64,000 nt of DNA from NCBI GenBank assembly GCA_017795005.1, contig CP051242.1:3464119-3528118 (forward strand), in the 5' to 3' direction. The notes under the pieces were generated by a model that was not told the DNA's origin, did no database searches, and was given only the letters and a program-made list of their open reading frames with translations. The DNA comes from Balneolaceae bacterium (lineage in GTDB: Bacteria > Bacteroidota > Rhodothermia > Balneolales > Balneolaceae). The translations under genes and the position numbers were made by a program. Positions 1-64,000 of this stretch are shown here, one piece after another (the stretch's first letter is position 1; every line of letters starts with the position of its first letter).

Positions 1-1278
1 GACTGGCTAATGCAATCTAGCATGGAAACAGCTATATCAATAAAATCACTTTACAAACCAATTGGTACAGCCTTTGGAATACTTATTCTTTTATTCCTGT
101 TTGTGAATTCACAAAACTTTATTAAAGATGGTGAAGTTGACCAGGTGGCCTACCAAATTGCTCAACAAAATCAAGTGAATCCGGAAAATCCACAAGTTCG
201 GCAGCAAGCGCTCAACTATGTAAACTCAAGATTAGTGCCTGAAAGAGAGGAAAAAGCAAAAGCTGATCTTGTTCGTTTTGCCATTTTCTTAATTATTGGA
301 ACGGGTATTATTTACCTGGTAGTAAGCTCAAAACTATCCGGCACTTTAGGGCTTATTTGTTTTATTTTGATTAGTACTATTGACTTAATTCGGGTTGATC
401 AAAGATATATTCCTGAAAATAGTTTTGTTGCCGGAAACATCGACCCGGAAAAATCTATTCTATCTCAAAGAAGAGATTTAGATAATTATATTCAGCAGAA
501 TATTTTTGAAGATAATGTATATCCATACCGTGTATTCCCGCTTCTTGATAACCCCCTGAGTAATGCAACACCAGCTTATTATTATCCAATTTTGGGCGGG
601 TATACTGCTGCCAAATTGGGAATTATTCAGGAAGTTTTTTACGCGGAAGGAAATCCAGTATTTGGAGGGCCATTTGGTATTAACCTTGGTTTGCTTGAAA
701 TGTTGAATTCAAAGTTTATCACCTATAGTGCCGGGTTAAATATTCCCGGACTAACTCCTGTTTTTAATGGAAGGTCTGGAGTTGTATATGAACTCGACAA
801 TGTACTACCAAAAGCTTTTTTCGTTGATTCTACTGTTTCTGTGGATAATCCGCGAGAAGCTTATGATTATCTATATTCAAATAAAGTTGACTTTTCCAAA
901 GTGGCAGTTGTTGAAAATTATGCCGCACTTTCAAGTCCAGACAGTTCTTCCAGTGCAATAGTTACTTACTACACTGGTCCTGAAATTACTGTCGAAACTT
1001 CCAGATCTGAACCTGGATTCTTAGTTCTTAGCGAAATCTATTATCCGGCTGGATGGGTGGCTCTTTTGAATGGAGAAGAAATTCCGATTCATAAAACCAA
1101 CTATTTAGTTAGGGGAGTACAAATACCTGAAGGGGATCATACCATAGAGTTTCGATTTGAACCAAACTCTCATAAACTAGGAGTTCTACTTTCGTGGATT
1201 TCGTTGGGAAGTCAATTTTTGATTGCACTTTTCGTAGCCTTTTCATTTTACTCGGAACGCAAGACTGTTGAAAAATAA
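1..1278 (+). CDS. YfhO-type polytopic membrane protein, 3' part
   Basis: C-terminal 426 codons of a longer protein: the frame is open to the window edge, so the ATG at 10 is probably internal. Visible are a membrane segment at about residues 17-37 of the ATG-numbered fragment, two more at 88-107 and 112-129, a soluble domain of about 250 residues, and a last helix at 392-416. The end of the soluble part (SEIYYPAGWVALLNGEEI, then a region ending GDHTIEFRFEP) is typical of the C-terminus of the YfhO family. That family consists of large (about 800 aa) membrane proteins linked in Firmicutes to glycosylation of cell-wall polymers. The next glycosyltransferase gene overlaps its 3' end, so it is probably part of the same polysaccharide operon. 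The role in this organism is inferred. Confidence 0.75.
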   Translation, partial: DWLMQSSMETAISIKSLYKPIGTAFGILILLFLFVNSQNFIKDGEVDQVAYQIAQQNQVNPENPQVRQQALNYVNSRLVPEREEKAKADLVRFAIFLIIGTGIIYLVVSSKLSGTLGLICFILISTIDLIRVDQRYIPENSFVAGNIDPEKSILSQRRDLDNYIQQNIFEDNVYPYRVFPLLDNPLSNATPAYYYPILGGYTAAKLGIIQEVFYAEGNPVFGGPFGINLGLLEMLNSKFITYSAGLNIPGLTPVFNGRSGVVYELDNVLPKAFFVDSTVSVDNPREAYDYLYSNKVDFSKVAVVENYAALSSPDSSSSAIVTYYTGPEITVETSRSEPGFLVLSEIYYPAGWVALLNGEEIPIHKTNYLVRGVQIPEGDHTIEFRFEPNSHKLGVLLSWISLGSQFLIALFVAFSFYSERKTVEK

Positions 1279-2575
1279 GAAAGTTCTCATTATCACTTAT
1301 TACTGGCCTCCAAGCGGAGGTTCAGGAGTACAAAGGTGGGTTAAGTTCACTAAATATCTTCGTCGATTTGGTTGGGAGCCAATTATTTATACCCCATCAA
1401 ATCCCGAAAGGCCAGCAATTGATGAAACACTTTTCCGTGATATACCAGAGGATATAAAAACAATTACAACTCAAATCTGGGAACCTTACTCATTTTATAA
1501 AAAATTTGTTGGCTTAAATAAAGAAGATAAACTAGGGTCCGGTTTAATGAATTCAGGAAATGAAAAATCTTTCCTTCAGAATATTTCAATCTGGATACGT
1601 GGTAATTTCTTTATTCCGGATGCAAGAAAGTTCTGGATTAAACCATCAATAAAATTCCTCCAGAATTATTTACAACACAATGAAATAAATGCTATTATTT
1701 CTACAGGTCCCCCTCATTCTATGCACATGATAGCTCATGGAGTTTCAAAAAAAACTTCGATTCCATGGCTTGCAGATTTCAGGGATCCATGGACAAATAT
1801 TGATTTTTTTGAAGATTTGAATCTTTCTTTTTTCGCAAGAAGAAAACACCACAAGCTTGAAAAGAAAGTGCTGGACCAAGCAGACTCCATAGTTGTTGTA
1901 AGCCCAACTATGAAAACAGAATTTTCAGAGGTAACTCACACACCTATTCGAATCATTACAAATGGATATGACTCTGATGATTTTAATAAAGTTATTGAGT
2001 ATTCACCAAATAAGAAATTCACACTTTCTCACATTGGGATGATGACTCCCACTAGGAACCCTGAAATCCTGTGGGATGCTATTAAAGAATTAAGCTCTGA
2101 GAACAATGAATTTAATGCTTCTTTTCAGCTTCAGTTGATTGGAAAAGTGGATGCATCTATTAGAAAAAGTATATCAGGCAGATCATTGGACTCTTTGGTT
2201 AAGTTTATCGAATATGTCCCACATACTGAGATAATAAAATATCAAAAGCACTCAGAAGCTTTGCTTTTAATTGTGAACAATACTCCAAATGCCAACCTTA
2301 TTTTAACTGGAAAGTTTTTTGAATATCTGGCTGCAAAAAGACCCATTATTTGTATTAGCCCGGTTGAAGGAGATATGAGTAATATTCTGAAAGAAACGAA
2401 TTCAGGAACATTTATTTCTTACTCTGAAAAGGAAGTTCTTAAAAGCCACCTATTAACCCTGTTTAAAAAATGGAAAGAAGGAGAACTATCAATAGATATA
2501 GGCCAAACTGAAGACTATTCAAGAGAAAGATTAACTGAAGTTCTAGCACAGGAATTAAATAAATTAAGCTCATGA
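1268..2575 (+). CDS. glycosyltransferase, GT4-like
   Basis: A 435-aa cytoplasmic glycosyltransferase of GT-B fold. The N-terminus has the donor/acceptor cleft loop YYWPPSGGSGVQRWVKF (11-27), seen in GT4 enzymes of capsule and O-antigen clusters, and ADFRDPW follows at 169-174. The C-terminal Rossmann half has the usual LSHIGMMTPTRNPEIL strand/loop and a FFEYLAAKRPII nucleotide-sugar region. The start is a TTG inside the 3' end of the upstream gene, 11 nt before that gene stops; no ATG lies nearby in frame and the beginning of the fold needs this start. It overlaps wecB by 4 nt (ATGA). The sugar donor cannot be read from sequence. Confidence 0.85.
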   Translation: MKNKKVLIITYYWPPSGGSGVQRWVKFTKYLRRFGWEPIIYTPSNPERPAIDETLFRDIPEDIKTITTQIWEPYSFYKKFVGLNKEDKLGSGLMNSGNEKSFLQNISIWIRGNFFIPDARKFWIKPSIKFLQNYLQHNEINAIISTGPPHSMHMIAHGVSKKTSIPWLADFRDPWTNIDFFEDLNLSFFARRKHHKLEKKVLDQADSIVVVSPTMKTEFSEVTHTPIRIITNGYDSDDFNKVIEYSPNKKFTLSHIGMMTPTRNPEILWDAIKELSSENNEFNASFQLQLIGKVDASIRKSISGRSLDSLVKFIEYVPHTEIIKYQKHSEALLLIVNNTPNANLILTGKFFEYLAAKRPIICISPVEGDMSNILKETNSGTFISYSEKEVLKSHLLTLFKKWKEGELSIDIGQTEDYSRERLTEVLAQELNKLSS

Positions 2576-3639
2576 GTCATATTCTAACTATCGTAGGTGC
2601 CAGACCTCAATTTGTTAAAGCTGCAGTAGTTTCGAAAGCACTTTCAGAAGTTGGTATTCAGGAGAAAATCATTCATACTGGACAACACTATGATCATGAC
2701 ATGAGCACTATTTTCTGGGATGAATTAAACATTCCTGCACCACAAATAAATTTGGGAGTGGGTTCTGGAAATCATGGCAAACAGACTGGAATTATGCTCC
2801 AAAAATTAGAGCAATATATTCTGAATGAGTCCGAAAACCCTGCTGCCCTATTGGTGTATGGAGATACTAATTCTACCTTAGCGGGCGCTTTAGTAGCATC
2901 AAAATTACATATTCCTGTAATTCATGTTGAAGCTGGCTTAAGAAGCTTTAATAAAATGATGCCCGAAGAAATCAATCGTATTATGACAGACCATGTTTCT
3001 GATATCTTGTTTTGTTCTTCAGAATTGGGAGTAGATCAGCTCAAAAAAGAAAATATAAACACAGGAGTATATAATGTTGGCGATGTAATGTACGATGCAG
3101 TACTTACTTTTTCAGAAATTGCCAATCAGAAAACTACATTAGAAAATATAACTTCGCTGGATAATGATAGCTTTATTCTTGCAACTGTTCATCGACCTTC
3201 AAATACTGATAGTGATAAAAGTTTATCCAATATACTCAACGCATTTTCAATGGTTGAATCACCAGTCTTTTGGCCTGTACACCCTAGAGTTCGACTTAAA
3301 ATTGAACAACTTGAATTGCCGGAAAATCTAATTTTATCGAAACCTGTTTCTTACTTTGAAATGTTGGTTCTTTTAAAAAATTGCCAAAAAGTAATCACTG
3401 ATTCTGGTGGTCTTCAAAAAGAAGCGTACTGGATGAAAAAGCAATGCATCACCATCCGTGAAGAAACTGAATGGATAGAAACACTTCATGGAGGATGGAA
3501 TAATTTGGCAGGAACGGATACAAAACAAATTATCCATTATATCTCTTCCAAACCTTCTGAAGATTGGATTCCACTTTATGGAAATGGTGCATCTTCAAAA
3601 CAAATAGCATCAATTATCAAAAAGAATCTGGTATTGTGA
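2572..3639 (+). CDS. wecB: UDP-N-acetylglucosamine 2-epimerase, non-hydrolysing
   Basis: Interconverts UDP-GlcNAc and UDP-ManNAc in the cytoplasm, supplying ManNAc or its derivatives for polysaccharide. The 355-aa length is normal. Family motifs appear in order: GARPQFVKAA near the start, HTGQHYD, YGDTNSTLAG, HVEAGLRS, PEEINR, ATVHRPSNTD and the UDP-binding TDSGGLQKEAYWM. The ATG overlaps the preceding stop in an ATGA junction, and the TGA of this gene overlaps the GTG start of the next glycosyltransferase, so translation is probably coupled. No UDP-ManNAc dehydrogenase (WecC) is visible in the window, so the use of the product is unknown. Confidence 0.92.
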   Translation: MSHILTIVGARPQFVKAAVVSKALSEVGIQEKIIHTGQHYDHDMSTIFWDELNIPAPQINLGVGSGNHGKQTGIMLQKLEQYILNESENPAALLVYGDTNSTLAGALVASKLHIPVIHVEAGLRSFNKMMPEEINRIMTDHVSDILFCSSELGVDQLKKENINTGVYNVGDVMYDAVLTFSEIANQKTTLENITSLDNDSFILATVHRPSNTDSDKSLSNILNAFSMVESPVFWPVHPRVRLKIEQLELPENLILSKPVSYFEMLVLLKNCQKVITDSGGLQKEAYWMKKQCITIREETEWIETLHGGWNNLAGTDTKQIIHYISSKPSEDWIPLYGNGASSKQIASIIKKNLVL

Positions 3640-4811
3640 ATATTTTAATGGTTCTTGAGAGGAATTTCCCTCCGGATGTTCGTGTAGAACATGAAATAAA
3701 GTCTCTAATAAATGCCGGGCATCAAATAATTATAGCCACATTTGATCAAAAGAACGCTCCGAAAAAAGAAGATTGGAATGGTGCTATAATTTACAGAAAA
3801 CCAATTTCCGAATTCATTCATAAAACTAGTGTAGGATGTCTCAAGTTTCCTTTTTATTTCAATTTTTGGCGCTCTTTTTTAATAGAAATTTGTACAAAAC
3901 ACTCTTTTGACGCTGTTCATATTCACGATTTACCTCTTGCTAAAGTTGGACTAGAGCTTAAAGTTAAATTTGGACTTAAATTTGTACTTGATCTACACGA
4001 AAATTGGCCTGCATTACTTGAAGTTTCTCCTCATGTAAAATCTGTATTAGGCAGAATACTCTCCTCAGATTCACAGTGGAGAGCATATGAACAAGAAATG
4101 ATACGCAAAGCCGATGAAGTCATTACAGTAGTAAAAGAGAATAAAGACAGGTTATCAAAGTTTATCGATCAGCCTGATAAATTACATATTGTTTCTAACA
4201 CTCCAACTCTTGAAGATATTGATGCTCTTACTTCTGAATTTTCGGAAGAAAATAACTCTGAAGACATGATCTTATTCTATGGAGGAGGTGTAACCAAACA
4301 CCGGGGATTACAATATATTTTAAAGGCAATATCTCACTTGCAAGAAAAAAATATCAACTTTTGGATTGTTGGAGATGGTAGTTATTTATCAGATCTAAAA
4401 AATCTAAGCAAAGAACTTGAAATTGAAAACCGGATCACCTTTTGGGGGTGGAAAAGCCTTGAAGAATTAATGGAATTAATGAAGAAATCACAGGTATTGG
4501 TGATCCCACATACGAAGTCTAATCATACGGATACAACAATACCTCATAAATTATTTCAATATATGGCTACCGGAAAGCCAATTTTAGCCACTAATTGTAC
4601 TCCAATTGAACGGATTGTTAAAAGCACTAATTCCGGGTTTATTTATAAATTTGATGACATTCCTGACATCAGAAAGCAAATAGATTCACTTTACTCAAAT
4701 TGGAAAAGCGGACTCTCAACTAAAACAGAAGGTGCGCAACACATCAAAGATACCTATAATTGGACTATCGATGAGAAAGTACTTCTTGATATTTACAATT
4801 CGGGATCATGA
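3636..4811 (+). CDS. glycosyltransferase, GT4-like
   Basis: A 391-aa GT-B glycosyltransferase. An upstream in-frame ATG exists at 3564 but lies deep inside wecB. The GTG at 3636 forms a GTGA overlap with the wecB stop and places the first strand (NILMVLERNFPPDVRVEHE) at the N-terminus, as expected for the fold, so I take it as the start. Motifs: HIHDLPLAKVG, DLHENWPALLE, then the C-terminal domain with LFYGGGVTKHRGLQYI and IPHKLFQYMATGKPILATNC, which binds the nucleotide-sugar donor. It overlaps the next gene by ATGA. The acceptor and donor are unknown. Confidence 0.85.
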   Translation: MNILMVLERNFPPDVRVEHEIKSLINAGHQIIIATFDQKNAPKKEDWNGAIIYRKPISEFIHKTSVGCLKFPFYFNFWRSFLIEICTKHSFDAVHIHDLPLAKVGLELKVKFGLKFVLDLHENWPALLEVSPHVKSVLGRILSSDSQWRAYEQEMIRKADEVITVVKENKDRLSKFIDQPDKLHIVSNTPTLEDIDALTSEFSEENNSEDMILFYGGGVTKHRGLQYILKAISHLQEKNINFWIVGDGSYLSDLKNLSKELEIENRITFWGWKSLEELMELMKKSQVLVIPHTKSNHTDTTIPHKLFQYMATGKPILATNCTPIERIVKSTNSGFIYKFDDIPDIRKQIDSLYSNWKSGLSTKTEGAQHIKDTYNWTIDEKVLLDIYNSGS

Positions 4812-6931
4812 AACAAATCTTAGTTAAAAAAGGACAGGTTTTTGAAAGAGAACTACCTGAACCTCCCTTAAAAAAGGGTAGTGTTAAAATACAAGTTCTA
4901 TATAGCTGTATTTCTGCAGGTACCGAACTAAGTAGTGTTTCATCTTCCGGGAAAAGTATTCTTCAAAGAGTTAGTGAGAAACCCGAGATTATTGGAAGAG
5001 CTTTCGAAAAAATCTCCAAAATGGGGCTAAAATCTTATTGGGATTCTGTACAGACAGAACTTAATCAAGCACTTCCATTGGGATATTCACTTGCGGGCAG
5101 AGTTATCGAGGTCGGAACAGAAGTCAATAATTTCAAAGTAGGGGATTTGGTTGCTGCTGCAGGAGGCGTTGTAGCTGCACACGCAGAAATAGCTGTAGTC
5201 CCTGTAAATCTCGTTCTTCGGGTACCAGATAATTTATCTCTACGAGATGCTTCTACGGTAGCAATTGGTGGAATAGCCCTTCAAGGCATACGCAGAGCTA
5301 ATTTGTCTTTTGGATCTAATGTTGCCGTTTTAGGTACAGGTTTGCTTGGTCTGATAACAATTCAACTTCTCAAAGCTAATGGAATGAATGTTCTTGCGAT
5401 AGATATTGACGAAAACCGGCTAGAACTAGCTAAAGCTTCAGGAGCAGATTTAACAAAAATTGCAGCTGATCCTTCTGTTATACCAGATGTAATTTCCTGG
5501 TCTGACGGTCAGGGAGTTGATGCAACAATTATTACCGCTTCAACCGATGCAAATGAACCTCTGGCACAAGCATTTCAAATCTGCAGAAAAAAAGGAGCCG
5601 TTGTTCTTGTAGGAGTAACAGGAATGACTATAAATCGAAAGGACATATATGCTAAAGAATTAGATTTCTTTATTTCAACATCATATGGTCCAGGTAGATA
5701 TGATGATACATATGAAAAAGAAGGGATTGATTATCCATATGGATATGTACGATGGACTGAGAACAGGAATATGCAAGCTTATCTGAAAGCCTTAAAAAAT
5801 TCTTCAGTAGATTTAAGTGTTTTACCTCAAAAGGAATATCTACTATCTGAGTCGGAAAAAGCTTTTTCGGCTTTGAAACAATCTGAAGCTCCTCTGATCT
5901 CTTTTTTTAAATATGAAGACACAAACTCCAGAAATGATAAAAAATCCATAAAAATAGTCTCCTCAAAAGTTAATGTTGCACCTGTAAATAAACCTCTTAA
6001 AACTGCCGTAATTGGTACTGGTAGTTTTGCAACTAATATGACTATTCCGAACCTTCTTAAACTACCTAAAGAGTTTTCTCTTGAAGTTCTTGTAAATCAA
6101 ACGCCTTTTAAAGCTCAAAATATAGCCGATACATTTAATGTAGAACACGTTGAAGCTTCTGTTGATGACCTACTAATTAATCATGATGTGGATGCCGTAT
6201 TTATTACTACATCGCATTCTACTCATACAGAGATTGCATTAAAATGCCTCGAAGCTGGTAAACATGTATTTGTTGAAAAACCATTATCAACCACACTGGA
6301 AGAGTTGAACAGAATAGATGAATTTTTTCACTCAAATAAAGAATCCAAACCCGTTTTAACAGTAGGTTTTAACAGAAGATTCAGCCCATTCGCTCAAGAA
6401 ATAAAGAAGCATACCTTAACAAGAATAAACCCTCTTATTTGTACTTATCGAATGAATGCTGGTTTTCAGCCACTTGATCATTGGACTCATAAAGATGGCG
6501 GACGTATTATTGGAGAAGCTTGTCATATTTTCGACCTATTTAATTTTCTAGTCGACTCTGCTCCAAAAAGTATCAGTGTGGATGCAATATCGCCAAAAGT
6601 TAATGGGGTTACTGGTGCAGACAATAAGGTTATTACTATCACTTATGAAGATGGTTCAGTATGCTCTCTTGTATATACTGGACTAGGAAATAAGAATATG
6701 TCAAAAGAGTACATGGAAATTTTCTTTGACCAAAAATGTATTGTGATGGATGATTATAAAAAAATTACCGGTTACGGTATTGATATTGCTTCAGGATTCC
6801 CAACCGGAGATAAAGGACATGCAGCTATAATTAAAGCTTTTGCTCATTCAATAAAAAACCAGGACTGTAATTGGCCCATTGATTTGGACATATTACTTAA
6901 TACAACTAAAGTTTCTTTTCTTGCTTCTTAG
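4808..6931 (+). CDS. bi-domain oxidoreductase: zinc-type alcohol dehydrogenase fused to Gfo/Idh/MocA
   Basis: A 707-aa fusion of two NAD(P)-dependent oxidoreductases. Residues about 1-375 are a medium-chain dehydrogenase (GroES-like domain, then a Rossmann segment VLGTGLLGLITIQLLKANG and an acidic DIDENRLELAKASGAD). Residues about 395-707 are a Gfo/Idh/MocA sugar oxidoreductase (AVIGTGSFATNM, TTSHSTHTEIALKCLEAGKH, VEKPLSTT, where the Lys is the usual catalytic residue). Bi-domain enzymes of this kind recur in exopolysaccharide clusters and are thought to oxidise and reduce a sugar or sugar nucleotide in two steps, but I know of no settled substrate. The start overlaps the previous stop (ATGA); its TAG shares its last base with the following GTG start. 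Confidence 0.85.
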   Translation: MKQILVKKGQVFERELPEPPLKKGSVKIQVLYSCISAGTELSSVSSSGKSILQRVSEKPEIIGRAFEKISKMGLKSYWDSVQTELNQALPLGYSLAGRVIEVGTEVNNFKVGDLVAAAGGVVAAHAEIAVVPVNLVLRVPDNLSLRDASTVAIGGIALQGIRRANLSFGSNVAVLGTGLLGLITIQLLKANGMNVLAIDIDENRLELAKASGADLTKIAADPSVIPDVISWSDGQGVDATIITASTDANEPLAQAFQICRKKGAVVLVGVTGMTINRKDIYAKELDFFISTSYGPGRYDDTYEKEGIDYPYGYVRWTENRNMQAYLKALKNSSVDLSVLPQKEYLLSESEKAFSALKQSEAPLISFFKYEDTNSRNDKKSIKIVSSKVNVAPVNKPLKTAVIGTGSFATNMTIPNLLKLPKEFSLEVLVNQTPFKAQNIADTFNVEHVEASVDDLLINHDVDAVFITTSHSTHTEIALKCLEAGKHVFVEKPLSTTLEELNRIDEFFHSNKESKPVLTVGFNRRFSPFAQEIKKHTLTRINPLICTYRMNAGFQPLDHWTHKDGGRIIGEACHIFDLFNFLVDSAPKSISVDAISPKVNGVTGADNKVITITYEDGSVCSLVYTGLGNKNMSKEYMEIFFDQKCIVMDDYKKITGYGIDIASGFPTGDKGHAAIIKAFAHSIKNQDCNWPIDLDILLNTTKVSFLAS

Positions 6932-8295
6932 TGAATAAAAAAATTATAAATAACACTTTTCTTAGGTTCTTAAATTCTAAAATCCCTCCTCCTTTTAGAC
7001 GTAATTACTCATATTATAATGAGATCACAAAACTATTAAATGAGAATCTTAGCGAAAAAAGTGTAAAAGAATTACAGTTAAAGCAGCTTAACAAGGTGCT
7101 CGAAGTAGGCTGGCGTATTCCCGGCTATGTAAGTTTTTGGGAATCGAATAATTTTAAAAAGAAAGAACTTACTCATCTTAAAGAATACCTTGAAATTCCA
7201 CCTATTAACAAAGAATACATTCGGTCAAAGAGAAGTGAATTTGCTCCTGTTACTGATTCTTATATAATTACAAGAACCGGAGGTTCTACCGGGAATCCAT
7301 TTCAGTGTTATGACCCACCTTATATGTCTAGAATAGAACAAGCATTTATTCTGGATGCCTGGAGGCAACATTACTTTCAAATAAACATTGAAACTAAATC
7401 TACCATCCTACGCGGAGCCAAGGTCAAAAAAAATTGGGCTTATGACCCAATGAGAGGCCTTATTCTCTCTTCTTTTAGATTAAAGGAAGAAATTGTGATG
7501 GAATTCGTGAAGTTAATAGATCGATATAAAACACCGGTTCTTCATGCATATCCTTCTTCTCTTTATCAATTTTCTAAATACTTAAAGAGACTTGGTTGCT
7601 TTCCAAAACATAAATTCAAATTAATTGCTTTAGGGTCAGAACCACTTACTGAGTATCAAAAGAATCTTTTTGAAGAAGTATTTGAAGCACCTATATCTCA
7701 TTGGTATGGTCATGGAGAAAAGGTCGTTTTTGCTGCAAATAGACCCAACAAGTCGTATCATTTTGTAGAAAAACTTTATGGTATCACAGAATTACTTGGT
7801 AAAGATAAACATCAAATATCCGTAAATGAAGAAGGTGAATTGGTAGGCACGTCTCTTTGGAATACTTGTATGCCTCTTATCAGATACAGAACTGGTGATA
7901 GAGCTATTTCTTCAGAAATCTGGGACAAAGATATTAATCAACCTTCTGTTTTAAGCTCTATTATCGGCCGAAAACATGAGTACTTGGTAACAAAAAAAGG
8001 GTCACTATTAACTGTAACAGCTCATACTCTTTTGTATGGGATGTTCGATGAAATAAAGCGGGTCAGGTTTGAACAAAATAAAGTTGGAATAGCAATACTC
8101 CATATAGAACTTATGGATAAAAACAACCATTTTAATCTCTCTCGACTACACACTTTATTTACTGAACTGATGGGGGATGATATAGAGATTAAATTAAATC
8201 TTGTTGAAGAGATAAAGCCAACCAAAAGCGGAAAACATATTTATTTAGATCAGAAACTAGACTTAGGGGATTATCAACATGAATCCAAAGGTTAG
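6931..8295 (+). CDS. CapK/PaaK-like adenylate-forming enzyme
   Basis: A 454-aa protein related to phenylacetate-CoA ligase and the CapK proteins of capsule loci (ANL superfamily). The phosphate-binding loop reads TRTGGSTGNPF at about 111-121, followed by HAYPSSLYQFSKYLK, an ALGSEPL strand, SHWYGHGEKV at the adenine site and a late RYRTGDRA, the hallmark of the hinge. These enzymes activate a carboxylate with ATP. In polysaccharide clusters they may help acylate a sugar, but that role is inference. GTG start at 6931 in a TAGTG junction with the previous gene. The 3' end overlaps the next gene by 17 nt. Confidence 0.8.
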   Translation: MNKKIINNTFLRFLNSKIPPPFRRNYSYYNEITKLLNENLSEKSVKELQLKQLNKVLEVGWRIPGYVSFWESNNFKKKELTHLKEYLEIPPINKEYIRSKRSEFAPVTDSYIITRTGGSTGNPFQCYDPPYMSRIEQAFILDAWRQHYFQINIETKSTILRGAKVKKNWAYDPMRGLILSSFRLKEEIVMEFVKLIDRYKTPVLHAYPSSLYQFSKYLKRLGCFPKHKFKLIALGSEPLTEYQKNLFEEVFEAPISHWYGHGEKVVFAANRPNKSYHFVEKLYGITELLGKDKHQISVNEEGELVGTSLWNTCMPLIRYRTGDRAISSEIWDKDINQPSVLSSIIGRKHEYLVTKKGSLLTVTAHTLLYGMFDEIKRVRFEQNKVGIAILHIELMDKNNHFNLSRLHTLFTELMGDDIEIKLNLVEEIKPTKSGKHIYLDQKLDLGDYQHESKG

Positions 8296-9319
8296 TCCTA
8301 GAAAAATAAATATTATTGGACCCTTCCCACCGCCGTACGGAGGCATCAGTGTGCACTTAAAAAGAATATCGGATTATCTGAATCGCCCCGAAGTACTTTT
8401 TTTTGATTCCTCTCCTTCAAAAAAAAAAGAAATTCCAACACTTAAAAAGACTACGCTTTTATCATTCTTCTTTAAATACAACCAACTTTTCCATTACCAC
8501 TCCACAAGTATTAATATTCGATTAGCCCTCAGTTTATGTGGTACTATAAATCCTTTTATATTTTTGCATGCACACGGAGCTAGTCTTACTGATCAATTAC
8601 GATCTTCTTCGTGGAAAAGTAGACTTCTAAAGGTGTTACTACCAAACGTAAATATTATTTGTAGTAATACAGAGATTTATGACTTTCTAAAATCCAACTT
8701 CACTCCAAAATCGTTACATATTTATGATGCTTTTTTACCTCCGGTTTATGATTCATCTGTTCATTCTGAGGTTTTAAAAATTATTGAAGTGCCCAACTCA
8801 AAGTATCTTATTTCAATGACCGGATGGTTTGCTATCTATAATAATGAAGATTTATATGGTTTTGACATAATGCTGGAAGCATTAAATAAATTACGTAATA
8901 AAGGAATTGATACTTCTATAATTGCCAGTGTAAATGGAATTAACAATCAAGAACTATTTAATAATTTTATCAAAAGAAGGAATCAACTCGGTTTAGAGGA
9001 TCATTTTTATTTGATTACTGAAGATTTACCTGAGCTTTATCCGATAATAATAGAATCAGATTTATTTGTACGACCAACTAATACTGATGGAAATGCCGTT
9101 TCAATTAAAGAAGCAATTTGGTTTGAAACCCCGGTAATTGCCAGTAATATTGTGCCCAGACCGAATGAAGTATTAACTTTCCAAAATCGAGATATCGATG
9201 ATTTAGTAAAAACAATCATTGAAATTCTTCCGATTACAAATACAGAATATAAATTGGAAAAATACTCCGAAAAAAAATTTGAACACCCAATGATTAGCGA
9301 AATTTATGGATTTAACTAA
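8279..9319 (+). CDS. glycosyltransferase, GT-B
   Basis: A 346-aa protein whose N-terminal GPFPPPYGGISVHLKRI (13-29) matches the glycine-rich cleft loop of GT4-type glycosyltransferases. HAHGAS (about 98-103) and a C-terminal LYPIIIESDLFVRPTNTDGNAVSIKEAIWFETPV-like region, which carries the donor-binding EA(I/L) motif, complete the fold. It is shorter than the two upstream glycosyltransferases. It begins 17 nt inside the CapK-like gene and ends 14 nt inside the dehydratase gene, so it belongs to the same transcript. The linkage formed is unknown. Confidence 0.8.
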   Translation: MNPKVSPRKINIIGPFPPPYGGISVHLKRISDYLNRPEVLFFDSSPSKKKEIPTLKKTTLLSFFFKYNQLFHYHSTSINIRLALSLCGTINPFIFLHAHGASLTDQLRSSSWKSRLLKVLLPNVNIICSNTEIYDFLKSNFTPKSLHIYDAFLPPVYDSSVHSEVLKIIEVPNSKYLISMTGWFAIYNNEDLYGFDIMLEALNKLRNKGIDTSIIASVNGINNQELFNNFIKRRNQLGLEDHFYLITEDLPELYPIIIESDLFVRPTNTDGNAVSIKEAIWFETPVIASNIVPRPNEVLTFQNRDIDDLVKTIIEILPITNTEYKLEKYSEKKFEHPMISEIYGFN

Positions 9320-10298
9320 TAAACGAATTTTAATAACTGGAGCTGATGGTTTTATTGGTTCACATTTGGCTGAATTTTTGGTAACCCGAACAAAACATGT
9401 AAGAGCTTTATCGTATTACAATTCTTTTAATTCCTGGGGTTGGCTGGATTCGAGTGAATTAAAGAATGATATTGAAATCATTTCAGGTGATATTCGTGAT
9501 CCACATTTCTGCAAAAAGCTTGTAAAAGATATTGATGTTGTTTTCAATCTTGCGGCACTTATAGCGATTCCGTATTCATATATTGCACCACAAAGTTATA
9601 TTGCTACAAATATTTCGGGAACGTTAAATATGGTCCAAGCCTCATTAGAAGAAAATTGTGAGCTGTTTCTTCAAACTTCAACTTCAGAAGTATATGGTAC
9701 AGCTCAGTATGTACCGATTGATGAGCTTCACCCGCTTCAACCTCAATCTCCATATAGCGCGAGTAAAATTGGAGCCGATCAAATTGCACTTAGTTACTAC
9801 AATAGCTTTGAACTCCCGGTAACAATCATGAGACCATTTAATAATTATGGCCCAAGACAGTCTGCCCGGGCAATAATTCCTACAATCATCACACAGATCG
9901 CATCTGGAAAAAAAATAATAGAACTCGGAGACTTAACCCCAACAAGAGACTTTGTTTATGTAAAAGATACAACAGAAGCCATGGCATTAATTGCAGAAAC
10001 TGAAGGATTGGGTGGTGAAGTAATCAATATTGGAACAAATAATGAAATTTCAATAGGAGATCTAGTTACACTTATTGCAGAATTAATGGGAGTATCAATA
10101 GAAATTAAACAAGATGAGCAAAGACTAAGACCAACAAATTCAGAAGTATTCCGCCTAAAATGTGATAACTCAAAGTTAATTGAAAAAACAAACTTTGAGC
10201 CCACTTATGGATTAAAAAAAGGACTCATTGAGACTATAAACTGGCTCTCTGAAGAAAAGAATCTATCAAAATTTAAAACCGACATTTATAATGTCTAA
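9306..10298 (+). CDS. LegB-like nucleotide-sugar 4,6-dehydratase (SDR)
   Basis: A 330-aa extended SDR enzyme. NAD is held by GADGFIGSHLAEFL near the N-terminus; the catalytic set is TSTSEVYGT and YSASK. The stretches YYNSFNSWGWLDS, AALIAIPYSYIAP and MRPFNNYGPRQSARA closely resemble LegB, the NDP-GlcNAc 4,6-dehydratase of legionaminic acid pathways, rather than RmlB or GalE. It should convert an NDP-sugar to the 4-keto-6-deoxy form. The LegC aminotransferase that normally follows is absent; a nucleotidyltransferase and a second SDR follow instead. Overlaps both neighbours by 8-14 nt. Confidence 0.85.
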   Translation: MDLTNKRILITGADGFIGSHLAEFLVTRTKHVRALSYYNSFNSWGWLDSSELKNDIEIISGDIRDPHFCKKLVKDIDVVFNLAALIAIPYSYIAPQSYIATNISGTLNMVQASLEENCELFLQTSTSEVYGTAQYVPIDELHPLQPQSPYSASKIGADQIALSYYNSFELPVTIMRPFNNYGPRQSARAIIPTIITQIASGKKIIELGDLTPTRDFVYVKDTTEAMALIAETEGLGGEVINIGTNNEISIGDLVTLIAELMGVSIEIKQDEQRLRPTNSEVFRLKCDNSKLIEKTNFEPTYGLKKGLIETINWLSEEKNLSKFKTDIYNV

Positions 10299-11007
10299 AA
10301 GAGCAATAATTTTAGCTGGCGGTAAAGGAACCCGATTAAAACCTTACACCATTGCTTTACCCAAGCCTTTGGTTCCGATTCATGAATTTCCAATACTAGA
10401 GATTATTGTAAGACAATTAGCTTCTCAGGGTTTTGATCATATTACAATTACTACAAATCATTTATCGGATTTAATAAAGGCTTTTTTCGGAGATGGGTCT
10501 AAATGGAATACAAAAATAGATTACTCCGTTGAAAATAAACCATTAAGTACAATGGGGCCATTAACTCTTATCAAAGATTTGCCTGATAATTTTTTGATTA
10601 TGAATGGTGATGTACTAACTGATTTAAACTTTAAAAACTTCCTTGAAAAACATATTTCTGAGAAGAATATATTTTCCATTTCATCATATATCAGAACCGA
10701 GAAAAGTGAATATGGTGTTTTGGAATTAAATAATGCCAATCAGCTGACTGACTTCCATGAAAAACCAGAACAAAAAATACAAGTTAGTATGGGAGTTTAT
10801 GCTGCAAGTAAAAGAATAATAGCCTCGATTCCCGAAAATACTTTTTTTGGTTTTGATCACCTTATGCTTCAGCTTATAAAGAACTCTACGCTTCCTAAAG
10901 TTATTCCATTTTCTGGTTATTGGATGGATATAGGTCGCCCTGATGACTATCAAAAAGCAAGTGATGATTTTGAAATAATGAAAAATAAATTGCTTCCTAA
11001 TGATTAA
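10291..11007 (+). CDS. sugar-1-phosphate nucleotidyltransferase
   Basis: A 238-aa enzyme that would couple a sugar-1-phosphate to an NTP to make the NDP-sugar for this cluster. The N-terminal signature ILAGGKGTRLKPYTIALPKPLVPI (residues 7-30) holds the NTP and the catalytic Lys. MNGDVLTDL at about 103-111 has the metal-binding Asp, and WMDIGRPDDY near the C-terminus is characteristic of RmlA/ManC-type folds. The length suits a catalytic domain alone, with no left-handed beta-helix. It lies between two SDR genes and overlaps both by 8 nt. The base and sugar specificity cannot be set by eye; a GDP- or UDP-GlcNAc type is plausible beside LegB. Confidence 0.85.
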   Translation: MSKRAIILAGGKGTRLKPYTIALPKPLVPIHEFPILEIIVRQLASQGFDHITITTNHLSDLIKAFFGDGSKWNTKIDYSVENKPLSTMGPLTLIKDLPDNFLIMNGDVLTDLNFKNFLEKHISEKNIFSISSYIRTEKSEYGVLELNNANQLTDFHEKPEQKIQVSMGVYAASKRIIASIPENTFFGFDHLMLQLIKNSTLPKVIPFSGYWMDIGRPDDYQKASDDFEIMKNKLLPND

Positions 11008-11857
11008 TAAAAACCTAAAGGTTTTAGTTACAGGAGCAGAAGGGTTTATAGGGAAACACCTTGTTAAATTTCTCCTAAAAAAAAATGTGACCGTTACTCC
11101 AATAACCCGAAAACAAGGTGATATTCGAAATTTAGATTTAAACACCTATAAGAATCATGATCAAGTTATTCACTTGGCAAATAGAAATCACATTCCTACT
11201 AGTTGGGAAAATCCCGGAGAGTTTTTCTCTACTAATTTAGACGGAACAAGAAATGTCTTAGAATACTGCAGAAATAATAAAGTCCGATTGGTTTATTTGA
11301 GTGCTTATGTTTACGGACAGCCTGAGTATTTACCAATTAATGAGGAACATCCTATTTCAGGTATAAATCCATATATGAAAAGTAAGGTACTCGCAGAACA
11401 ACTCATTAAGTTTTATTCTGAGTATCTTGGGGTTTCTTCGGTAATTGTGAGACCATTTAATATTTATGGGAATCAACAAAACGAATCATTTCTAATTCCA
11501 ACCATTTTAAGCCAACTTAAAAAAGATATTAAAATTCAGGTCCACAGCCTGAAACCAAAACGAGATTTTCTGCATGTTGAAGATTTTGCTGCTGCTATCT
11601 CACAAATTTTAACCAATAATCATCTTACTGGGGTCTACAATGTTGGGTCTGGTCAATCATTTAGTGTCGAGGAAATAATTCAATTTTTCTCACAAATTTT
11701 AAATAAAAAAATAGAGTACTCAGAGAATAATGTAGAACGCCCTCATGAAGTTTTAGATGTAATAGCCGATATTTCTAAAATTGAAACTGATACTGGTTGG
11801 TCTCCAAATCTATCAATGAAAGAAGGGCTTTCCAAGTTATTAGCTGAAGTAAACTAA
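11000..11857 (+). CDS. NAD-dependent sugar epimerase/dehydratase/reductase (SDR)
   Basis: A 285-aa extended SDR. The cofactor loop is TGAEGFIGKHLVKFL (about 11-25); the active site has LSAYVYGQPEYLP and YMKSK (Tyr-x-x-x-Lys). HVEDFAAAI and YNVGSGQ are the usual substrate-side landmarks. It is shorter than the LegB-like enzyme and probably acts after it, for example reducing or epimerising the 4-keto sugar; this is inference from gene order. It starts 8 nt before the nucleotidyltransferase stop. A 69-nt gap without a gene follows. Confidence 0.8.
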   Translation: MINKNLKVLVTGAEGFIGKHLVKFLLKKNVTVTPITRKQGDIRNLDLNTYKNHDQVIHLANRNHIPTSWENPGEFFSTNLDGTRNVLEYCRNNKVRLVYLSAYVYGQPEYLPINEEHPISGINPYMKSKVLAEQLIKFYSEYLGVSSVIVRPFNIYGNQQNESFLIPTILSQLKKDIKIQVHSLKPKRDFLHVEDFAAAISQILTNNHLTGVYNVGSGQSFSVEEIIQFFSQILNKKIEYSENNVERPHEVLDVIADISKIETDTGWSPNLSMKEGLSKLLAEVN

Positions 11858-11926
11858 ACTTAATTAAGCTTGATAATTTGACTAATTTCCCTCAGTTATA
11901 TTAACCTTACACCTCTAGTTACTTTT

Positions 11927-12598
11927 ATGATTTTTAGAAAAGACAAGATTGTCTCCCTTTGTGAGAATAAATCTGTATTACATTTAGGCTTTGTTCAACA
12001 CTCTGATCAATATCAAAACATGATCGATAAAGGTGTTTGGCTTCACGAAATGATAAATAAAGTAGCGTCAAAACTTGTTGGTTTTGATTTTCTCGAAGAA
12101 GAAGTAAATATCCTAAAGCAAGCTTACGGTTATGAAGCTTATTGTGCTGATGTAACTAAGTTGGAGAATGTTAAATTAAGTGAACAATATGATGTTATAG
12201 TTTGTGGGGAGTTGATTGAACATTTGGATAATCCCGGAGTAATGTTAAATGGTATAAAGCGTTTCATGCATAAAGATTCATTGCTCATAATTACTACTCC
12301 CAATCCTTGGTCAAAAAACCGCCTAAATCTAATTAAGAAACAAGTTCCTGAATCAAAATGGCTGAATCCAGAACATACTTGTTGGTTTTCTTTTCAAACA
12401 TTAAAACAACTCCTTGAACGGTATGATTTTGAAGAAGATTTCTATGGATACTCTAATGGGAACACTTCAAAAGAGTTTTCTAATGTCTTTAAAAACCCAC
12501 TGCTTAATAAAATGAAGCAGATAAAAGATTCTATCTTTAAGATCCCCGAAATGAATTCTAACGGACTGTTCTTTGTAGCAAAAATTTCTGAACACTAG
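11927..12598 (+). CDS. class I SAM-dependent methyltransferase
   Basis: A 223-aa cytoplasmic methyltransferase. SAM-site features: VLHLGFVQHSDQ in place of a canonical GxGxG motif I (about 17-28), an acidic residue in the LVGFDFLEEEV strand, and VIVCGELIEHLDNPGVML (about 87-104) as motif post-II with the typical HLDNPG turn. SLLIITTPNPW is the motif III strand. Proteins of this kind in surface-glycan clusters usually methylate a sugar or a glycan terminus. It is transcribed with the polysaccharide genes after a short gap. The methyl acceptor is unknown. Confidence 0.75.
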   Translation: MIFRKDKIVSLCENKSVLHLGFVQHSDQYQNMIDKGVWLHEMINKVASKLVGFDFLEEEVNILKQAYGYEAYCADVTKLENVKLSEQYDVIVCGELIEHLDNPGVMLNGIKRFMHKDSLLIITTPNPWSKNRLNLIKKQVPESKWLNPEHTCWFSFQTLKQLLERYDFEEDFYGYSNGNTSKEFSNVFKNPLLNKMKQIKDSIFKIPEMNSNGLFFVAKISEH

Positions 12599-12641
12599 AG
12601 TAAAACCATATTTTTCATTTAGATTGAAAATAGAACTATAA

Positions 12642-13868
12642 ATGAATCATAATTCACTCTCAAAAATTTGTTCAACCCTAATCAGGAGTTTATCTGATCA
12701 AGACTTCAAAGGATACGATCCCTATGACCTTAAAGCCCATCCTTTTTTTTTGGGGCTCATTAAATGGGGGAAAAATAATAAAGCAACAGAAATAGTTCGC
12801 GAAATCATACTCGAGCTTACTTATCATTACCCTTCAAAGGCCCGATCTTTTTTTAATATTAGCACCGAACATAATTCTAAAGCACTTGGACTAATAGGCA
12901 CTTCTATTGAAGAACTTTATTTATTAAAAGGGGTAAATAATGAGCTATTAAAATCAAGTCAGCAGAGAATTGATGATTTATTAAATACATATAAATCTAC
13001 TTTTTTAGGAGGTATTGGTTGGGGTTATCCTTTTGATTGGGAATCTCAACAACTTATTCCAGCTCACACACCAAATGGAATTGTTACAACTGCAGTAGGA
13101 GAATATTACTGGACAAAATTTAGAATTAGAATTGATAAAAAAAGTTTAGCTACATGTGTTGAAATTTGTGAGTTTTTAAGTCGACTACCTAAGGATTATA
13201 TCACAGACGATAAACTTTGTTTTTCGTATATACCTCATTATCAAAATTATGTCCATAATCTAAATCTGTTTGTTGCCGATTTTCTTATCAAAGTTGGAAT
13301 TGAAGTTAACAACCAGGAATGGATATCTCTTGGAAATAAGGCTGTCAATTATACATTAGCAGATCAACATTCAAATGGAGCATTTGACTACAATGGCCCT
13401 CCCGAAAAACCTCAGAATTTCATCGATAATTACCACACGGGTTTTGTTCTCAGAATGTTGGGGAGTTGCTATTATTATACACAACGTGATGACATAAAAA
13501 ATGCACTGAAAAAAGGAATTACCTACTATTTGGATAATTTTTTCCTTGAAGATGGAACCCCTAAGTTAAAACCGGATCAAACTTACAGAGTTGATATACA
13601 TTCAGCTGCTGAAGCTGTTAATTGTCTTATTGTTTTATCTTCCTATCATAAAAAAGCATGGCCACAAGCTGAAAAAGTACTATCATGGACATTTACTAAT
13701 CTGCTTGATGTTGAAAATGGTGACTTTTACTATGGATTGCTAAAAAGTCGGTTTACGGGAAAAGTGTTTAAATCTGAAATTAAATATCTTAGATGGTCTC
13801 AAGCATGGATGCTAAGAGCCCTGGCCAGATACCAACTTTATAAAGAAGAAAAAAAAATAATTTTATAA
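12642..13868 (+). CDS. alpha/alpha-toroid protein of a polysaccharide cluster
   Basis: A 408-aa soluble protein with repeated helical pairs, regularly spaced WGYPFDW, GEYYWTKF, NLFVADFL, NGAFDYNG, NYHTGFVLRML and RWSQAWMLRAL motifs. This pattern suggests an (alpha/alpha)6 barrel of the kind found in glycoside hydrolases, lyases and N-acylglucosamine 2-epimerases. The start FKGYDPYDLKAHP is a recurrent N-terminal motif in homologues from exopolysaccharide loci; as I recall, some are labelled delta-aminolevulinate dehydratase without reason. No catalytic residues can be assigned, and no signal peptide is present. It may be a cytoplasmic glycan-modifying enzyme or a partner of the flippase gene 18 nt downstream. 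Confidence 0.6.
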   Translation: MNHNSLSKICSTLIRSLSDQDFKGYDPYDLKAHPFFLGLIKWGKNNKATEIVREIILELTYHYPSKARSFFNISTEHNSKALGLIGTSIEELYLLKGVNNELLKSSQQRIDDLLNTYKSTFLGGIGWGYPFDWESQQLIPAHTPNGIVTTAVGEYYWTKFRIRIDKKSLATCVEICEFLSRLPKDYITDDKLCFSYIPHYQNYVHNLNLFVADFLIKVGIEVNNQEWISLGNKAVNYTLADQHSNGAFDYNGPPEKPQNFIDNYHTGFVLRMLGSCYYYTQRDDIKNALKKGITYYLDNFFLEDGTPKLKPDQTYRVDIHSAAEAVNCLIVLSSYHKKAWPQAEKVLSWTFTNLLDVENGDFYYGLLKSRFTGKVFKSEIKYLRWSQAWMLRALARYQLYKEEKKIIL

Positions 13869-13886
13869 TTATATCGAGGATTAGTA

Positions 13887-15386
13887 TTGCTTAAATACGT
13901 CAAGGAAACGTTTAAAAACTCATTTATTTATGGAATAGGAAATATTTCTGTAAAACTTGTGGGTTTTATACTTGTTCCCTTTTTAACCGATCCTGAATAT
14001 CTGAGTGTTGAAGATTATGGTGCTCTAGGAGTATTTGAAGCTGTAAGCCAGATTCTTGTTCTTATTCTAGGACTGGGGCTTTATAATTCTTTATTCAGAT
14101 GGTATTATGAGCAGTCTGAAACAGAAAATAAGTCCACCTTTTTCACTGCATCTGTCCTTATAATATTTCTTATAGTTCTTGTTTCAACAGTTACACTTTT
14201 TTTTCGGGAATCTCTTTCTGTTCTTTTATTCAATAGCTCAGTTTATAAGGAAATAATACTATTGGCAGTTATTTCTACCGGCTTACAAGCAATTGGAAAT
14301 CTACCTGCAACTTTAATGAGACTTCAGGATAGAGCAGCTTTTTTTACTTCAAGTAATTTGCTAAAGCTTTTCGTGACTTTAATTGTTACCCTCTATTTTC
14401 TACTTTTTCTTGATCAAGGACTTAAGGCTATATATGTAGGTCAAATAGCTGGTTTTCTTTCTTACCTGATTCTTCTAGTACCTTATTTTTTTCGAAATAT
14501 AGTTTTCCGAATTCATTTACCTGTTTTTAAAGAAATGCTCGGTTATGGGAGTTCAATGATGATTGCAGGTGCAGTGGCGGCTTCAATTAGTGTTCTAGAC
14601 CGTTTCGTTTTGAATAGTCGTTCAGGATTGGAAGAAGTTGGACTTTATTCTCTTGGGTATAAAATATCCTCTTTGTTAAAAGTCTTTGTAATTGGATCAA
14701 TAAGTATGGCTATTACTCCTATTATTTTTAGAAAAATAGAAGATGAGGATAATAAACGTTTTTATACCAAAACAATGACCTATTATGGTTTTGTTATGAT
14801 GGTATGCATCATAGGTATTTCCCTTTTTAGTAAAGAGTTTTTGAAGGTTTTCACAGGTAGTACAACTTATTGGCAATCCTTTTCAGTTATCCCTGTACTT
14901 GCATTTAGTATGTTTTTTGTTGCCCTAAAAGATATTGTAGTGACAGGTATTCATATCACAAAAAAGACATCGCTCATAACCCTGACTACAGCTGTTATTT
15001 CCGTTATAAATCTTTCTTTAAATTTTTTACTAATTCCATATTTAGGGGCTATGGGAGCAGCTATAGCCAGCCTTCTATCCCAAGCTTTCTTTTTTGGTGG
15101 GCTTTTTTACTTTTCGAATAAAGTATATCCAATTAAGTTTGAATGGAGAAAACTTTTCCTGATACTCGTAATAGGAGCATTAGTAGTTTATGTAGCTTTA
15201 TTAACTAATGACTGGGAATTATTACCAAGGTTATCCGTAAAAATAATTGCCATTATATTATTTCCATTCCTTTTATATCCTTTCAACTTTTATGAAGAAA
15301 TTGAACTCCAGCAAATAAAAACTATTTGGGAAGACTGGAGGAATCCAGCAAATTGGACAAAAAACTTAAAACGACTATTCGGGTAG
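13887..15386 (+). CDS. Wzx-like polysaccharide flippase (MOP superfamily)
   Basis: A 499-aa inner-membrane protein with 12-14 predicted hydrophobic segments and little soluble sequence, matching oligosaccharide flippases of the MATE/MOP superfamily, which move lipid-linked repeat units across the membrane. The start is read as FIYGIGNISVKLVGFILVPFLTDPEYLS, typical of the first helix. The TTG at 13887 is chosen because CGAGGA stands 6 nt upstream and no ATG is suitably placed. It is the last gene of the polysaccharide operon; no Wzy polymerase was recognised in the window, so it may lie upstream. Confidence 0.85.
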   Translation: MLKYVKETFKNSFIYGIGNISVKLVGFILVPFLTDPEYLSVEDYGALGVFEAVSQILVLILGLGLYNSLFRWYYEQSETENKSTFFTASVLIIFLIVLVSTVTLFFRESLSVLLFNSSVYKEIILLAVISTGLQAIGNLPATLMRLQDRAAFFTSSNLLKLFVTLIVTLYFLLFLDQGLKAIYVGQIAGFLSYLILLVPYFFRNIVFRIHLPVFKEMLGYGSSMMIAGAVAASISVLDRFVLNSRSGLEEVGLYSLGYKISSLLKVFVIGSISMAITPIIFRKIEDEDNKRFYTKTMTYYGFVMMVCIIGISLFSKEFLKVFTGSTTYWQSFSVIPVLAFSMFFVALKDIVVTGIHITKKTSLITLTTAVISVINLSLNFLLIPYLGAMGAAIASLLSQAFFFGGLFYFSNKVYPIKFEWRKLFLILVIGALVVYVALLTNDWELLPRLSVKIIAIILFPFLLYPFNFYEEIELQQIKTIWEDWRNPANWTKNLKRLFG

Positions 15387-15470
15387 TCTATGAGTTGAAT
15401 GAATTAAGAGGATACCATACCCTTTCTTTCCTTATCTTAAATGTTTTAAAAATTAGTTTTAGAAATTAGA

Positions 15471-16736
15471 ATGCCTAAAGCCACCTACACCACACACCTT
15501 GGAATGTTTGATATACTTCCGGATGATTCTCCAAAATGGAGAGCTCTGGAAATTATTATCCACGAAGAGGCAGCGAAGTTTAATTTTGAGGAAATAAGAA
15601 CACCTATTCTTGAGCAAACAGAACTGATCAAACGTGGAGTGGGACAACTTACCGACATCGTTACCAAGGAGATTTTTGCCTTTACTAAAGGCGATAGCAA
15701 TTACGTGCTTAGACCTGAATTAACAGCTCCGGTTGTCCGAGCATTTGTAGAACACCACTTAGATCAACGTGGAGGTTCGCAGAAGTTGTATTATATAGGA
15801 CCCATGTTTAGAGCTGAACGCCCTCAAAAAGGTCGGCAAAGGCAGTTTCACCAATTTGGTGTGGAGATTATAGGCAGTGACGATCCCGTTGCTGATGTAG
15901 AATGCATCGCTTTTATGATGCAGATTTATAAGCGAATCGGAATCAAGAATTTTAATCTGAAAATAAACTCTGTAGGAGATCCTGAAAGCAGAGAGAAATA
16001 TAAATCTGTACTTAGAGATTACCTGAAACCTAATTTTGATAAACTCAGCGAACTTTCCCAAAAGCGATTTGAGAAAAACCCAATGAGAATTCTGGATTCT
16101 AAAGAACCTGAAGATCAGGAGTTCATCAAAAATGCACCGGTAATTAAAGACTATTTAAATGAAGAGTCTTCAAAGCATTTCGAGCTTGTTTGTAATTATC
16201 TGAACAAACTGAATATCGAATTTACGACCGACCCATTATTGGTACGCGGGATGGACTATTATACCAGAACAGCCTTTGAGCTTACCAGTCCTGACCTTGG
16301 TTCTCAGGATGCGTTGGCAGGTGGAGGTCGCTACGATCTTCTTGTTGAAGAAATTGGTGGACAACCAACCCCTGCAGTTGGCTTTGCGGCAGGAATGGAA
16401 CGACTATTTATTGCATGTGAGGAATTAGGAATTGAGCTTGCTGAACCAAAATCAGTTGATGTTTATATCGTTACTTTAGGCGATGCTGCTCGGGCATGGG
16501 GATTAACAACACTTCCAAAATTCAGAGAGCGGGGAATTTCAGCAACCATGGATTACCTCGGAAGATCAATGCGGGCACAAATGAAAGATGCTAACAGAGA
16601 AAATGCTGATTACACGTTGATCGTAGGAGACAATGAACTTGAAAAAGATCAATTCACATTAAGAAACATGAAAGAAAGTGAGGAGAAATTACTTTCTTTA
16701 GACCAGATAATTGAATTTTTCGGTCCCTCACTTTAA
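15471..16736 (+). CDS. hisS: histidyl-tRNA synthetase
   Basis: Charges tRNA-His. The 421-aa length is normal. Class II motifs in order: RTPILEQTELIKRGVG (motif 1 region), RPELTAPVVRAF, MFRAERPQKGRQRQFHQFGVEIIG (motif 2, about 113-137), LVRGMDYYTRTAFE (histidine A) and GGGRYDLL, then GFAAGMERLF (motif 3). The C-terminal anticodon-binding domain starts at about 330 (VDVYIVTLGD). It follows the polysaccharide operon by 84 nt on the same strand. Its last 9 nt overlap the convergent permease gene, so no terminator lies between them. Confidence 0.95.
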   Translation: MPKATYTTHLGMFDILPDDSPKWRALEIIIHEEAAKFNFEEIRTPILEQTELIKRGVGQLTDIVTKEIFAFTKGDSNYVLRPELTAPVVRAFVEHHLDQRGGSQKLYYIGPMFRAERPQKGRQRQFHQFGVEIIGSDDPVADVECIAFMMQIYKRIGIKNFNLKINSVGDPESREKYKSVLRDYLKPNFDKLSELSQKRFEKNPMRILDSKEPEDQEFIKNAPVIKDYLNEESSKHFELVCNYLNKLNIEFTTDPLLVRGMDYYTRTAFELTSPDLGSQDALAGGGRYDLLVEEIGGQPTPAVGFAAGMERLFIACEELGIELAEPKSVDVYIVTLGDAARAWGLTTLPKFRERGISATMDYLGRSMRAQMKDANRENADYTLIVGDNELEKDQFTLRNMKESEEKLLSLDQIIEFFGPSL

Positions 16737-18824
16737 CAACTTATTGAGTGATTTGATATCTTCTTTATCTCCAATAATGGACAGTTCATCACCTTCCTGA
16801 AGTACTGTAATACCATGAGGTATTTTAATTTCATCATCTCTGTGAATTATAGTGACTAAGCTCTGACCTGGCAGTTTAATGTCTTTGATCATCTTTCCAA
16901 TAAACTGCTCTGTTTCGTCATCAGTGTTTAGTGTAAGCCTTATGAAGCGTTCGTCTCTTAATAGTATTTCTCTCGCCTCAACTTCACTTTCTGCTTCATT
17001 CCACCTTTTCAAAAAGTTATTAACTCCAACCTTTTGTGCAATTTGTGCAAGCATACGCAAATGCTGACCGGTATTATTTTCTGAGCTTAGGAAAAATAAA
17101 ATTGCATGAAGTTTTTCATCATCACTCTCTAAATAATCCAGATCTGAAGAAGTTAATCCTTTTTTGATACGAACTAAGACAATTTCCGGCTGTACATCAC
17201 CTGGAATTCTGGCATGATTCAAGGCTACACCTTCAGAAATTGGAATTATATTTTCGTGGTTAAAATCATCGAAAAGCTCTTCCAGTTCTGAAACTGGTTT
17301 GCCAAGTCTTTCAGAGAACTTATCTGCGACTTTGTCCAAAATCGTATCGTATTTAGTATTTCTCTTAATATCGATGAACTCTGCCCTCGATATCATTTCT
17401 TCATATTGATCCTCCTCACGAAGCCCTTTTTCCCGGAGAATACCTCTCATCTCGCGTTCTAACCCCGAATCTTTATTTTCACCAAGTCGGGCATGTACAT
17501 GGAAAATCGCCCCTTGTCGATCAACCTTTTCAGAAGCATAATATTTATACCAAATTACACTAAGAACGCTTACTACAAGTGTGAAAATGATAGAAAGGAC
17601 TCCCATTTCGAATATTAATATGATTGAGAAAATCATACCCCCAATTTGAACCCATGGATAGAATGGAGACCTGAATCCCGGATCATACTCTTTAATTTTA
17701 CTTTCCCGCATTACAATAACCGCAAGGTTTAAAAGCAAAAAGAGTAATAATTGAAAAGCACTGGCTAATTTAGCTACCTCAGAAACATTAAAAGCCAGTA
17801 GTATAATCAACATCATGATCACAGTCCCTAAAACCGACCAGTGAGGGGTTCCCAGCTTTCCAATATTTGCAAATTTTTCATTAATCAGCTTATCTCTGGC
17901 CATCGCCATCGGATATCTACTGGCAGACATTATTCCGGCATTTCCGGTAGATGCAAATGCAGCCACAGCAGCAATTACAATTAAAATAAGCCCTGTAGGT
18001 TCCGGTAACCAATGTAGAAAGGCTTCCCCGGCAGTAGCCACCGGGGTTAAGTCTTCTCTGAATTCATTAGGATCCAATACTGAAACCATAATGAAAACGC
18101 CAATTACGTAAACAAATACTGCGGTGAAAATTGCCAAAAACATACCCAACGGAATATTTCGATCCGGGTTCTTTACCTCCTCGGCAATACTAGCCACTTT
18201 TGTGAGACCTGCATAGGAAACGAAAACCATCCCCACAGTTGCAAAAAAGCCATAATACCCGTCTATGAATAATGGGGTGAATCTACTTTTAGTCTCTTCG
18301 ATCAGATCTGGAGAAAGTACAGCAAACAGACCTTGTAATACATAGAGCAGCATGATAGTTACCAAAGCTGAGACTAATATTTTCTGCAAAAAAGTAGTTT
18401 CTTTAGCCCCTACAACATTTAGAATCCCAAAAATTACAGTAAGTATTACGGCAACCCATGTTATTGGAACTTCATAAAAAATTCCGATGTAAGCCCCCAT
18501 TCCTATAAGAGCGAAAGCACTTTTAAGAACCAATGCCACCCAGGACCCAAAACCTCCTATAGTTCCAATCATGGGTCCGAGACTACGATCAATAATGTAG
18601 TACGTTCCTCCTGATTTAGGCATGGCAGTTGCTAATTCTGCTACACTAAACATGGTTGGCAGCACAATTAATCCCGAAACTAAATAAGCAAGAAATACTG
18701 AAGGTCCGGTTTCAGCAGCAGCAAGACCTGGTAACAGAAAAAAACCTGAGCTGAACATAGCCCCGGTTGCTATTGCATATACATCAGATAACCCAAGTTC
18801 TTTGGATAATTTATTTTGACTCAT
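16728..18824 (-). CDS. APC-type amino-acid permease fused to EIIA-like and TrkA-C/RCK_C domains
   Basis: A 698-aa inner-membrane protein. Residues about 12-430 are a 12-helix APC permease (GAMFSSGFFLLPGLAAAETGP in helix 1, PKSGGTYYIIDRSLGP, FASTGNAGIMSASRYPMAMARD). A soluble region follows: about 485-630 resembles a type-2 PTS EIIA domain, with EGVALNHARIP placing a His at 537 where EIIA proteins are phosphorylated. About 640-698 is a TrkA-C/RCK_C ligand-binding domain (LPGQSLVTIIHRDDEIKIPHG, GDELSIIGDKEDI). The transported substrate is unknown. A regulated, possibly phosphorylation-gated, amino-acid or cation-linked transporter is inferred. It sits downstream of a paralogue with the same layout and overlaps hisS tail to tail by 9 nt. 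Confidence 0.8.
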   Translation of the reverse strand: MSQNKLSKELGLSDVYAIATGAMFSSGFFLLPGLAAAETGPSVFLAYLVSGLIVLPTMFSVAELATAMPKSGGTYYIIDRSLGPMIGTIGGFGSWVALVLKSAFALIGMGAYIGIFYEVPITWVAVILTVIFGILNVVGAKETTFLQKILVSALVTIMLLYVLQGLFAVLSPDLIEETKSRFTPLFIDGYYGFFATVGMVFVSYAGLTKVASIAEEVKNPDRNIPLGMFLAIFTAVFVYVIGVFIMVSVLDPNEFREDLTPVATAGEAFLHWLPEPTGLILIVIAAVAAFASTGNAGIMSASRYPMAMARDKLINEKFANIGKLGTPHWSVLGTVIMMLIILLAFNVSEVAKLASAFQLLLFLLLNLAVIVMRESKIKEYDPGFRSPFYPWVQIGGMIFSIILIFEMGVLSIIFTLVVSVLSVIWYKYYASEKVDRQGAIFHVHARLGENKDSGLEREMRGILREKGLREEDQYEEMISRAEFIDIKRNTKYDTILDKVADKFSERLGKPVSELEELFDDFNHENIIPISEGVALNHARIPGDVQPEIVLVRIKKGLTSSDLDYLESDDEKLHAILFFLSSENNTGQHLRMLAQIAQKVGVNNFLKRWNEAESEVEAREILLRDERFIRLTLNTDDETEQFIGKMIKDIKLPGQSLVTIIHRDDEIKIPHGITVLQEGDELSIIGDKEDIKSLNKLLK

Positions 18825-18913
18825 AGTTTGGAGTAAGTGTGATGTCCTATTTTTCCTTTAAAGTATAACGAAGTAATTGTACACAACCGATTTTAATTTC
18901 AGGATATCAAATT

Positions 18914-21004
18914 TTAGTCTTCTAATTGTTCTTTAAGTAATTTTATATCGTTTGGATAACCTAATATAGATAATACATCACCTGATTCAAGTAGTGTATT
19001 TCCTTTAGGTATTATAATTTCTCCATCCCTTTCAATGATTGCAATAAGGCATTCTCCCGGTAAATTTGTGTCCATAATTCTTTTTCCTATCCATTCTTCA
19101 CTTCTTGAATGTTCCTGAAGTCGGATATGAATAAATCGCTCATCACTCAATAGCACTTCTTTTAAAGCTTTTTCATCAGAAGCCTGTTTCCATCTATTCA
19201 GGAAATCATCCGCTTGAATTAGTTCTGCCAGATGTCCTATAATTCTCATATGTAGAAGTGGCCTGTCTGAGGGAGTAACTAAAAATATAAGTGCATGTGC
19301 AGTACCTTCTTCTTTACCTTGATTAAGGTTAATTCCTTCCACAGACTGAATCGCTACCATCTCAGGGAATTGGGCTTCGCTCATTCTTACAAAATTGAAG
19401 TATACCCCATCTTTAAGCTTTGTAAAGTCATTTTCCAAATCAAAGAGCCCTTCCCTGAGTTCCTTTTTATCTATGTTTAATCTTTTAGATAATGAAATCG
19501 TCGATTTTAAAATCAACCGATCGAAATCTGATTGATTATTCGCCACTTGATTAACAATAGCTCTGGCAATTACTTCTTCATAGGTCAACGAGGTATTAAG
19601 ATTTTTCTCGTTAATGATGGTCATTAATTCGTGCTCTAGCGCTTCATACCGAAGCTGACCAAGTCGGGCATGGATATGATAAATTGCTCCTTGTCGCTTT
19701 ACTTTTCCGTGTGAATAGTAGAAATACCAACCAATACACAGAATGATTAAGGTTCCTGTTAGTCCAACTGCCAGTAAACCCATTTCTGCAACAAGCCATA
19801 ATGAAATAATCATCCCTGCAATTTGTACCCATGGATAGAAAGGAGATTTATAGCCGGGTTTATAAGCCTCAATTCTGCTTTCCCTCATAACAATTACAGA
19901 AAGATTTATAAGGAAAAATAGCAGTAGTTGAAAAGCACTCGCAAGTTTGGCTACTGCTTCTACATCAAATAGAATAAGTACAATCAACATCACACCTGTA
20001 GTAGCTAATACAGAAATATGAGGAGTCTTAAATTTTCCTATTTTTCCAAAAACAGAACTGATCAGATTATCTCTGCTCATTGCCAAAGGATATCTGGAAG
20101 CGGACATAATTCCTGCGTTACCTGTAGAAGCAAAGGCTGCTATAGCGGCAATTACTACCAAAAGTAATCCCGAATTTCCAGGTAGAAAATCCAGGATTAC
20201 CTCACCCGCATCTGCAACGGGAGTAAGACTGGAGAAAAGCTCCTCGGCAGGTAATACATTTACCATTATATATACACCAACAACATACACAATACTTGCG
20301 GTCAGTAACGAAAGCATCATACCCAAAGGAATTACTTTATCGGGGTTTTGAACTTCCTCAGCAATACTAGTCGCTTTTGTAAGACCTGCATATGAAACGA
20401 ATACAAGCCCAATGGTAGAAATGAAACCATTAATTCCGTTTGTAAAGAAGTTTTGCTGCCTTAATTCTGGTAAGGGATTTTGTGCTATATACATGTAATT
20501 CAATCCCTGAATTACAAAAAAGGTCATAATTACAACCAGAGAGGCTACCAGAATTCGTTGTAATAGTGCCGTTTCTTTAGCACCGAATATATTCAATAAC
20601 CCGAATGCAATTGTGAGTACCAATGCAAGAGGTAAAATGGGTAGGTCGACAAAGAGAGTTAAATAAGCGCCCATTCCAATTAGGGCAAAAGAACTTTTAA
20701 ATACTAAGGCAATCCAGGAACCTAATCCGCCAATGGTACCTACTAATGGTCCTAAACTCCTGTCCAGAAAATAATAGGTACCTCCAGCTTTTGGCATTGC
20801 AGTAGAAAGCTCTGCTACACTAAACATAGAAGGCAATATCAAAAAAGCAGCTGCCAGATACGCCAGATAAACTGCATTACCTGTTTCCATTGCCGCTATA
20901 CCAGGCAACAGAAAAAATCCGGAACTAAACATAGCACCGGTACTTACTGCGTATAAGTCAAAAAGCGTAAGTTTTTTAGATAACTTTTTCTTTGTTTCTG
21001 CCAT
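18914..21004 (-). CDS. APC-type permease with degenerate EIIA-like and TrkA-C/RCK_C domains
   Basis: A 696-aa paralogue of the neighbouring permease with the same domain order: APC permease to about 430, EIIA-like domain about 490-630, RCK_C about 640-696 (LPGECLIAIIERDGEIIIPKG, GDVLSILGYPNDIKLL). The permease halves are very similar (GAMFSSGFFLLPGIAAMETG, FASTGNAGIMSASRYPLAMSRD). In the EIIA-like domain the motif equivalent to EGVALNHAR reads DGVYFNFVR, so the candidate phospho-His is Phe 538. The soluble part diverges more than the membrane part. It is first in a two-gene minus-strand unit, and a 211-nt divergent promoter region separates it from lysA. Substrate unknown. Confidence 0.8.
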   Translation of the reverse strand: MAETKKKLSKKLTLFDLYAVSTGAMFSSGFFLLPGIAAMETGNAVYLAYLAAAFLILPSMFSVAELSTAMPKAGGTYYFLDRSLGPLVGTIGGLGSWIALVFKSSFALIGMGAYLTLFVDLPILPLALVLTIAFGLLNIFGAKETALLQRILVASLVVIMTFFVIQGLNYMYIAQNPLPELRQQNFFTNGINGFISTIGLVFVSYAGLTKATSIAEEVQNPDKVIPLGMMLSLLTASIVYVVGVYIMVNVLPAEELFSSLTPVADAGEVILDFLPGNSGLLLVVIAAIAAFASTGNAGIMSASRYPLAMSRDNLISSVFGKIGKFKTPHISVLATTGVMLIVLILFDVEAVAKLASAFQLLLFFLINLSVIVMRESRIEAYKPGYKSPFYPWVQIAGMIISLWLVAEMGLLAVGLTGTLIILCIGWYFYYSHGKVKRQGAIYHIHARLGQLRYEALEHELMTIINEKNLNTSLTYEEVIARAIVNQVANNQSDFDRLILKSTISLSKRLNIDKKELREGLFDLENDFTKLKDGVYFNFVRMSEAQFPEMVAIQSVEGINLNQGKEEGTAHALIFLVTPSDRPLLHMRIIGHLAELIQADDFLNRWKQASDEKALKEVLLSDERFIHIRLQEHSRSEEWIGKRIMDTNLPGECLIAIIERDGEIIIPKGNTLLESGDVLSILGYPNDIKLLKEQLED

Positions 21005-21215
21005 GTTATGCCAAAAAAGTTGAAGGTTGATTTAAATGAATGTCACTTATAGAACAATCTTCTTTTTGTAGGACTTAGTTCCAAAATATTCTAAAAAATT
21101 GTTCCTTTTTAGGATGTAAAAAATTACAACTCTTTCTCTTCTGTATTGCTAACTTAACGATATCACTCAATTCACTTTCTTCTGCTTATCGAAGAATCAA
21201 TTTGTTAATAAGTTC

Positions 21216-22373
21216 ATGTTCCCAAATCAAGTTGTAGACTCCTTCAGAGGACTAAAAACACCTTTTTATTATTATGATCTGGATGTTCTAAAATCAACAC
21301 TATCAGAAATTAAAAAGCACGGACTCAAACGTGGCTACCACATTCACTATGCATTGAAGGCAAATCATCAGTTGCATGTATTGGAAATAATAAAAGAAGC
21401 CGGATTAGGAGCTGATTGTGTAAGCGGTGGCGAAATAAACCGGGCACTTGAAGCAGGTTTTGAAGCTTCACAAATTGCTTTTGCCGGTGTTGGCAAAAGT
21501 GATGATGAAATTCTGGTAGCCCTGGAAAATGATATCTTTTGCTTCAATTGTGAAAGTCCGCAAGAGCTTGAGGTGATTAATTCCCTGGCAGGAAAAATGG
21601 GTACGAAAGCAAGGATTGCACTTCGATTGAATCCCAATGTGAATGCAGATACTCATCATTATATCACTACCGGACTGAATGAAAATAAATTCGGGATAAA
21701 TGAAGAGGATTTAGATTCGGTACTGAATCAACTCCCGGAACTTTCAAATCTGGAATTAATTGGAATTCATTTTCATATCGGTTCTCAGATAGAAAAACTT
21801 ACTCCTTTTGAACAACTATGTGAGAAAGCAAATCAGCTGAACAACTACATTGAAAGTAAAGGATATGAGCTTACCGTGATTAATGTAGGTGGCGGTTTTG
21901 GTATCAATTACCACCATCCGAATGAAAACTCTATTCCGGATTTCGATGGATTTTTCGAGCTTTTTGATCAACATATCAATCTAAAACCTCATCAGAAATT
22001 GCATTTCGAATTAGGTAGATCGGTGATTGGTCAATCCGGTAGTCTGATAACCAAAGTGCTTTACACCAAAGAAGGACGTACTAAGAACTTTGCAGTTGTT
22101 GATGCGGGAATGACTGAACTCATCCGGCCGGCTTTATACCAGGCGTTACATCAAATTGATGTGCTTACGAGCGAACTTCCTCCCAAAAAATACGATGTAG
22201 TCGGTCCGATCTGTGAAAGCTCAGATACCTTCCGGAAAGACATAGAAATACCGGAAGTCCGACGTGGCGATATTGTTGCGATCAGAAGTTGTGGCGCCTA
22301 TGGGGAAGTAATGAAAAGCACCTATAATCTTCGCCCTCAAATAGCTTCCGTGTTTTCGGATGATTTGGGTTAA
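21216..22373 (+). CDS. lysA: diaminopimelate decarboxylase
   Basis: Last step of lysine synthesis, meso-diaminopimelate to lysine, PLP-dependent. At 385 aa it is slightly shorter than usual. FYYYDLDVLK begins the alanine-racemase-like barrel, YALKANHQ at about 47-54 carries the PLP lysine, and GADCVSGGEINRAL, IGIHFHIGSQI, NVGGGFGINY and ELGRSVIGQSG are the usual PLP and substrate motifs. PICESSDTF holds the catalytic Cys of the partner subunit. A carboxynorspermidine-decarboxylase-like activity cannot be ruled out, but the nearby lysC supports lysine synthesis. Confidence 0.93.
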   Translation: MFPNQVVDSFRGLKTPFYYYDLDVLKSTLSEIKKHGLKRGYHIHYALKANHQLHVLEIIKEAGLGADCVSGGEINRALEAGFEASQIAFAGVGKSDDEILVALENDIFCFNCESPQELEVINSLAGKMGTKARIALRLNPNVNADTHHYITTGLNENKFGINEEDLDSVLNQLPELSNLELIGIHFHIGSQIEKLTPFEQLCEKANQLNNYIESKGYELTVINVGGGFGINYHHPNENSIPDFDGFFELFDQHINLKPHQKLHFELGRSVIGQSGSLITKVLYTKEGRTKNFAVVDAGMTELIRPALYQALHQIDVLTSELPPKKYDVVGPICESSDTFRKDIEIPEVRRGDIVAIRSCGAYGEVMKSTYNLRPQIASVFSDDLG

Positions 22374-22388
22374 TAAAAAAATATTGTT

Positions 22389-22904
22389 ATGGGCACAGAA
22401 TTAATAATTGCGTTAATTGCGTCATTTACCGCTATAATCACTTCAATCTTCTCAACTTTTATCTCCCTACGCACAGCAAGAAGAACTCAAACTTTAGAAA
22501 AGAATAAGCTTCTAATTGAACTACTCGAAAAAAAACAATCCTCTTTAGAAAAGGCAAAGCAGGAAATCATTAGTTATTCAAATAATAAGGAACAGGTTGA
22601 AATAAACATTGAAAATATGGTAGCCGTAGCTTTAAATAATTTTAGGAGCAGCCGTCAATTACTTTCCAAATTTGGTCATCACTTAGAACATGAGGTTTTT
22701 ATTAATCTTAGTAATGAGTCTGAGGAAATTCAAAGTTCATATACTAAACTACTTGCTGAAAACTATATGAAAAAAAGAATTTCAGAAGAGACTAAAAGAC
22801 AAATCGATTTACCTAAAATGGCAAACTTTGGTTTTAAAATTGAAAAAGCCATTACTGATCAACTATTAGAAGTAAATCAACGATTGGAAAAGCTATTAAG
22901 CTGA
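22389..22904 (+). CDS. small membrane-anchored coiled-coil protein, unknown function
   Basis: A 171-aa protein not recognised. An N-terminal hydrophobic segment (about 4-27, IIALIASFTAIITSIFSTFI) is followed by a basic stretch and a long charged helix rich in Glu, Lys and Gln (about 35-75), suggesting a coiled coil, then a helical C-terminus. Topology would put most of it in the cytoplasm or along the membrane. It starts 15 nt after lysA on the same strand and precedes lysC by about 100 nt, so it may be cotranscribed with lysine genes, with no evidence that it acts in that pathway. Confidence 0.65.
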   Translation: MGTELIIALIASFTAIITSIFSTFISLRTARRTQTLEKNKLLIELLEKKQSSLEKAKQEIISYSNNKEQVEINIENMVAVALNNFRSSRQLLSKFGHHLEHEVFINLSNESEEIQSSYTKLLAENYMKKRISEETKRQIDLPKMANFGFKIEKAITDQLLEVNQRLEKLLS

Positions 22905-23007
22905 GGAGAGTATACCTTTATTAATTATTTGCTAAGGAACAAAACCTTTAACTCATCATGAAAGAGGATTGAAATACCCTTATTTTTGATCCTTTAAAAT
23001 CGACTGG

Positions 23008-24369
23008 ATGAATATACACGTACTTAAATTTGGCGGAACTTCGATGAACGATCATCACACCTGGAAAAAGGTGCTGGAGATTATATCGAAGTATGAATAT
23101 CCCGTGGTGATAGTATCTGCAACTGCACGAACAACCCGTCAACTTATTGAAGCAGCCCAAATAGCCGCAAAAGGGGACCTGGATAAAGCATTAGTTATTG
23201 GAGAATCCATTAAACTCAGACATCTTGGAATACTACATAGATTCTTAAAGGATAATCCTCATCCAAAGAGACCATTAATCGAAGAAAGTTGTGAGCATAA
23301 ACTGGATCAGAAAATAGCTCTGTTATTTAAACTGTTAACCTATACTCATAAAGCCGCAGAACTGACTCCTGCCATGAGCGATGCTATTGCTTCTATTGGT
23401 GAACAAATTTCATCGTACTTGCTCGCTCAATGTGGTCTTGCTGTAAATCAGCTTACCCAGTTTATCGATGCCAAAAAAATCATTAAAACCGATTCAGAAT
23501 ATGGGAAAGCAAATCCTAATCTGGCGCTTATAAACCAGAAATCGGGTTCTATTGAAACTATTCTGGATAGCGGCTTCACTCCTATTATTGGTGGATTTTA
23601 TGGAGAAGCACCGGATGGAACCACAACTACACTGGGCTTTGAGGGTTCTGATTACTCAGCAAGTCTGATTGGAGGAGCGCTCCATGCCAAAGCCATTGAA
23701 ATCTGGACAGACGTTAGCGGAGTTTATACAAGTGACCCACGTTTTATTGAGGACGCTAAACCCATCCCCGAACTCAGTTATTATGATGCAACTGAAATGG
23801 CTTATTTCGGAGCTAAAGTACTCCACCCTTCCACTTTAAAACCGGCTCAGGAGAGAAATATCCCTGTTTTTGTAAAGAATATGTTTGAGCCGGAAGAACC
23901 CGGAACTAAAATCATCAGGGATTCAGATCATTCCAGAAAAGTATTGGCCATGTCTTTTAAAAAGGAAATGGTTTTACTTACGGTGAGTGCCTATGAAACA
24001 GTGATGGGTTATTCCTTCCTGACCAAAGTATTTGCTGCGTTAGAAAAATTCAGGTTACCTGTTGATGCTGTAAATACTACGGAAGCATCAGTAACAATTG
24101 CGCTATCAAATTCAGAAAAACTAAACCAACTTTCGAAAGAATTGGTCGAAGTTGGTACCGTCACATTTGAGGAACAAAAAGGATTAATAAGCTTAATTGG
24201 ATGTACAATCTCCAATTTAGATGAACTCAGCTCTCAAGTGTTTAATGCGCTGGATTCACAGGATGTAGATATGATCACTTTTACTAAGGAAAAAAGAATT
24301 CTGAGCTTTGTAGTTGATGAAGAACAGTTGATTCAATCCGCACAGAAAATACACTCAGGAATTTTCTAA
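23008..24369 (+). CDS. lysC: aspartate kinase
   Basis: Phosphorylates aspartate at the head of the lysine/threonine/methionine branch. Of the 453 aa, the N-terminal kinase domain shows LKFGGTSM (6-13), a GFYGEAPDGTTTTLGFEGSDYSA-type substrate loop at about 196-218, and DVSGVYTSDPR (nucleotide site). The C-terminal part from about 315 is a pair of ACT domains (LTVSAYETVMGYSFLTKVF), expected to confer feedback control by lysine or threonine. It lacks a fused homoserine dehydrogenase. The 3' end overlaps the convergent CNNM/CBS gene by 4 nt. Confidence 0.93.
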   Translation: MNIHVLKFGGTSMNDHHTWKKVLEIISKYEYPVVIVSATARTTRQLIEAAQIAAKGDLDKALVIGESIKLRHLGILHRFLKDNPHPKRPLIEESCEHKLDQKIALLFKLLTYTHKAAELTPAMSDAIASIGEQISSYLLAQCGLAVNQLTQFIDAKKIIKTDSEYGKANPNLALINQKSGSIETILDSGFTPIIGGFYGEAPDGTTTTLGFEGSDYSASLIGGALHAKAIEIWTDVSGVYTSDPRFIEDAKPIPELSYYDATEMAYFGAKVLHPSTLKPAQERNIPVFVKNMFEPEEPGTKIIRDSDHSRKVLAMSFKKEMVLLTVSAYETVMGYSFLTKVFAALEKFRLPVDAVNTTEASVTIALSNSEKLNQLSKELVEVGTVTFEEQKGLISLIGCTISNLDELSSQVFNALDSQDVDMITFTKEKRILSFVVDEEQLIQSAQKIHSGIF

Positions 24370-25430
24370 GCTTTTTCCTCTTTAAGTGACTCAGGAATTT
24401 CAATTCCTAACTTTTTAGCTCGTTCTCTCCATTTTCGACGGGCAAGTTTCTGCATATCTTCGATAGCATCTATTTCATCGACTATTTCTATTCCCAGTAG
24501 TGTTTCTACTACATCTTCCATAGTAACAACGCCTGCAAAACCCCCATATTCGTCCACAACTACAGCGATATGCTCCTGCTTTTCGAGGAAACTTTCTAAT
24601 AGCATCTTTAACGACATGTTCTCAGGAACGATAAGCACCACCCTTTTTATCTCTTTTAGTGATTTACCTTCATTGCCTTCTGCAAGATTGGAATACAAAT
24701 CAACCTTTAATACATACCCGGTAATATCTTCCTCGTTCTCTCCAAAAATTGGCATTCTAGAAACGTGAAGGTGTTGATCCAGAACTTCTTTGATTGTAGT
24801 GTCTTCCTGAAATTTGATAACCACAATTCTTGGGGTCATGATATCCTTCACTTTCAGAGTGGAAAAGCGAATGAGGTTTTTGAAAATAGTTGATTCTCCT
24901 TCTTCAAATACTCCTTCCTCTACTCCCTGCTCTGCCATTGCAGAAAATTCTTCCCGACTTAAGGTTGGTCCTTTTTCTCCATTTCCGAGCGATTTAGTAA
25001 TTCCTTTCGATAACAACACAAAAGGATAGGTAATCCAAATCAAAATATTGGTTGTTCGGGCAGCAAATACCGCCATTGACTTCCAGTAATTTGCCCCCAG
25101 GGTTTTTGGGATGATTTCTGAGAAAACAAGGATCAACAATGTAAGCACTGCTGAAGTGATACTTACATACGCATTACCAAATACTACCTGAGCTTGTGCA
25201 CCAACACCCGCAGCTCCCACCGTGTGAGCAATAGTATTTAATGTAAGAATTGCAGATAAAGGTCGGTCGATATCCTCCTTCAATGATCTGAAAAGCTGAC
25301 CTGTTTTAGGTTGCTTTCTTTCTTTCAATGCAACAAAGGAGGGAGTTATTGATAATATTACAGCTTCCAAAATGGAACATAAAAAAGACACCGCAATTGC
25401 CAGCGTCAAATAAAATACTAGTAAAACCAT
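24366..25430 (-). CDS. CNNM (DUF21) membrane protein with CBS pair
   Basis: A 354-aa inner-membrane protein of the hemolysin-C/CNNM family. The DUF21 domain has 3-4 hydrophobic segments within residues 1-145 (LVFYLTLAIAVSFLCSILEA, ILTLNTIAHTVGAAGVGAQA, LVFSEIIPKTLGANYW). An acidic linker leads to two CBS motifs (VKDIMTPRIVVIKF at about 195-208; AVVVDEYGGFAGVVTMEDVVE at about 287-307). Family members take part in magnesium or other divalent metal export. The C-terminal CorC_HlyC domain found in longer members is missing; this two-domain form is common. It is divergent from the ABC-F gene and convergent with lysC. Confidence 0.85.
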   Translation of the reverse strand: MVLLVFYLTLAIAVSFLCSILEAVILSITPSFVALKERKQPKTGQLFRSLKEDIDRPLSAILTLNTIAHTVGAAGVGAQAQVVFGNAYVSITSAVLTLLILVFSEIIPKTLGANYWKSMAVFAARTTNILIWITYPFVLLSKGITKSLGNGEKGPTLSREEFSAMAEQGVEEGVFEEGESTIFKNLIRFSTLKVKDIMTPRIVVIKFQEDTTIKEVLDQHLHVSRMPIFGENEEDITGYVLKVDLYSNLAEGNEGKSLKEIKRVVLIVPENMSLKMLLESFLEKQEHIAVVVDEYGGFAGVVTMEDVVETLLGIEIVDEIDAIEDMQKLARRKWRERAKKLGIEIPESLKEEKA

Positions 25431-25523
25431 AGCAGGAAATTACTGAATATTGTACTTAAAAATTTCAAATCGCATTCAATTTATAGGTATTTTATCAGCT
25501 TTGAATATTCAATTTGTCTGATA

Positions 25524-27482
25524 TTGCTTCAACTTGATAACATAACTCTCTCGCTAGGCGACCGGGATTTACTGGATGGAATTTCTACGATTATCAATCC
25601 GGGCGATAGAGTTGGATTAGTTGGTCCAAATGGAGCAGGGAAATCTACTCTGTTAAAAATCATAATGGGACTTCAGGAAACTGATGCCGGACATATATCT
25701 ATGGCTGGTTCTGAAACGCTCGGCTATCTTCCTCAGGATGGTGTTGACCCTGACTTTAAACTCACAGTAATTGAAGAAGTCGAGACAGCTTTCAAAGATC
25801 TTTTTGATCTGGAGATGGAAGTTAAATCTGTTCAGGAAAAACTTGGTTATACAGACCATGATTCCAAAGAGTATGAACGACTCATGGATAAGTACGGAGA
25901 ACTTCAGACCCGTTTAGAGACTTCCGGATTATATACACTGCGCTCAGAGATAGAAAAAGTTCTTATGGGACTTGGTTTTTCTGAAGATGACTTTCATCGT
26001 TCAACTTCCGAATTCAGTGGTGGATGGTTGATGCGAATTGCATTGGCAAAATTATTACTTCGTGAACCTACCTATTTACTTCTGGATGAGCCTACTAACC
26101 ATCTTGATATTGAATCATTACAATGGATTGAAAGCTTCCTGAAAAATTATGAAGGAGCAGTTATTGTAGTTTCTCACGACCGTGCCTTTCTTGATATCCT
26201 GACAACCCGAACTCTTGCCATAAGACAAGGTTCTATGAGTGACTATTCCGGTAATTACTCTTTCTATGAAAAGAAGTGGGAAGAAGAACGGGAGTTACTC
26301 ATCAATGCTCAGAAAAACCAGGAGAAGCAACTTAAAGAGACTCAGGAATTTATTGACCGTTTCCGATACAAAGCTACTAAAGCCCGACAGGTTCAAAGTC
26401 GGGTTAAGCAACTGGAAAAAATCGAACGTATCGAAGTGGAAGATGATCTTGCCAGTGTTTCTTTTCGGTTCCCACCTCCGGAACGAAGCGGTCAGGTTGT
26501 AATGAAGCTGGATAACATCACCAAGCGTTATGGTGATAACACTGTCTTTGAAGGATTGGACTACGAAATTGAACGTGGTGATAAAATCGCGGTTGTAGGC
26601 CCGAATGGTGCCGGTAAGTCTACCTTAATCCGAATTTTATCTGGAAATGAACCGATTCAGGCAGGGATAAGAAAAGAAGGGCATAATGTAACTACTTCTT
26701 ACTTTGCGCAGCATCAGGCAGAAGATTTAGACTTAAGTGCCGATCCACTGGAGATCATGATGCAGGCTGGATCTGGAGAGAAAGAAAGCCGATTGCGTTC
26801 TATTTTGGGAAGTTTTCTGTTTACCGGTGACGACGTATTCAAAAAGGTGAAGGTTCTTTCAGGTGGAGAAAAATCCCGACTTGCTCTGGCTAAAATGTTA
26901 CTCTCGCCTGCCAACTTTCTCATTTTTGATGAGCCTACCAATCACCTGGATATGAGCAGTAAGAATATTCTGCAACAAGCTATACAGCAATATGAAGGAA
27001 CGTGCATGATTGTATCCCACGACCGTTCTTTCCTTGATCCCATCGTGAATAAAGTTCTCGAAATACAACCGGGCAGAATTCGTACCTACTTAGGGAATGT
27101 GTCTTATTTTCTGGACAAGAAAAAAGAAGAAGCAGAACGAAATGACGAAGGACGAAAGACGAAGAACGAAAGTTCTTCATCCAGTACCTTATCTCGAAAA
27201 GAGGAACGCAGACTTGAAGCAGAACGAAGAAACGCTTTGAATAAGCAAGTCCGACCTATCAAGCAAAAACTGGAGAAAGTGGAGAAGGAGATCGAGGCTA
27301 AAGAAAATCGTAAAGCTGAGATTGAAGTACTGATGGCTCAAACGGACTTTTATGACGACAACGAAAAAGTGAAGGAAGTCACCCTCGAATACGAAGAAAT
27401 CAAGAAGACCTTAACCGATTTGATGTATCAATGGGAAGACTATTCGAATCGAATTGAAGCTGTAGAAGCTGAATTAGGCTAA
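25524..27482 (+). CDS. ABC-F ATPase (Uup/EttA-like)
   Basis: A 652-aa soluble ABC-F protein with two ATPase domains and no membrane segments; family members act on the ribosome. Domain 1: Walker A GPNGAGKST at about 35-43, signature SGGWLMRIALAK, Walker B YLLLDEPTNHLD. The interdomain linker is helical and basic. Domain 2: GPNGAGKST, LSGGEKSRLALAK, FLIFDEPTNHLD. A C-terminal coiled coil (about 560-650) is present, as in Uup. Just before it lies a low-complexity insert NDEGRKTKNESSSSS, encoded by a GACGAA-rich run at 27144-27172. Start is a TTG at 25524; no ATG precedes the first domain. The 3' end overlaps the convergent DUF559 gene by 4 nt. Confidence 0.9.
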   Translation: MLQLDNITLSLGDRDLLDGISTIINPGDRVGLVGPNGAGKSTLLKIIMGLQETDAGHISMAGSETLGYLPQDGVDPDFKLTVIEEVETAFKDLFDLEMEVKSVQEKLGYTDHDSKEYERLMDKYGELQTRLETSGLYTLRSEIEKVLMGLGFSEDDFHRSTSEFSGGWLMRIALAKLLLREPTYLLLDEPTNHLDIESLQWIESFLKNYEGAVIVVSHDRAFLDILTTRTLAIRQGSMSDYSGNYSFYEKKWEEERELLINAQKNQEKQLKETQEFIDRFRYKATKARQVQSRVKQLEKIERIEVEDDLASVSFRFPPPERSGQVVMKLDNITKRYGDNTVFEGLDYEIERGDKIAVVGPNGAGKSTLIRILSGNEPIQAGIRKEGHNVTTSYFAQHQAEDLDLSADPLEIMMQAGSGEKESRLRSILGSFLFTGDDVFKKVKVLSGGEKSRLALAKMLLSPANFLIFDEPTNHLDMSSKNILQQAIQQYEGTCMIVSHDRSFLDPIVNKVLEIQPGRIRTYLGNVSYFLDKKKEEAERNDEGRKTKNESSSSSTLSRKEERRLEAERRNALNKQVRPIKQKLEKVEKEIEAKENRKAEIEVLMAQTDFYDDNEKVKEVTLEYEEIKKTLTDLMYQWEDYSNRIEAVEAELG

Positions 27483-27850
27483 GAAGCCAGCTTTATCGAC
27501 TGCTTTTGATATTCAATTTTATGCTCGATATACCGAAGCACAGAATTTAAACTTCGTTTTATCTCCTGATCATCAATTCGTAATACAGTGATTCCAAGAT
27601 CGTGAAGTTTGTTATCCCGAACCTGATCAATTTCTTTTTGAACCGGATCGTACTCGGTATTCTTATCTACTTCAATAGCCAGTTTAAGCTCTACTGAATA
27701 GAAGCCAATCATAAAATCTTCGATAGAAACTTTTTGTTTGAATGTAGTTCCAAGTTTTCCACCGCTCAACGCTTTCCATAATAATATCTCTGACAACATG
27801 GTATTCCTCTTGTTTACTGTACCTTTTTCTATGTGTTTTGTCTCTGACAT
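27479..27850 (-). CDS. DUF559 (Vsr-like nuclease fold) protein, degenerate active site
   Basis: A 123-aa member of the DUF559 family, which shares the PD-(D/E)XK/Vsr-type fold. Recognisable pieces: LSEILLWKALSGGKLGTTFKQK, ELKLAIEVD (about 76-84), and VLRIDDQEIKRSLNSVL. Compared with the second copy at 28081-28458, the acidic residue of the LDFYC motif is Gly (IGFYS) and the DGSSHDD segment reads DKNTEYD, so the metal site is probably impaired. It is followed upstream by a palindromic repeat block (27908-28091). Activity has not been shown for the family as far as I know. It could be a decaying mobile ORF. Confidence 0.75.
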   Translation of the reverse strand: MSETKHIEKGTVNKRNTMLSEILLWKALSGGKLGTTFKQKVSIEDFMIGFYSVELKLAIEVDKNTEYDPVQKEIDQVRDNKLHDLGITVLRIDDQEIKRSLNSVLRYIEHKIEYQKQSIKLAS

Positions 27851-27907
27851 ATTATATAGGAGGAACGAGACTAAGGTTTCTTACATGAGAATTTTTTAAT
27901 GGTTGTA

Positions 27908-28091
27908 TCCTCCCTAGAGGGAGGTGGATTGCGAAACAAAGTGTAGCAAGACGGAGGGTGTCCTTCAGTTTGGAGTTGGTTGCCAAACCAATATGTTCTT
28001 GGTTTCATCTGAGGGGTGTTCAGGATTTTATTCAGGATCTCGCCCTATCTGACACCCTCCGCCCCTTCGGGGCACCTCCCTCAAGGGAGGA
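27908..28091. repeat. palindromic intergenic repeat element A, DUF559-associated
   Basis: The left end is a hairpin TCCTCCCTAGAGGGAGGTG (27908-27926) followed by GACGGAGGGTGTC (27950-27962). The right end carries the inverted counterpart GACACCCTCCG (28051-28061), then CCCCTTCGGGG, then a CACCTCCCTCAAGGGAGG hairpin (28074-28091). The whole block is therefore a long imperfect inverted repeat. Its right hairpin contains the TGA stop codon of the DUF559 gene at 28081. A related element lies at 28519-28641 and a short relative at 43666-43702. Confidence 0.8.
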
Positions 28092-28458
28092 CTATTTTTT
28101 CGATTCTTTGCTTCAAATACATACGCACCGAATCCATATTTATCTTTACGTCAAAATCATTAATTCGAATAATTATAATCCCAAATTGGAGCAACTCATA
28201 ATCTCTGATTTTATCCTTTTTTATTGTATCAGGATCATCATGAGAACTACCATCCACTTCAATTGCTAGTTTAAGCTCATGGCAATAAAAGTCGAGGATA
28301 TATTCTTGTACGGGTACTTGCCTGTGAAATTGAACTCCTAGTTTCCTTTTACTGATTTCTTTCCAAAGTAAAATTTCACCTAATGTTGAATTCTTTCTTA
28401 GTTCTCTTGCAAACTTCCTGAGACTAGGATTGTATGGTATGATTTCATTCCTTGCCAT
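28081..28458 (-). CDS. DUF559 (Vsr-like nuclease fold) protein, intact motifs
   Basis: A 125-aa protein from the ATG at 28458; earlier starts at 28464 and 28476 are possible. NSTLGEILLWKEISKRKLGVQFHRQVPVQEY, LDFYCHELKLAIEVDGSSH and IIIIRINDFDV fit the DUF559 consensus, including the Asp and the Glu/Lys expected for a PD-(D/E)XK-type metal site. The gene ends with VLP and a TGA that lie inside the palindromic hairpin of element A, and another element (28519-28641) lies 60 nt upstream of its start. It is thus packed between two copies of one repeat family. Function is unknown; a nuclease linked to the repeats is a hypothesis. Confidence 0.8.
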   Translation of the reverse strand: MARNEIIPYNPSLRKFARELRKNSTLGEILLWKEISKRKLGVQFHRQVPVQEYILDFYCHELKLAIEVDGSSHDDPDTIKKDKIRDYELLQFGIIIIRINDFDVKINMDSVRMYLKQRIEKIVLP

Positions 28459-28518
28459 ACACATTAGATCACCCAAAACTTAATTCCTTACAAAAGAATT
28501 AGATCAAAGCTCAAAAAG

Positions 28519-28641
28519 TCCTCCTTTGAGGGAGGTGGATTCATGAGCGAAGCGAATGAAGACGGAGGGTGTTCTTAGATTTGGAGTTAGTTGCCACTCC
28601 AACACCCCCCCCGCTTTGTGGTACTCCCCTCAAGGGGAGAC
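28519..28641. repeat. palindromic intergenic repeat element B, DUF559-associated
   Basis: Same design as element A: hairpin TCCTCCTTTGAGGGAGGTG (28519-28537), GAGCGAAGCGAATGAAGACGG, GGAGGGTGTT (28564-28573), then an inverted half with AACACCCCCC (28601-28610) and a closing hairpin ACTCCCCTCAAGGGGAGA (28623-28640). It lies between the DUF559 gene and the small membrane ORF. The GAGCGAAGCGAA core also occurs in the repeats around the GIY-YIG gene. Confidence 0.8.
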
Positions 28642-28668
28642 TTGGAATCTTTTTATGAACACGTATTT

Positions 28669-28851
28669 CTAATTAGATAGATAATCCCACAAAAAATAGA
28701 CTATCAGAATTGAATAAAAAATCACATTGACCCAATAATATATTGGTGCCTCTGATTTAGAAACAATAAACCCTTTTTCATATGATAAAGTCTTACCCGT
28801 AACAAGAGTAATAAGTAATACAGTGAATAGTATTCCAATGGGTATTATCAA
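28669..28851 (-). CDS. small two-helix membrane protein
   Basis: A 60-aa ORF predicted to cross the membrane twice: residues about 2-20 (IIPIGILFTVLLITLVTG) and 38-57 (YYWVNVIFYSILIVYFLWDY), joined by a short polar loop (KTLSYEKGFIVSKSEAPI). The hydrophobic pattern and the clean fit between the repeat and the VOC gene make it a plausible real gene. It is unlike any named family I recognise, and there is no independent support. Confidence 0.45.
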   Translation of the reverse strand: MIIPIGILFTVLLITLVTGKTLSYEKGFIVSKSEAPIYYWVNVIFYSILIVYFLWDYLSN

Positions 28852-28889
28852 AATTTATAATTTTTCATTTTTAATTCCGCTTTAGCGGG

Positions 28890-29303
28890 TCACTTCGCAA
28901 AAATCTGGCTTTTATCACCAAAGGCTTTGAATTCCAGAGCGTTTCCGCTTGGGTCCAGAAAAAACATCGTGGCTTGTTCGCCGGGTTCTCCTTTAAAGCG
29001 TACATATGGCTCGATCACAAACTCAATGCCTGCTGCTTTTACTTTGTCAGCCAATGCTTCCCATTCATCCATCTCCAGAATTACCCCAAAATGCCGAACC
29101 GGAACTCCATGACCATCTACAGCATTTTTCGAAGATTCTTTGGCTTCATCCGGACTAAGGTGTGCAACTACCTGATGTCCCCACATATTGAAATCAATCC
29201 AATGATCAGAAGTACGACCAGTGGAACATCCTAAAATTTCAGTGTAAAAGGTGAATGTCTCTTCCAGGTCTTTAACCGGAAAAGCTAAGTGGAATGGATT
29301 CAT
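28890..29303 (-). CDS. VOC/glyoxalase-superfamily protein
   Basis: A 137-aa single vicinal-oxygen-chelate protein. [24 protein letters not shown] at the N-terminus is the first beta-alpha-beta module and supplies a His ligand. [17 protein letters not shown] and [16 protein letters not shown] complete the metal site (His, Glu). Homologues are often annotated as lyases or dioxygenase-like enzymes with unknown substrate. A long gap of 145 nt and the opposite strand separate it from the hydrolase gene. Confidence 0.85.
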
Positions 29304-29448
29304 CTGATTGTAATTACCACAAAAGCACTAAAACACAAATATTAGACTTCCGTGAGGTTATTGGAATTTGATGGATGTTAAATTAGTTCTTTTTTTGAAC
29401 CTTAACACACTTTAGTGATTTTGAGCTTTAGTGGCTAAATAAAAAAAT

Positions 29449-30207
29449 ATGCCATCAAAAAAAGTCGAGTTTACCGGAGCACTTGGAGAGACATTAGCTG
29501 CAAAACTGGATCTTCCTGAGGAAGAAAACATCAAAGCATATGCCCTCTTTGCTCATTGTTTTACCTGCTCTAAAGATTTGAAGGCAGTAGGAAATATAAC
29601 CCGACAACTGGCAGAGGTTGGAATCGCAACACTCCGATTTGATTTTACGGGTCTTGGAGAAAGTGCCGGAGATTTCGCCAATACAAATTTCTCGTCCAAT
29701 ATCGATGACTTAGTTGCCGCATGCCGGTTTTTGACGGAAGAATATGAAGGACCATCCATTTTAATTGGTCATTCGTTGGGTGGCGCTGCAGTTCTTCAGG
29801 CAGCAAATCAAATGGATTCGGTAAAAGCGGTTGCCACTATTGCTGCCCCTGCTGAACCCGAGCATGTAAAACAGAACTTCGAGATGAGTCTGGATGAGAT
29901 TGAAGAAAAGGGAGAAGCTAAAGTCACCCTTGCAGGTCGGCCTTTTACGATCAAAAAGCAGTTTGTGGATGATCTTGAAGAAGTACGAATGAAAGATTAC
30001 ATCAATAATCTGGACCGGGCACTCATTATCTTTCATTCACCCATCGATAATACCGTTGGAATCGATAATGCCCAGAAAATATTCGTGGCAGCAAAGCATC
30101 CCAAAAGTTTCATTTCACTCGATACAGCCGATCACCTTCTTCATGAAAAATCAGATAGTGAGTTTGTCGGGAAGGTGCTTGGAACATGGGCGGAGAAGTA
30201 TATTTAG
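29449..30207 (+). CDS. alpha/beta hydrolase (OsmC-associated type)
   Basis: A 252-aa cytoplasmic alpha/beta hydrolase. FAHCFTCSKDLKAV around residue 34 forms the oxyanion region, LRFDFTGLGESAG follows, the nucleophile is Ser in IGHSLGGAA (about 107-115), and the late ADHLL supplies the catalytic His. This sequence type often forms the N-terminal half of a hydrolase-OsmC fusion; here the protein stops after the hydrolase domain and no OsmC segment is visible downstream. Repeat DNA starts 24 nt after the stop. Substrate unknown. Confidence 0.85.
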   Translation: MPSKKVEFTGALGETLAAKLDLPEEENIKAYALFAHCFTCSKDLKAVGNITRQLAEVGIATLRFDFTGLGESAGDFANTNFSSNIDDLVAACRFLTEEYEGPSILIGHSLGGAAVLQAANQMDSVKAVATIAAPAEPEHVKQNFEMSLDEIEEKGEAKVTLAGRPFTIKKQFVDDLEEVRMKDYINNLDRALIIFHSPIDNTVGIDNAQKIFVAAKHPKSFISLDTADHLLHEKSDSEFVGKVLGTWAEKYI

Positions 30208-30231
30208 ATTCTAAATTCTTAAACACCTCCT

Positions 30232-30307
30232 TTCACGAGCGAAGCGAAGTGATCTCTGTATTTGGATGCGAAGATTCAGAGACTGCTTCGCTATCGCTCG
30301 CAGATGG
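30232..30307. repeat. REP-like repeat, left copy, flanking GIY-YIG gene
   Basis: About 76 nt, starting TTCACGAGCGAAGCGAAGTG and ending CGCTCGCAGATGG. It folds on itself: GAGCGAAGCGAAGTGATCTC pairs imperfectly with GAGACTGCTTCGCTATCGCTC. The same sequence, in the same direction, is at 30657-30731. Confidence 0.85.
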
Positions 30308-30347
30308 GTCAGTAATCATGAGCGTAAGCAAAATGATTGCAGACGCT

Positions 30348-30638
30348 TTAATTACTCAAATCTTTCCAATCCGGATTTATCGATCTAATTAAATCAATCT
30401 TTTTCTGTCTGGATCCAGCCTTTATTTGGTACTCTCTTTGTTTTGCTTCTTCTTCATCTCCGTACTTTTCAAAATAAATCAGCCTATCAATATTATATCT
30501 GGCTGTAAAGCTTTTTGGTACTAACTTTTGTTTATGCTCTATCATCCTTTTGGATAAGTCATGGGTTCTTCCGGTATATAGAACTGTTCTTCTCTTATTT
30601 GAAAGTATATAAACATAATAAGTGGGACCGATTTCCAT
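30348..30638 (-). CDS. GIY-YIG domain endonuclease-like protein
   Basis: A 96-aa single-domain protein. YYVYILSN (7-14) and LYTGRT (20-25) are the GIY and YIG halves, with the catalytic Arg likely in the DLSKRMIEH segment. RLIYFEKYGDEEEAKQREYQIK includes the conserved Glu, and the ending GSRQKKIDLIRSINPDWKDL is usual for short UvrC-domain proteins of Bacteroidota. Catalytic residues look intact. The gene stands alone on the minus strand between two direct copies of a 75-nt palindromic repeat (40 nt and 18 nt away), which is the notable context. Substrate unknown. Confidence 0.85.
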   Translation of the reverse strand: MEIGPTYYVYILSNKRRTVLYTGRTHDLSKRMIEHKQKLVPKSFTARYNIDRLIYFEKYGDEEEAKQREYQIKAGSRQKKIDLIRSINPDWKDLSN

Positions 30639-30656
30639 ATTGAATTATAGAAAACA

Positions 30657-30731
30657 TTCACGAGCGAAGCGAAGTGATCTCTGTATTTGGATACAAAAAT
30701 CCTGAGACTGCTTCACTACGTTCGCAGATGG
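30657..30731. repeat. REP-like repeat, right copy, flanking GIY-YIG gene
   Basis: About 75 nt, a direct copy of the element at 30232-30307. The first 35 nt are the same up to CTGTATTTGGAT; the remainder diverges slightly (CTTCACTACGTTCGCAGATGG). Together the two copies bracket the GIY-YIG ORF. Confidence 0.85.
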
Positions 30732-30814
30732 TAGTAACCTTTTCCCAAATCTTTCGTGTTGACTTACATTGAACTTCTATGTATTCTAATACCTAGAACC
30801 TCAATGTATATATT

Positions 30815-31156
30815 ATGATCTCAAAAGAACTCATGGCTGCGTCAACGCGCCCACTTATTTTATCGATTCTGAAACGTGGAGAAAGCTACGGTTATCAAAT
30901 TATTCAGGATGTAAAACAACTTTCCGGTGGAACCCTGGAATGGTCAGATGGTATGCTTTACCCTGTACTTCATAAACTTCAAAAGGATGGTTGTATTGAA
31001 TCCCGCTGGGTGAAATCGGAAGAAGGGCGAAAAAGGAAATACTACTCAATTACCAATATTGGTCTTCAAGAACTTCAAACTGCAAAAGACCAGTGGTCAA
31101 GTATTCATAGTGTACTTGAAACCATCTGGGGTCCCGCTCAAAAATGGGCTATTTAG
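30815..31156 (+). CDS. PadR-family transcriptional regulator
   Basis: A 113-aa winged-helix repressor-type protein. LILSILKRGESYGYQIIQDVKQLSGG (about 13-38), WSDGMLYPVLHKLQKDGCIESRW and EEGRKRKYYSITNIGLQEL form the canonical PadR DNA-binding domain; a short C-terminal helix would give the dimer interface. The transporter gene starts 15 nt after it with a strong ribosome binding site, and PadR genes of this type usually sit directly before permease-prefix FtsX transporters. It probably controls this pair. Confidence 0.9.
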   Translation: MISKELMAASTRPLILSILKRGESYGYQIIQDVKQLSGGTLEWSDGMLYPVLHKLQKDGCIESRWVKSEEGRKRKYYSITNIGLQELQTAKDQWSSIHSVLETIWGPAQKWAI

Positions 31157-31171
31157 TAACAGGAGGTAAAT

Positions 31172-33817
31172 ATGTTTGAATTAGATACATCAATTAAGGA
31201 ATGGAAAAGAAGTTTACGCAAAAATCCGGGGTATGAGGATGGAGATATTGAGGAACTGGAATCACATTTACGAGACAGGATTGATGCACTGATTGATGAA
31301 GGTGAATCTGAGGAAAATGCATTCCGGATAGCTTCGTCTGAGATCGGTGATGTGAAACAAATTGCTACAGAGTTTTATAAAACTACCACGACAAAACCTT
31401 ATCTGGAGACAGACTCAGGAATAAACCTCGGTATTCTGAGTAATTTCGTAAAAATATCCAGACGAAATCTTTTCAGAAATAAGCTGTACTCATCGTTAAA
31501 TATTCTTGGCTTAGTGATTGGAATAACTAGCGCATTGTTCATTTACCTGTTTATCCAGAATGAACTTAATTATGACACATTCCATGAGAATGGAGATCGT
31601 ATTTATAAAGTAAACCGGGTAATAGAACGAGAGACCGAAACTTCAACAACCGGAATTACCTCAGCTCCATTTAAAAAAGGATTGGAAGAAGATTTCCCGG
31701 AAATGATTGAAATGGCAACTCATTTTGGTCCGGATGATGGGGTGGTTACAATCGGTGACAAAAATTTTATGGAACCAAGATTTTATATGGCGGATGAAAA
31801 CTTCTTCCAGATTTTTTCTTTTCCTTTTTTGAATGGAAATCCTGTCACCGCGCTTGAACAACCCAATACTGTAGTTCTATCAAAACAAACCGCTGAAAAG
31901 TATTTTGGTGCAGAAAACCCTGTTGGAAAAACTATTCTTGTTGATGGTGAGAAAGATTTTGAAGTAACCGGAGTTTTTGAATTTCCGGAAGGTACAAACA
32001 GTCATTTTTATTTTGATCTGGTTGCAAGCATTCAAACCTACAGCAATTACCGCTTTTATACCGAGTGGGGTTGGAATCAGGTACATACCTATGCTATGCT
32101 TTCTGAAGGTGTGGATTTGGAAGATATAAACCCGCTCCTGCCTTCATTCATGAATAAGTATTTCGGTGAAAACATGACTGAAATGGATCGAAGAGTGGAT
32201 ATAATGCTGCTTCCTCTGAAAGATGTTTATTTCGCCGATTATCTTACTTATGACTGGCAAATTGATCACGGTACAAAATCAAATTTATATGTATTCGGGA
32301 TTATCGCCTTGTTAATCATAATTGTGGCAGGCGTGAACTTCATTAATCTGGCAACCGCACGATCTGTAAGCAGAGCCAAAGAAGTGGGGGTTAGAAAAAC
32401 TCTCGGAGCCCGACAACTGGTTTTATTTTTCCAGTTTATGGCAGAAGCGCTAATGATGGCATTTATAGCAGGTATTCTTTCATTTTTACTTGTATATCTA
32501 ACTCAACCTTATTTCGAGCAAATGATTGGAACTGTTATTTCAGTAGATCTTTTTGCCCCAGAGATTCTATTCTTCACTATCGGAATACTAACCATCACTG
32601 GATTACTCGCAGGTTTATACCCCGCTCTGTTCCTTTCTTCATTCAAACCTATAAAGGCTCTGAAAGAAAAAATAAGTTTTGGTACTTCACAGACTTTCAT
32701 ACGAAAGGGACTCATCGTTTTTCAGTTTGCCATATCCAGCCTGTTAATTATTGGAGTAATCATCATAAATCAACAGATGAATTACATCTCTGATAAGTCG
32801 TTAGGATTTCAACCGGATCAGTTGATTGATATTACTTTGAATAACAGTGCCGCCCGACAACAACTTCCTCAAATGATGGAGCAGTTTAAGACAATTCCGG
32901 GCGTTGAAGAAACGAGTGTTATGTCCGGTTCACCCGGTGGTTTTTTTGATACCTATTCATTCCGTGTGGAAGATCACGAGAAAGTACTAACTCTGAATAC
33001 TTTGTTTATAGATGATAAACTCTCCGAGGTCTTTGACCTGGAAATGATAACAGGAAGAGATTTCGACAAAGTCTTCTCCACAGATTCCGCCTCAGCAATG
33101 GTAATCAACCAAAAAGCAGTAGATTTTCTTGGGTGGAGTGCCGACGAAGCTGTTGGCAAGCAGATCCGAAATATGTACCTGGATGATGAACCCAGAACTG
33201 TGATCGGAGTAGTAGAAGATTTTCACTTCAGATCTCTTCATTCACAAATTGAACCTCTGGCAGTATCTATGAGCCGGGACTACCGAAATATCGTGCTAAA
33301 GATAAGTACAGATAATCTCTCCTCACTATTGCCTCAGATAACAGAAGTATGGGATCAGTTTTCTCCGCTTTATCCTATTGATTACCGGTTCGTAGATGAA
33401 CAATTTGCTCAACTTTATGATAGTGATACCCGTCAGCGAAAAATCTTTTCCGCATTTTCAGTTATTGCTATTGTGGTAGCCTGTCTTGGTCTTTTTGGGC
33501 TTGCAACGTTTAATGCAGAAAAAAGAAGTAAGGAAATGGGTGTGCGGAAAATTCTCGGAGCTTCTATCGGTGACTTACTGCTCACCTTTAACAAAGAAGT
33601 GTTAACCATTGTTGGAGTTTCTTTCTTCATTGCTGTACCTGTTACTTATTTTCTTGCTGAGGAATGGCTTCAGAATTATGCCTACCGGATAAGTAATGGA
33701 ATGATGAGCTATCTGATTGCCGGGGTAATTGTAATTCTTCTGGCAATACTTACGGTTAGCTATCAAACGGTTAAAGTAGCATGGACAAACCCGGTGGATA
33801 GTTTAAGGGATGAATAA
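31172..33817 (+). CDS. FtsX/MacB-type ABC transporter permease with permease prefix domain
   Basis: An 881-aa inner-membrane protein. Residues about 1-75 are a soluble helical permease prefix domain (LRKNPGYEDGDIEELESHLRDRIDALI). A first helix follows at about 108-128 (SLNILGLVIGITSALFIYLF), then a periplasmic MacB-like domain, a FtsX permease unit (ARSVSRAKEVGVRKTLGAR), a second helix group at about 510-530, a second periplasmic domain and a final FtsX unit (EKRSKEMGVRKILGAS). AGGAGGT at 31161-31167 precedes the ATG at an ideal distance. No ATPase gene is adjacent. Such proteins export peptides, lipids or antibiotics, or act as mechanotransmitters. Confidence 0.9.
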   Translation: MFELDTSIKEWKRSLRKNPGYEDGDIEELESHLRDRIDALIDEGESEENAFRIASSEIGDVKQIATEFYKTTTTKPYLETDSGINLGILSNFVKISRRNLFRNKLYSSLNILGLVIGITSALFIYLFIQNELNYDTFHENGDRIYKVNRVIERETETSTTGITSAPFKKGLEEDFPEMIEMATHFGPDDGVVTIGDKNFMEPRFYMADENFFQIFSFPFLNGNPVTALEQPNTVVLSKQTAEKYFGAENPVGKTILVDGEKDFEVTGVFEFPEGTNSHFYFDLVASIQTYSNYRFYTEWGWNQVHTYAMLSEGVDLEDINPLLPSFMNKYFGENMTEMDRRVDIMLLPLKDVYFADYLTYDWQIDHGTKSNLYVFGIIALLIIIVAGVNFINLATARSVSRAKEVGVRKTLGARQLVLFFQFMAEALMMAFIAGILSFLLVYLTQPYFEQMIGTVISVDLFAPEILFFTIGILTITGLLAGLYPALFLSSFKPIKALKEKISFGTSQTFIRKGLIVFQFAISSLLIIGVIIINQQMNYISDKSLGFQPDQLIDITLNNSAARQQLPQMMEQFKTIPGVEETSVMSGSPGGFFDTYSFRVEDHEKVLTLNTLFIDDKLSEVFDLEMITGRDFDKVFSTDSASAMVINQKAVDFLGWSADEAVGKQIRNMYLDDEPRTVIGVVEDFHFRSLHSQIEPLAVSMSRDYRNIVLKISTDNLSSLLPQITEVWDQFSPLYPIDYRFVDEQFAQLYDSDTRQRKIFSAFSVIAIVVACLGLFGLATFNAEKRSKEMGVRKILGASIGDLLLTFNKEVLTIVGVSFFIAVPVTYFLAEEWLQNYAYRISNGMMSYLIAGVIVILLAILTVSYQTVKVAWTNPVDSLRDE

Positions 33818-33974
33818 TTTTTTTATTAACTGTATGTTCAAAATCGAACAGCAAATGTTGGTTTCCGAACACTTTTAAGGCTGAAACACTCAAATAATGC
33901 CTAAAATGATGGATTCAGCAACTTTGGTATGATTGTTGACGTTTTAATCCCAGACTTTATTTAACCCAATTATT

Positions 33975-34265
33975 ATGCATAATGTACGTGTACAATTTAC
34001 CATCCCCAATGTAGACAAAGTTGCTAACCTGGATGTTTATGTGAACGGAGAAAAGAGAAATCTTCGTTTCAGAGTAGAGACGTTCGAATGGGACGACGAA
34101 AATGGAAGTTCTGAAAATCTGGTCTCTTTACTCAGATATCGTATCTTAAACTATGACTCAGAATGGGAACTTTATCATATTGGCACACCGTATGAAGGCA
34201 GTATTCCGGTTACTTTCCGTCATAAAAACTCATCTGAAGATTCTGAGTCTGCAAAAGAAGATTAA
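33975..34265 (+). CDS. small conserved-looking protein, unknown function
   Basis: A 96-aa soluble acidic protein not recognised. HNVRVQFTIPNVDKVANLDVYVNGEKRNLRFRVETFEWDD suggests a small beta-rich fold; the last 15 residues are a polar, acidic tail (SSEDSESAKED). No signal peptide, no metal motif. The serine hydrolase gene follows in another frame and probably starts within its 3' end. A coupled pair is possible, but function cannot be inferred. Confidence 0.6.
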   Translation: MHNVRVQFTIPNVDKVANLDVYVNGEKRNLRFRVETFEWDDENGSSENLVSLLRYRILNYDSEWELYHIGTPYEGSIPVTFRHKNSSEDSESAKED

Positions 34266-35277
34266 CGTTTCTTTTTTTCTTGGATTGATTCTGTTCGCTT
34301 TACCAGCTACAGGTCAAACCAGTTCTTCAGAAGAAGAAACGTTAACAGATATTTTCGAACATGCAGAAGAAATAAACTCTTTAAGAAGTTTATTGATTCA
34401 GCAACATGGAGAACTCATAGGTGAATCCTATTTCAACGGTCGTTCTCCTAATCGCCCCTTCAATATTAAATCTGCTTCTAAAAGCATTATTGGATTATTA
34501 ACAGGGATTGCCATCGAAGAAGGATTTATCCCGTCTGTTGATGAACCTATCACTACCTACTTTTCAGATTATTTTGAAGAAAATCCGGATTCACTCAAAG
34601 AACAGATTACCGTCCGAAATTTGCTAAGCATGCAAGCCGGTTTGCGTTCCACAAGTTCCGGCAATTACGGTGCATGGGTAATGAGTAGAAACTGGGTTGA
34701 GTATGCACTCGATCAGGACTTTGTTTCAAGGATTGATGGTAGAATGGTGTACAGTACCGGAACCTCTCACCTTCTTTCCGTAATTATTACAAAGGCTTCA
34801 GGAATGAGTACCAAAGCTTTTGCCGAAAAATATTTATTCGACCCAATGGATATTACTGTCGGAGGGTGGGACCGTGATCCACAGGGGTTTTATATGGGCG
34901 GAAATAACCTTGCTCTAAAACCTTCAGACATGCTAAAAATTGGTCAAATGCTGATAGATGATGGGGTTTGGAATGGGGAACAAATTATTTCCATGGACTG
35001 GATTATTGATTCTTTTAAGACCTACACTTACAGCAATTACAATCCCTATGGATATGGCTACCAATGGTGGAATAAGAAAACAGGTAAGTACACCACGTTA
35101 TTTGCATGGGGACATGGCGGTCAATATATCATGATGATTCCCGAGCTGGATGCAGTGGTTGTTATGACTTCTTCTGTTACAGAAGCCAGCCGGAGAAGAA
35201 CCTATAAACGTCCGGTTTTTGTGTTACTGGAAGATCATATTATTCCCTTTCTGGAAAGCAGAAAAGAATTGAATTAA
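34192..35277 (+). CDS. secreted serine hydrolase, beta-lactamase/PBP family
   Basis: Class C beta-lactamase-like fold. The catalytic SxxK is SASKSIIG with Ser and Lys about 65-68 residues after the signal peptide region, the YxN-type motif is VYSTGTSH, and GHGGQYIMM near the C-terminus stands for the KTG/HGG triad. The signal peptide core is VSFFLGLILFALPATGQ, so the protein is exported. The start is uncertain. The frame opens at 34153, ATG at 34192 gives a long n-region, and CTG at 34249, just before QKKINVSFFLG, would give a perfect signal peptide. All lie inside the preceding gene. Likely an esterase or peptidase on the cell-envelope side. Confidence 0.75.
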   Translation: MKAVFRLLSVIKTHLKILSLQKKINVSFFLGLILFALPATGQTSSSEEETLTDIFEHAEEINSLRSLLIQQHGELIGESYFNGRSPNRPFNIKSASKSIIGLLTGIAIEEGFIPSVDEPITTYFSDYFEENPDSLKEQITVRNLLSMQAGLRSTSSGNYGAWVMSRNWVEYALDQDFVSRIDGRMVYSTGTSHLLSVIITKASGMSTKAFAEKYLFDPMDITVGGWDRDPQGFYMGGNNLALKPSDMLKIGQMLIDDGVWNGEQIISMDWIIDSFKTYTYSNYNPYGYGYQWWNKKTGKYTTLFAWGHGGQYIMMIPELDAVVVMTSSVTEASRRRTYKRPVFVLLEDHIIPFLESRKELN

Positions 35278-35354
35278 CCAACCCTCTCCTTTTCCTCCAC
35301 CAAAGCTTTCCGTACCTTTAAAGTTGAAATCAGAACCCGGAATACACGCTTTCA

Positions 35355-37040
35355 ATGAACAAATTACGGTTTATCATTCTTGGATTATTACTCTTTCTAC
35401 CAACCCATTTACTGGCTTTTCAGGAAAGTGCGAATTCAGCTCAGGATGGCTATTTATCAAATCCTCGTCGTGCTGTTCATACCTTTCTGCACTGGCAACA
35501 AAAAGGTCATCAGAACCTGGATAGGGTAATTCTACCATTCAAATTATCGGATGAATCCAAAGAAGAAAAAATTGAACTGGCAACCGAACTTAGAAAAGTA
35601 CTTGATGCTCGAGGGTTACTGGTCGTATATGAGAACGTACCAAACAATCACAATTACTCAGATTCCTTATCTGGGATGAATCAGTATATCTTATTTGATG
35701 AACTGCCTGAAGTGTATCTTGTTCGGCAAAATAATCAGTGGGTATTTTCTACAGCTACCATCGAACAAATTCCGGATCTCTATCAGGCTACCTTCTCAGG
35801 TTTGATTGAAGCCATTCTTGATAAGCTGCCCGAGTGGACTAAAAGTGAATGGATGGGCATTGAAATGTGGCAGTTTTTTGCTGTATTCATCTGGCTGTTA
35901 TTGGGTGTAATTCTCCGCAAAATCTTTGAGTTTATTCTGGATAACTACATCAGAAGAATTACTCAAAAAACGCATTTTACCTGGGACGATGATTTGCTGG
36001 ACGGCGTAGAGCGTCCCTCAGGCTTTATCTTTTTAATGGCATTCTTCCTAGTTAGTTATACCAACCTGCAGCTTTCTGTTACGGTAAATATGTACCTCTC
36101 AACCATTCTGGAGATTGCTATTGCGGTAGGTTTTGTGTGGCTATTCTATAATCTGGCGGATGTGTTCGCAAAGTATCTGACTGTTGTTACTTCCAAAACA
36201 GAAAACACTTTGGATGATCAACTGGTGCCTCTTATCAGAAAAACGCTACGCTTTTTTGTGGTGGTGATGGGAGTTATCCTGATCCTTCAGAATAACGGGT
36301 ATAACGTAGCTTCACTTATTGCCGGACTTGGAATTGGGGGTCTTGCAGTGGCGCTTGCTGCGAAAGATACGCTGGCTAACTTCTTCGGTTCGATTACTAT
36401 TTTTGCCGACCGACCTTTTAAAATCGGGGACTGGATTAAAGTAGGAAGTGTGGAAGGGGTTGTTGAGGAAGTAGGTTTCCGAACTACCAGAGTTCGTACT
36501 TTCTATAATTCACTCGTTTCTGTTCCGAATTCTCAGATTGCCACCACCGATATTGATAATTTCGGGATGCGCCAATACCGACGGTTAAAAACAGTACTGA
36601 ATCTCACCTACTCTACTTCACCGGAGCAAATGGAAGCATTTGTAGAAGGAATAAAAGGAATTGTTAAAGCAAACAAGCATTTCCGGCAGGATTTCTACGA
36701 AGTACACTTTAATTCCTTTGGTGCACATTCTTTGGATGTGTTGGTGTATGTATTCTTTGATGTACCTGACTGGAGTACCGAATTGCAACAACGCCATAAT
36801 TTCCATCTTGAAGTGCTTCGACTAGCCAAAGAAGTGGGCGTTGAATTCGCCTTCCCAACTCAAACTTTACATGTAGATTCCTTTTATAAAGACCAACCCC
36901 GTGAAGTGGGTGAATCCAGAACGGAAGAAGAACTGGCAAGTGGAGTTGAAGCTTTTGGTCCGGGCGGCAGTAAAGGTAAGCCGGATGGGCTAAGAATTTT
37001 TAAAGATGGGAAAGAAGTAGATTTCGGAGCGAAGAAATAG
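35355..37040 (+). CDS. MscS-family mechanosensitive channel
   Basis: A 561-aa inner-membrane protein. A signal-like N-terminal helix (LRFIILGLLLFLPTHLLAF) leads to a periplasmic domain of about 150 residues, then helices at about 175-195, 220-240, 250-275 and the pore-lining region VASLIAGLGIGGLAVALAAKDTLANFFGS (about 315-343), the MscS core with Gly/Ala packing. The beta domain follows (FADRPFKIGDWIKVGSVEGVVEEVGFRTTRVRTF). These channels release solutes on osmotic downshift. The C-terminal tail is rich in Gly and charges. Single gene; a palindrome after the stop probably ends transcription. Confidence 0.92.
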   Translation: MNKLRFIILGLLLFLPTHLLAFQESANSAQDGYLSNPRRAVHTFLHWQQKGHQNLDRVILPFKLSDESKEEKIELATELRKVLDARGLLVVYENVPNNHNYSDSLSGMNQYILFDELPEVYLVRQNNQWVFSTATIEQIPDLYQATFSGLIEAILDKLPEWTKSEWMGIEMWQFFAVFIWLLLGVILRKIFEFILDNYIRRITQKTHFTWDDDLLDGVERPSGFIFLMAFFLVSYTNLQLSVTVNMYLSTILEIAIAVGFVWLFYNLADVFAKYLTVVTSKTENTLDDQLVPLIRKTLRFFVVVMGVILILQNNGYNVASLIAGLGIGGLAVALAAKDTLANFFGSITIFADRPFKIGDWIKVGSVEGVVEEVGFRTTRVRTFYNSLVSVPNSQIATTDIDNFGMRQYRRLKTVLNLTYSTSPEQMEAFVEGIKGIVKANKHFRQDFYEVHFNSFGAHSLDVLVYVFFDVPDWSTELQQRHNFHLEVLRLAKEVGVEFAFPTQTLHVDSFYKDQPREVGESRTEEELASGVEAFGPGGSKGKPDGLRIFKDGKEVDFGAKK

Positions 37041-37044
37041 AACA

Positions 37045-37109
37045 ATTAATATTCAACACACAATGAAAAATACTCAGTGAGAGTGGATGATTGTTTATTG
37101 AATATTAAT
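37045..37109. terminator. palindrome between convergent MscS and lipoprotein genes
   Basis: ATTAATATTCAA (37045-37056) begins an arm that pairs with TTGAATATTAAT (37098-37109). The full 20-nt arms match except two bases, with a loop of about 25 nt. It overlaps the stop codon of the minus-strand gene. There is no strong T-run, so it could be a dispersed repeat as well as a terminator. Confidence 0.45.
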
Positions 37110-38124
37110 TCACAACCTCGTGGGTAAACACTCCCTTATTGGTCCCAAAATAAATTATTTCTCTGCCGTCTTCGAGGATGGAAACCATGTCATTCACATA
37201 CACATCCTGAATAGTGGTGTCCACTTCTATCTCCTGCCAGCTATCTCCAAAATCTTCTGTTCTGAATAAAAACAACTGTCTGTTTTGAAACGCTTCACCA
37301 CTGGCGTAAATAACAGAGGCGTCTCTGGCGCTGGGAGTCATGGTATAAAAAACATATGGAGCCTGTAATACGGTAGTCCATGACTCTCCAAAATCGATAG
37401 AACGCCGTATTCCACCACCCAACGAGACCATAATCTGATCCATATCACTCGGATTGAATGCAATGTCATAATTTGTTCCTTCCGTAAATTCAATGGTTCG
37501 GAAATTCTGCCAAGTTTCTCCTCCATTTGTTGAACGGGCTAAATAAGGAACTGGTACCGCCGCTATGCCTCCCGCCCAAATCGTATTTTCCTGACCTGGT
37601 TGGTTTTCTAAAAACCAGGTTCTCCCTAATGCGTCCCATGTAAAACGAGCTTCAATCCAATTTTTACCTCCGTTTTTACTTTTTAACACATTAGTACCAC
37701 CTGAGGCATAAATCACAGACGGGTTTTCCTCAGTACTTAGTAATTGGTTCACCCATGTATACTTTCCTCCTTCACCACCAAAATCACCCATGTAAGGAAG
37801 CCACGTTCCTCTCTGTTTTTTGAACAAAGTAATTTCACCAGCGAATACATCATACTGAATTGCTTTTGCTGCTAAATAGCTATTCCCATTAATTCTGGTA
37901 ATATCAAGTATCCTATTCCCCTTTAAACCAAATGCTAAAAAATCTTCTCCCTTTTTTAAATAGATTCCATCGTCCGTACAGAAAAAGACTTTCCCATCTA
38001 ACACTTCAATTTTATTAATGGGAATCCCATCCAAAGAGTCTTCAAGGTTGGAATTGGTTATGCAACTGACATGAGTAAACAGGTAAAGTATTATAAAAAC
38101 CCTGAATGTCTTCCTAATCAACAT
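37105..38124 (-). CDS. BNR/Ycf48-like beta-propeller lipoprotein
   Basis: A 339-aa exported lipoprotein: hydrophobic FRVFIILYLFTHVSC with the lipobox Cys at 21. The mature part has repeated VFFCTDDGIYLKKG and SKNGGKNWIEARF, STNGGETWQNF, SIDFGESWTTV, TEDFGDSWQEI blades, that is, Asp-box (SxxGGxxW) repeats as in sialidases, sortilin and photosystem factor Ycf48. Asp-box propellers are often structural; sialidase residues are not evident. A cell-surface or periplasmic binding or assembly role is likely. It is separated from the receiver gene by 34 nt on the same strand, so the two may be cotranscribed. Confidence 0.8.
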   Translation of the reverse strand: MLIRKTFRVFIILYLFTHVSCITNSNLEDSLDGIPINKIEVLDGKVFFCTDDGIYLKKGEDFLAFGLKGNRILDITRINGNSYLAAKAIQYDVFAGEITLFKKQRGTWLPYMGDFGGEGGKYTWVNQLLSTEENPSVIYASGGTNVLKSKNGGKNWIEARFTWDALGRTWFLENQPGQENTIWAGGIAAVPVPYLARSTNGGETWQNFRTIEFTEGTNYDIAFNPSDMDQIMVSLGGGIRRSIDFGESWTTVLQAPYVFYTMTPSARDASVIYASGEAFQNRQLFLFRTEDFGDSWQEIEVDTTIQDVYVNDMVSILEDGREIIYFGTNKGVFTHEVVN

Positions 38125-38158
38125 CTTTTTATCTCTCGACTAATTTTAAATAAGGATT

Positions 38159-38542
38159 TTAAGCAACCTGATTATCTACTAACTCAGTTACTGCTTCTTT
38201 CAGGATTTCTTCGGTGATTGGTTTAGTTAAAAAAGAGGAGTTCGAAACTCTTTTAGCCCGATCCGCATGTTTAGCATCTGAATTTCCGGTAATGAACAGA
38301 ATGGGAACATTCGTAAAATCTCTTATCTGATAAGCAGCCTGAATACCGTCCATATCCCCTTCCAGCATAATATCCATAATAACTACATCAGGGGCGTACT
38401 TGCGAATTAGTTTTACCGCAGTTTCACCGTCTCTGATTTCACCAACGGTTTTAAATACCATCTCCTTCATCATGTTTTCATACAAGATGGATAGGATGAG
38501 ATTATCCTCAACAATAATAGCCTTCTTTGATATTTGTTCCAT
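38159..38542 (-). CDS. single-domain response regulator (receiver only)
   Basis: A 127-aa CheY-like receiver with no output domain. IVEDN (10-14) gives the acidic pocket, VVIMDIMLEGDMDG has the phospho-acceptor Asp (about 57), ILFITGNSD the conserved Thr, and FLTKPI the Lys. All key residues are present, in contrast to the regulator at 43811. No histidine kinase lies beside it. It probably relays phosphate to another protein. Confidence 0.9.
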   Translation of the reverse strand: MEQISKKAIIVEDNLILSILYENMMKEMVFKTVGEIRDGETAVKLIRKYAPDVVIMDIMLEGDMDGIQAAYQIRDFTNVPILFITGNSDAKHADRAKRVSNSSFLTKPITEEILKEAVTELVDNQVA

Positions 38543-38578
38543 AAAAGTCCGTTAATTTATTGGGACCCTTAAGCATAA

Positions 38579-38610
38579 AAAAACCCGTCAAATGAATGTA
38601 ACGGGTTTTT
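38579..38610 (-). terminator. intrinsic terminator, bacilliredoxin gene
   Basis: AAAAACCCGT (38579-38588) and ACGGGTTTTT (38601-38610) form a 10-bp stem with a 12-nt loop. Read on the minus strand it follows the bacilliredoxin stop and ends in a T-run, and it can also work in the plus direction. Confidence 0.8.
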
Positions 38611-38633
38611 AATAAAGGTTCTTTAGAAAATCT

Positions 38634-39089
38634 TTAATTTTCTTCGCCTTCCTTTTCTTTGTTTGCGAAGGCTTCAAACACCATTTTCAGGTCAGCTGCC
38701 ACATCATTACTTGTTCTGCCTTCAATACGGTGACGTGGAATCATTGCTTTGATTTCTCCATCTACAAAATAAGCAAATGAAGGTGATGATGGTGGAAATT
38801 CACTGAAATAAGCTCTGGCGTGAGCTGTTGCTTCCTTGTCCTGTCCGGCAAAAACGGTAACCATATGATCTGGCTTAGCTTCAGAATTCTCCAATGCTAT
38901 TCCAAGTCCGGGTCTTGCATTTCCGGCTGCACAACCACATACTGAATTGATAGCTAATAACATCGTGCCTTTATATTCTTTCATTGCACGGTCTACATCT
39001 TCTGTAGTCGTTAGTTCTTCTACTCCGTATTTGGTGAGTTCTTCTCTCATCCACGAAGTATCCGGTCCCATTCCAAATCCAAATTGCAT
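38634..39089 (-). CDS. bacilliredoxin, BrxA/BrxB (YphP/YqiW) family
   Basis: A 151-aa thioredoxin-fold protein of the DUF1094 family, thought to remove bacillithiol from proteins or otherwise take part in thiol redox control. The active site is CGC in SVCGCAAGNARPG (about 49-61), as in BrxA/BrxB. PDTSWMREELTKYGVEEL at the N-terminus and FPPSSPSFAYFVDGEIKAMIPRHRIEG later are family segments. TCTCCT at 39095-39100 on the plus strand, i.e. AGGAGA before the ATG, is a good ribosome binding site. Followed by a terminator. Confidence 0.9.
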   Translation of the reverse strand: MQFGFGMGPDTSWMREELTKYGVEELTTTEDVDRAMKEYKGTMLLAINSVCGCAAGNARPGLGIALENSEAKPDHMVTVFAGQDKEATAHARAYFSEFPPSSPSFAYFVDGEIKAMIPRHRIEGRTSNDVAADLKMVFEAFANKEKEGEEN

Positions 39090-39166
39090 AATAGTCTCCT
39101 TTTTTATTAACCTTCTAAATTTAAAATACTTATTGATGAAAATCAGTTTTTTGACCGACGACGACT

Positions 39167-39181
39167 GACTAACGACAAACG
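39167..39181. repeat. GACTAACGAC repeat, downstream flank of S23-type gene
   Basis: GACTAACGACAAACG follows a GACCGACGACGACT run just beyond the stop of the four-helix-bundle gene. An inverted relative lies on the other side of the gene at 39642-39661. Confidence 0.6.
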
Positions 39182-39182
39182 C

Positions 39183-39590
39183 TCAATCAAACCCATAATT
39201 TTCAGATTCTTCATTTATATAATTATTTCGATTTCTATTCTTAATAGCTCGTTTCATTGCTAAAATTTTAGCTGATAGCTTTTCACAATCTTCATATAGC
39301 ATATCATGAATCGATTTTAACAAGTAGCCATTTTCTTTCATAAGAATTATGCATGCAACCACTTCCATCAAAGAACGATGGGCATATCCCAAAAAGCGTA
39401 ATTGCTCGGGATCAGTTTGTGAAGTAGATCCTTCAGCTATATTGAGTGAGATTGAAGTAACTGCCCGTCTTATCTGTGAACTTAAATTGAATTTCTCTTC
39501 ATCAGGAAGCGTTTTAATTAACCCATAAATTTCTTTTGATAAGTCAATTGAAAGGTGCCAGATTTCCAGTTTTTCAAACTTAAATCCCAT
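39183..39590 (-). CDS. four-helix bundle protein, 23S rRNA intervening-sequence (S23) type
   Basis: A 135-aa protein from the ATG at 39590, chosen because MGFKFEKLEIWHLSIDLSKE is the usual N-terminus. An upstream ATG at 39641 would run the coding region through the sodA terminator. It is four amphipathic helices: the signature SSQIRRAVTSISLNIAEGS at about 49-67 and LRFLGYAHRSLMEVVACIILMKE later. The family is named after ORFs in 23S rRNA intervening sequences and is related to Avd proteins of diversity-generating retroelements, but it is widespread as single genes of unknown function. Here it is flanked by inverted GACTnACGAC repeats. Confidence 0.85.
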   Translation of the reverse strand: MGFKFEKLEIWHLSIDLSKEIYGLIKTLPDEEKFNLSSQIRRAVTSISLNIAEGSTSQTDPEQLRFLGYAHRSLMEVVACIILMKENGYLLKSIHDMLYEDCEKLSAKILAMKRAIKNRNRNNYINEESENYGFD

Positions 39591-39608
39591 AACAATACTC
39601 AATATTAA

Positions 39609-39636
39609 AAACGGTAGCGGGTTACCACTACCGTTT
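39609..39636 (-). terminator. intrinsic terminator of sodA
   Basis: AAACGGTAG (39609-39617) pairs with CTACCGTTT (39628-39636), a 9-bp stem with a 10-nt loop. On the minus strand the stem is followed by TTTTAATATT. It lies 28 nt past the sodA stop. Confidence 0.8.
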
Positions 39637-39641
39637 ATCAT

Positions 39642-39661
39642 ACGTCTTTGGTCGTAAGTCG
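39642..39661. repeat. inverted GACTTACGAC repeat, upstream flank of S23-type gene
   Basis: Read on the minus strand the segment is CGACTTACGACCAAAGACGT, which matches GACTAACGACAAACG at 39167-39181 at most positions but in the opposite direction. Together they bracket the four-helix-bundle gene. Confidence 0.55.
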
Positions 39662-39664
39662 CTT

Positions 39665-40267
39665 TTACGCATTCTCAAAATTTTCTGCTACTGCATCCCA
39701 GTTAACAACGTTCCAGAATGCTGAAACATAATCTGGTCGACGGTTCTGGTAGTTCAGATAGTATGCATGTTCCCAAACATCTAATCCGAGGATCGGAGTT
39801 TGCCCGTCCATAATTGGGCTATCCTGATTTGCAGTTGAAGTCACTTTAAGTGATCCGTTATCAACTACTAACCATGCCCAACCTGAGCCAAAACGAGTTC
39901 CTGCAGCGTTGCTGAATTCTTCTTTAAACGCATCAAAACTTCCGAATGCAGAGTTGATTGCATCAGCTAGCGCACCACTTGGTGCTCCTCCACCATTTGG
40001 AGAAAGAACAGTCCAGAATAATGTGTGGTTTGCATATCCACCACCATTATTAATTACCGCTTGTCTTTTCTCAGCTGGAAGGGCATCAATATTGGATAAC
40101 ACTTCTTCAATGTCTTTTCCTTCAAAATCAGTGCCTTCAAGAGCTGAATTTACTTTGTTTGTATATCCCTGGTGATGCTTTGTGTGATGAATCTCCATCG
40201 TACGCGCATCAAAATGTGGTTCTAAAGCATCATAAGCGTATGGGAGATCAGGTAATGAATAAGCCAT
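39665..40267 (-). CDS. sodA: superoxide dismutase, Fe/Mn type
   Basis: Converts superoxide to oxygen and hydrogen peroxide. It has 200 aa from the ATG at 40267, which follows AGAGGAAAAT; an in-frame ATG at 40330 only adds an unlikely tail. [27 protein letters not shown] gives the first two metal His residues, NHTLFW helps form the site, and [23 protein letters not shown] has the Asp and His ligands. The Fe/Mn preference cannot be set reliably by eye. Ends at a clear terminator. Confidence 0.95.
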
Positions 40268-40432
40268 ATTTTCCTCTGTTTTAAATTTTCCTTTAAGTCG
40301 CCCAACATCAAACTTATCATTGAGCGACAATCATTTAACTGTTGAGAAAATAATCATTCTGAAGCCCAAAATCGTTCCTGAGGCTATACAAAGAATCTAT
40401 CTTATCGATTTGTTAACACTATATGAACCGTT

Positions 40433-40495
40433 GAACATAGAACAAAGAACTTTGAACATTGAATGAAGAACTTCGAAGTTCCTTGTTCTATGTTC
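40433..40495. repeat. long inverted repeat downstream of DUF429 gene
   Basis: GAACATAGAACAAAGAACTT (40433-40452) and AAGTTCCTTGTTCTATGTTC (40476-40495) are 20-nt arms with one mismatch. The 23-nt loop itself contains part of a 14-nt perfect palindrome GAACTTCGAAGTTC (40468-40481). The right arm touches the stop codon of the DUF429 gene. It may end transcription but lacks a T-run and looks like a dispersed repeat. Confidence 0.75.
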
Positions 40496-41202
40496 TACAC
40501 AAAGTGTATCGTTTTGGGAAGTCCTTCCGAGTCGTAGTTTACTTCGTTTGGAATAGTTCGGATTCCATCTGTCTGTGATTTCTTGGCATAAAAAGCCAAT
40601 GCCATTGCATCCACAATATCGTCTTCCCCTACATCACTCCTGCGCCATTCTTCTTTAATATCACGAAAGAAGTCATCGGCTACCGGTTCCTGATCTTTGA
40701 TCAGCTCTAATCGATGCCGAATCCCTTTCTTCAGGTTTTTCTTCTGAAAAATCATACCGCCATTCAACTTTTGAAAAAGTAATTCGGGATGACTTTCCAG
40801 CACTTTTTCTTTTAACCCTTCATTTTCTCTTAATAGCCGATCCAGCATTTTTATTTTTGGAGTGATGTTCCATGCCTGCAAAGAAAGCTTCTTTTCAGTC
40901 CATTCGAAACTGATCATATTTGCTTCCACATAACTTGGGGCTTCCAGCGCCGGACGTATAGGCGGACTAAAAACACTGGAAGCGTAATCACTGCCGAGTT
41001 CTTTTCTTAATAAAGCATCGCATTCGCGGGTGTATTCTTCGTCTTCCAAACCAATAGGCATGTCTATGAAAATCCGGTCATAGTGTTCGAAGGAAAACTT
41101 CAGATCTTCCTCAGATTCAATAATCTGATATTTTTCTTCCCCCTCATCAAAGCTGATGAGTATCCATCCTAATTTACACCCGTCGATTCCTGCTGTTTTC
41201 AT
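40495..41202 (-). CDS. DUF429 family protein
   Basis: A 235-aa cytoplasmic protein of the DUF429 family. TAGIDGCKLGWI at the N-terminus and IFIDMPIGLEDEEYTRECDALLRKELG at about 47-73 are family marks. The fold is thought to be RNase H-like, with Asp residues at G-x-D-G and I-D-M-P, and SSVFSPPIRPALEAPSYVEAN and a late VGEDDIVDAMALAFYAKK complete it. No activity is known to me. It has no close partner gene; a nested palindromic element separates it from aspS. Confidence 0.85.
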   Translation of the reverse strand: MKTAGIDGCKLGWILISFDEGEEKYQIIESEEDLKFSFEHYDRIFIDMPIGLEDEEYTRECDALLRKELGSDYASSVFSPPIRPALEAPSYVEANMISFEWTEKKLSLQAWNITPKIKMLDRLLRENEGLKEKVLESHPELLFQKLNGGMIFQKKNLKKGIRHRLELIKDQEPVADDFFRDIKEEWRRSDVGEDDIVDAMALAFYAKKSQTDGIRTIPNEVNYDSEGLPKTIHFV

Positions 41203-41223
41203 AATTATAAACTAATTAATACC

Positions 41224-41348
41224 GTCTTTGCGAAGGTTTAAGCAAAGCAAAACCTGAAGCAATCTCATAGAATATATCTTGAATTCCGAGATTGCTTCGT
41301 CAACTTCAGTAATTCCAATTCAAAAGTTAACAGCTTCCTCGCAAAGAC
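41224..41348. repeat. nested palindromic element between DUF429 and aspS
   Basis: The outer arms are GTCTTTGCGAAGG (41224-41236) and CTTCCTCGCAAAGAC (41334-41348). The inner arms are a perfect GAAGCAATCTC (41256-41266) with GAGATTGCTTC (41288-41298). It fills nearly the whole intergenic region and contains no ORF. Confidence 0.8.
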
Positions 41349-41351
41349 TTT

Positions 41352-43124
41352 TTACTTTAAAGTCCTCTTCAAAGAAATATGAAGTTCGTTCAACTGCTCA
41401 ACATCTACTTCTGCTGGTGAGTTATCCATCATACTTTGTGCACGTTGATTTTTCGGGAATGCAATTACATCCCTTAAACTTCCTGCTCCTGTTAATAACA
41501 TTACAATTCTATCTAAGCCAAGTGCAATACCACCATGTGGGGGTGCTCCATATCTGAAAGCGTCTAAGAGGAATCCAAATTTCTCTTCCGCTTCTTCTTC
41601 TCCGATTCCAAGAAGATTAAACATCTTTTGCTGAATGTCACTGTTATGGATACGAATAGATCCACCACCAATTTCAGAACCGTTTAGTACAAGGTCATAA
41701 GCACGCGCTTTAACCGATGCCGGATCAGAATCAAGCTTATCCATGTCTTCTTCTTTAGGAGAAGTAAACGGATGGTGCATAGCGTGATATCTTCTGGATT
41801 CTTCATCCCATTCCAGCAATGGAAAATCAGTTACCCAAAGTAAGTTGAACGCTTTTTTATCAATTAAGTCGAAAGCTTCACCAACCATCAAACGAAGGTG
41901 ACCTAGTTGCTCCAGAACTGCTGGTTTTGGTCCGGCCAGCAAGAAAACCAGGTCTCCGGTTTTTGCTCCTGAAGCTTCTACCATTTCGTTTACAATTTCA
42001 GGGGTCAGGAATTTACCGACACTACACAGAGGACCGTCTTCCTGCATTTTGATATAAATCAATCCTCCTGCGCCGGCTTCTTTTTTGGCCCGATCGGTCC
42101 AGCGATCGATTTCACCTCGACCCATGCTTCCCAGACCAGGAATTGTAAATCCAACTACACCTCCGCCATTAGCAACAGTACCTGAGAACACTTTGAATTC
42201 TGCATTCCTAACGATTTCAGAAAAATCCACAAACTCTAACCCGAAACGAGTATCAGGTTTGTCAGAACCATAGGTATTAAGGGCATCATCGTAGCTCATT
42301 CTTGGGAATGGAGCTTCAACATCTTCACCTACTGTTTCTTTGAATATCTTTTTCAGCAATCCTTCATGATGCTCAAAAATGGCTTCCTCATCCACAAAGC
42401 TCATTTCCACATCAATCTGAGTAAACTCAGGCTGTCGGTCTGCCCGTAAATCTTCGTCGCGGAAACACTTTGTAATCTGGAAATATCGGTCATACCCTGA
42501 AACCATCAACAACTGCTTATAGGTCTGTGGACTTTGAGGCAGCGCAAAAAACTTTCCTGCATTTACACGACTGGGAACCAAATAATCACGTGCTCCTTCC
42601 GGAGTACTTTTCATTAAAACCGGAGTTTCCACTTCTGCGAAATCATGCTCATGATAATAAGACCGAATCGCATGATAGGCTTTCGAACGCAGCATAAGCT
42701 TTTGCTGCATTTCAGGACGACGAAGATCCAGATAACGATATCTTAAACGAACTTCTTCATTCGTAGCAATGCCGTCTTTGATTTCAAATGGAGGAGTATC
42801 CGCTTCAGAATAGATGACTAGGTCACTTACTTCAATCTCTATTTCACCGGTAATCAAATTCGGATTAATATTTTCTTCTCCACGGGCGATTACTTTTCCT
42901 TTGATTCCGATTACATATTCAGCTCTTAGATTTTCTGCTTTTGCATGTAATACGGCATCTTCTTCTGTAAATACGATCTGAGTAACTCCATATCTATCGC
43001 GCAGGTCTATAAAGATAAGTCCACCAAGGTCGCGACGGGGTCCAACCCAGCCATTAAGGGTTACTTCCTGCCCGATATGTTCAGCTTTTAATTCGCCGCA
43101 GGTATGTGTTCTTTTCAAAGTCAT
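41352..43124 (-). CDS. aspS: aspartyl-tRNA synthetase
   Basis: Charges tRNA-Asp. It has 590 aa from the ATG at 43124 (LKRTHTCGELKAEHIGQEVTLNGWV is the normal bacterial N-terminus); the frame opens earlier, at 43181. The N-terminal OB-fold (about 1-105) recognises the anticodon. Then come class II motif 1, motif 2 (FRDEDLRADRQPEFTQID), the bacterial GAD insertion (about 285-410) and motif 3 (GGIALGLDRIVMLLTG at about 545-560). Full length, with no obvious alteration. The nested palindrome follows the stop. Confidence 0.95.
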   Translation of the reverse strand: MTLKRTHTCGELKAEHIGQEVTLNGWVGPRRDLGGLIFIDLRDRYGVTQIVFTEEDAVLHAKAENLRAEYVIGIKGKVIARGEENINPNLITGEIEIEVSDLVIYSEADTPPFEIKDGIATNEEVRLRYRYLDLRRPEMQQKLMLRSKAYHAIRSYYHEHDFAEVETPVLMKSTPEGARDYLVPSRVNAGKFFALPQSPQTYKQLLMVSGYDRYFQITKCFRDEDLRADRQPEFTQIDVEMSFVDEEAIFEHHEGLLKKIFKETVGEDVEAPFPRMSYDDALNTYGSDKPDTRFGLEFVDFSEIVRNAEFKVFSGTVANGGGVVGFTIPGLGSMGRGEIDRWTDRAKKEAGAGGLIYIKMQEDGPLCSVGKFLTPEIVNEMVEASGAKTGDLVFLLAGPKPAVLEQLGHLRLMVGEAFDLIDKKAFNLLWVTDFPLLEWDEESRRYHAMHHPFTSPKEEDMDKLDSDPASVKARAYDLVLNGSEIGGGSIRIHNSDIQQKMFNLLGIGEEEAEEKFGFLLDAFRYGAPPHGGIALGLDRIVMLLTGAGSLRDVIAFPKNQRAQSMMDNSPAEVDVEQLNELHISLKRTLK

Positions 43125-43207
43125 TTTTGTTCGATGAATCGTGGAGTGATATTTTATGTTGCAAAGGCGCAGAAAATACACATTATGAAAACGAATCGCT
43201 TGTTTCC

Positions 43208-43648
43208 GTGGACTTAAACTTCATTTTTCTTATAAATCTTTCCACATCCCTCTTTCTGATGGGATTAATTTGGACCATACAGCTCGTTCATTATCCTTCT
43301 TTTCATTTTGTGAATGAAGATAATTTCAAAGAGTTCCACCCATTTCATAATCGTAGAATCAGCTTTATCGTAATACCCATGATGATTACTGAGTTTACTA
43401 CTTCAGCGCTACTTTGGTGGAATGATGGAGCATTTAGCCTGAATGGACTAGGCTTTTATCTGGTATTACTAATCTGGATTTCTACCTTTCTATTGTCTGT
43501 TCCAAATCATGCCAAACTTGCAAAAGGTAAAGATGATACTCATATAAATCGCCTTATTAATACAAACTGGATTCGCACGGTACTTTGGACAGTGAAGGCA
43601 GGGTTGTCTCTATATATTCTTTTGACCTCCCCTAACTTCTTAGCATAG
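43208..43648 (+). CDS. four-helix integral membrane protein, unknown function
   Basis: A 146-aa protein from the GTG at 43208. The frame is open further upstream into the start of aspS, but those residues are non-hydrophobic and unlikely. Helices at about 3-24 (FIFLINLSTSLFLMGLIWTI), 50-70 (ISFIVIPMMITEFTTSALLWW), 77-97 (LNGLGFYLVLLIWISTFLLSV) and 120-140. QLVHYPSFHFVNEDNFKEFHPFHNRRISF contains conserved-looking His residues between helices 1 and 2. I do not recognise a named family. Divergent from aspS. Confidence 0.7.
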   Translation: MDLNFIFLINLSTSLFLMGLIWTIQLVHYPSFHFVNEDNFKEFHPFHNRRISFIVIPMMITEFTTSALLWWNDGAFSLNGLGFYLVLLIWISTFLLSVPNHAKLAKGKDDTHINRLINTNWIRTVLWTVKAGLSLYILLTSPNFLA

Positions 43649-43665
43649 ATTTCTTTTGATGTAGA

Positions 43666-43702
43666 CCCTCCCCTCCTTGATAAGGAGGGGATTGAGGGGA
43701 GG
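43666..43702. repeat. short palindrome related to elements A and B
   Basis: CCCCTCCTT (43670-43678), GAT, AAGGAGGGG (43682-43690) is a perfect hairpin, inside a wider CCCTC...GAGGGGAGG palindrome. It resembles the hairpin ends of the DUF559-associated repeats. No DUF559 gene is here. Confidence 0.65.
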
Positions 43703-43810
43703 TAGATCTTGATACTGAACAATTTCTTTTGCCAAACTGATTTTTTTAACTACTTTAACGGTCCTTTTAAAGATATCAGATACAACTCATTGAGCCTGGG
43801 GAGGTCTTAA

Positions 43811-44449
43811 ATGGGGACAATCAAAACGATTGTTGCGGACGGCAACGAAATATTCAGGTATGGACTTTGTTCCATTCTGCACGAAGCTGGCTTCGAAATT
43901 TGCAGCGAAGTCGATAACGGTGCGTTGATACTTACTGCTTATGAAAGTGTTAAGCCTGATTTGTGCGTCATATCTTTTTCAATGCCGGAAATAAGCGGCA
44001 TTCAGTTAGCGAACAAAATCGTAGAAAAATATCCCCGAGCTAACATTTTAGTAATGGCAGATTCTGATGCGGATTCAGTTCTCAATGATTTCCTCGATTC
44101 CGGTGCTAATGGACTTCTGCTCAAATCAGCACATAGAATTGAACTGATTGATGCTGCCGGAAAAGTTGCCAATGGTGAAAACTTCCTAGGCAAACAGTTC
44201 TCAAAAATGATGACTCGTGAGTATCTGCGACTTGCCCGACTACGAAAAGCTAAAAAGCAGATTACACGCCGAGAAAAGGAAGTATTGACACTTTTAGTGG
44301 AGGGAATGACTAGCTCTGAAATCGCTGAAAAACTATATATAAGTCCCAGAACCGTTGATAAACACCGGACCAATCTGTTAAAAAAGTTGGGGCAAAAAAA
44401 TACGGCTGGCTTAGTGAGATTTGCTCTTCAGAATAAGCACTTGGTTTAA
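43811..44449 (+). CDS. NarL/FixJ-type regulator with receiver lacking the phospho-Asp
   Basis: A 212-aa protein with a CheY-like N-terminus (about 5-120) and a LuxR-type HTH (about 148-205, ITRREKEVLTLLVEGMTSSEIAEKLYISPRTVDKHRTNLLKKLG). The receiver is atypical. The acidic DD pair reads DG (VADGNEIFRYGL), the phospho-acceptor position reads Ser 55 (DLCVISFSMPEISG instead of a D in that slot), and the Thr/Ser of strand 4 is Ala (ILVMADSD); the Lys in GLLLKSA remains. It should bind DNA without ordinary phosphorylation. No kinase is adjacent. Confidence 0.88.
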   Translation: MGTIKTIVADGNEIFRYGLCSILHEAGFEICSEVDNGALILTAYESVKPDLCVISFSMPEISGIQLANKIVEKYPRANILVMADSDADSVLNDFLDSGANGLLLKSAHRIELIDAAGKVANGENFLGKQFSKMMTREYLRLARLRKAKKQITRREKEVLTLLVEGMTSSEIAEKLYISPRTVDKHRTNLLKKLGQKNTAGLVRFALQNKHLV

Positions 44450-44465
44450 ATATTACTATTGTTAT

Positions 44466-44491
44466 GCACCTTTTGAGCGACCAAAAGGTGC
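44466..44491. repeat. perfect 10-bp hairpin
   Basis: GCACCTTTTG and CAAAAGGTGC with a 6-nt AGCGAC loop, 17 nt after the regulator stop. There is no T-run, so it is a repeat or attenuator-like structure rather than a standard terminator. Confidence 0.6.
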
Positions 44492-44702
44492 GCAAAAGTC
44501 GCCAGAAATAATGCAGATTTCGTTTTCACGAAACGCTGTTATACTTAACGATCACGATCCTTTCTCCCTTTAAGCTTTGGGCTTACCCATTTTTTCTGGT
44601 CTTGGTTAGGAGTCATTAAGATAATCCTGCATTAAACTCGTGAGAGGAAAAGCAAATATTTAAACTGTCTCCAAAAATTCGGCCTTAGAATTATTGATAT
44701 AC

Positions 44703-44731
44703 TACGTATTTCTACGTATTCAAATTACGTA
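44703..44731. promoter_or_regulatory. three TACGTA palindromes, possible regulator sites
   Basis: TACGTA occurs at 44703-44708, 44713-44718 and 44726-44731, two of them extended to CTACGTATT. Spacing of 10 nt puts the first two on one face of the helix. Binding by the nearby LuxR-type protein is a guess. Confidence 0.35.
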
Positions 44732-44810
44732 AAAGCATCTATTGAGCAATCGCTGTCTTTAAGGTATGTTCTTATTGCAAATGGGGTAATAGCCGTCTGT
44801 AGATGATATT

Positions 44811-44845
44811 AGCCGTCGACCATTGATTTGGGGACGGCTTTTTTA
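44811..44845 (+). terminator. terminator-like hairpin, plus direction
   Basis: AGCCGTC (44811-44817) pairs with GACGGCT (44833-44839), followed by a T-run to 44845. It overlaps the stop codon of the convergent TM2 gene. It may end a short transcript from the gene-free interval. Confidence 0.6.
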
Positions 44846-45481
44846 TTGAGATTCAGTTTTTTGTGACAACTGCTTAAGCTTCACTTCCCTTAACTGATTC
44901 ATATAATTCTGATCATCTACCATGCCGGATAATGCAAACAGGTCATAGAGGGCTCCAAAACCGAATAAACCCCACGAAAACAACCAGCCCAATCCTGTAC
45001 CAATTCTTCCTAAGTAAAAGCGATGGAGTCCCAAAACGCCAAAGCCACCAAAAAACCAAAGCAGATAAGCCACAGCTTTAGATTTTTGTTCGTGACTATA
45101 CTGGTTCTCAATTTTACGTCGGATTTTTTTCTTCTTCCCACCTGTTTTTGAGATGAATTCATCGATACTCTGAAGCAGCCTTTTGGCAAAGCGTTTTAGT
45201 TGAACATGCCCTGTGGTTTGAATACCCAGTTCCCCGGAAATCATATCTTTTTCAAAGATGAATTCATCCAGCAATTTGTTGAGATCAATAGTACCAACCT
45301 GAAAGGCATGAATCTTCCTATTCAGGTTTTTGAGCGAATCCGAAATAGTGATAGCCAGACTAGTTGTTCTGACTGATTCTGTTTCATCCAACTCAGTAAG
45401 CAGACCTTCATATCGTTTTGAAGCTTCCTCAAATACGTTTTGTGCCTGATCGACTAATTCAAACTGATCTGCTTTTTTCAC
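44843..45481 (-). CDS. TM2-domain membrane protein with N-terminal helical region
   Basis: A 212-aa protein. Residues about 1-125 are charged and helical (FELVDQAQNVFEEASKRYEG onward), then a basic GGKKKKIRRK stretch, then the TM2 domain (about 138-195): AVAYLLWFFGGFGVLGLHRFYLG and LGWLFSWGLFGFGALYDLFAL are its two membrane helices with the linking HRFY and DLF motifs. Function is unknown. The basic stretch probably marks the cytoplasmic side. It begins 25 nt from a divergent frameshifted small ORF. Confidence 0.8.
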   Translation of the reverse strand: MKKADQFELVDQAQNVFEEASKRYEGLLTELDETESVRTTSLAITISDSLKNLNRKIHAFQVGTIDLNKLLDEFIFEKDMISGELGIQTTGHVQLKRFAKRLLQSIDEFISKTGGKKKKIRRKIENQYSHEQKSKAVAYLLWFFGGFGVLGLHRFYLGRIGTGLGWLFSWGLFGFGALYDLFALSGMVDDQNYMNQLREVKLKQLSQKTESQ

Positions 45482-45506
45482 TTATGCTATCTCTATTGGA
45501 AATTAA

Positions 45507-45745
45507 ATGGATGAACTCCTTCGTGTAAGAAGAAAATAAGTTTCCTGATAAATGTCGACTGGGAAAATAGCTTTCGGGATTTGCGGGGATTAACCTCTCA
45601 TGCCAGACATGCACACGATTTATCGAGAGAAGAAATCTATGATATTATCCAGACCGAAAAGGATGAAAAAGGCGATTTCTTGAAAATCCTTGCAGGTGCT
45701 GGTGCTTTTTTATTGGCTGTGATTACGATGGGTAGAATTAGATAA
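45507..45745 (+). pseudogene. small membrane-tailed ORF broken by a frameshift
   Basis: ATG at 45507 gives MDELLRVRRK and then a TAA at 45537. The -1 frame continues without a stop as KKKISFLINVDWENSFRDL to a TAA at 45743-45745. Adding one A to the A4 run at 45533-45536 would join both parts into a 79-codon protein with a C-terminal hydrophobic tail (FLKILAGAGAFLLAVITMG). It may be a pseudogene, a sequencing slip, or a ribosomal frameshift at the A-run. Function unknown. It runs up to the stop of the convergent secreted protein. Confidence 0.4.
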
Positions 45746-46423
45746 CTATTCATATCGTTGCCTAAATAATAAGATTTGAGCGCTTGAAACTTGTGATGTA
45801 TAGCATATAGGAGAATATCCTCCTGGCTTTGAATAAGCACTCCGACCTCCACATCTTCTACCGGCTCTATCACGATTATAAGGGCTTGGACAATTTCCCG
45901 GATAAGAAGAAAGAGACTGTTGGATTATTAAATTAGCAATTTCATCATCTGTAGCATTTTTTACACTTATACAACTGTTATTTCTTTTTGTATATGGAAA
46001 ATTGCAGTTCCATCCATCACCCCTAAAGTTAAGGCTGGCGTTTGCTGGAACTTCTACTTTTGTACAACCTGTGCTATTGTAATACTCTTTATAGTATCCT
46101 CGGTCGCACTCCCAGTCATTACCCCTAAAGTTAAGACTCGCATTCGCTGGAACTTCTACTTTTGTACAACCTGTGCTATTGTAATACTTTTTATAATACC
46201 CTCGATTGCACTCCCAGTCATTACCCCTAAAGTTAAGACTCGCATTTTCTGGAATTACTACCTTTGTGCAACTTGTACTATTATAATTCACTTTATAGTA
46301 GCCTCGGTTACATTCCCAGCCATTACCATAAGCTACTTTATGCGCATTTTTTGGAATGGTTTGTCCATGCGCAATAATTGGTAAGAAAATGACTATTAAT
46401 AGCGAAAAAAAGACTTTTGACAT
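45746..46423 (-). CDS. secreted Cys-rich tandem-repeat protein
   Basis: A 225-aa exported protein from the ATG at 46423 (AGGAAAT upstream). The start at 46495 would hide the signal peptide KVFFSLLIVIFLPIIAHGQ. The mature part has four units of about 34 residues, each with WECNRGYYK, NST and GCTK, i.e. two Cys per unit. After them comes a distinct C-terminal module SYPGNCPSPYNRDRAGRRCGGRSAYSKPGGYSPICY. Cys spacing suggests disulfides in the periplasm or outside. I do not recognise a function; the C-terminal motif recurs in unrelated secreted proteins. It sits 112 nt downstream of the CBASS genes on the same strand. Confidence 0.75.
   Translation of the reverse strand: MSKVFFSLLIVIFLPIIAHGQTIPKNAHKVAYGNGWECNRGYYKVNYNSTSCTKVVIPENASLNFRGNDWECNRGYYKKYYNSTGCTKVEVPANASLNFRGNDWECDRGYYKEYYNSTGCTKVEVPANASLNFRGDGWNCNFPYTKRNNSCISVKNATDDEIANLIIQQSLSSYPGNCPSPYNRDRAGRRCGGRSAYSKPGGYSPICYTSQVSSAQILLFRQRYE
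46021..46326. repeat. 102-bp tandem repeat, three units, inside the secreted protein gene
   Basis: Units start at 46021, 46123 and 46225, each opening CCCTAAAGTTAAG and 102 nt long (34 codons). Units 1 and 2 are nearly the same; unit 3, at the N-terminal side of the protein, is more diverged. A fourth, weaker unit continues to about 46360. Confidence 0.9.
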
Positions 46424-46535
46424 ATTTCCTATTCTTAAGTGAATACATTTAAATCTAGCTAAGCAAAAGGGTCTAGTCAAAATATGGGCAATCAATTGGT
46501 TTTAATTGGTATTGAATAAGCTCTTAAGTTTAATT

Positions 46536-47471
46536 TTATGACTCAACATGCGTGTAATCAATTAAGTCTTCAAAACCATGCCTTATTGCTATTTGCTTAA
46601 TTTGAGCCTCAAATCTCATAATTTCACGCTCTAAAATCGAATAGTAGTCTTCATCCATAGTAGAAAATGATTCAGGCAATAAATTTTTTATTGTATGATT
46701 TAGTGCTGTGAGTGTTGTAGGAAAATCGACAATCACTAATTTGTTATTCTCAATTACAGTATCTATTTGAATTTTTCTTGGTCTTCCAGGAGTATTAATT
46801 TCTAAATCTGAAGTTTTTCTCAACTTTTTCAACTTTTCGAACTGGATATTCAGATCCTCATTTAATCTTGAAGGAATAATTATTTCCAACTTACAATCCT
46901 CAAATTTTGAGCCCTCATATTCAATTCCTCCATTTGTAATTATGTATGTGCAAACGGGTTTTAGCAAATTTTCAAAATATCCAGATGCAAGAGTTGTAGA
47001 AGGGAAAAAGTTTGAACCAAGTATATTCTGAGCTAAAAAGTAATCTTTAACTTTTAAAACTGAATCTTCAAAAGATTTTCTGTTTCCTTTTTTAAACATT
47101 GATAAAGTAATACCCTTTAAATCTGATAAAACATTTACTGTTTCTTCAACAATAAAAGCGGATTTAGATATTCCTAACCGTCCCATAAATAAACCTAATT
47201 CAAAAAGTATATTGTCTCGTGGGTTCAACACCACATTATTTCGGTAAATAACTTGGTCATCTGGTGTTCCTATTAAGATTCCGAAATCAAACTTAAGTGA
47301 TGCTTTTAGTAGGCTATCTAAAAAACTCTTATTCAATTTGAAAACAGATTTCTCATAGATACTCTCATTCCAGATCGTTACTTCAAATTCATCTTCTAAT
47401 ATTTGTTTTGCTGATTCGGCTAATTCTATACTTTCAGATGAACAACCAATAAATATTTTCCTCTTTCTCAT
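46536..47471 (-). CDS. TIR-STING effector of a CBASS anti-phage system (Cap12-like)
   Basis: A 311-aa two-domain protein. Residues 1-130 are a TIR-like domain of the predicted nucleotide-binding type: KIFIGCSSES (5-14), TPDDQVIYRNNVVLNPRDNILFELGLFMGRLG, in which Glu 91 of FELG is the likely NAD-cleaving residue. Residues about 155-311 resemble bacterial STING: ASGYFENLLKPVC at 162-174, a GRPRK lid loop at 229-233, and DFPTTLTAL at 249-257 on the cyclic-dinucleotide-binding strand. On binding of c-di-GMP, bacterial TIR-STING proteins polymerise and deplete NAD+, killing the infected cell. It overlaps the CD-NTase gene by 4 nt (ATGA), so both are made from one message. Confidence 0.82.
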   Translation of the reverse strand: MRKRKIFIGCSSESIELAESAKQILEDEFEVTIWNESIYEKSVFKLNKSFLDSLLKASLKFDFGILIGTPDDQVIYRNNVVLNPRDNILFELGLFMGRLGISKSAFIVEETVNVLSDLKGITLSMFKKGNRKSFEDSVLKVKDYFLAQNILGSNFFPSTTLASGYFENLLKPVCTYIITNGGIEYEGSKFEDCKLEIIIPSRLNEDLNIQFEKLKKLRKTSDLEINTPGRPRKIQIDTVIENNKLVIVDFPTTLTALNHTIKNLLPESFSTMDEDYYSILEREIMRFEAQIKQIAIRHGFEDLIDYTHVES

Positions 47472-48529
47472 GAATTTAATTGCTGCTTTAGGTCAAGATT
47501 AATAAGTACAATTTCTTGTAATAATTTTTTTAGTTCCTCGATTTTTGATCTGTTATTCTTAAGTATAAATTCTCTTCCATCTACCGACCTTAGGCGCTCT
47601 TGATGATTATAGTCTGTACAAAGACTTGTTAATTGAGTTTGTAGAACATCTACTAACTCTAAATAGGATTTATCAGAGTATCTATATGTTTCTATATCAT
47701 AGCAAATTGCATTTATCTCGAAACTAGTAACATCAATTATTTGATCAGAGTCGGCTTTAACGTTCTTTAAAAACCTGATCATTTTCTTTAACCGTCCAGA
47801 AGTTGATGAGCTCCTATTATTGATCCTTTCAATGCTTAAAAAAGGATAATTAGGCATTCCTTTTTCATGAAGAGCTTTATTATAAATTTGAACTCCTCTA
47901 TAAGAACCTTTACCGTTAATTATTGACTCCACATCGTCGTACCAATTTGCTGTTACAATATCTACTTCTCGATTTAAGCTTCTATTTTTAATTCTGATGG
48001 CTTTTGGTCCTCTTGTATCACAATCTATGTATATATCATTTAGTGTTTTTTCTGAATCAATTCTTATTGATCTTAAGTCATCTAAAGCAGTCCCAGGATA
48101 TTTGGGATTGTTATATTCCACTTTTAGGCGGTTATATTTAATGTCACCATATTTGACCATTGTCGTTGTACCACCCCCTATTAAAGTATTCACTTTCTGA
48201 ATATCAACTGTATAGAACTTCTCACATATTACGAGGAGATCAATATCGCTATAACCTCTAATATGTGTCTCTGTCATTACTGAACCTTGATATTCATATG
48301 ACACATCAGTTAATACTTTTTCTAAATGTTCTTTAACTCTAGTTCCCGCTTCTCTACTTTTCTTCGTGTACTCTGGAGGTACCCCATTCATGGAATCTCT
48401 TACATACTTTTGTGCATCTGTGTAAGAAATTGCGGCTAATTTCTCCTGAAAGGATTTAATGACCTCAATTTCATCAGGATTATATCTATTATTTAATGAT
48501 TTGAGTAGCTGAGTGTAATTCTTATTCAT
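47468..48529 (-). CDS. CD-NTase (CdnE-like cyclic dinucleotide synthase) of CBASS
   Basis: A 353-aa nucleotidyltransferase from the ATG at 48529 (an in-frame TTG precedes it directly). The polymerase-beta-like core has GS at 82-83 (EYQGSVMTETHIRGYSDID), the metal-binding DID at 95-97 (SDIDLLVI) and a third Asp at 190 (REVDIVTANW). A C-terminal helical domain follows. This is the cGAS/DncV-like layout. Next to TIR-STING, such enzymes are mostly of the CdnE clade and make c-di-GMP; product identity is inferred from the partner. There are no Cap2/Cap3 ubiquitin-like genes, so this is a minimal type I system. Confidence 0.85.
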   Translation of the reverse strand: MNKNYTQLLKSLNNRYNPDEIEVIKSFQEKLAAISYTDAQKYVRDSMNGVPPEYTKKSREAGTRVKEHLEKVLTDVSYEYQGSVMTETHIRGYSDIDLLVICEKFYTVDIQKVNTLIGGGTTTMVKYGDIKYNRLKVEYNNPKYPGTALDDLRSIRIDSEKTLNDIYIDCDTRGPKAIRIKNRSLNREVDIVTANWYDDVESIINGKGSYRGVQIYNKALHEKGMPNYPFLSIERINNRSSSTSGRLKKMIRFLKNVKADSDQIIDVTSFEINAICYDIETYRYSDKSYLELVDVLQTQLTSLCTDYNHQERLRSVDGREFILKNNRSKIEELKKLLQEIVLINLDLKQQLNS

Positions 48530-48654
48530 CAAAGAGACCTGTATTTAAGACTGGGGTTTCTGTACTTAACTAAAGTAAGACCGATCTCAATAGAACTCCT
48601 TACAAAGTTTTTATTCTATTTTGTTTTACCATTGTTGTACCTCAGTAAAATAAA

Positions 48655-48693
48655 AAAGCCTTAAATAACTATTAAATTGTTACTTAAGGCTTT
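48655..48693 (-). terminator. intrinsic terminator of the tRNA-Met gene
   Basis: AAAGCCTTAA (48655-48664) pairs with TTAAGGCTTT (48684-48693). On the minus strand it follows the tRNA by 8 nt and ends in a run of T. It separates the tRNA from the CBASS operon. Confidence 0.85.
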
Positions 48694-48700
48694 TATTTTG

Positions 48701-48774
48701 TAGCGTGGGGCGGAATTGAACCGCCGACCTCACGATTATGAGTCGTGCGCTCTAACCATCTGAGCTACCACGCC
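48701..48774 (-). tRNA. tRNA-Met (CAT), probably elongator
   Basis: 74 nt on the minus strand. Acceptor GGCGTGG pairs with CCACGCT, with the discriminator A at 48701. The D arm reads TAGCTCAGATGGTTAGAGC. The anticodon stem CACGA/TCGTG encloses CTCATAA, anticodon CAT. The T arm GGCGG-TTCAATT-CCGCC is perfect. CCA is not encoded. The D-arm and absence of initiator features suggest elongator Met; a tRNA-Ile with modified CAT cannot be fully excluded. Confidence 0.92.
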
Positions 48775-48988
48775 AATCTTTTTTGCCACCAAATCTCAAA
48801 AACACTAAAAGAAAAATATATTCTTTTTTTGTGCTTTAGTGTTTCCGTGGCCTCTCTTTTTTCAAAGAGCATCAAATATAAGGCTTTCCATACTTAGACG
48901 TAACAATTTTTTGAGTTATTCTTCCAAATCTCATTTCTAAGTTTGTTACCTTCATTTCTATCATTTGAACGCAGGCTAATTACAGATA

Positions 48989-50455
48989 ATGGCACAAAAG
49001 ATTACAAAAAGAGAACAGGATTATTCCCAGTGGTACCTGGACGTGGTAAAAGAAGCAAAACTGGCAGAGCATTCTCCGGTCAGAGGTTGTATGGTTATCC
49101 GTCCGAATGGAATGGCATTGTGGGAAAATATGAAGGCAGGACTGGATGGAATGTTCAAAGAAACCGGTCATGAGAACGCTTATTTCCCTCTTTTTATCCC
49201 AAAATCTTTTTTGAGTAAAGAAGCTCAACATGTGGAAGGATTTGCCAAAGAATGTGCTGTTATTACTCATAGTAGACTCAAGGCTGTTGATGGTGGTGTG
49301 GAAGTAGACCCGGAATCTGCATTGGAAGAAGAACTAATTGTCCGCCCTACTTCTGAAACTATCATCTGGGATACCTACCGAAACTGGATTCAATCCTATC
49401 GCGATCTCCCGATTCTCATTAATCAATGGGCGAATGTGGTTCGCTGGGAAATGAGAACCCGTCTCTTCCTGAGAACCATGGAATTTTTATGGCAGGAAGG
49501 TCATACCGCGCACGCCACTAAAGAAGAAGCTGTGGAAGAAACCCTTCAGATGCTGGAAGTGTACCGAACATTTGCGGAAGAGTATATGGCTATGCCGGTC
49601 ATCACCGGAGTTAAAACTGAAAGTGAACGTTTTGCTGGTGCCGAAGATACCTATTGTATCGAAGCCTTAATGCAGGATGGAAAAGCATTGCAGGCAGGAA
49701 CTTCCCATTTCCTTGGACAGAATTTTGCCAAAGCCTTTGATGTGAAATTTCAGGACAGTGATGGCGATCACAAACTAGTTTGGGCAACCAGCTGGGGAGT
49801 TTCAACCCGTTTGATTGGAGGATTAATTATGACTCATTCCGATGATCAGGGATTGGTGCTTCCTCCGAAGCTCGCACCCACTCAGGTTGTCATTGTTCCT
49901 ATTTACAGAGATGATGAACAACGAGCTACTGTTCTTGAGTACGGAGATTCCATTTTCAATGAATTGAAAGAACTTGGAATCCGTGTAAAACTGGATGATC
50001 GGGATAACTACAAACCGGGCTTCAAATTTGCAGAACATGAGGCTACCGGTATTCCACTTCGGATTGCTATTGGTCCAAGGGATGTAGAAAAAGGAAATGT
50101 GGAACTAGCCCGACGTGATACAAAAAATAAAAGCTTTGAATCCCGAGAAGGAATTGGGGTACTTGTACAAAATCTCCTGGTAACTATTCAAAACGATTTA
50201 TTTGAATCTGCCAAAAAGCGCCGGGAAGAAATGACTTCAGAAGTTGATTCGTACGAAGAGTTCAAAACAGTTCTGGAAGAAAAAGGCGGCTTTATTTATG
50301 CCCACTGGGACGGAACAGCAGAAACGGAAGAACTCATCAAAAATGAGACGAAAGCTACTATACGCTGTATTCCACTTACCGAAGGTGAATCCGGGACTTG
50401 CATGGTTACCGGAAAACCTTCCAAGCAAAAAGTGTTACTCGCTAAAGCATACTAA
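48989..50455 (+). CDS. proS: prolyl-tRNA synthetase, type 3 (short)
   Basis: Charges tRNA-Pro. 488 aa, without the editing insertion of the long E. coli type; [32 protein letters not shown] is the N-terminus of the eukaryote/archaeon-like form also found in many Bacteroidota. Class II motifs: [12 protein letters not shown] (about 111-122), [21 protein letters not shown] (motif 2) and [19 protein letters not shown] (motif 3). The anticodon domain starts at about 295, and the C-terminal Zn-like region ends with [11 protein letters not shown]. The nnr gene starts 6 nt later, suggesting cotranscription. Confidence 0.95.
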
Positions 50456-50461
50456 ATACCC

Positions 50462-51952
50462 ATGAATATCCCGCACTCATATCAGTTGTTTACTGCCAAA
50501 GGTAGTCGGAAGCTGGATGAGCGTACTATATCTGAATTTGGGATTGATGGTTTTACATTGATGGAAGTTGCGGGAAACCGTGCTGCTGATTTTATTCTTC
50601 AACAGATCGAACCTGAAAGTCACGGACTATTTGTTTGTGGAAAAGGCAACAATGCCGGGGATGCTTTAGTTACAGCCAGAATTCTCAGTGAGCACGATAT
50701 CCAATGTTCTGTTCTGTTTGTTTCAGGTACTGGTGATCTTTCTGAAGATTGTGCTAAAAATCTGAGTCTGCTTCAAAAACTGGAACAGGATATTACTTTT
50801 TACCGATCGTCAAATGAACTTCCTGAATCTGTTTCTTTTGATTTTGTTGTAGACGGGATGCTAGGCACAGGCCTTAATTCCGAAGTCCGATCACCTTACA
50901 AAGAAGTTATTAAATGGGTTAACTCTCAGAAAGCACCGGTTTTCTCTATGGATGTTCCAACCGGATTACATGCTGATAACGGAGAAATTTTAGGAAATGC
51001 TGTTAATGCAGATTATACCCTCGCTTTCGGAACATTAAAGCAAGGCTTCTTCATTGAATCAGGCTATGATGTATGTGGTGAGATAATTTTTTGCGAGCTT
51101 CCGTTTCCATCATCCTTGAAAGATTCTTCTACTTTTTTAATTGATGAAATTTGGGTTAACAATTTAAAGACTGATACTCCCAAAAGAGCTCACAAATATG
51201 ATGGAGGCGTTGTAATCATTATTGCAGGTTCAGAAGGGTTAACAGGAGCTGCAATACTTGCTGCAAAAAGTGCCTGGTCAACCGGGGTAGGCGGAGTGGG
51301 GCTTATAACTCCAAAAGGGTTGTTAGATGTGTATGAAAAAAACCTGGTTCAAGTTATCAAAAAACCGATTGGGAGCTCTAAAGATTTCAATTTTACTACA
51401 AAACATCTTGAAGAAGTAATATCTGTCCTTTCGGAAAAACCCGGAACTTTACTAATCGGACCAGGATTAGGTCGAGATTCTGAAACTATCGAGTTTGTAA
51501 GGGAGCTTCTTTCTGAGTATTCGGGAAATGTTGTAATAGATGCAGATGCCTTATTTGCTTTATCCGAAGGAGGTTCTATTCAAAAACCAACGAATTCAGA
51601 ATGGATACTTACACCTCATCCGGGAGAGCTAAAAAAATTATCGGGTGGTAATCTAGAAAACAGAATGGAATCTTCTCGGATTTTATCCAAGCAAATCGGC
51701 GCAACTATTGTTTCTAAAGGGCTCCCTTCGATTGTTGTAAATTCAACTTTGACACTTTTAACTGGATACGATACACGAATATTTTCACGCGCAGGTTTTG
51801 GTGATGTATTGGCAGGGAAAGTTGCCGGATTCTGGCTTCAACAAAAAAGTGCGGAACTTGCAGCCATTTTTGCACTTTTAGATGGAAAAGAAAAATCAGA
51901 CTTTCATACATTCACTACTAAAACTCCTCTGGAGCCACTCGACACTATTTAA
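50462..51952 (+). CDS. nnrD: bifunctional NAD(P)H-hydrate epimerase/dehydratase
   Basis: Repairs damaged NAD(P)H hydrates. In 496 aa, the N-terminal domain (about 1-215) is the YjeF_N epimerase: LMEVAGNRAADFIL, FVCGKGNNAGDALVTARIL, SMDVPTGLHAD. The C-terminal domain (about 225-496) is the ribokinase-like ADP/ATP-dependent dehydratase: IIAGSEGLTGAAILAAKSAW, LLIGPGLGRDSE, VIDADALFAL, LTPHPGELKKL and RAGFGDVLAGKVAGF near the end, which has the catalytic Asp. Starts 6 nt after proS. Its TAA is followed in the same frame by a VanZ-like ORF. Confidence 0.93.
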   Translation: MNIPHSYQLFTAKGSRKLDERTISEFGIDGFTLMEVAGNRAADFILQQIEPESHGLFVCGKGNNAGDALVTARILSEHDIQCSVLFVSGTGDLSEDCAKNLSLLQKLEQDITFYRSSNELPESVSFDFVVDGMLGTGLNSEVRSPYKEVIKWVNSQKAPVFSMDVPTGLHADNGEILGNAVNADYTLAFGTLKQGFFIESGYDVCGEIIFCELPFPSSLKDSSTFLIDEIWVNNLKTDTPKRAHKYDGGVVIIIAGSEGLTGAAILAAKSAWSTGVGGVGLITPKGLLDVYEKNLVQVIKKPIGSSKDFNFTTKHLEEVISVLSEKPGTLLIGPGLGRDSETIEFVRELLSEYSGNVVIDADALFALSEGGSIQKPTNSEWILTPHPGELKKLSGGNLENRMESSRILSKQIGATIVSKGLPSIVVNSTLTLLTGYDTRIFSRAGFGDVLAGKVAGFWLQQKSAELAAIFALLDGKEKSDFHTFTTKTPLEPLDTI

Positions 51953-51961
51953 GACGCTATC

Positions 51962-52348
51962 ATCAAGACTTTATTATTTAAATACCGAAGACTTGCAGTT
52001 TTCCTGTTCCTGTTAGCAACATTTGCCATCCTGTTTGGCACACTGTTTCCTGCCGACCGTTTATCTAAAATAAATGTTTGGGACCACGACAAAATCTGGC
52101 ATTTAATAGCTTTTGCGGTTTGGACCTTTCTATTTGGAGTAGTCAGGGCTGTATGGAAGAGGCAGAAACCGAATCTTTTTATAGTATTTACCTTAGGTTT
52201 GTTTTATGGACTTTTAGTTGAAGTCCTTCAATTCGTATTACCCACAAACCGAAGTCCTGAGCTCTATGATTTTATTGCTGATGCGTTGGGTTCAGGGCTA
52301 GCTGTTTTACTCCTTAAACCACTATTTAACCGGATGTTTGAAGAGTAA
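51962..52348 (+). CDS. VanZ-like small membrane protein, no standard start codon
   Basis: 128 codons of clear coding sequence after nnrD: KTLLFKYRRLAVFLFLLATF, NVWDHDKIWHLIAFAVWTF, GLFYGLLVEVLQFVLP and ELYDFIADALGSGLAVLLL are the four helices of VanZ-like proteins; HDKxxHxxAF and the ExxQ and DxxA motifs are typical. It is in the same frame as nnrD and separated from it only by TAA and two or three codons. The residue where Met is expected is Ile (ATC at 51962, followed by AAG), one base from ATG, with no ATG, GTG or TTG before about codon 74. It may start at ATC, be read through, or be disabled by a mutation or an error. Confidence 0.65.
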   Translation: MKTLLFKYRRLAVFLFLLATFAILFGTLFPADRLSKINVWDHDKIWHLIAFAVWTFLFGVVRAVWKRQKPNLFIVFTLGLFYGLLVEVLQFVLPTNRSPELYDFIADALGSGLAVLLLKPLFNRMFEE

Positions 52349-52435
52349 CCTCTACCTGCATGTTTATGTGATTTTACACTAATCTCTGTCTTCTTTTATT
52401 CATGTCGTAACTAATAATAAGAGAGGTACCTTACA

Positions 52436-53077
52436 ATGATTAAGAAAAGTCCTAAAGCTGATTTACGCTCTAAACATACACTCTTCGTTCAATTGGGCAT
52501 AATATGTTCACTATTGTTTATGATTGCAGCTACACATATGAATGTAGAATCAAAAGCTCCAAATCCGCCAGATGTGACTAAACTACCGGATGTTGAACCG
52601 GTTGATATATTACCTATTATCCCTCCGGATACCCCACCACCCCCTATGAGGCCATCCGTGTTTAATCCTGTTCCTAATGATAACCCGATTGAGCCAGATC
52701 CAATTGAGTTTGATCCTATTGAATTTGATGGACCAATTCATATACCAACTCCTCCCCATATTACTCCCGAAGAAAAATTTGAGCTTTTACCCGAAATCAT
52801 GCCAACTATGAAAGGTGGTCTTGAAAAACTATACCGGGAAATAGAGTATCCTAAACAAGCTAAACTAACTGGAATTGAAGGCAGGGTTATTGTTCAGTTT
52901 GTGGTAAATAAAAAAGGAGAAGTTGAAAATCCGAAGATTCTACGTGGAATTGGAGGAGGTTGCGATGAGGAAGTACTTAGAGTTATTAAGCTTATGAAGT
53001 TTACACCGGGAATTCAGAACGGAAATTTTGTACCCGTAAGAATGGCTCAAACCGTAACCTTCAAACTTCAAAACTAA
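52436..53077 (+). CDS. TonB-family energy transducer
   Basis: A 213-aa inner-membrane protein that spans the periplasm to pass proton-motive force to outer-membrane transporters. One N-terminal helix at about 17-36 (LFVQLGIICSLLFMIAATHM), then a proline/acid-rich spacer (IPPDTPPPPMRP, DPIEFDPIEFDGPI), then the TonB_C domain (about 130-213) with YPKQAKLTGIEGRVIVQFVVN and GGCDEEVLRVIKLMKFTPG. No ExbB/ExbD is in the window. A close paralogue follows 126 nt downstream; the gap holds only weak hairpins (53085-53108). Confidence 0.9.
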   Translation: MIKKSPKADLRSKHTLFVQLGIICSLLFMIAATHMNVESKAPNPPDVTKLPDVEPVDILPIIPPDTPPPPMRPSVFNPVPNDNPIEPDPIEFDPIEFDGPIHIPTPPHITPEEKFELLPEIMPTMKGGLEKLYREIEYPKQAKLTGIEGRVIVQFVVNKKGEVENPKILRGIGGGCDEEVLRVIKLMKFTPGIQNGNFVPVRMAQTVTFKLQN

Positions 53078-53203
53078 GCTTTTAAACGAAATTCATATTA
53101 ATTTCGTTACAAAAGCGTAATTATTAAATTAATGACTTGCGGACTTTCTAAAAAAACCCGTTCTTTTTTAGTCCACTAAAATCATTAGAAATCAGGAAAG
53201 ACT

Positions 53204-53857
53204 ATGGTCGAAAGAAAACAGGCAGGAGTAGATTTAAGAAGATCTTACAATATTCTTCTTCAATCTGGTCTTATTATTGCCTTACTATTTATCATCGGGT
53301 TGGTCAAGATAAATTTATATAGTGAACCACCCACTCCACCACCAGTTGAAGAACAAGAGGAAGTGGTGATGGAAGAAGTAATTCAAACAAAACAAATTGA
53401 AACCCCTCCACCTCCACCTCGTCCACCAGTACCAGTTGAGGTACCAAACGACGAAATCATTGAAGATGAGATTTTGGATCTGGATGCGGAGTTAGACCTT
53501 GATGGTCCTCTGGACCTTCCACCTCCACCACCTCCATCTGATGATGAAGAAGAAGATTTCTTCGTTGTTGTGGAAACAATGCCTTCTTTAAAAGGTGGTC
53601 TTGCAGACCTTCAAAGAAAGGTGAAATATCCTGAGATGGCCCGACGTGCTGGTATCGAAGGTCGTGTTACAGTTCAGTTCATTGTTAACGAGCAAGGTCG
53701 TGTTGAAAACCCACGTGTAATTCGTGGAATTGGTGGTGGCTGTGATGAAGCTGCTTTGGAAGCTGTTCGTAACGCCGAGTTCTCACCCGGTATGCAACGT
53801 GGTAGACCCGTACGTGTACAGTACAGTTTACCAATTGTATTCAGGTTGCAGAACTAA
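53204..53857 (+). CDS. TonB-family energy transducer, paralogue
   Basis: A 217-aa paralogue of the preceding protein with the same plan: N-terminal helix at about 17-36 (ILLQSGLIIALLFIIGLVKI), long Pro/Glu spacer (VEEQEEVVMEEVIQTKQ, ETPPPPPRPPVPVEV, DLPPPPPPSDDEEED), TonB_C domain (about 134-217) with YPEMARRAGIEGRVTVQFIVNEQGRVENP and GGCDEAALEAVRNAEFSPG. The spacer is more acidic than in the first copy and the C-terminal domain is better matched to the consensus. AGGAAAGACT precedes the ATG. Ends at a strong terminator. Confidence 0.92.
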   Translation: MVERKQAGVDLRRSYNILLQSGLIIALLFIIGLVKINLYSEPPTPPPVEEQEEVVMEEVIQTKQIETPPPPPRPPVPVEVPNDEIIEDEILDLDAELDLDGPLDLPPPPPPSDDEEEDFFVVVETMPSLKGGLADLQRKVKYPEMARRAGIEGRVTVQFIVNEQGRVENPRVIRGIGGGCDEAALEAVRNAEFSPGMQRGRPVRVQYSLPIVFRLQN

Positions 53858-53877
53858 TACAGTTTGAACATTATTTT

Positions 53878-53907
53878 AAGGCGTGAATAATCATCACGCC
53901 TTTTTTT
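53878..53907 (+). terminator. intrinsic terminator after tonB paralogue
   Basis: AAGGCGTGA (53878-53886), loop of 7 nt, TCACGCCTT (53894-53902), then TTTTT. It covers the stop codon of the convergent Nudix gene and may serve both directions. Confidence 0.88.
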
Positions 53908-54328
53908 GTGCCCATAATTTCCCAAATTCCCTTAGTACATCTTTTAGATTATCAAATCCTACCATTTCTTTAGCTTTTGATAATTCCACCCATTCAATCT
54001 TTTCGATACCCTCACTTTTCTGTGGTATTAATTCCTGGGCAAAAGGATAAATCATTGAATACCAATACGTAGTTTTCCCTATGGTCTTTTTTTTCTCCTG
54101 ATATTCATGATAAGTTTTCCCTAATTCAGAGATAATCATTGGAAGATCAGAACCTGTTTCTTCGGCTACTTCGCGAACCGCACACATTGGTATAGACTCT
54201 CCTTTTTCGAGCTTGCCTTTGGGAAGATCCCAATAACCGTTTCTGTAAATTAACAGAACCAGTTTTTGGTTGGAATCAGGATCAACCCGATAAACTACAC
54301 CACCTGCTGCAATAACAGGTTTAGGCAT
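53894..54328 (-). CDS. Nudix hydrolase
   Basis: A 144-aa protein. The Nudix box is at about 39-61: GKLEKGESIPMCAVREVAEE followed by TGS, giving the G(5x)E(7x)REVxEExG pattern with its metal-binding Glu residues. LVLLIYRNGYWDLPKG precedes it. It hydrolyses a nucleoside diphosphate linked to another moiety; the substrate (dinucleoside polyphosphate, NTP or ADP-ribose type) cannot be chosen. It overlaps the DUF1844 gene by 8 nt, so the two form an operon. Confidence 0.9.
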   Translation of the reverse strand: MPKPVIAAGGVVYRVDPDSNQKLVLLIYRNGYWDLPKGKLEKGESIPMCAVREVAEETGSDLPMIISELGKTYHEYQEKKKTIGKTTYWYSMIYPFAQELIPQKSEGIEKIEWVELSKAKEMVGFDNLKDVLREFGKLWAQKKA

Positions 54329-54647
54329 TTGAATCTTTTTCTTCTCCTGATGAATCAGAAGTATCTCCTTTCTTCAATTCGTCGGCATAATTAAGCCTTA
54401 AATTCGTCAAGGTTTGATCGAGGTACCCTTTTAATTCCTTTGGAAGATTACCTGATGTAAATTTTTCCAAAGCATTCAATGTATCAATTGCATATTTCGC
54501 AGAGGATAGATCCCTTTCAATATTATCTGTAGCTGGGTTTTTGATTTTACCAAGTCCCATCATTCCAATTTGTTGATGCTGCTGAATAAGCATCATAAAT
54601 AAAAGCTGATCCTGTTGATCTGCATTTAAGTTTTCTCCATTTACCAT
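54321..54647 (-). CDS. DUF1844 family protein
   Basis: A 108-aa helical protein of the DUF1844 family: LLFMMLIQQHQQIGMMGLGKI (about 15-35), DLSSAKYAIDTLNALEKFTSGNL (about 46-68) and LDQTLTNLRLNYADEL. The C-terminal tail is polar (KGDTSDSSGEEKDSN). Function unknown; no signal peptide, likely cytoplasmic. First gene of a pair with the Nudix hydrolase. Confidence 0.85.
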   Translation of the reverse strand: MVNGENLNADQQDQLLFMMLIQQHQQIGMMGLGKIKNPATDNIERDLSSAKYAIDTLNALEKFTSGNLPKELKGYLDQTLTNLRLNYADELKKGDTSDSSGEEKDSNA

Positions 54648-54760
54648 ATTAAACTCAACTTTTTTTACTGCGATTAAAATTTAAGGTGATTTAAAATTAA
54701 TAAACTTCTTTTTTCTTTACCTTATTTCTCTCTGTTAAATAAGTTGAATTCGTATAAAGT

Positions 54761-55972
54761 ATGGCCACTATTAAGCCTTTCAAGTCATGGAGACCAAAAA
54801 AAGAAGTAGTCTCTGAAATATCTTCCGTCCCTTATGATGTAATTAGTACTGAAGAGGCTAAAGAACTAGCTCATGGAAAACCTATTAGTTTCCTGAGAGT
54901 TATCAGACCGGAGATTGATTTACCGGATGAAATTGATATTTATGATGACAAAGTATACGAGCAAGGGAAAAAGAACTTAACCGATCTTCTCAACTCTGAT
55001 TCTTTTTTTCAGGAAGAAACTGATTCACTTTATATTTATCGCTTAGCATGGAAAAATATTTCCAAAACGGGAATCTTCGGTTGTGTCACTGTTAAAGATT
55101 ATGATCATGAAATCATTTTAAAGCATGAATTAACTCGTCCAGTAAAGGAAGACGACCGTACTAAACATATTCTTACTCAAAAAGCGCATGCTGAACCGGT
55201 TATGCTCACTTATGAAGATGATACCTTGATTAATAGTTTAATCGAGGAATATCTACATTCAAATGATCCTATATATGATTTTGAAACGAGCGATCAGGTT
55301 CAGCATACTTTTTGGAAAGTGGATGACTTTTCAGCTCTGATATTAGCATTTACTGAGGTTCCAAAGTTTTATATCGCAGATGGCCACCATCGTTGTGCCA
55401 GCGCTGCAAGAGTAGCCCATGAGATAGCATCCAATCACCCTGATCATACAGGAAAAGAAGAATACAATTATTTCCCGGCGGTAGTTTTCCCAAAGTCGGA
55501 AACAAAAATTTTAGCCTACAACAGAGTTATTTATAGCTTACCAAACGATTTTTTAGCTTCCCTTAAAGATTCATTTGATCTAACAGAACAGACTGAACAG
55601 GTTCCATCTGAGAAAGGGCGTATATCCTTATATTTGAATGGTATTTGGTATGGCTTGAAGCTGCCCGAATCAGATAAAATTGATATAGCCTCAACACTTG
55701 ACGTTGCCAGATTGCAGGAATTTATTTTGGAACCATTATTGGGAATTACGAATCAAAGAACTGACAAGAATATTGATTTTGTTGGAGGAATAAGAGGCAC
55801 CAAAGAATTGGAAAAACTTGTAGATTCAGGAGAAGCAGAATTAGGAATCAGCATGTTTCCCACCAGCGTTCAGGAGCTTATTGAAGTTTCAAATGCAGGG
55901 CTACTGATGCCTCCTAAATCGACCTGGTTTGAGCCGAAACTAAGATCGGGAGTTTTAATTCACACATTTTAA
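54761..55972 (+). CDS. DUF1015 family protein
   Basis: A 403-aa cytoplasmic protein of the DUF1015 family: IKPFKSWRPKKEVVSEISSVPYDVISTEEAKELA at the N-terminus, FYIADGHHRCASAARVA at about 204-220 with the conserved DGHHR, and ILEPLLGI...VGGIRGTKELEKLVDSGEAE at the C-terminus. DUF1015 genes are often next to serC/serA and a link to serine metabolism, possibly a serine kinase-like (SbnI/ParB-type) activity through DGHHR, has been suggested; I treat that as inference. serC follows 24 nt later. Confidence 0.88.
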   Translation: MATIKPFKSWRPKKEVVSEISSVPYDVISTEEAKELAHGKPISFLRVIRPEIDLPDEIDIYDDKVYEQGKKNLTDLLNSDSFFQEETDSLYIYRLAWKNISKTGIFGCVTVKDYDHEIILKHELTRPVKEDDRTKHILTQKAHAEPVMLTYEDDTLINSLIEEYLHSNDPIYDFETSDQVQHTFWKVDDFSALILAFTEVPKFYIADGHHRCASAARVAHEIASNHPDHTGKEEYNYFPAVVFPKSETKILAYNRVIYSLPNDFLASLKDSFDLTEQTEQVPSEKGRISLYLNGIWYGLKLPESDKIDIASTLDVARLQEFILEPLLGITNQRTDKNIDFVGGIRGTKELEKLVDSGEAELGISMFPTSVQELIEVSNAGLLMPPKSTWFEPKLRSGVLIHTF

Positions 55973-55996
55973 TCATCACTCATACTTAACAATTAA

Positions 55997-57079
55997 ATGA
56001 AAAGAGTTCATAATTTCAGCGCAGGCCCCGCAGTCCTGCCATTAGAAGTTTTACAGAAAGCACAAGAGGAATTTATCGATTATCAAGGTACCGGAACCTC
56101 GATTATGGAAAAGAGTCACCGTGGCCCAGAGTATACCAAAGTTGATGCTGAAGCCAGAGAAAGGCTTTCAAGAATTCTGGGTCTTGGTGATGATTTTGAA
56201 ATCATGTTTCTTCAGGGCGGTGCAAGCACCCAATTCTTTACAGTTCCTTACAATTTCTTAAGTGAAGGTGAGACTGCAGATTATATTAATACCGGAGCAT
56301 GGTCTAAAAAAGCAATTAAGGAAGCTAAAACGTTTGGAAATGTACATGAAGCTTTTACCAGTGCCGATTCTAATTTCAACAGAGTTCCCGGCGCAGAAGA
56401 ATTAAATCTTTCCCCTGATGCCAATTATGTACACATCACCTCAAATAACACCATTTTTGGGACTCAGTTCACTACCGAACCAGAAACGAATGGGGTTCCT
56501 TTAGTTTGTGATGCTTCTTCTGATTTTCTATCCAGACCTGTTGATGTTAGCAAATATGGAATCATCTATTCTGGGGCACAAAAGAATCTTGGTCCAGCAG
56601 GTGTTACTGTAGTAATCATTAGAAAGGGTTTTCTTGCTAAAGCAAATAAAAGTGGAATCCCAACGATGATTGACTATCACACTCATGCGAATGGAGCCAT
56701 GTTTAATACTCCCCCATCTTTCGCCGTATACATGGTGAATCTGGTTTTGGAATGGGTGGAAGGAAAAGGTGGACTTGAATATTTCAAGACTTTTAATGAA
56801 GAAAAAGCCGCTCTTCTTTATAACGAAATTGATTCTGATGACTTCTATAATGGAACTGCAGAAGTAACATCACGCTCAAATATGAATGTATGTTTCCGGT
56901 TGGGATCTGAAGACTTAGAAGCTGAATTCCTGAAAGAAGCCGTCACCCGTGACTTGGTTGCCCTAAAAGGACACAGAAGTGTTGGCGGAATCAGAGCCAG
57001 TATTTATAATGCTTGTCCACGTGAAAGTGTGGAAGCGTTGGTAAGTTTTATGAGAGACTTCCGGGCTAAAAAAGGATAA
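55997..57079 (+). CDS. serC: phosphoserine aminotransferase
   Basis: PLP-dependent transfer of an amino group to 3-phosphohydroxypyruvate in serine synthesis. At 360 aa it is the normal length. FSAGPAVLPLEVLQKAQEEF (6-25), SIMEKSHRGPEY, FLQGGASTQFFTVPYNFL, and SGAQKNLGPAGVTVVIIRK at about 193-211, with Lys 197 as the PLP lysine. The C-terminal GHRSVGGIRASIYNACP binds the substrate phosphate. Cotranscribed with DUF1015; ends at a bidirectional terminator about 170 nt downstream after a rhomboid remnant. Confidence 0.95.
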   Translation: MKRVHNFSAGPAVLPLEVLQKAQEEFIDYQGTGTSIMEKSHRGPEYTKVDAEARERLSRILGLGDDFEIMFLQGGASTQFFTVPYNFLSEGETADYINTGAWSKKAIKEAKTFGNVHEAFTSADSNFNRVPGAEELNLSPDANYVHITSNNTIFGTQFTTEPETNGVPLVCDASSDFLSRPVDVSKYGIIYSGAQKNLGPAGVTVVIIRKGFLAKANKSGIPTMIDYHTHANGAMFNTPPSFAVYMVNLVLEWVEGKGGLEYFKTFNEEKAALLYNEIDSDDFYNGTAEVTSRSNMNVCFRLGSEDLEAEFLKEAVTRDLVALKGHRSVGGIRASIYNACPRESVEALVSFMRDFRAKKG

Positions 57080-57097
57080 TAGGTTTATATCGTAAGA

Positions 57098-57257
57098 TCA
57101 CAAAACCCGGATCATCGTAAGAAAGTGATCAATCGAATTGGGTACAAAGGCAAACATGTAGATAACTCCCCACGCCGCTCCTCCTATATGAGCTTCATGA
57201 TTTATTTTCCCTTCCTTTTTGCTCGCCCAAATACTGTAGCCGATAAATAAAAAACCC
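57098..57257 (-). pseudogene. 3' remnant of a rhomboid-family protease gene
   Basis: A frame of about 50 codons on the minus strand with no start: FLFIGYSIWASKKEGKINHEAHIGG then AAWGVIYMFAFVPNS and a stop at 57098-57100. The AHIGGAAWG element is the last-helix motif of rhomboid proteases, with the catalytic His. The upstream part with the catalytic Ser is gone: a stop codon and the serC terminator lie immediately before. The remnant is therefore a broken gene left by a deletion. Confidence 0.6.
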
Positions 57258-57285
57258 TAGCGACTAACTGTCGCTAGGGTTTTTT
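57249..57285 (+). terminator. intrinsic terminator, bidirectional
   Basis: AAAAAACCCTAGCGAC (57249-57264) and GTCGCTAGGGTTTTTT (57270-57285) form a 16-bp perfect stem with a 5-nt loop. It ends serC transcripts on the plus strand and those of the large S74 protein gene on the minus strand. Confidence 0.93.
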
Positions 57286-57303
57286 AAACAATTGAAATAT
57301 ACG

Positions 57304-60207
57304 TTATTTATCAGCAGAAAAACTCTGAGAGTTATCGGTCTCAATCAATTTCATTAATTGAGAAATCTGAGCCTTTATAGTTTCGATTTCTTCTGCCTGC
57401 GCTTTTAACTGATCATTTTCTGTCTCTAATATTTCAATTTTAGTATTTAGCTCTTTAACAGCTTCTATCAGAACTGCTACCATTTGAGAGTAGTTAACTG
57501 ATTTCATTCCTTTATCATCGGTATGAACAAATTCAGGATACAGTTCCTCAACTTCTTGCGCAATTACGCCAATTTGATTAGTACGAATCTTGTTTGCATC
57601 TATCCAATTGTAGCTTACCCCTCGAAGTTTCAAGGTGTTATCTAAAGCATTTTGCAATGGTTGAATATTGGTTTTAAGTCTGCGGTCGGAAGTTTCTGTC
57701 AACGATGCAACGGTAATATTTCCGGTTGTGAAAATACTTCCACTTGTTCCATTAATACCGATTGTCTGGTTTCCACCAACATACATTTCTAACAAAGGTC
57801 CACCCCCAGTATCGTGATTCAATACAAAACCATCTGTGTAAGCATTCTGACCACCACTTATACTTCCACCAGAAATCCGGTTAAACTGATCACTTGCCAG
57901 GTCTCCGGATATTTCCAATGTTGCAGCTTTAACCGCTCCAATCGAATTAATATCCCCATTGGCTCCATTCATTGTAATTACATCTTCTTTGGTTTGACCT
58001 GCAATATTTGTTTTGTAGATATTAATATCTGTCCATTCATCAGTACCGTCTGTAACTACTCCCATAAACATATTATTATGGTACCAGCTACCTCCGTCTG
58101 TAGTTGTTCCAAAAAACTGAAGGTATGGCAGATCAGCGTTATCCCAGGTCTGACCACCCAGTTGTATGTTAGGAGTTGATTGACCCTGTAAAAAGATACC
58201 TCCTCCAAATTCCTTGTTATCACCTTCGGCATACATAGATGCTACAGTCGCATCACTGGAATTAACCACATCAATAAATGTTTTCTGAGGATTATTACCT
58301 ACTTGAACGCCATTGACCATTAGACCGCCGTTTATATTTACATCGCCATTTAGTTCTGTTACTCCATGGAAAATAGCTGCTGTATCAGCATATACTTCCA
58401 TTCCTAAATTTGAAGTACCACTATCTATAAATAACTGAAGTCCTATATTTCTGACCCCTTCACCATTTGCAGTTCCCCGGTAAGCAATGTTTCCGGATTG
58501 CGAGTTAAATGCAAATGCGTCAACCCCAACATTGCGGGCTGTTCCTGTTGCTTCTGCCCATCCCTGGACTCCGGTATTAAGTCTACTACCCTGGTCACCA
58601 TATACTCTTCCTCGAACACCAATATTTCCGTTCTGATTATCTCGAGCAAAACCTACAAGACCGCTATTAAATCCACCTACATTTCCATCCATTTCTGTTC
58701 CTTCCGGAACTATTTCTCCGTCACCCGCTCCTCTCGCAATTCCAAAACCACCAAGATTCTCTCTTCCTGTAGAGCGTGCGAAACCGTAAAGACCATAACG
58801 TCTTCCACCGTCACCTGAAACAGATTCATCACCCAAAGCTACTCCGTATACTCCTAGATGAGTTCCAGTTCCTGAACCGCCGGATTCGCCGTATGAACCA
58901 ACCTGCAGAGCTTCGTTACCCATTCCCGACTTTGCATAAAATTCACCACCTGAATTCTGACCATCTGTACTTGCAGTAGTTGTAATTGGAGACAATCCCT
59001 GAGAACCTACTGTGTTTATTACAAATGATGTATCTCCATCGTCTTTATTGAAAGTGTATTCAGTCAAAGCACCTCCACCTCCACCACCAATAGGACTTCC
59101 ATTCACCATTAGAGTACCGTTAACATTTACGTCTCCGTCAAAATATCCGGCCCAGTTTTCAGTACCATCCCATGCAGCACCATATACTCCATAGTTAATT
59201 CCCGGACCACTTGACCGACCGGCAACCGCATAGTTCTTGGTTGAATCAGTAGAACCTGCGGAAGAAAGACCATGAATTCCATAATTTACTAATCCAAATT
59301 CCCCATCACTTCTGGCCTCCAATCCGGTATTATTCCAATTATTTCCTGAAGCCAATCCATATAAGCCAAAGTTTATTGATCCTACTCCAAAACCTTCTCC
59401 CTGATCACCATTACCTGCACCATAAGCAACGCCATTTACTCCGTAGTTATACTTAGCTGATGAGTTTGCCTGCCCGTACACTCCCCATCTGTTTCCTCCT
59501 GTAGCTTCAGGATTCCAGGCTGTTCCTAACATCCCAATGTGTAGCCCGGTTCCAGGTCCACTTGCCGTTCCACTAATTGCATATTGTGAAGCCGCGTTTT
59601 CAGGAGCTTCATTAATTACAGCATTAATAGGTCGGTTTCTACCTGTAGAAGTTCCTTCAACTTGAAGTCCGTACGCTAATTCTTCTTCAGTTTCGCTTCC
59701 TGATCTTACTATCTTCAAAGAATCTCTGAGTAAATCATTTCCGGGATTAATTTCAATTAACTGTTCTAATCCTGATCCACCCGAACCACCATTAACTACA
59801 TGTTCAGCGACCAATGCATAAGGAACAGATAAAAGCTGAGTGGCGCCGAGACTTTCGAATGCATCTCCACCAGCGGGATCAACTTCCAATTGTACATAAT
59901 GATCAGAACCTGCCCAGTTTACCTGATCAAAAGTAGATTCTGAAGCAGTTCCCTGACCTATAATTATTTGAAATAAGCCCACCGGACTTGTAGTTACAGT
60001 ATGTGTTTCCACATAACTGGGATCTCCTGTTTCTGACCCTTCCAGAATGCTAATTCTAACACTAATTTCCTGACTAATTAGAGGTAAGCCATCAGCTCCT
60101 CTTGCTATAGCCTGAAAGTTAAATCCTTGTGGTACCTGAGCAAATACATCTGTGGATAGTAGAAATACACAAAGAAGTACTGCGGCATACTTTATCTTGT
60201 TCTGCAT
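57304..60207 (-). CDS. large secreted protein with C-terminal S74 (endosialidase-type) chaperone domain
   Basis: A 967-aa exported protein. The signal peptide YAAVLLCVFLLSTDVFAQ (8-25) is followed by a beta-rich domain (about 27-140), then long Gly/Asn-rich irregular repeats with YGVNGVAYGAGNGD, YGLYGLASGNN and similar (about 205-620), consistent with a fibrous trimeric stalk. The C-terminus is a peptidase S74 domain: ETSDRRLKTNIQPL places the self-cleavage Ser at about 840, and IGVIAQEVEELYPEFV and YSQMVAVLIEAVKEL follow, ending in a coiled coil. In phage tail fibres this domain helps trimerisation and then cuts itself off. Here it probably shapes a surface fibre. The sorting-tag gene is 18 nt upstream. 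Confidence 0.85.
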   Translation of the reverse strand: MQNKIKYAAVLLCVFLLSTDVFAQVPQGFNFQAIARGADGLPLISQEISVRISILEGSETGDPSYVETHTVTTSPVGLFQIIIGQGTASESTFDQVNWAGSDHYVQLEVDPAGGDAFESLGATQLLSVPYALVAEHVVNGGSGGSGLEQLIEINPGNDLLRDSLKIVRSGSETEEELAYGLQVEGTSTGRNRPINAVINEAPENAASQYAISGTASGPGTGLHIGMLGTAWNPEATGGNRWGVYGQANSSAKYNYGVNGVAYGAGNGDQGEGFGVGSINFGLYGLASGNNWNNTGLEARSDGEFGLVNYGIHGLSSAGSTDSTKNYAVAGRSSGPGINYGVYGAAWDGTENWAGYFDGDVNVNGTLMVNGSPIGGGGGGALTEYTFNKDDGDTSFVINTVGSQGLSPITTTASTDGQNSGGEFYAKSGMGNEALQVGSYGESGGSGTGTHLGVYGVALGDESVSGDGGRRYGLYGFARSTGRENLGGFGIARGAGDGEIVPEGTEMDGNVGGFNSGLVGFARDNQNGNIGVRGRVYGDQGSRLNTGVQGWAEATGTARNVGVDAFAFNSQSGNIAYRGTANGEGVRNIGLQLFIDSGTSNLGMEVYADTAAIFHGVTELNGDVNINGGLMVNGVQVGNNPQKTFIDVVNSSDATVASMYAEGDNKEFGGGIFLQGQSTPNIQLGGQTWDNADLPYLQFFGTTTDGGSWYHNNMFMGVVTDGTDEWTDINIYKTNIAGQTKEDVITMNGANGDINSIGAVKAATLEISGDLASDQFNRISGGSISGGQNAYTDGFVLNHDTGGGPLLEMYVGGNQTIGINGTSGSIFTTGNITVASLTETSDRRLKTNIQPLQNALDNTLKLRGVSYNWIDANKIRTNQIGVIAQEVEELYPEFVHTDDKGMKSVNYSQMVAVLIEAVKELNTKIEILETENDQLKAQAEEIETIKAQISQLMKLIETDNSQSFSADK

Positions 60208-60225
60208 TGTATAATTTTTTGATAA

Positions 60226-60735
60226 TTATTTGATTAAAATCATTTTTTTTGTGGTAACAACATTTCCATTCGAGAATAATCGATAGAAATACATTCCACT
60301 GGATAAGGAAGATGCATCAAACCGAATGGTATGAAAACCAGCTGGTCTGGCTTCATCAACTAAAATTGCTACTCTTCTTCCTAAAGAATTAAAAACTTCA
60401 AGTTTTACATCCATTCTTTTAGGGAGTGAAAACTCAATATTAGTTGTCGGATTGAATGGATTTGGGTAATTCTGTTCCAACCTCAACTCAGTAGGAAGAT
60501 CTGAATCTTCTAATTCATTTGAGATAAGAATTCCACCGTTAATTGCTGAAAAACCGGCGGTAAATGAAAATGACTCAGAGTTAAAATCTCCTGAAACTAC
60601 TTCACCCAAAGAAAAAGACAACGAAATATTTTCACCTTCCTGAAAGCCTGATAGAGGTGAGATAAGTACTTGTGAGTATGTATTTATAAAAATTCCAAGC
60701 GAAAAGAAGAGTCCCCAAAAAACCTTTAGTATCAT
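60226..60735 (-). CDS. secreted protein with C-terminal sorting (T9SS type A-like) domain
   Basis: A 169-aa exported protein. Signal peptide KVFWGLFFSLGIFINTYSQ (4-22), a short beta-rich mature part, and a C-terminal module: LEQNYPNPFNPTTNIEFSLP (about 87-106), then a beta sandwich with LEVFNSLGRRVAILVDE, SGMYFYRLFSNGNVVTTKK and terminal MILIK. This module is the outer-membrane sorting tag common in Balneolota, Rhodothermota, Ignavibacteria and Bacteroidota. AGGGAT precedes the ATG. It is the first gene of a pair with the S74 protein; it may carry or anchor it. Confidence 0.85.
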   Translation of the reverse strand: MILKVFWGLFFSLGIFINTYSQVLISPLSGFQEGENISLSFSLGEVVSGDFNSESFSFTAGFSAINGGILISNELEDSDLPTELRLEQNYPNPFNPTTNIEFSLPKRMDVKLEVFNSLGRRVAILVDEARPAGFHTIRFDASSLSSGMYFYRLFSNGNVVTTKKMILIK

Positions 60736-60913
60736 ATCCCTACATAAATTTTAAATTATTGTATAACTATTTAGTCGATTTTTTTAAGAAAAACAATTAG
60801 AAAAATTACCAGAATATTGGTGTATGTTTTTTAGTCATACAATCAAATACTTCATATTTAATCGTATTAGCTTATATTAATCCCGACTAACAGCTTAGGT
60901 AAATTTACGATTA

Positions 60914-62818
60914 GTGACTAAAGGCAAAGGAACTTCTCTTCCCGCAGGGTTTTTTATATCCCTATGTGTAGCATTTTTATGCTTAGTTCCATCCTATCTT
61001 TTCTCTCAGGATTTGGATTCTGTTATTTCTAAAACACAGGAAATCACGAGATTAAAAAACGAATTAAGAAACGCTGATGATGATACATCGCGATATTTTG
61101 TACATCAGGAAATGTATTATCTGTACATAAATGATGATACAGAACTTGCATTAGAAACTGCAAAGCAAGCTTTACGATATGCTCAACTTGCAAACCTAAA
61201 TGATCGAATTGCGCTCACATATTTATATCTGGGGTATACTTATCTCATACAAGCTGAGTTTGAAGATGCTTTAGAAAATTTATCTATAGGGATACAACTG
61301 AGTCAGGAAAATGGTCCGGATTACATCTCCCGCTTAATGAGTTTTAATTTGGGTATTACTTACTTAGAGCTTCACATGTATGAAATAGCTGAGCAATATC
61401 TTGAAGATGCAAGAGCCGGATTTGTCAATAACAGAAACAAATCTCTACCAGTTTATGAATTATTCCGGGTTAATATCCAACAAGGAGATACAACAACTGC
61501 ATTAGCTTATCTGGACGAATTTATTAGTTATATCCCTGAAGAAAATGGACAAGTTAATGCAAACTATCTATTCCATTATGTAGTGCTTTCAGAAGCATAT
61601 GTTCAGGTTGGTTCATTTGATGAAGCAGAAAAAGTGGTTTCCAGAGTCACCCCATTTGTTCAAAAGCACAACAGAAGATATTATCGGGGTATCATCAATC
61701 TTACAAAATCAAGAATTGCACAAAATAGAGGCGATATAGATACCGCTATTGAATTTTCTAAGATTGCTTTGAACTTTTTTGAACTCCAAAAGGAAAATTT
61801 TTATCAAATTAAATCCCTTTCACTTCTTTCAGATTTATATTCAGCTAAGAATAATTTTGAACAAGGTTACTATTACCTTTCAAGATATAAATCTCTTCAA
61901 AATAATTTGCTAAAAGCACGCCAATCGGCTATACAAAATCGTCTTACCTATCAGCTTGATGAAACCGCTAAAGTAGAATCAGAACTCGGAGTAATTGAGG
62001 GCCGACTCCAAGACAGAAAAATCTTCGTTACCATTCTTATTATTCTACTTATTATTTCTATTGCATTAGCAATTTGGTCGTACAGGTTAATAAAATTACG
62101 GGATCAGTCCCTGGATGAAATAGCCCGAATTAATGATGATAAAAACCATTTCATTGGGGTTGTGTCTCATGATTTAAGAAGCCCCTTAAATTCCATTATG
62201 GCATTATCAAGCCTATTAATAGATGGTTACAAAGATACGCCACCAAAAGTGCTTGAAGAATATAGTTCGATTATTCTTACTTCAAGTAAAAGGATGGAAA
62301 ACCTCATTAGTAATATGCTCGATATAAACAAAATTGAAAACGGACAAACAAAGTTGATTTTAGAACCTATTTCTGTTTCAAATGTCATTCTTGAAATTTC
62401 AGAATCGATGAAGCATTTTGGAAATGAGAAAGGGATTCATACAAAAATAGAAGTAGAAGATAACCTACCAAATATTATTGCTGATTTAAGTGCACTTGAA
62501 AGAGTTCTGGAAAACCTTGTCAGCAACGCCTACAAATTCTCTCAAAAGAACAGCACCGTTTTAATATCTGGTACAATCCAAGGATCTCAGGTTCAGATTT
62601 CTGTAAAGGACGAGGGACATGGAATGACAGAGCTGGATCGTTCTAAATTATTTAAGAAATTTGAAAAATTGTCTGCATCACCTACCGGAAATGAGAAATC
62701 AACCGGACTAGGATTATATATAGTCAAAAACCTTATGACGGAAATGAACGGTACTATTCTCGTAGAAAGTGAGTTAGATAAAGGAACTACGTTTAAAGTA
62801 CTTTTTAATAAAGCCTGA
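60914..62818 (+). CDS. TPR-containing sensor histidine kinase
   Basis: A 634-aa membrane kinase. N-terminal signal/anchor (GFFISLCVAFLCLVPSYLFS at about 12-31), then about seven TPR units (about 60-335) that would lie in the periplasm, one helix at about 372-392 (FVTILIILLIISIALAIWSY), then a kinase core. HisKA FIGVVSHDLRSPLNSIMALSSLL has the phospho-His at about 420, and HATPase motifs are LENLVSNAYKFSQ, DEGHGM and TGLGLYIVKNLM. GTG start at 60914. No receiver or DNA-binding partner adjoins, so the cognate regulator must be elsewhere. The unit ends just before the RlpA gene. Confidence 0.9.
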   Translation: MTKGKGTSLPAGFFISLCVAFLCLVPSYLFSQDLDSVISKTQEITRLKNELRNADDDTSRYFVHQEMYYLYINDDTELALETAKQALRYAQLANLNDRIALTYLYLGYTYLIQAEFEDALENLSIGIQLSQENGPDYISRLMSFNLGITYLELHMYEIAEQYLEDARAGFVNNRNKSLPVYELFRVNIQQGDTTTALAYLDEFISYIPEENGQVNANYLFHYVVLSEAYVQVGSFDEAEKVVSRVTPFVQKHNRRYYRGIINLTKSRIAQNRGDIDTAIEFSKIALNFFELQKENFYQIKSLSLLSDLYSAKNNFEQGYYYLSRYKSLQNNLLKARQSAIQNRLTYQLDETAKVESELGVIEGRLQDRKIFVTILIILLIISIALAIWSYRLIKLRDQSLDEIARINDDKNHFIGVVSHDLRSPLNSIMALSSLLIDGYKDTPPKVLEEYSSIILTSSKRMENLISNMLDINKIENGQTKLILEPISVSNVILEISESMKHFGNEKGIHTKIEVEDNLPNIIADLSALERVLENLVSNAYKFSQKNSTVLISGTIQGSQVQISVKDEGHGMTELDRSKLFKKFEKLSASPTGNEKSTGLGLYIVKNLMTEMNGTILVESELDKGTTFKVLFNKA

Positions 62819-62878
62819 TTTCAATTTTCACAATTTGAGGATATATTTAGCAGACGGCTTAATTATCATCTACAACTT

Positions 62879-63550
62879 ATGAATCGTTCTATTTCTCTGA
62901 CATTAGTGTTAGCATCATTAATGTTTATTCAGTCTTGTGGGGTAACAAACCGTGCAGGATCTTCTAATTCGAAAACCATTTCCAAGTCCTCAAAAGATAT
63001 CAGCGCAGTCGAAACCGGAGTTGCAAGTTGGTATGGGCCCGATTTCCATGGTAGGCAAACTGCAAATGGTGAAAAATACGATATGCATGGACTGACAGCT
63101 GCTCATCGTACGTTACCTTTTAACACTGAGGTACTTGTCGAAAATCTGGATAATGGAAAAACGGTACAAGTAAGGATAAATGACCGGGGACCATTTGCAA
63201 AAGACCGGATAATAGACCTATCCAGAGGAGCTGCAGAAAAGGTTGAGATGATTGGACCAGGTACCGCAAGAGTACGAATCTATATTGTAGGAGGAACGGA
63301 AAATCTTCCTGAAAATATTAAAAAAGCTCAGTACACGGTTCAGCTGGGTTCTTACAATAACAGAGAAGCAGCCGAGAAGAAATCTGCCCAGATAAGAAGT
63401 AGCTATGTTCATGAAGTAACGGTAAAAGGGGAGAAATTTTATCGGGTTTATTTTGGAGATTTTTATAATCCTGCTATTGCATTAGAAGCTCAACAACGCC
63501 TTGAAGGTCTTGGGCATAAAGGCTTTGTTAAGCAAAAAGGCAATGATTAA
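62879..63550 (+). CDS. rlpA: RlpA-like septal-ring lytic transglycosylase lipoprotein with SPOR domain
   Basis: A 223-aa outer-membrane or periplasmic lipoprotein. SLTLVLASLMFIQSC with lipobox Cys at 20, then a double-psi beta-barrel (about 48-140): GVASWYGPDFHGRQTANGE, AAHRTLPFNTEV, VRINDRGPF and the catalytic-type Asp in NDRG. A C-terminal SPOR domain (about 150-220, YTVQLGSYNNREAAEKKSAQ) binds denuded peptidoglycan at the division site. RlpA cleaves peptidoglycan lacking stem peptides. Its length and order are normal. Confidence 0.9.
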   Translation: MNRSISLTLVLASLMFIQSCGVTNRAGSSNSKTISKSSKDISAVETGVASWYGPDFHGRQTANGEKYDMHGLTAAHRTLPFNTEVLVENLDNGKTVQVRINDRGPFAKDRIIDLSRGAAEKVEMIGPGTARVRIYIVGGTENLPENIKKAQYTVQLGSYNNREAAEKKSAQIRSSYVHEVTVKGEKFYRVYFGDFYNPAIALEAQQRLEGLGHKGFVKQKGND

Positions 63551-63612
63551 TCTTTTCGGGATTGATTGATCACTGATTTAGGTTATGTGCCTGAATCAAA
63601 GCTCAATCATAC

Positions 63613-64000
63613 ATGAAAAAAAAGATTATAATTATTGGAAGTGGTTTTGGAGGACTTGGCGCTGCTTCCCGTTTGCTTTCCGCCGGCCATGATGTAACAG
63701 TAATAGAAAAGAGAGATAAACTTGGTGGCCGTGCATATGTTTATGAAAAGAATGGATTCAAGTTTGATGGAGGCCCTACAGTAATTACTGCTCCTTTTAT
63801 GTTCGATGATATTTGGAAAGCTGCGGGTAAAAAAAGATCTGATTATGTTGAATTTGTCCCATGCGATCCATTTTATCGGCTTTTTGATCACAATGGATTA
63901 AAGTTTGATTATAACAATGATCATGAATTTACCCTTAAAGAAATTGAGAAAAGAAGCCCGGCAGATAAAGACGGATATGAGAAATTCCTTGGAACAACGA
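63613..64000 (+). CDS. phytoene desaturase/CrtI-like FAD oxidoreductase, 5' part
   Basis: The first 129 codons, cut by the window edge. The start ATG at 63613 leads to [20 protein letters not shown], the dinucleotide-binding GxGxxG motif, then [35 protein letters not shown], typical of CrtI-type carotenoid desaturases (GGxxxxFDxGPT(V/L)(I/L)). It probably acts in carotenoid synthesis, common in these pigmented bacteria. The end lies outside, so length and identity are open between CrtI, CrtD and CrtN-like enzymes. Confidence 0.85.

Follow-up and report, generated by a model that had tools for sequence, protein, structure and literature searches.

What would a gene for a small nuclease be doing on its own between two unrelated genes, enclosed by two copies of the same hairpin in the same direction? 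This question is raised by positions 30232-30731 in the window, namely the whole stretch of 64,000 nucleotides from a Balneolaceae bacterium (contig CP051242.1) that was analyzed here. The features concerned are as follows:

29449-30207, + strand: alpha/beta hydrolase gene (upstream), kept in relatives and used as the anchor for locating empty sites
30232-30307, + strand: left REPIN-like hairpin dimer, composed of a unit TTCACGAGCGAAGCGAAGTGATCTC (30232-30256), a spacer (30257-30278), and an inverted unit (30279-30307)
30348-30638, - strand: lone GIY-YIG nuclease gene (96 aa; PF01541)
30657-30731, + strand: right REPIN-like hairpin dimer, composed of a unit (30657-30681), a spacer (30682-30703), and an inverted unit (30704-30731)
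30815-31156, + strand: PadR-family regulator gene (downstream), which adjoins the hydrolase gene also in a genome of the same genus (G001), there without the GIY-YIG gene

As the preliminary description of this DNA had it, a repeat of about 75 nt flanks the lone GIY-YIG ORF on both sides in the same orientation, with gaps of exactly 40 and 18 nt; coordinates, identity, and folding all agree with this. Indeed, the direct repeats (76 nt on the left and 75 nt on the right) are identical at 68/76 positions, and both of them fold, as DNA, better than their shuffled sequences (z = -3.9 and -2.9 for the left and right copies, respectively), albeit with imperfect stems. The match between the two flanks of the gene scored 54.5, as compared with 11 at most for shuffles. 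Each copy of the repeat consists of two units of 25-29 nt that face each other head to head across a 22-nt spacer and hence has the layout of a REPIN, i.e., a head-to-head REP dimer. When known RNA families were looked for, no Rfam match was obtained for the window hairpin, and a literature search with the raw repeat sequences returned nothing relevant.

The ORF in between is intact and matches Pfam PF01541 (E = 3e-14), and the window protein has all of the residues that do not vary across a 17-member alignment of the family (Y10, Y21, G23, R31, H35, E69, and N88). The nearest solved structures by sequence are those of UPF0213/YhbQ-type proteins (PDB 1zg2 and 1ywl), which are distant (E = 3e-11) and, like the window protein, single-domain proteins of ~100 aa. 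The sole match in NCBIfam was a sub-threshold one to group I intron endonucleases. A role of the protein in anti-phage defense was also considered but rejected, given that PADLOC gave no match for it.

We propose, with a probability of roughly 0.7, that 30232-30731 constitutes a REPtron-like unit with a single-domain GIY-YIG nuclease placed between copies of a matched hairpin and predicted from the sequence to act on that hairpin. The nuclease would recognize its cognate hairpin in the folded single-stranded form, which could become exposed at replication forks, during repair, or in transforming ssDNA, and would cut it. Repair or re-insertion of the hairpin-bounded fragment would then spread bare hairpins (REPINs) and, more rarely, the entire hairpin-gene-hairpin unit, and recombination between the direct copies might later delete the gene and leave one hairpin. 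GCGAAGC is known as an unusually stable DNA mini-hairpin; because the core of the window hairpin is GCGAAGC, this stability would be in keeping with recognition as folded ssDNA.

The home genome (3.75 Mb in one contig) has eight PF01541 matches, two of which are domains of larger proteins. Genome-wide repeat counts were obtained by a pattern search, and the core of the window repeat was matched at 14 positions with at most three mismatches in the 3.75 Mb, as compared with none for a reversed control pattern. Among the five other lone GIY-YIG genes of this genome, four are bracketed as well, each by a different hairpin:

L001: hairpin GTCATTCCCGCGAAGGCGGGAATC, gene between two dimers as in the window
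L002: hairpin GTCATCCTGAGGATACCTCCGAAGGATC, gene within a dimer
L003: hairpin GTCATCCTGAACTTGTTTCAGGATC, gene within a dimer
L005: hairpin GTCATCCAGAGCGAATGCGATGGATC, gene between two dimers as in the window

With that of the window included, the home genome contains five REP-flanked nucleases with five different hairpins. The fifth of the other lone genes (L007; C1:1012316 of the home genome) adjoins a gene for tRNA-Gly together with a partial copy of that gene.

Such an arrangement might arise by passive hitch-hiking; namely, hairpins acting as terminators or mRNA stabilizers are common between genes, so that a lone intergenic insert falls between hairpins to which its nuclease is unrelated. 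REPs are indeed found preferentially downstream of genes (PMC3733652), and the hairpin units in the window adjoin gene ends. In Bacteroidota genomes picked regardless of repeats, however, similar sequence (a flank match with a score of at least 18) was found on both sides of 51/72 lone GIY-YIG genes, a count that pools hairpin-flanked and tRNA-flanked genes, but of only 5/238 control genes in the same loci (Fisher p of about 2e-35); even among small control genes, similar flanks were limited to 3/78. By label, the 75 sampled loci are divided into 36 with a hairpin or other repeat, 27 with tRNA, 10 with neither, and two that were too short. Hairpin units of the GTCA[TC] type, furthermore, reach a density of 3.6 per kb beside the genes versus 0.18 per kb at distances of more than 1 kb, which makes hairpins 20-fold denser at GIY-YIG genes, and the type of hairpin tracks the lineage of the nuclease and not the host, as described below. 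Hitch-hiking is already largely refuted by these controls and is considered highly improbable.

The contigs were also scanned with an alignment of seven close relatives of the window nuclease, the 17-sequence alignment being too diverse, and 80 loci in many phyla were obtained. Matching flanks were found at 55 of the 78 testable loci (in Bacteroidota, Calditrichota, Acidobacteriota, Chloroflexota, Cyanobacteria, Proteobacteria, Firmicutes, Patescibacteria, and others), mostly as GTCATTGCGAG...GCAATC-type hairpins, the window repeat being a variant of these; the direct-repeat layout was frequent among the flanked loci. Across 148 Bacteroidota genomes, both the ATTGCGAG hairpin and the nuclease were present in 28, only the hairpin in 7, only the gene in 41, and neither in 72 (odds ratio of 7 and p = 6e-6, calculated from raw genome counts with kinship ignored), and 12 of the 84 ATTGCGAG REPs were located within 1 kb of a cognate gene, where 0.04 would be expected. 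The genome-wide association between repeat and GIY-YIG genes that the preliminary description had proposed to test is hence very strong, in terms of both the flanks and the co-occurrence. There are also genomes that deviate from this pattern. G039 has 405 hairpins of the ATTGCGAG type, and neither the window nuclease type nor RAYT was found in it; its enzyme may have been lost or be of an unrecognized kind. G111 has 128 copies of the hairpin, and the scanned pattern is absent from the flanks of its nuclease gene. Rhizobium tumorigenes has a GIY-YIG gene without hairpins, and Photobacterium has hairpins on one side only. In another genome (L285; G148:C83), 11 of the 12 ATTGCGAG hairpins lie within ~2.6 kb of a single cognate nuclease gene.

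The type of hairpin is predicted by the lineage of the nuclease and not by the host, both within one genome and across phyla. Similarity between the proteins was correlated with that between the stems (Mantel r = 0.42), for which 2000 permutations with kinship partly corrected gave a null distribution with a standard deviation of 0.077 and a maximum of 0.29; the correlation was weaker in the subset of 18 loci from Bacteroidota only (r = 0.33 with a null maximum of 0.38). Also, the same branch of the nuclease keeps one type of hairpin across Bacteroidota, Betaproteobacteria, Deltaproteobacteria, Cyanobacteria, and others. In the two genomes of the same genus, G001 and G002, the L001-, L002-, L003-, and L004-type genes carry hairpins of the L001, L002, L003, and L004 type, respectively, and four of the five hairpin types in the home genome recur there beside the nearest relatives of the nucleases.

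As to whether the unit moves, the window site itself differs among relatives. The junction between the hydrolase and PadR genes in G001, where the hydrolase is 97% identical, has one degenerate hairpin and no GIY-YIG gene, and the same site in G002, likewise without a GIY-YIG gene, has one hairpin from that family. In 13 other relatives with the hydrolase found, no GIY-YIG match was present in the stretch read around the hydrolase. The ORF is, therefore, not a constant resident of this place, being missing even from relatives in the same genus. In G001, the single repeat could be what a loss left behind instead of the state before insertion. Empty sites were also found in Azospirillum; A. lipoferum 4B (L198) has a dimer-gene-dimer unit between sufB and sufC, while the sufB-sufC junctions of A. 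oryzae, A. ramasamyi, and Azospirillum sp. B510, the flanks of which are 95-96% identical, contain neither the gene nor a REP. At the same junction, Shinella (L210) has a separate GIY-YIG unit with another type of hairpin, and a plasmid of Sphingomonas parapaucimobilis (L211) has a DUF559 gene. Furthermore, related nucleases with the same type of hairpin are found within one genus at sites that are unrelated: across three same-genus genomes, the flanks of six L003-type genes have nothing in common except one 99-nt stretch. An L002-type gene occupies the same site in two genomes. The empty sites, the other loci, and the repeat-gene association thus support the earlier proposal that the cassette is a unit capable of being copied, excised, or mobilized, and it may have been moved by the nuclease, by host recombination, or by another machinery. 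The likeness to homing genes that was drawn in the same proposal is an analogy, given that the insertion sites are intergenic and the empty sites in the relatives of A. lipoferum have no repeat.

A sub-case of the REPtron-like reading, with another mode of movement, is homing into existing hairpins, in which an empty hairpin is cut and the break is repaired from a hairpin-gene-hairpin copy, so that every new copy has two flanking hairpins. This would fit with the one hairpin without a gene at the window site in G001 and G002 and also with the frequent direct-repeat layout. No hairpin is present, however, at the empty sites in Azospirillum, where either the whole unit was inserted or the hairpins arrived with it; in units of the Chryseobacterium type, moreover, the gene replaces the spacer of a dimer, for which two full copies are not needed. 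We thus regard homing into hairpins as unlikely.

Among the duplications, only one in G001 is recent with mappable ends, and this copied unit of 607 nt extends beyond the hairpins to inverted ends that are attC-like, so that other machinery may have moved it. If such machinery (integron-like recombination at attC or recombination among dispersed repeats) moved the unit alone, the nuclease would be mere cargo. The duplication is, however, a single case, the attC-like pattern of ends was seen in two fetched loci only, and the status of cargo leaves the matching between nuclease and hairpin unexplained; this explanation is hence very unlikely. At three loci in G001 (L266, L267, and L262), GIY-YIG units are located within or close to inverted ends that resemble attC, TAACGACCCGGCGTTTAAGCGG...CCGCTTGAAACGCTTGTTA, and a complete attC-like site is present in the vicinity; these are possibly integron cassettes that carry nuclease-hairpin units.

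The REPtron-like reading also bears on the kind of repeat to which these hairpins belong. Widespread GIY-YIG proteins called the Ssn family were reportedly described by Chenal, Veyrier and co-workers in 2025 (in Nature Communications) as site-specific for single-stranded DNA; the Neisseria member is said to cut ssDNA at a repeat present in hundreds of copies and to modulate natural transformation, and other homologues reportedly act on their own sequences. Like the window protein, Ssn has a single GIY-YIG domain with the catalytic residues. If that description is accurate, the recognition of a repeat by the enzyme has already been established for part of this group, of which the window locus is a further case; the link to CGTC-REPs, the empty sites, and the parallels with tRNA and DUF559 are what is added here.

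Regarding that link, Di Nocera et al. (2013) reported CGTC-tagged REPs in five phyla and judged them to be without a dedicated transposase (PMC3733652). These REPs, which include Neisseria dRS3, Rickettsia RPE-4/6, and Wolbachia repeats, have a GTC foot and a stem starting with AT and are mostly head-to-head dimers in intergenic positions, an anatomy common to the hairpins flanking GIY-YIG genes; while no dedicated enzyme was given in 2013, the enzyme associated here is that of the lone GIY-YIG gene. Indeed, a hairpin-flanked lone GIY-YIG gene is found in A. lipoferum, N. aromaticivorans, S. meliloti, and Neisseria, all of which are hosts named in that paper; the flanking hairpins are clearly CGTC-tagged in A. 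lipoferum and Neisseria, and the units in S. meliloti and N. aromaticivorans are a related form that failed the strict unit scan. The window hairpins are head-to-head dimers, intergenic, and dispersed in the genome like CGTC-REPs, but their unpaired CGTC/TGTC foot tag has decayed (CATTCAC/CCATCTGC in place of GTCATTGC), so that one defining feature is missing from them and present in their relatives: GTCATTGC is kept in the related genomic copies L012, L013, and L015 and at the gene of the nearest relative (L262). As for the stem of 8-9 bp from AT with a loop of 4-5 nt in CGTC-REPs, the units at other loci fit a GTCA[TC] foot with a stem of at least 5 bp, and the window stems are, as mentioned, imperfect.

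These results suggest that the GIY-YIG nucleases belong with a widespread class of repeats that previously had no dedicated enzyme reported. Interspersed hairpin repeats rank among the most frequent non-coding elements in bacterial chromosomes, and CGTC-REPs constitute one of their two large superfamilies; the question of the missing enzyme becomes directly testable with a lineage-matched nuclease. If the proposal is true, a simple nuclease can found a genome-wide family of repeats without any transposase. More tentatively, lone small nucleases in general (GIY-YIG, DUF559, and the tRNA-linked GIY-YIG clade) might be dedicated, lineage-matched mobility enzymes of bacterial hairpin repeats, the whole CGTC-REP superfamily included, that spread as hairpin-bounded units without a transposase; we consider this extension possible, though somewhat doubtful.

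RAYT (TnpA-REP) REPtrons and REPINs are similar to the present unit in that the enzyme gene lies between its own hairpins, the families are subclass-specific, and bare dimers are found elsewhere. RAYT is, however, an HUH tyrosine (Y1) transposase with a GT[AG]G foot, whereas the window enzyme is a GIY-YIG protein and the foot here is GTC(AT). According to PMC6006769, moreover, RAYT REPtrons do not transpose as units, in contrast to the GIY-YIG unit at different sites in close relatives. RAYT was rejected as the mobilizer of the GIY-YIG hairpins, given that none was found in G039 and that those hairpins do not flank the RAYT loci in G111. GIY-YIG homing endonucleases (I-TevI and the free-standing Seg/Mob of phages) share the domain family and the patchy presence and absence; unlike them, the window gene is not in an intron or intein, is flanked by hairpins, and encodes one domain in 96 aa. 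Indeed, no split gene exists at the window site, where relatives keep one hairpin.

Alternatively, the enzyme might be a safeguard of the host and not a selfish mobile element; that is, a housekeeping or DNA-uptake nuclease for which the hairpins are cutting marks, either to limit transformation or to resolve REP hairpins at forks. The hairpin-flanked GIY-YIG genes are in fact maintained under purifying selection, with dN/dS of 0.06-0.24 between pairs of related genes (the pair of the window gene and its nearest relative in G001 is excluded because of saturated synonymous sites), and a safeguard would be consistent also with the REPtrons of RAYT not moving as units and with the reported modulation of natural transformation by Ssn in Neisseria through repeats. 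A host function is, however, difficult to reconcile with the patchy presence of the genes, their number of up to 25 per genome (G086), the clean insertion at sufB/sufC in one species only, the unrelated sites within one genus, and the in-frame stops in some copies of the ORF, and is thus rather improbable. The 25 GIY-YIG matches in G086 include adjacent runs of several at L075 (G086:C31) and G086:C34, suggesting local amplification.

Nucleases are associated with repeats in other forms as well. A distinct clade of shorter GIY-YIG proteins (mostly 80-100 aa) adjoins tRNA genes, which are of many isotypes and invariably share the strand of the GIY-YIG gene; 27 such loci were found (L007 and 26 others, e.g., L048, L061, L062, L070, L085, and L102). 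The other side of these genes often holds a partial copy of tRNA, in which a palindrome can replace the anticodon arm. On the protein tree, the linkage to REP or tRNA requires 4 changes versus 22-27 with shuffled labels. Lone DUF559 genes have matching flanks at 20/36 Bacteroidota loci, mostly CCCCTCC..GGAGGGG-like hairpins, and DUF559 with its own hairpins would constitute, as judged from these flanks, a parallel nuclease-hairpin system. In the window, a lone DUF559 nuclease-like gene (28081-28476, - strand) is located ~2 kb from the GIY-YIG unit and is bracketed by direct copies (27908-28097 and 28519-28642) of a different long hairpin, TCCTCCCTAGAGGGAGGTG...CACCTCCCTCAAGGGAGGA.
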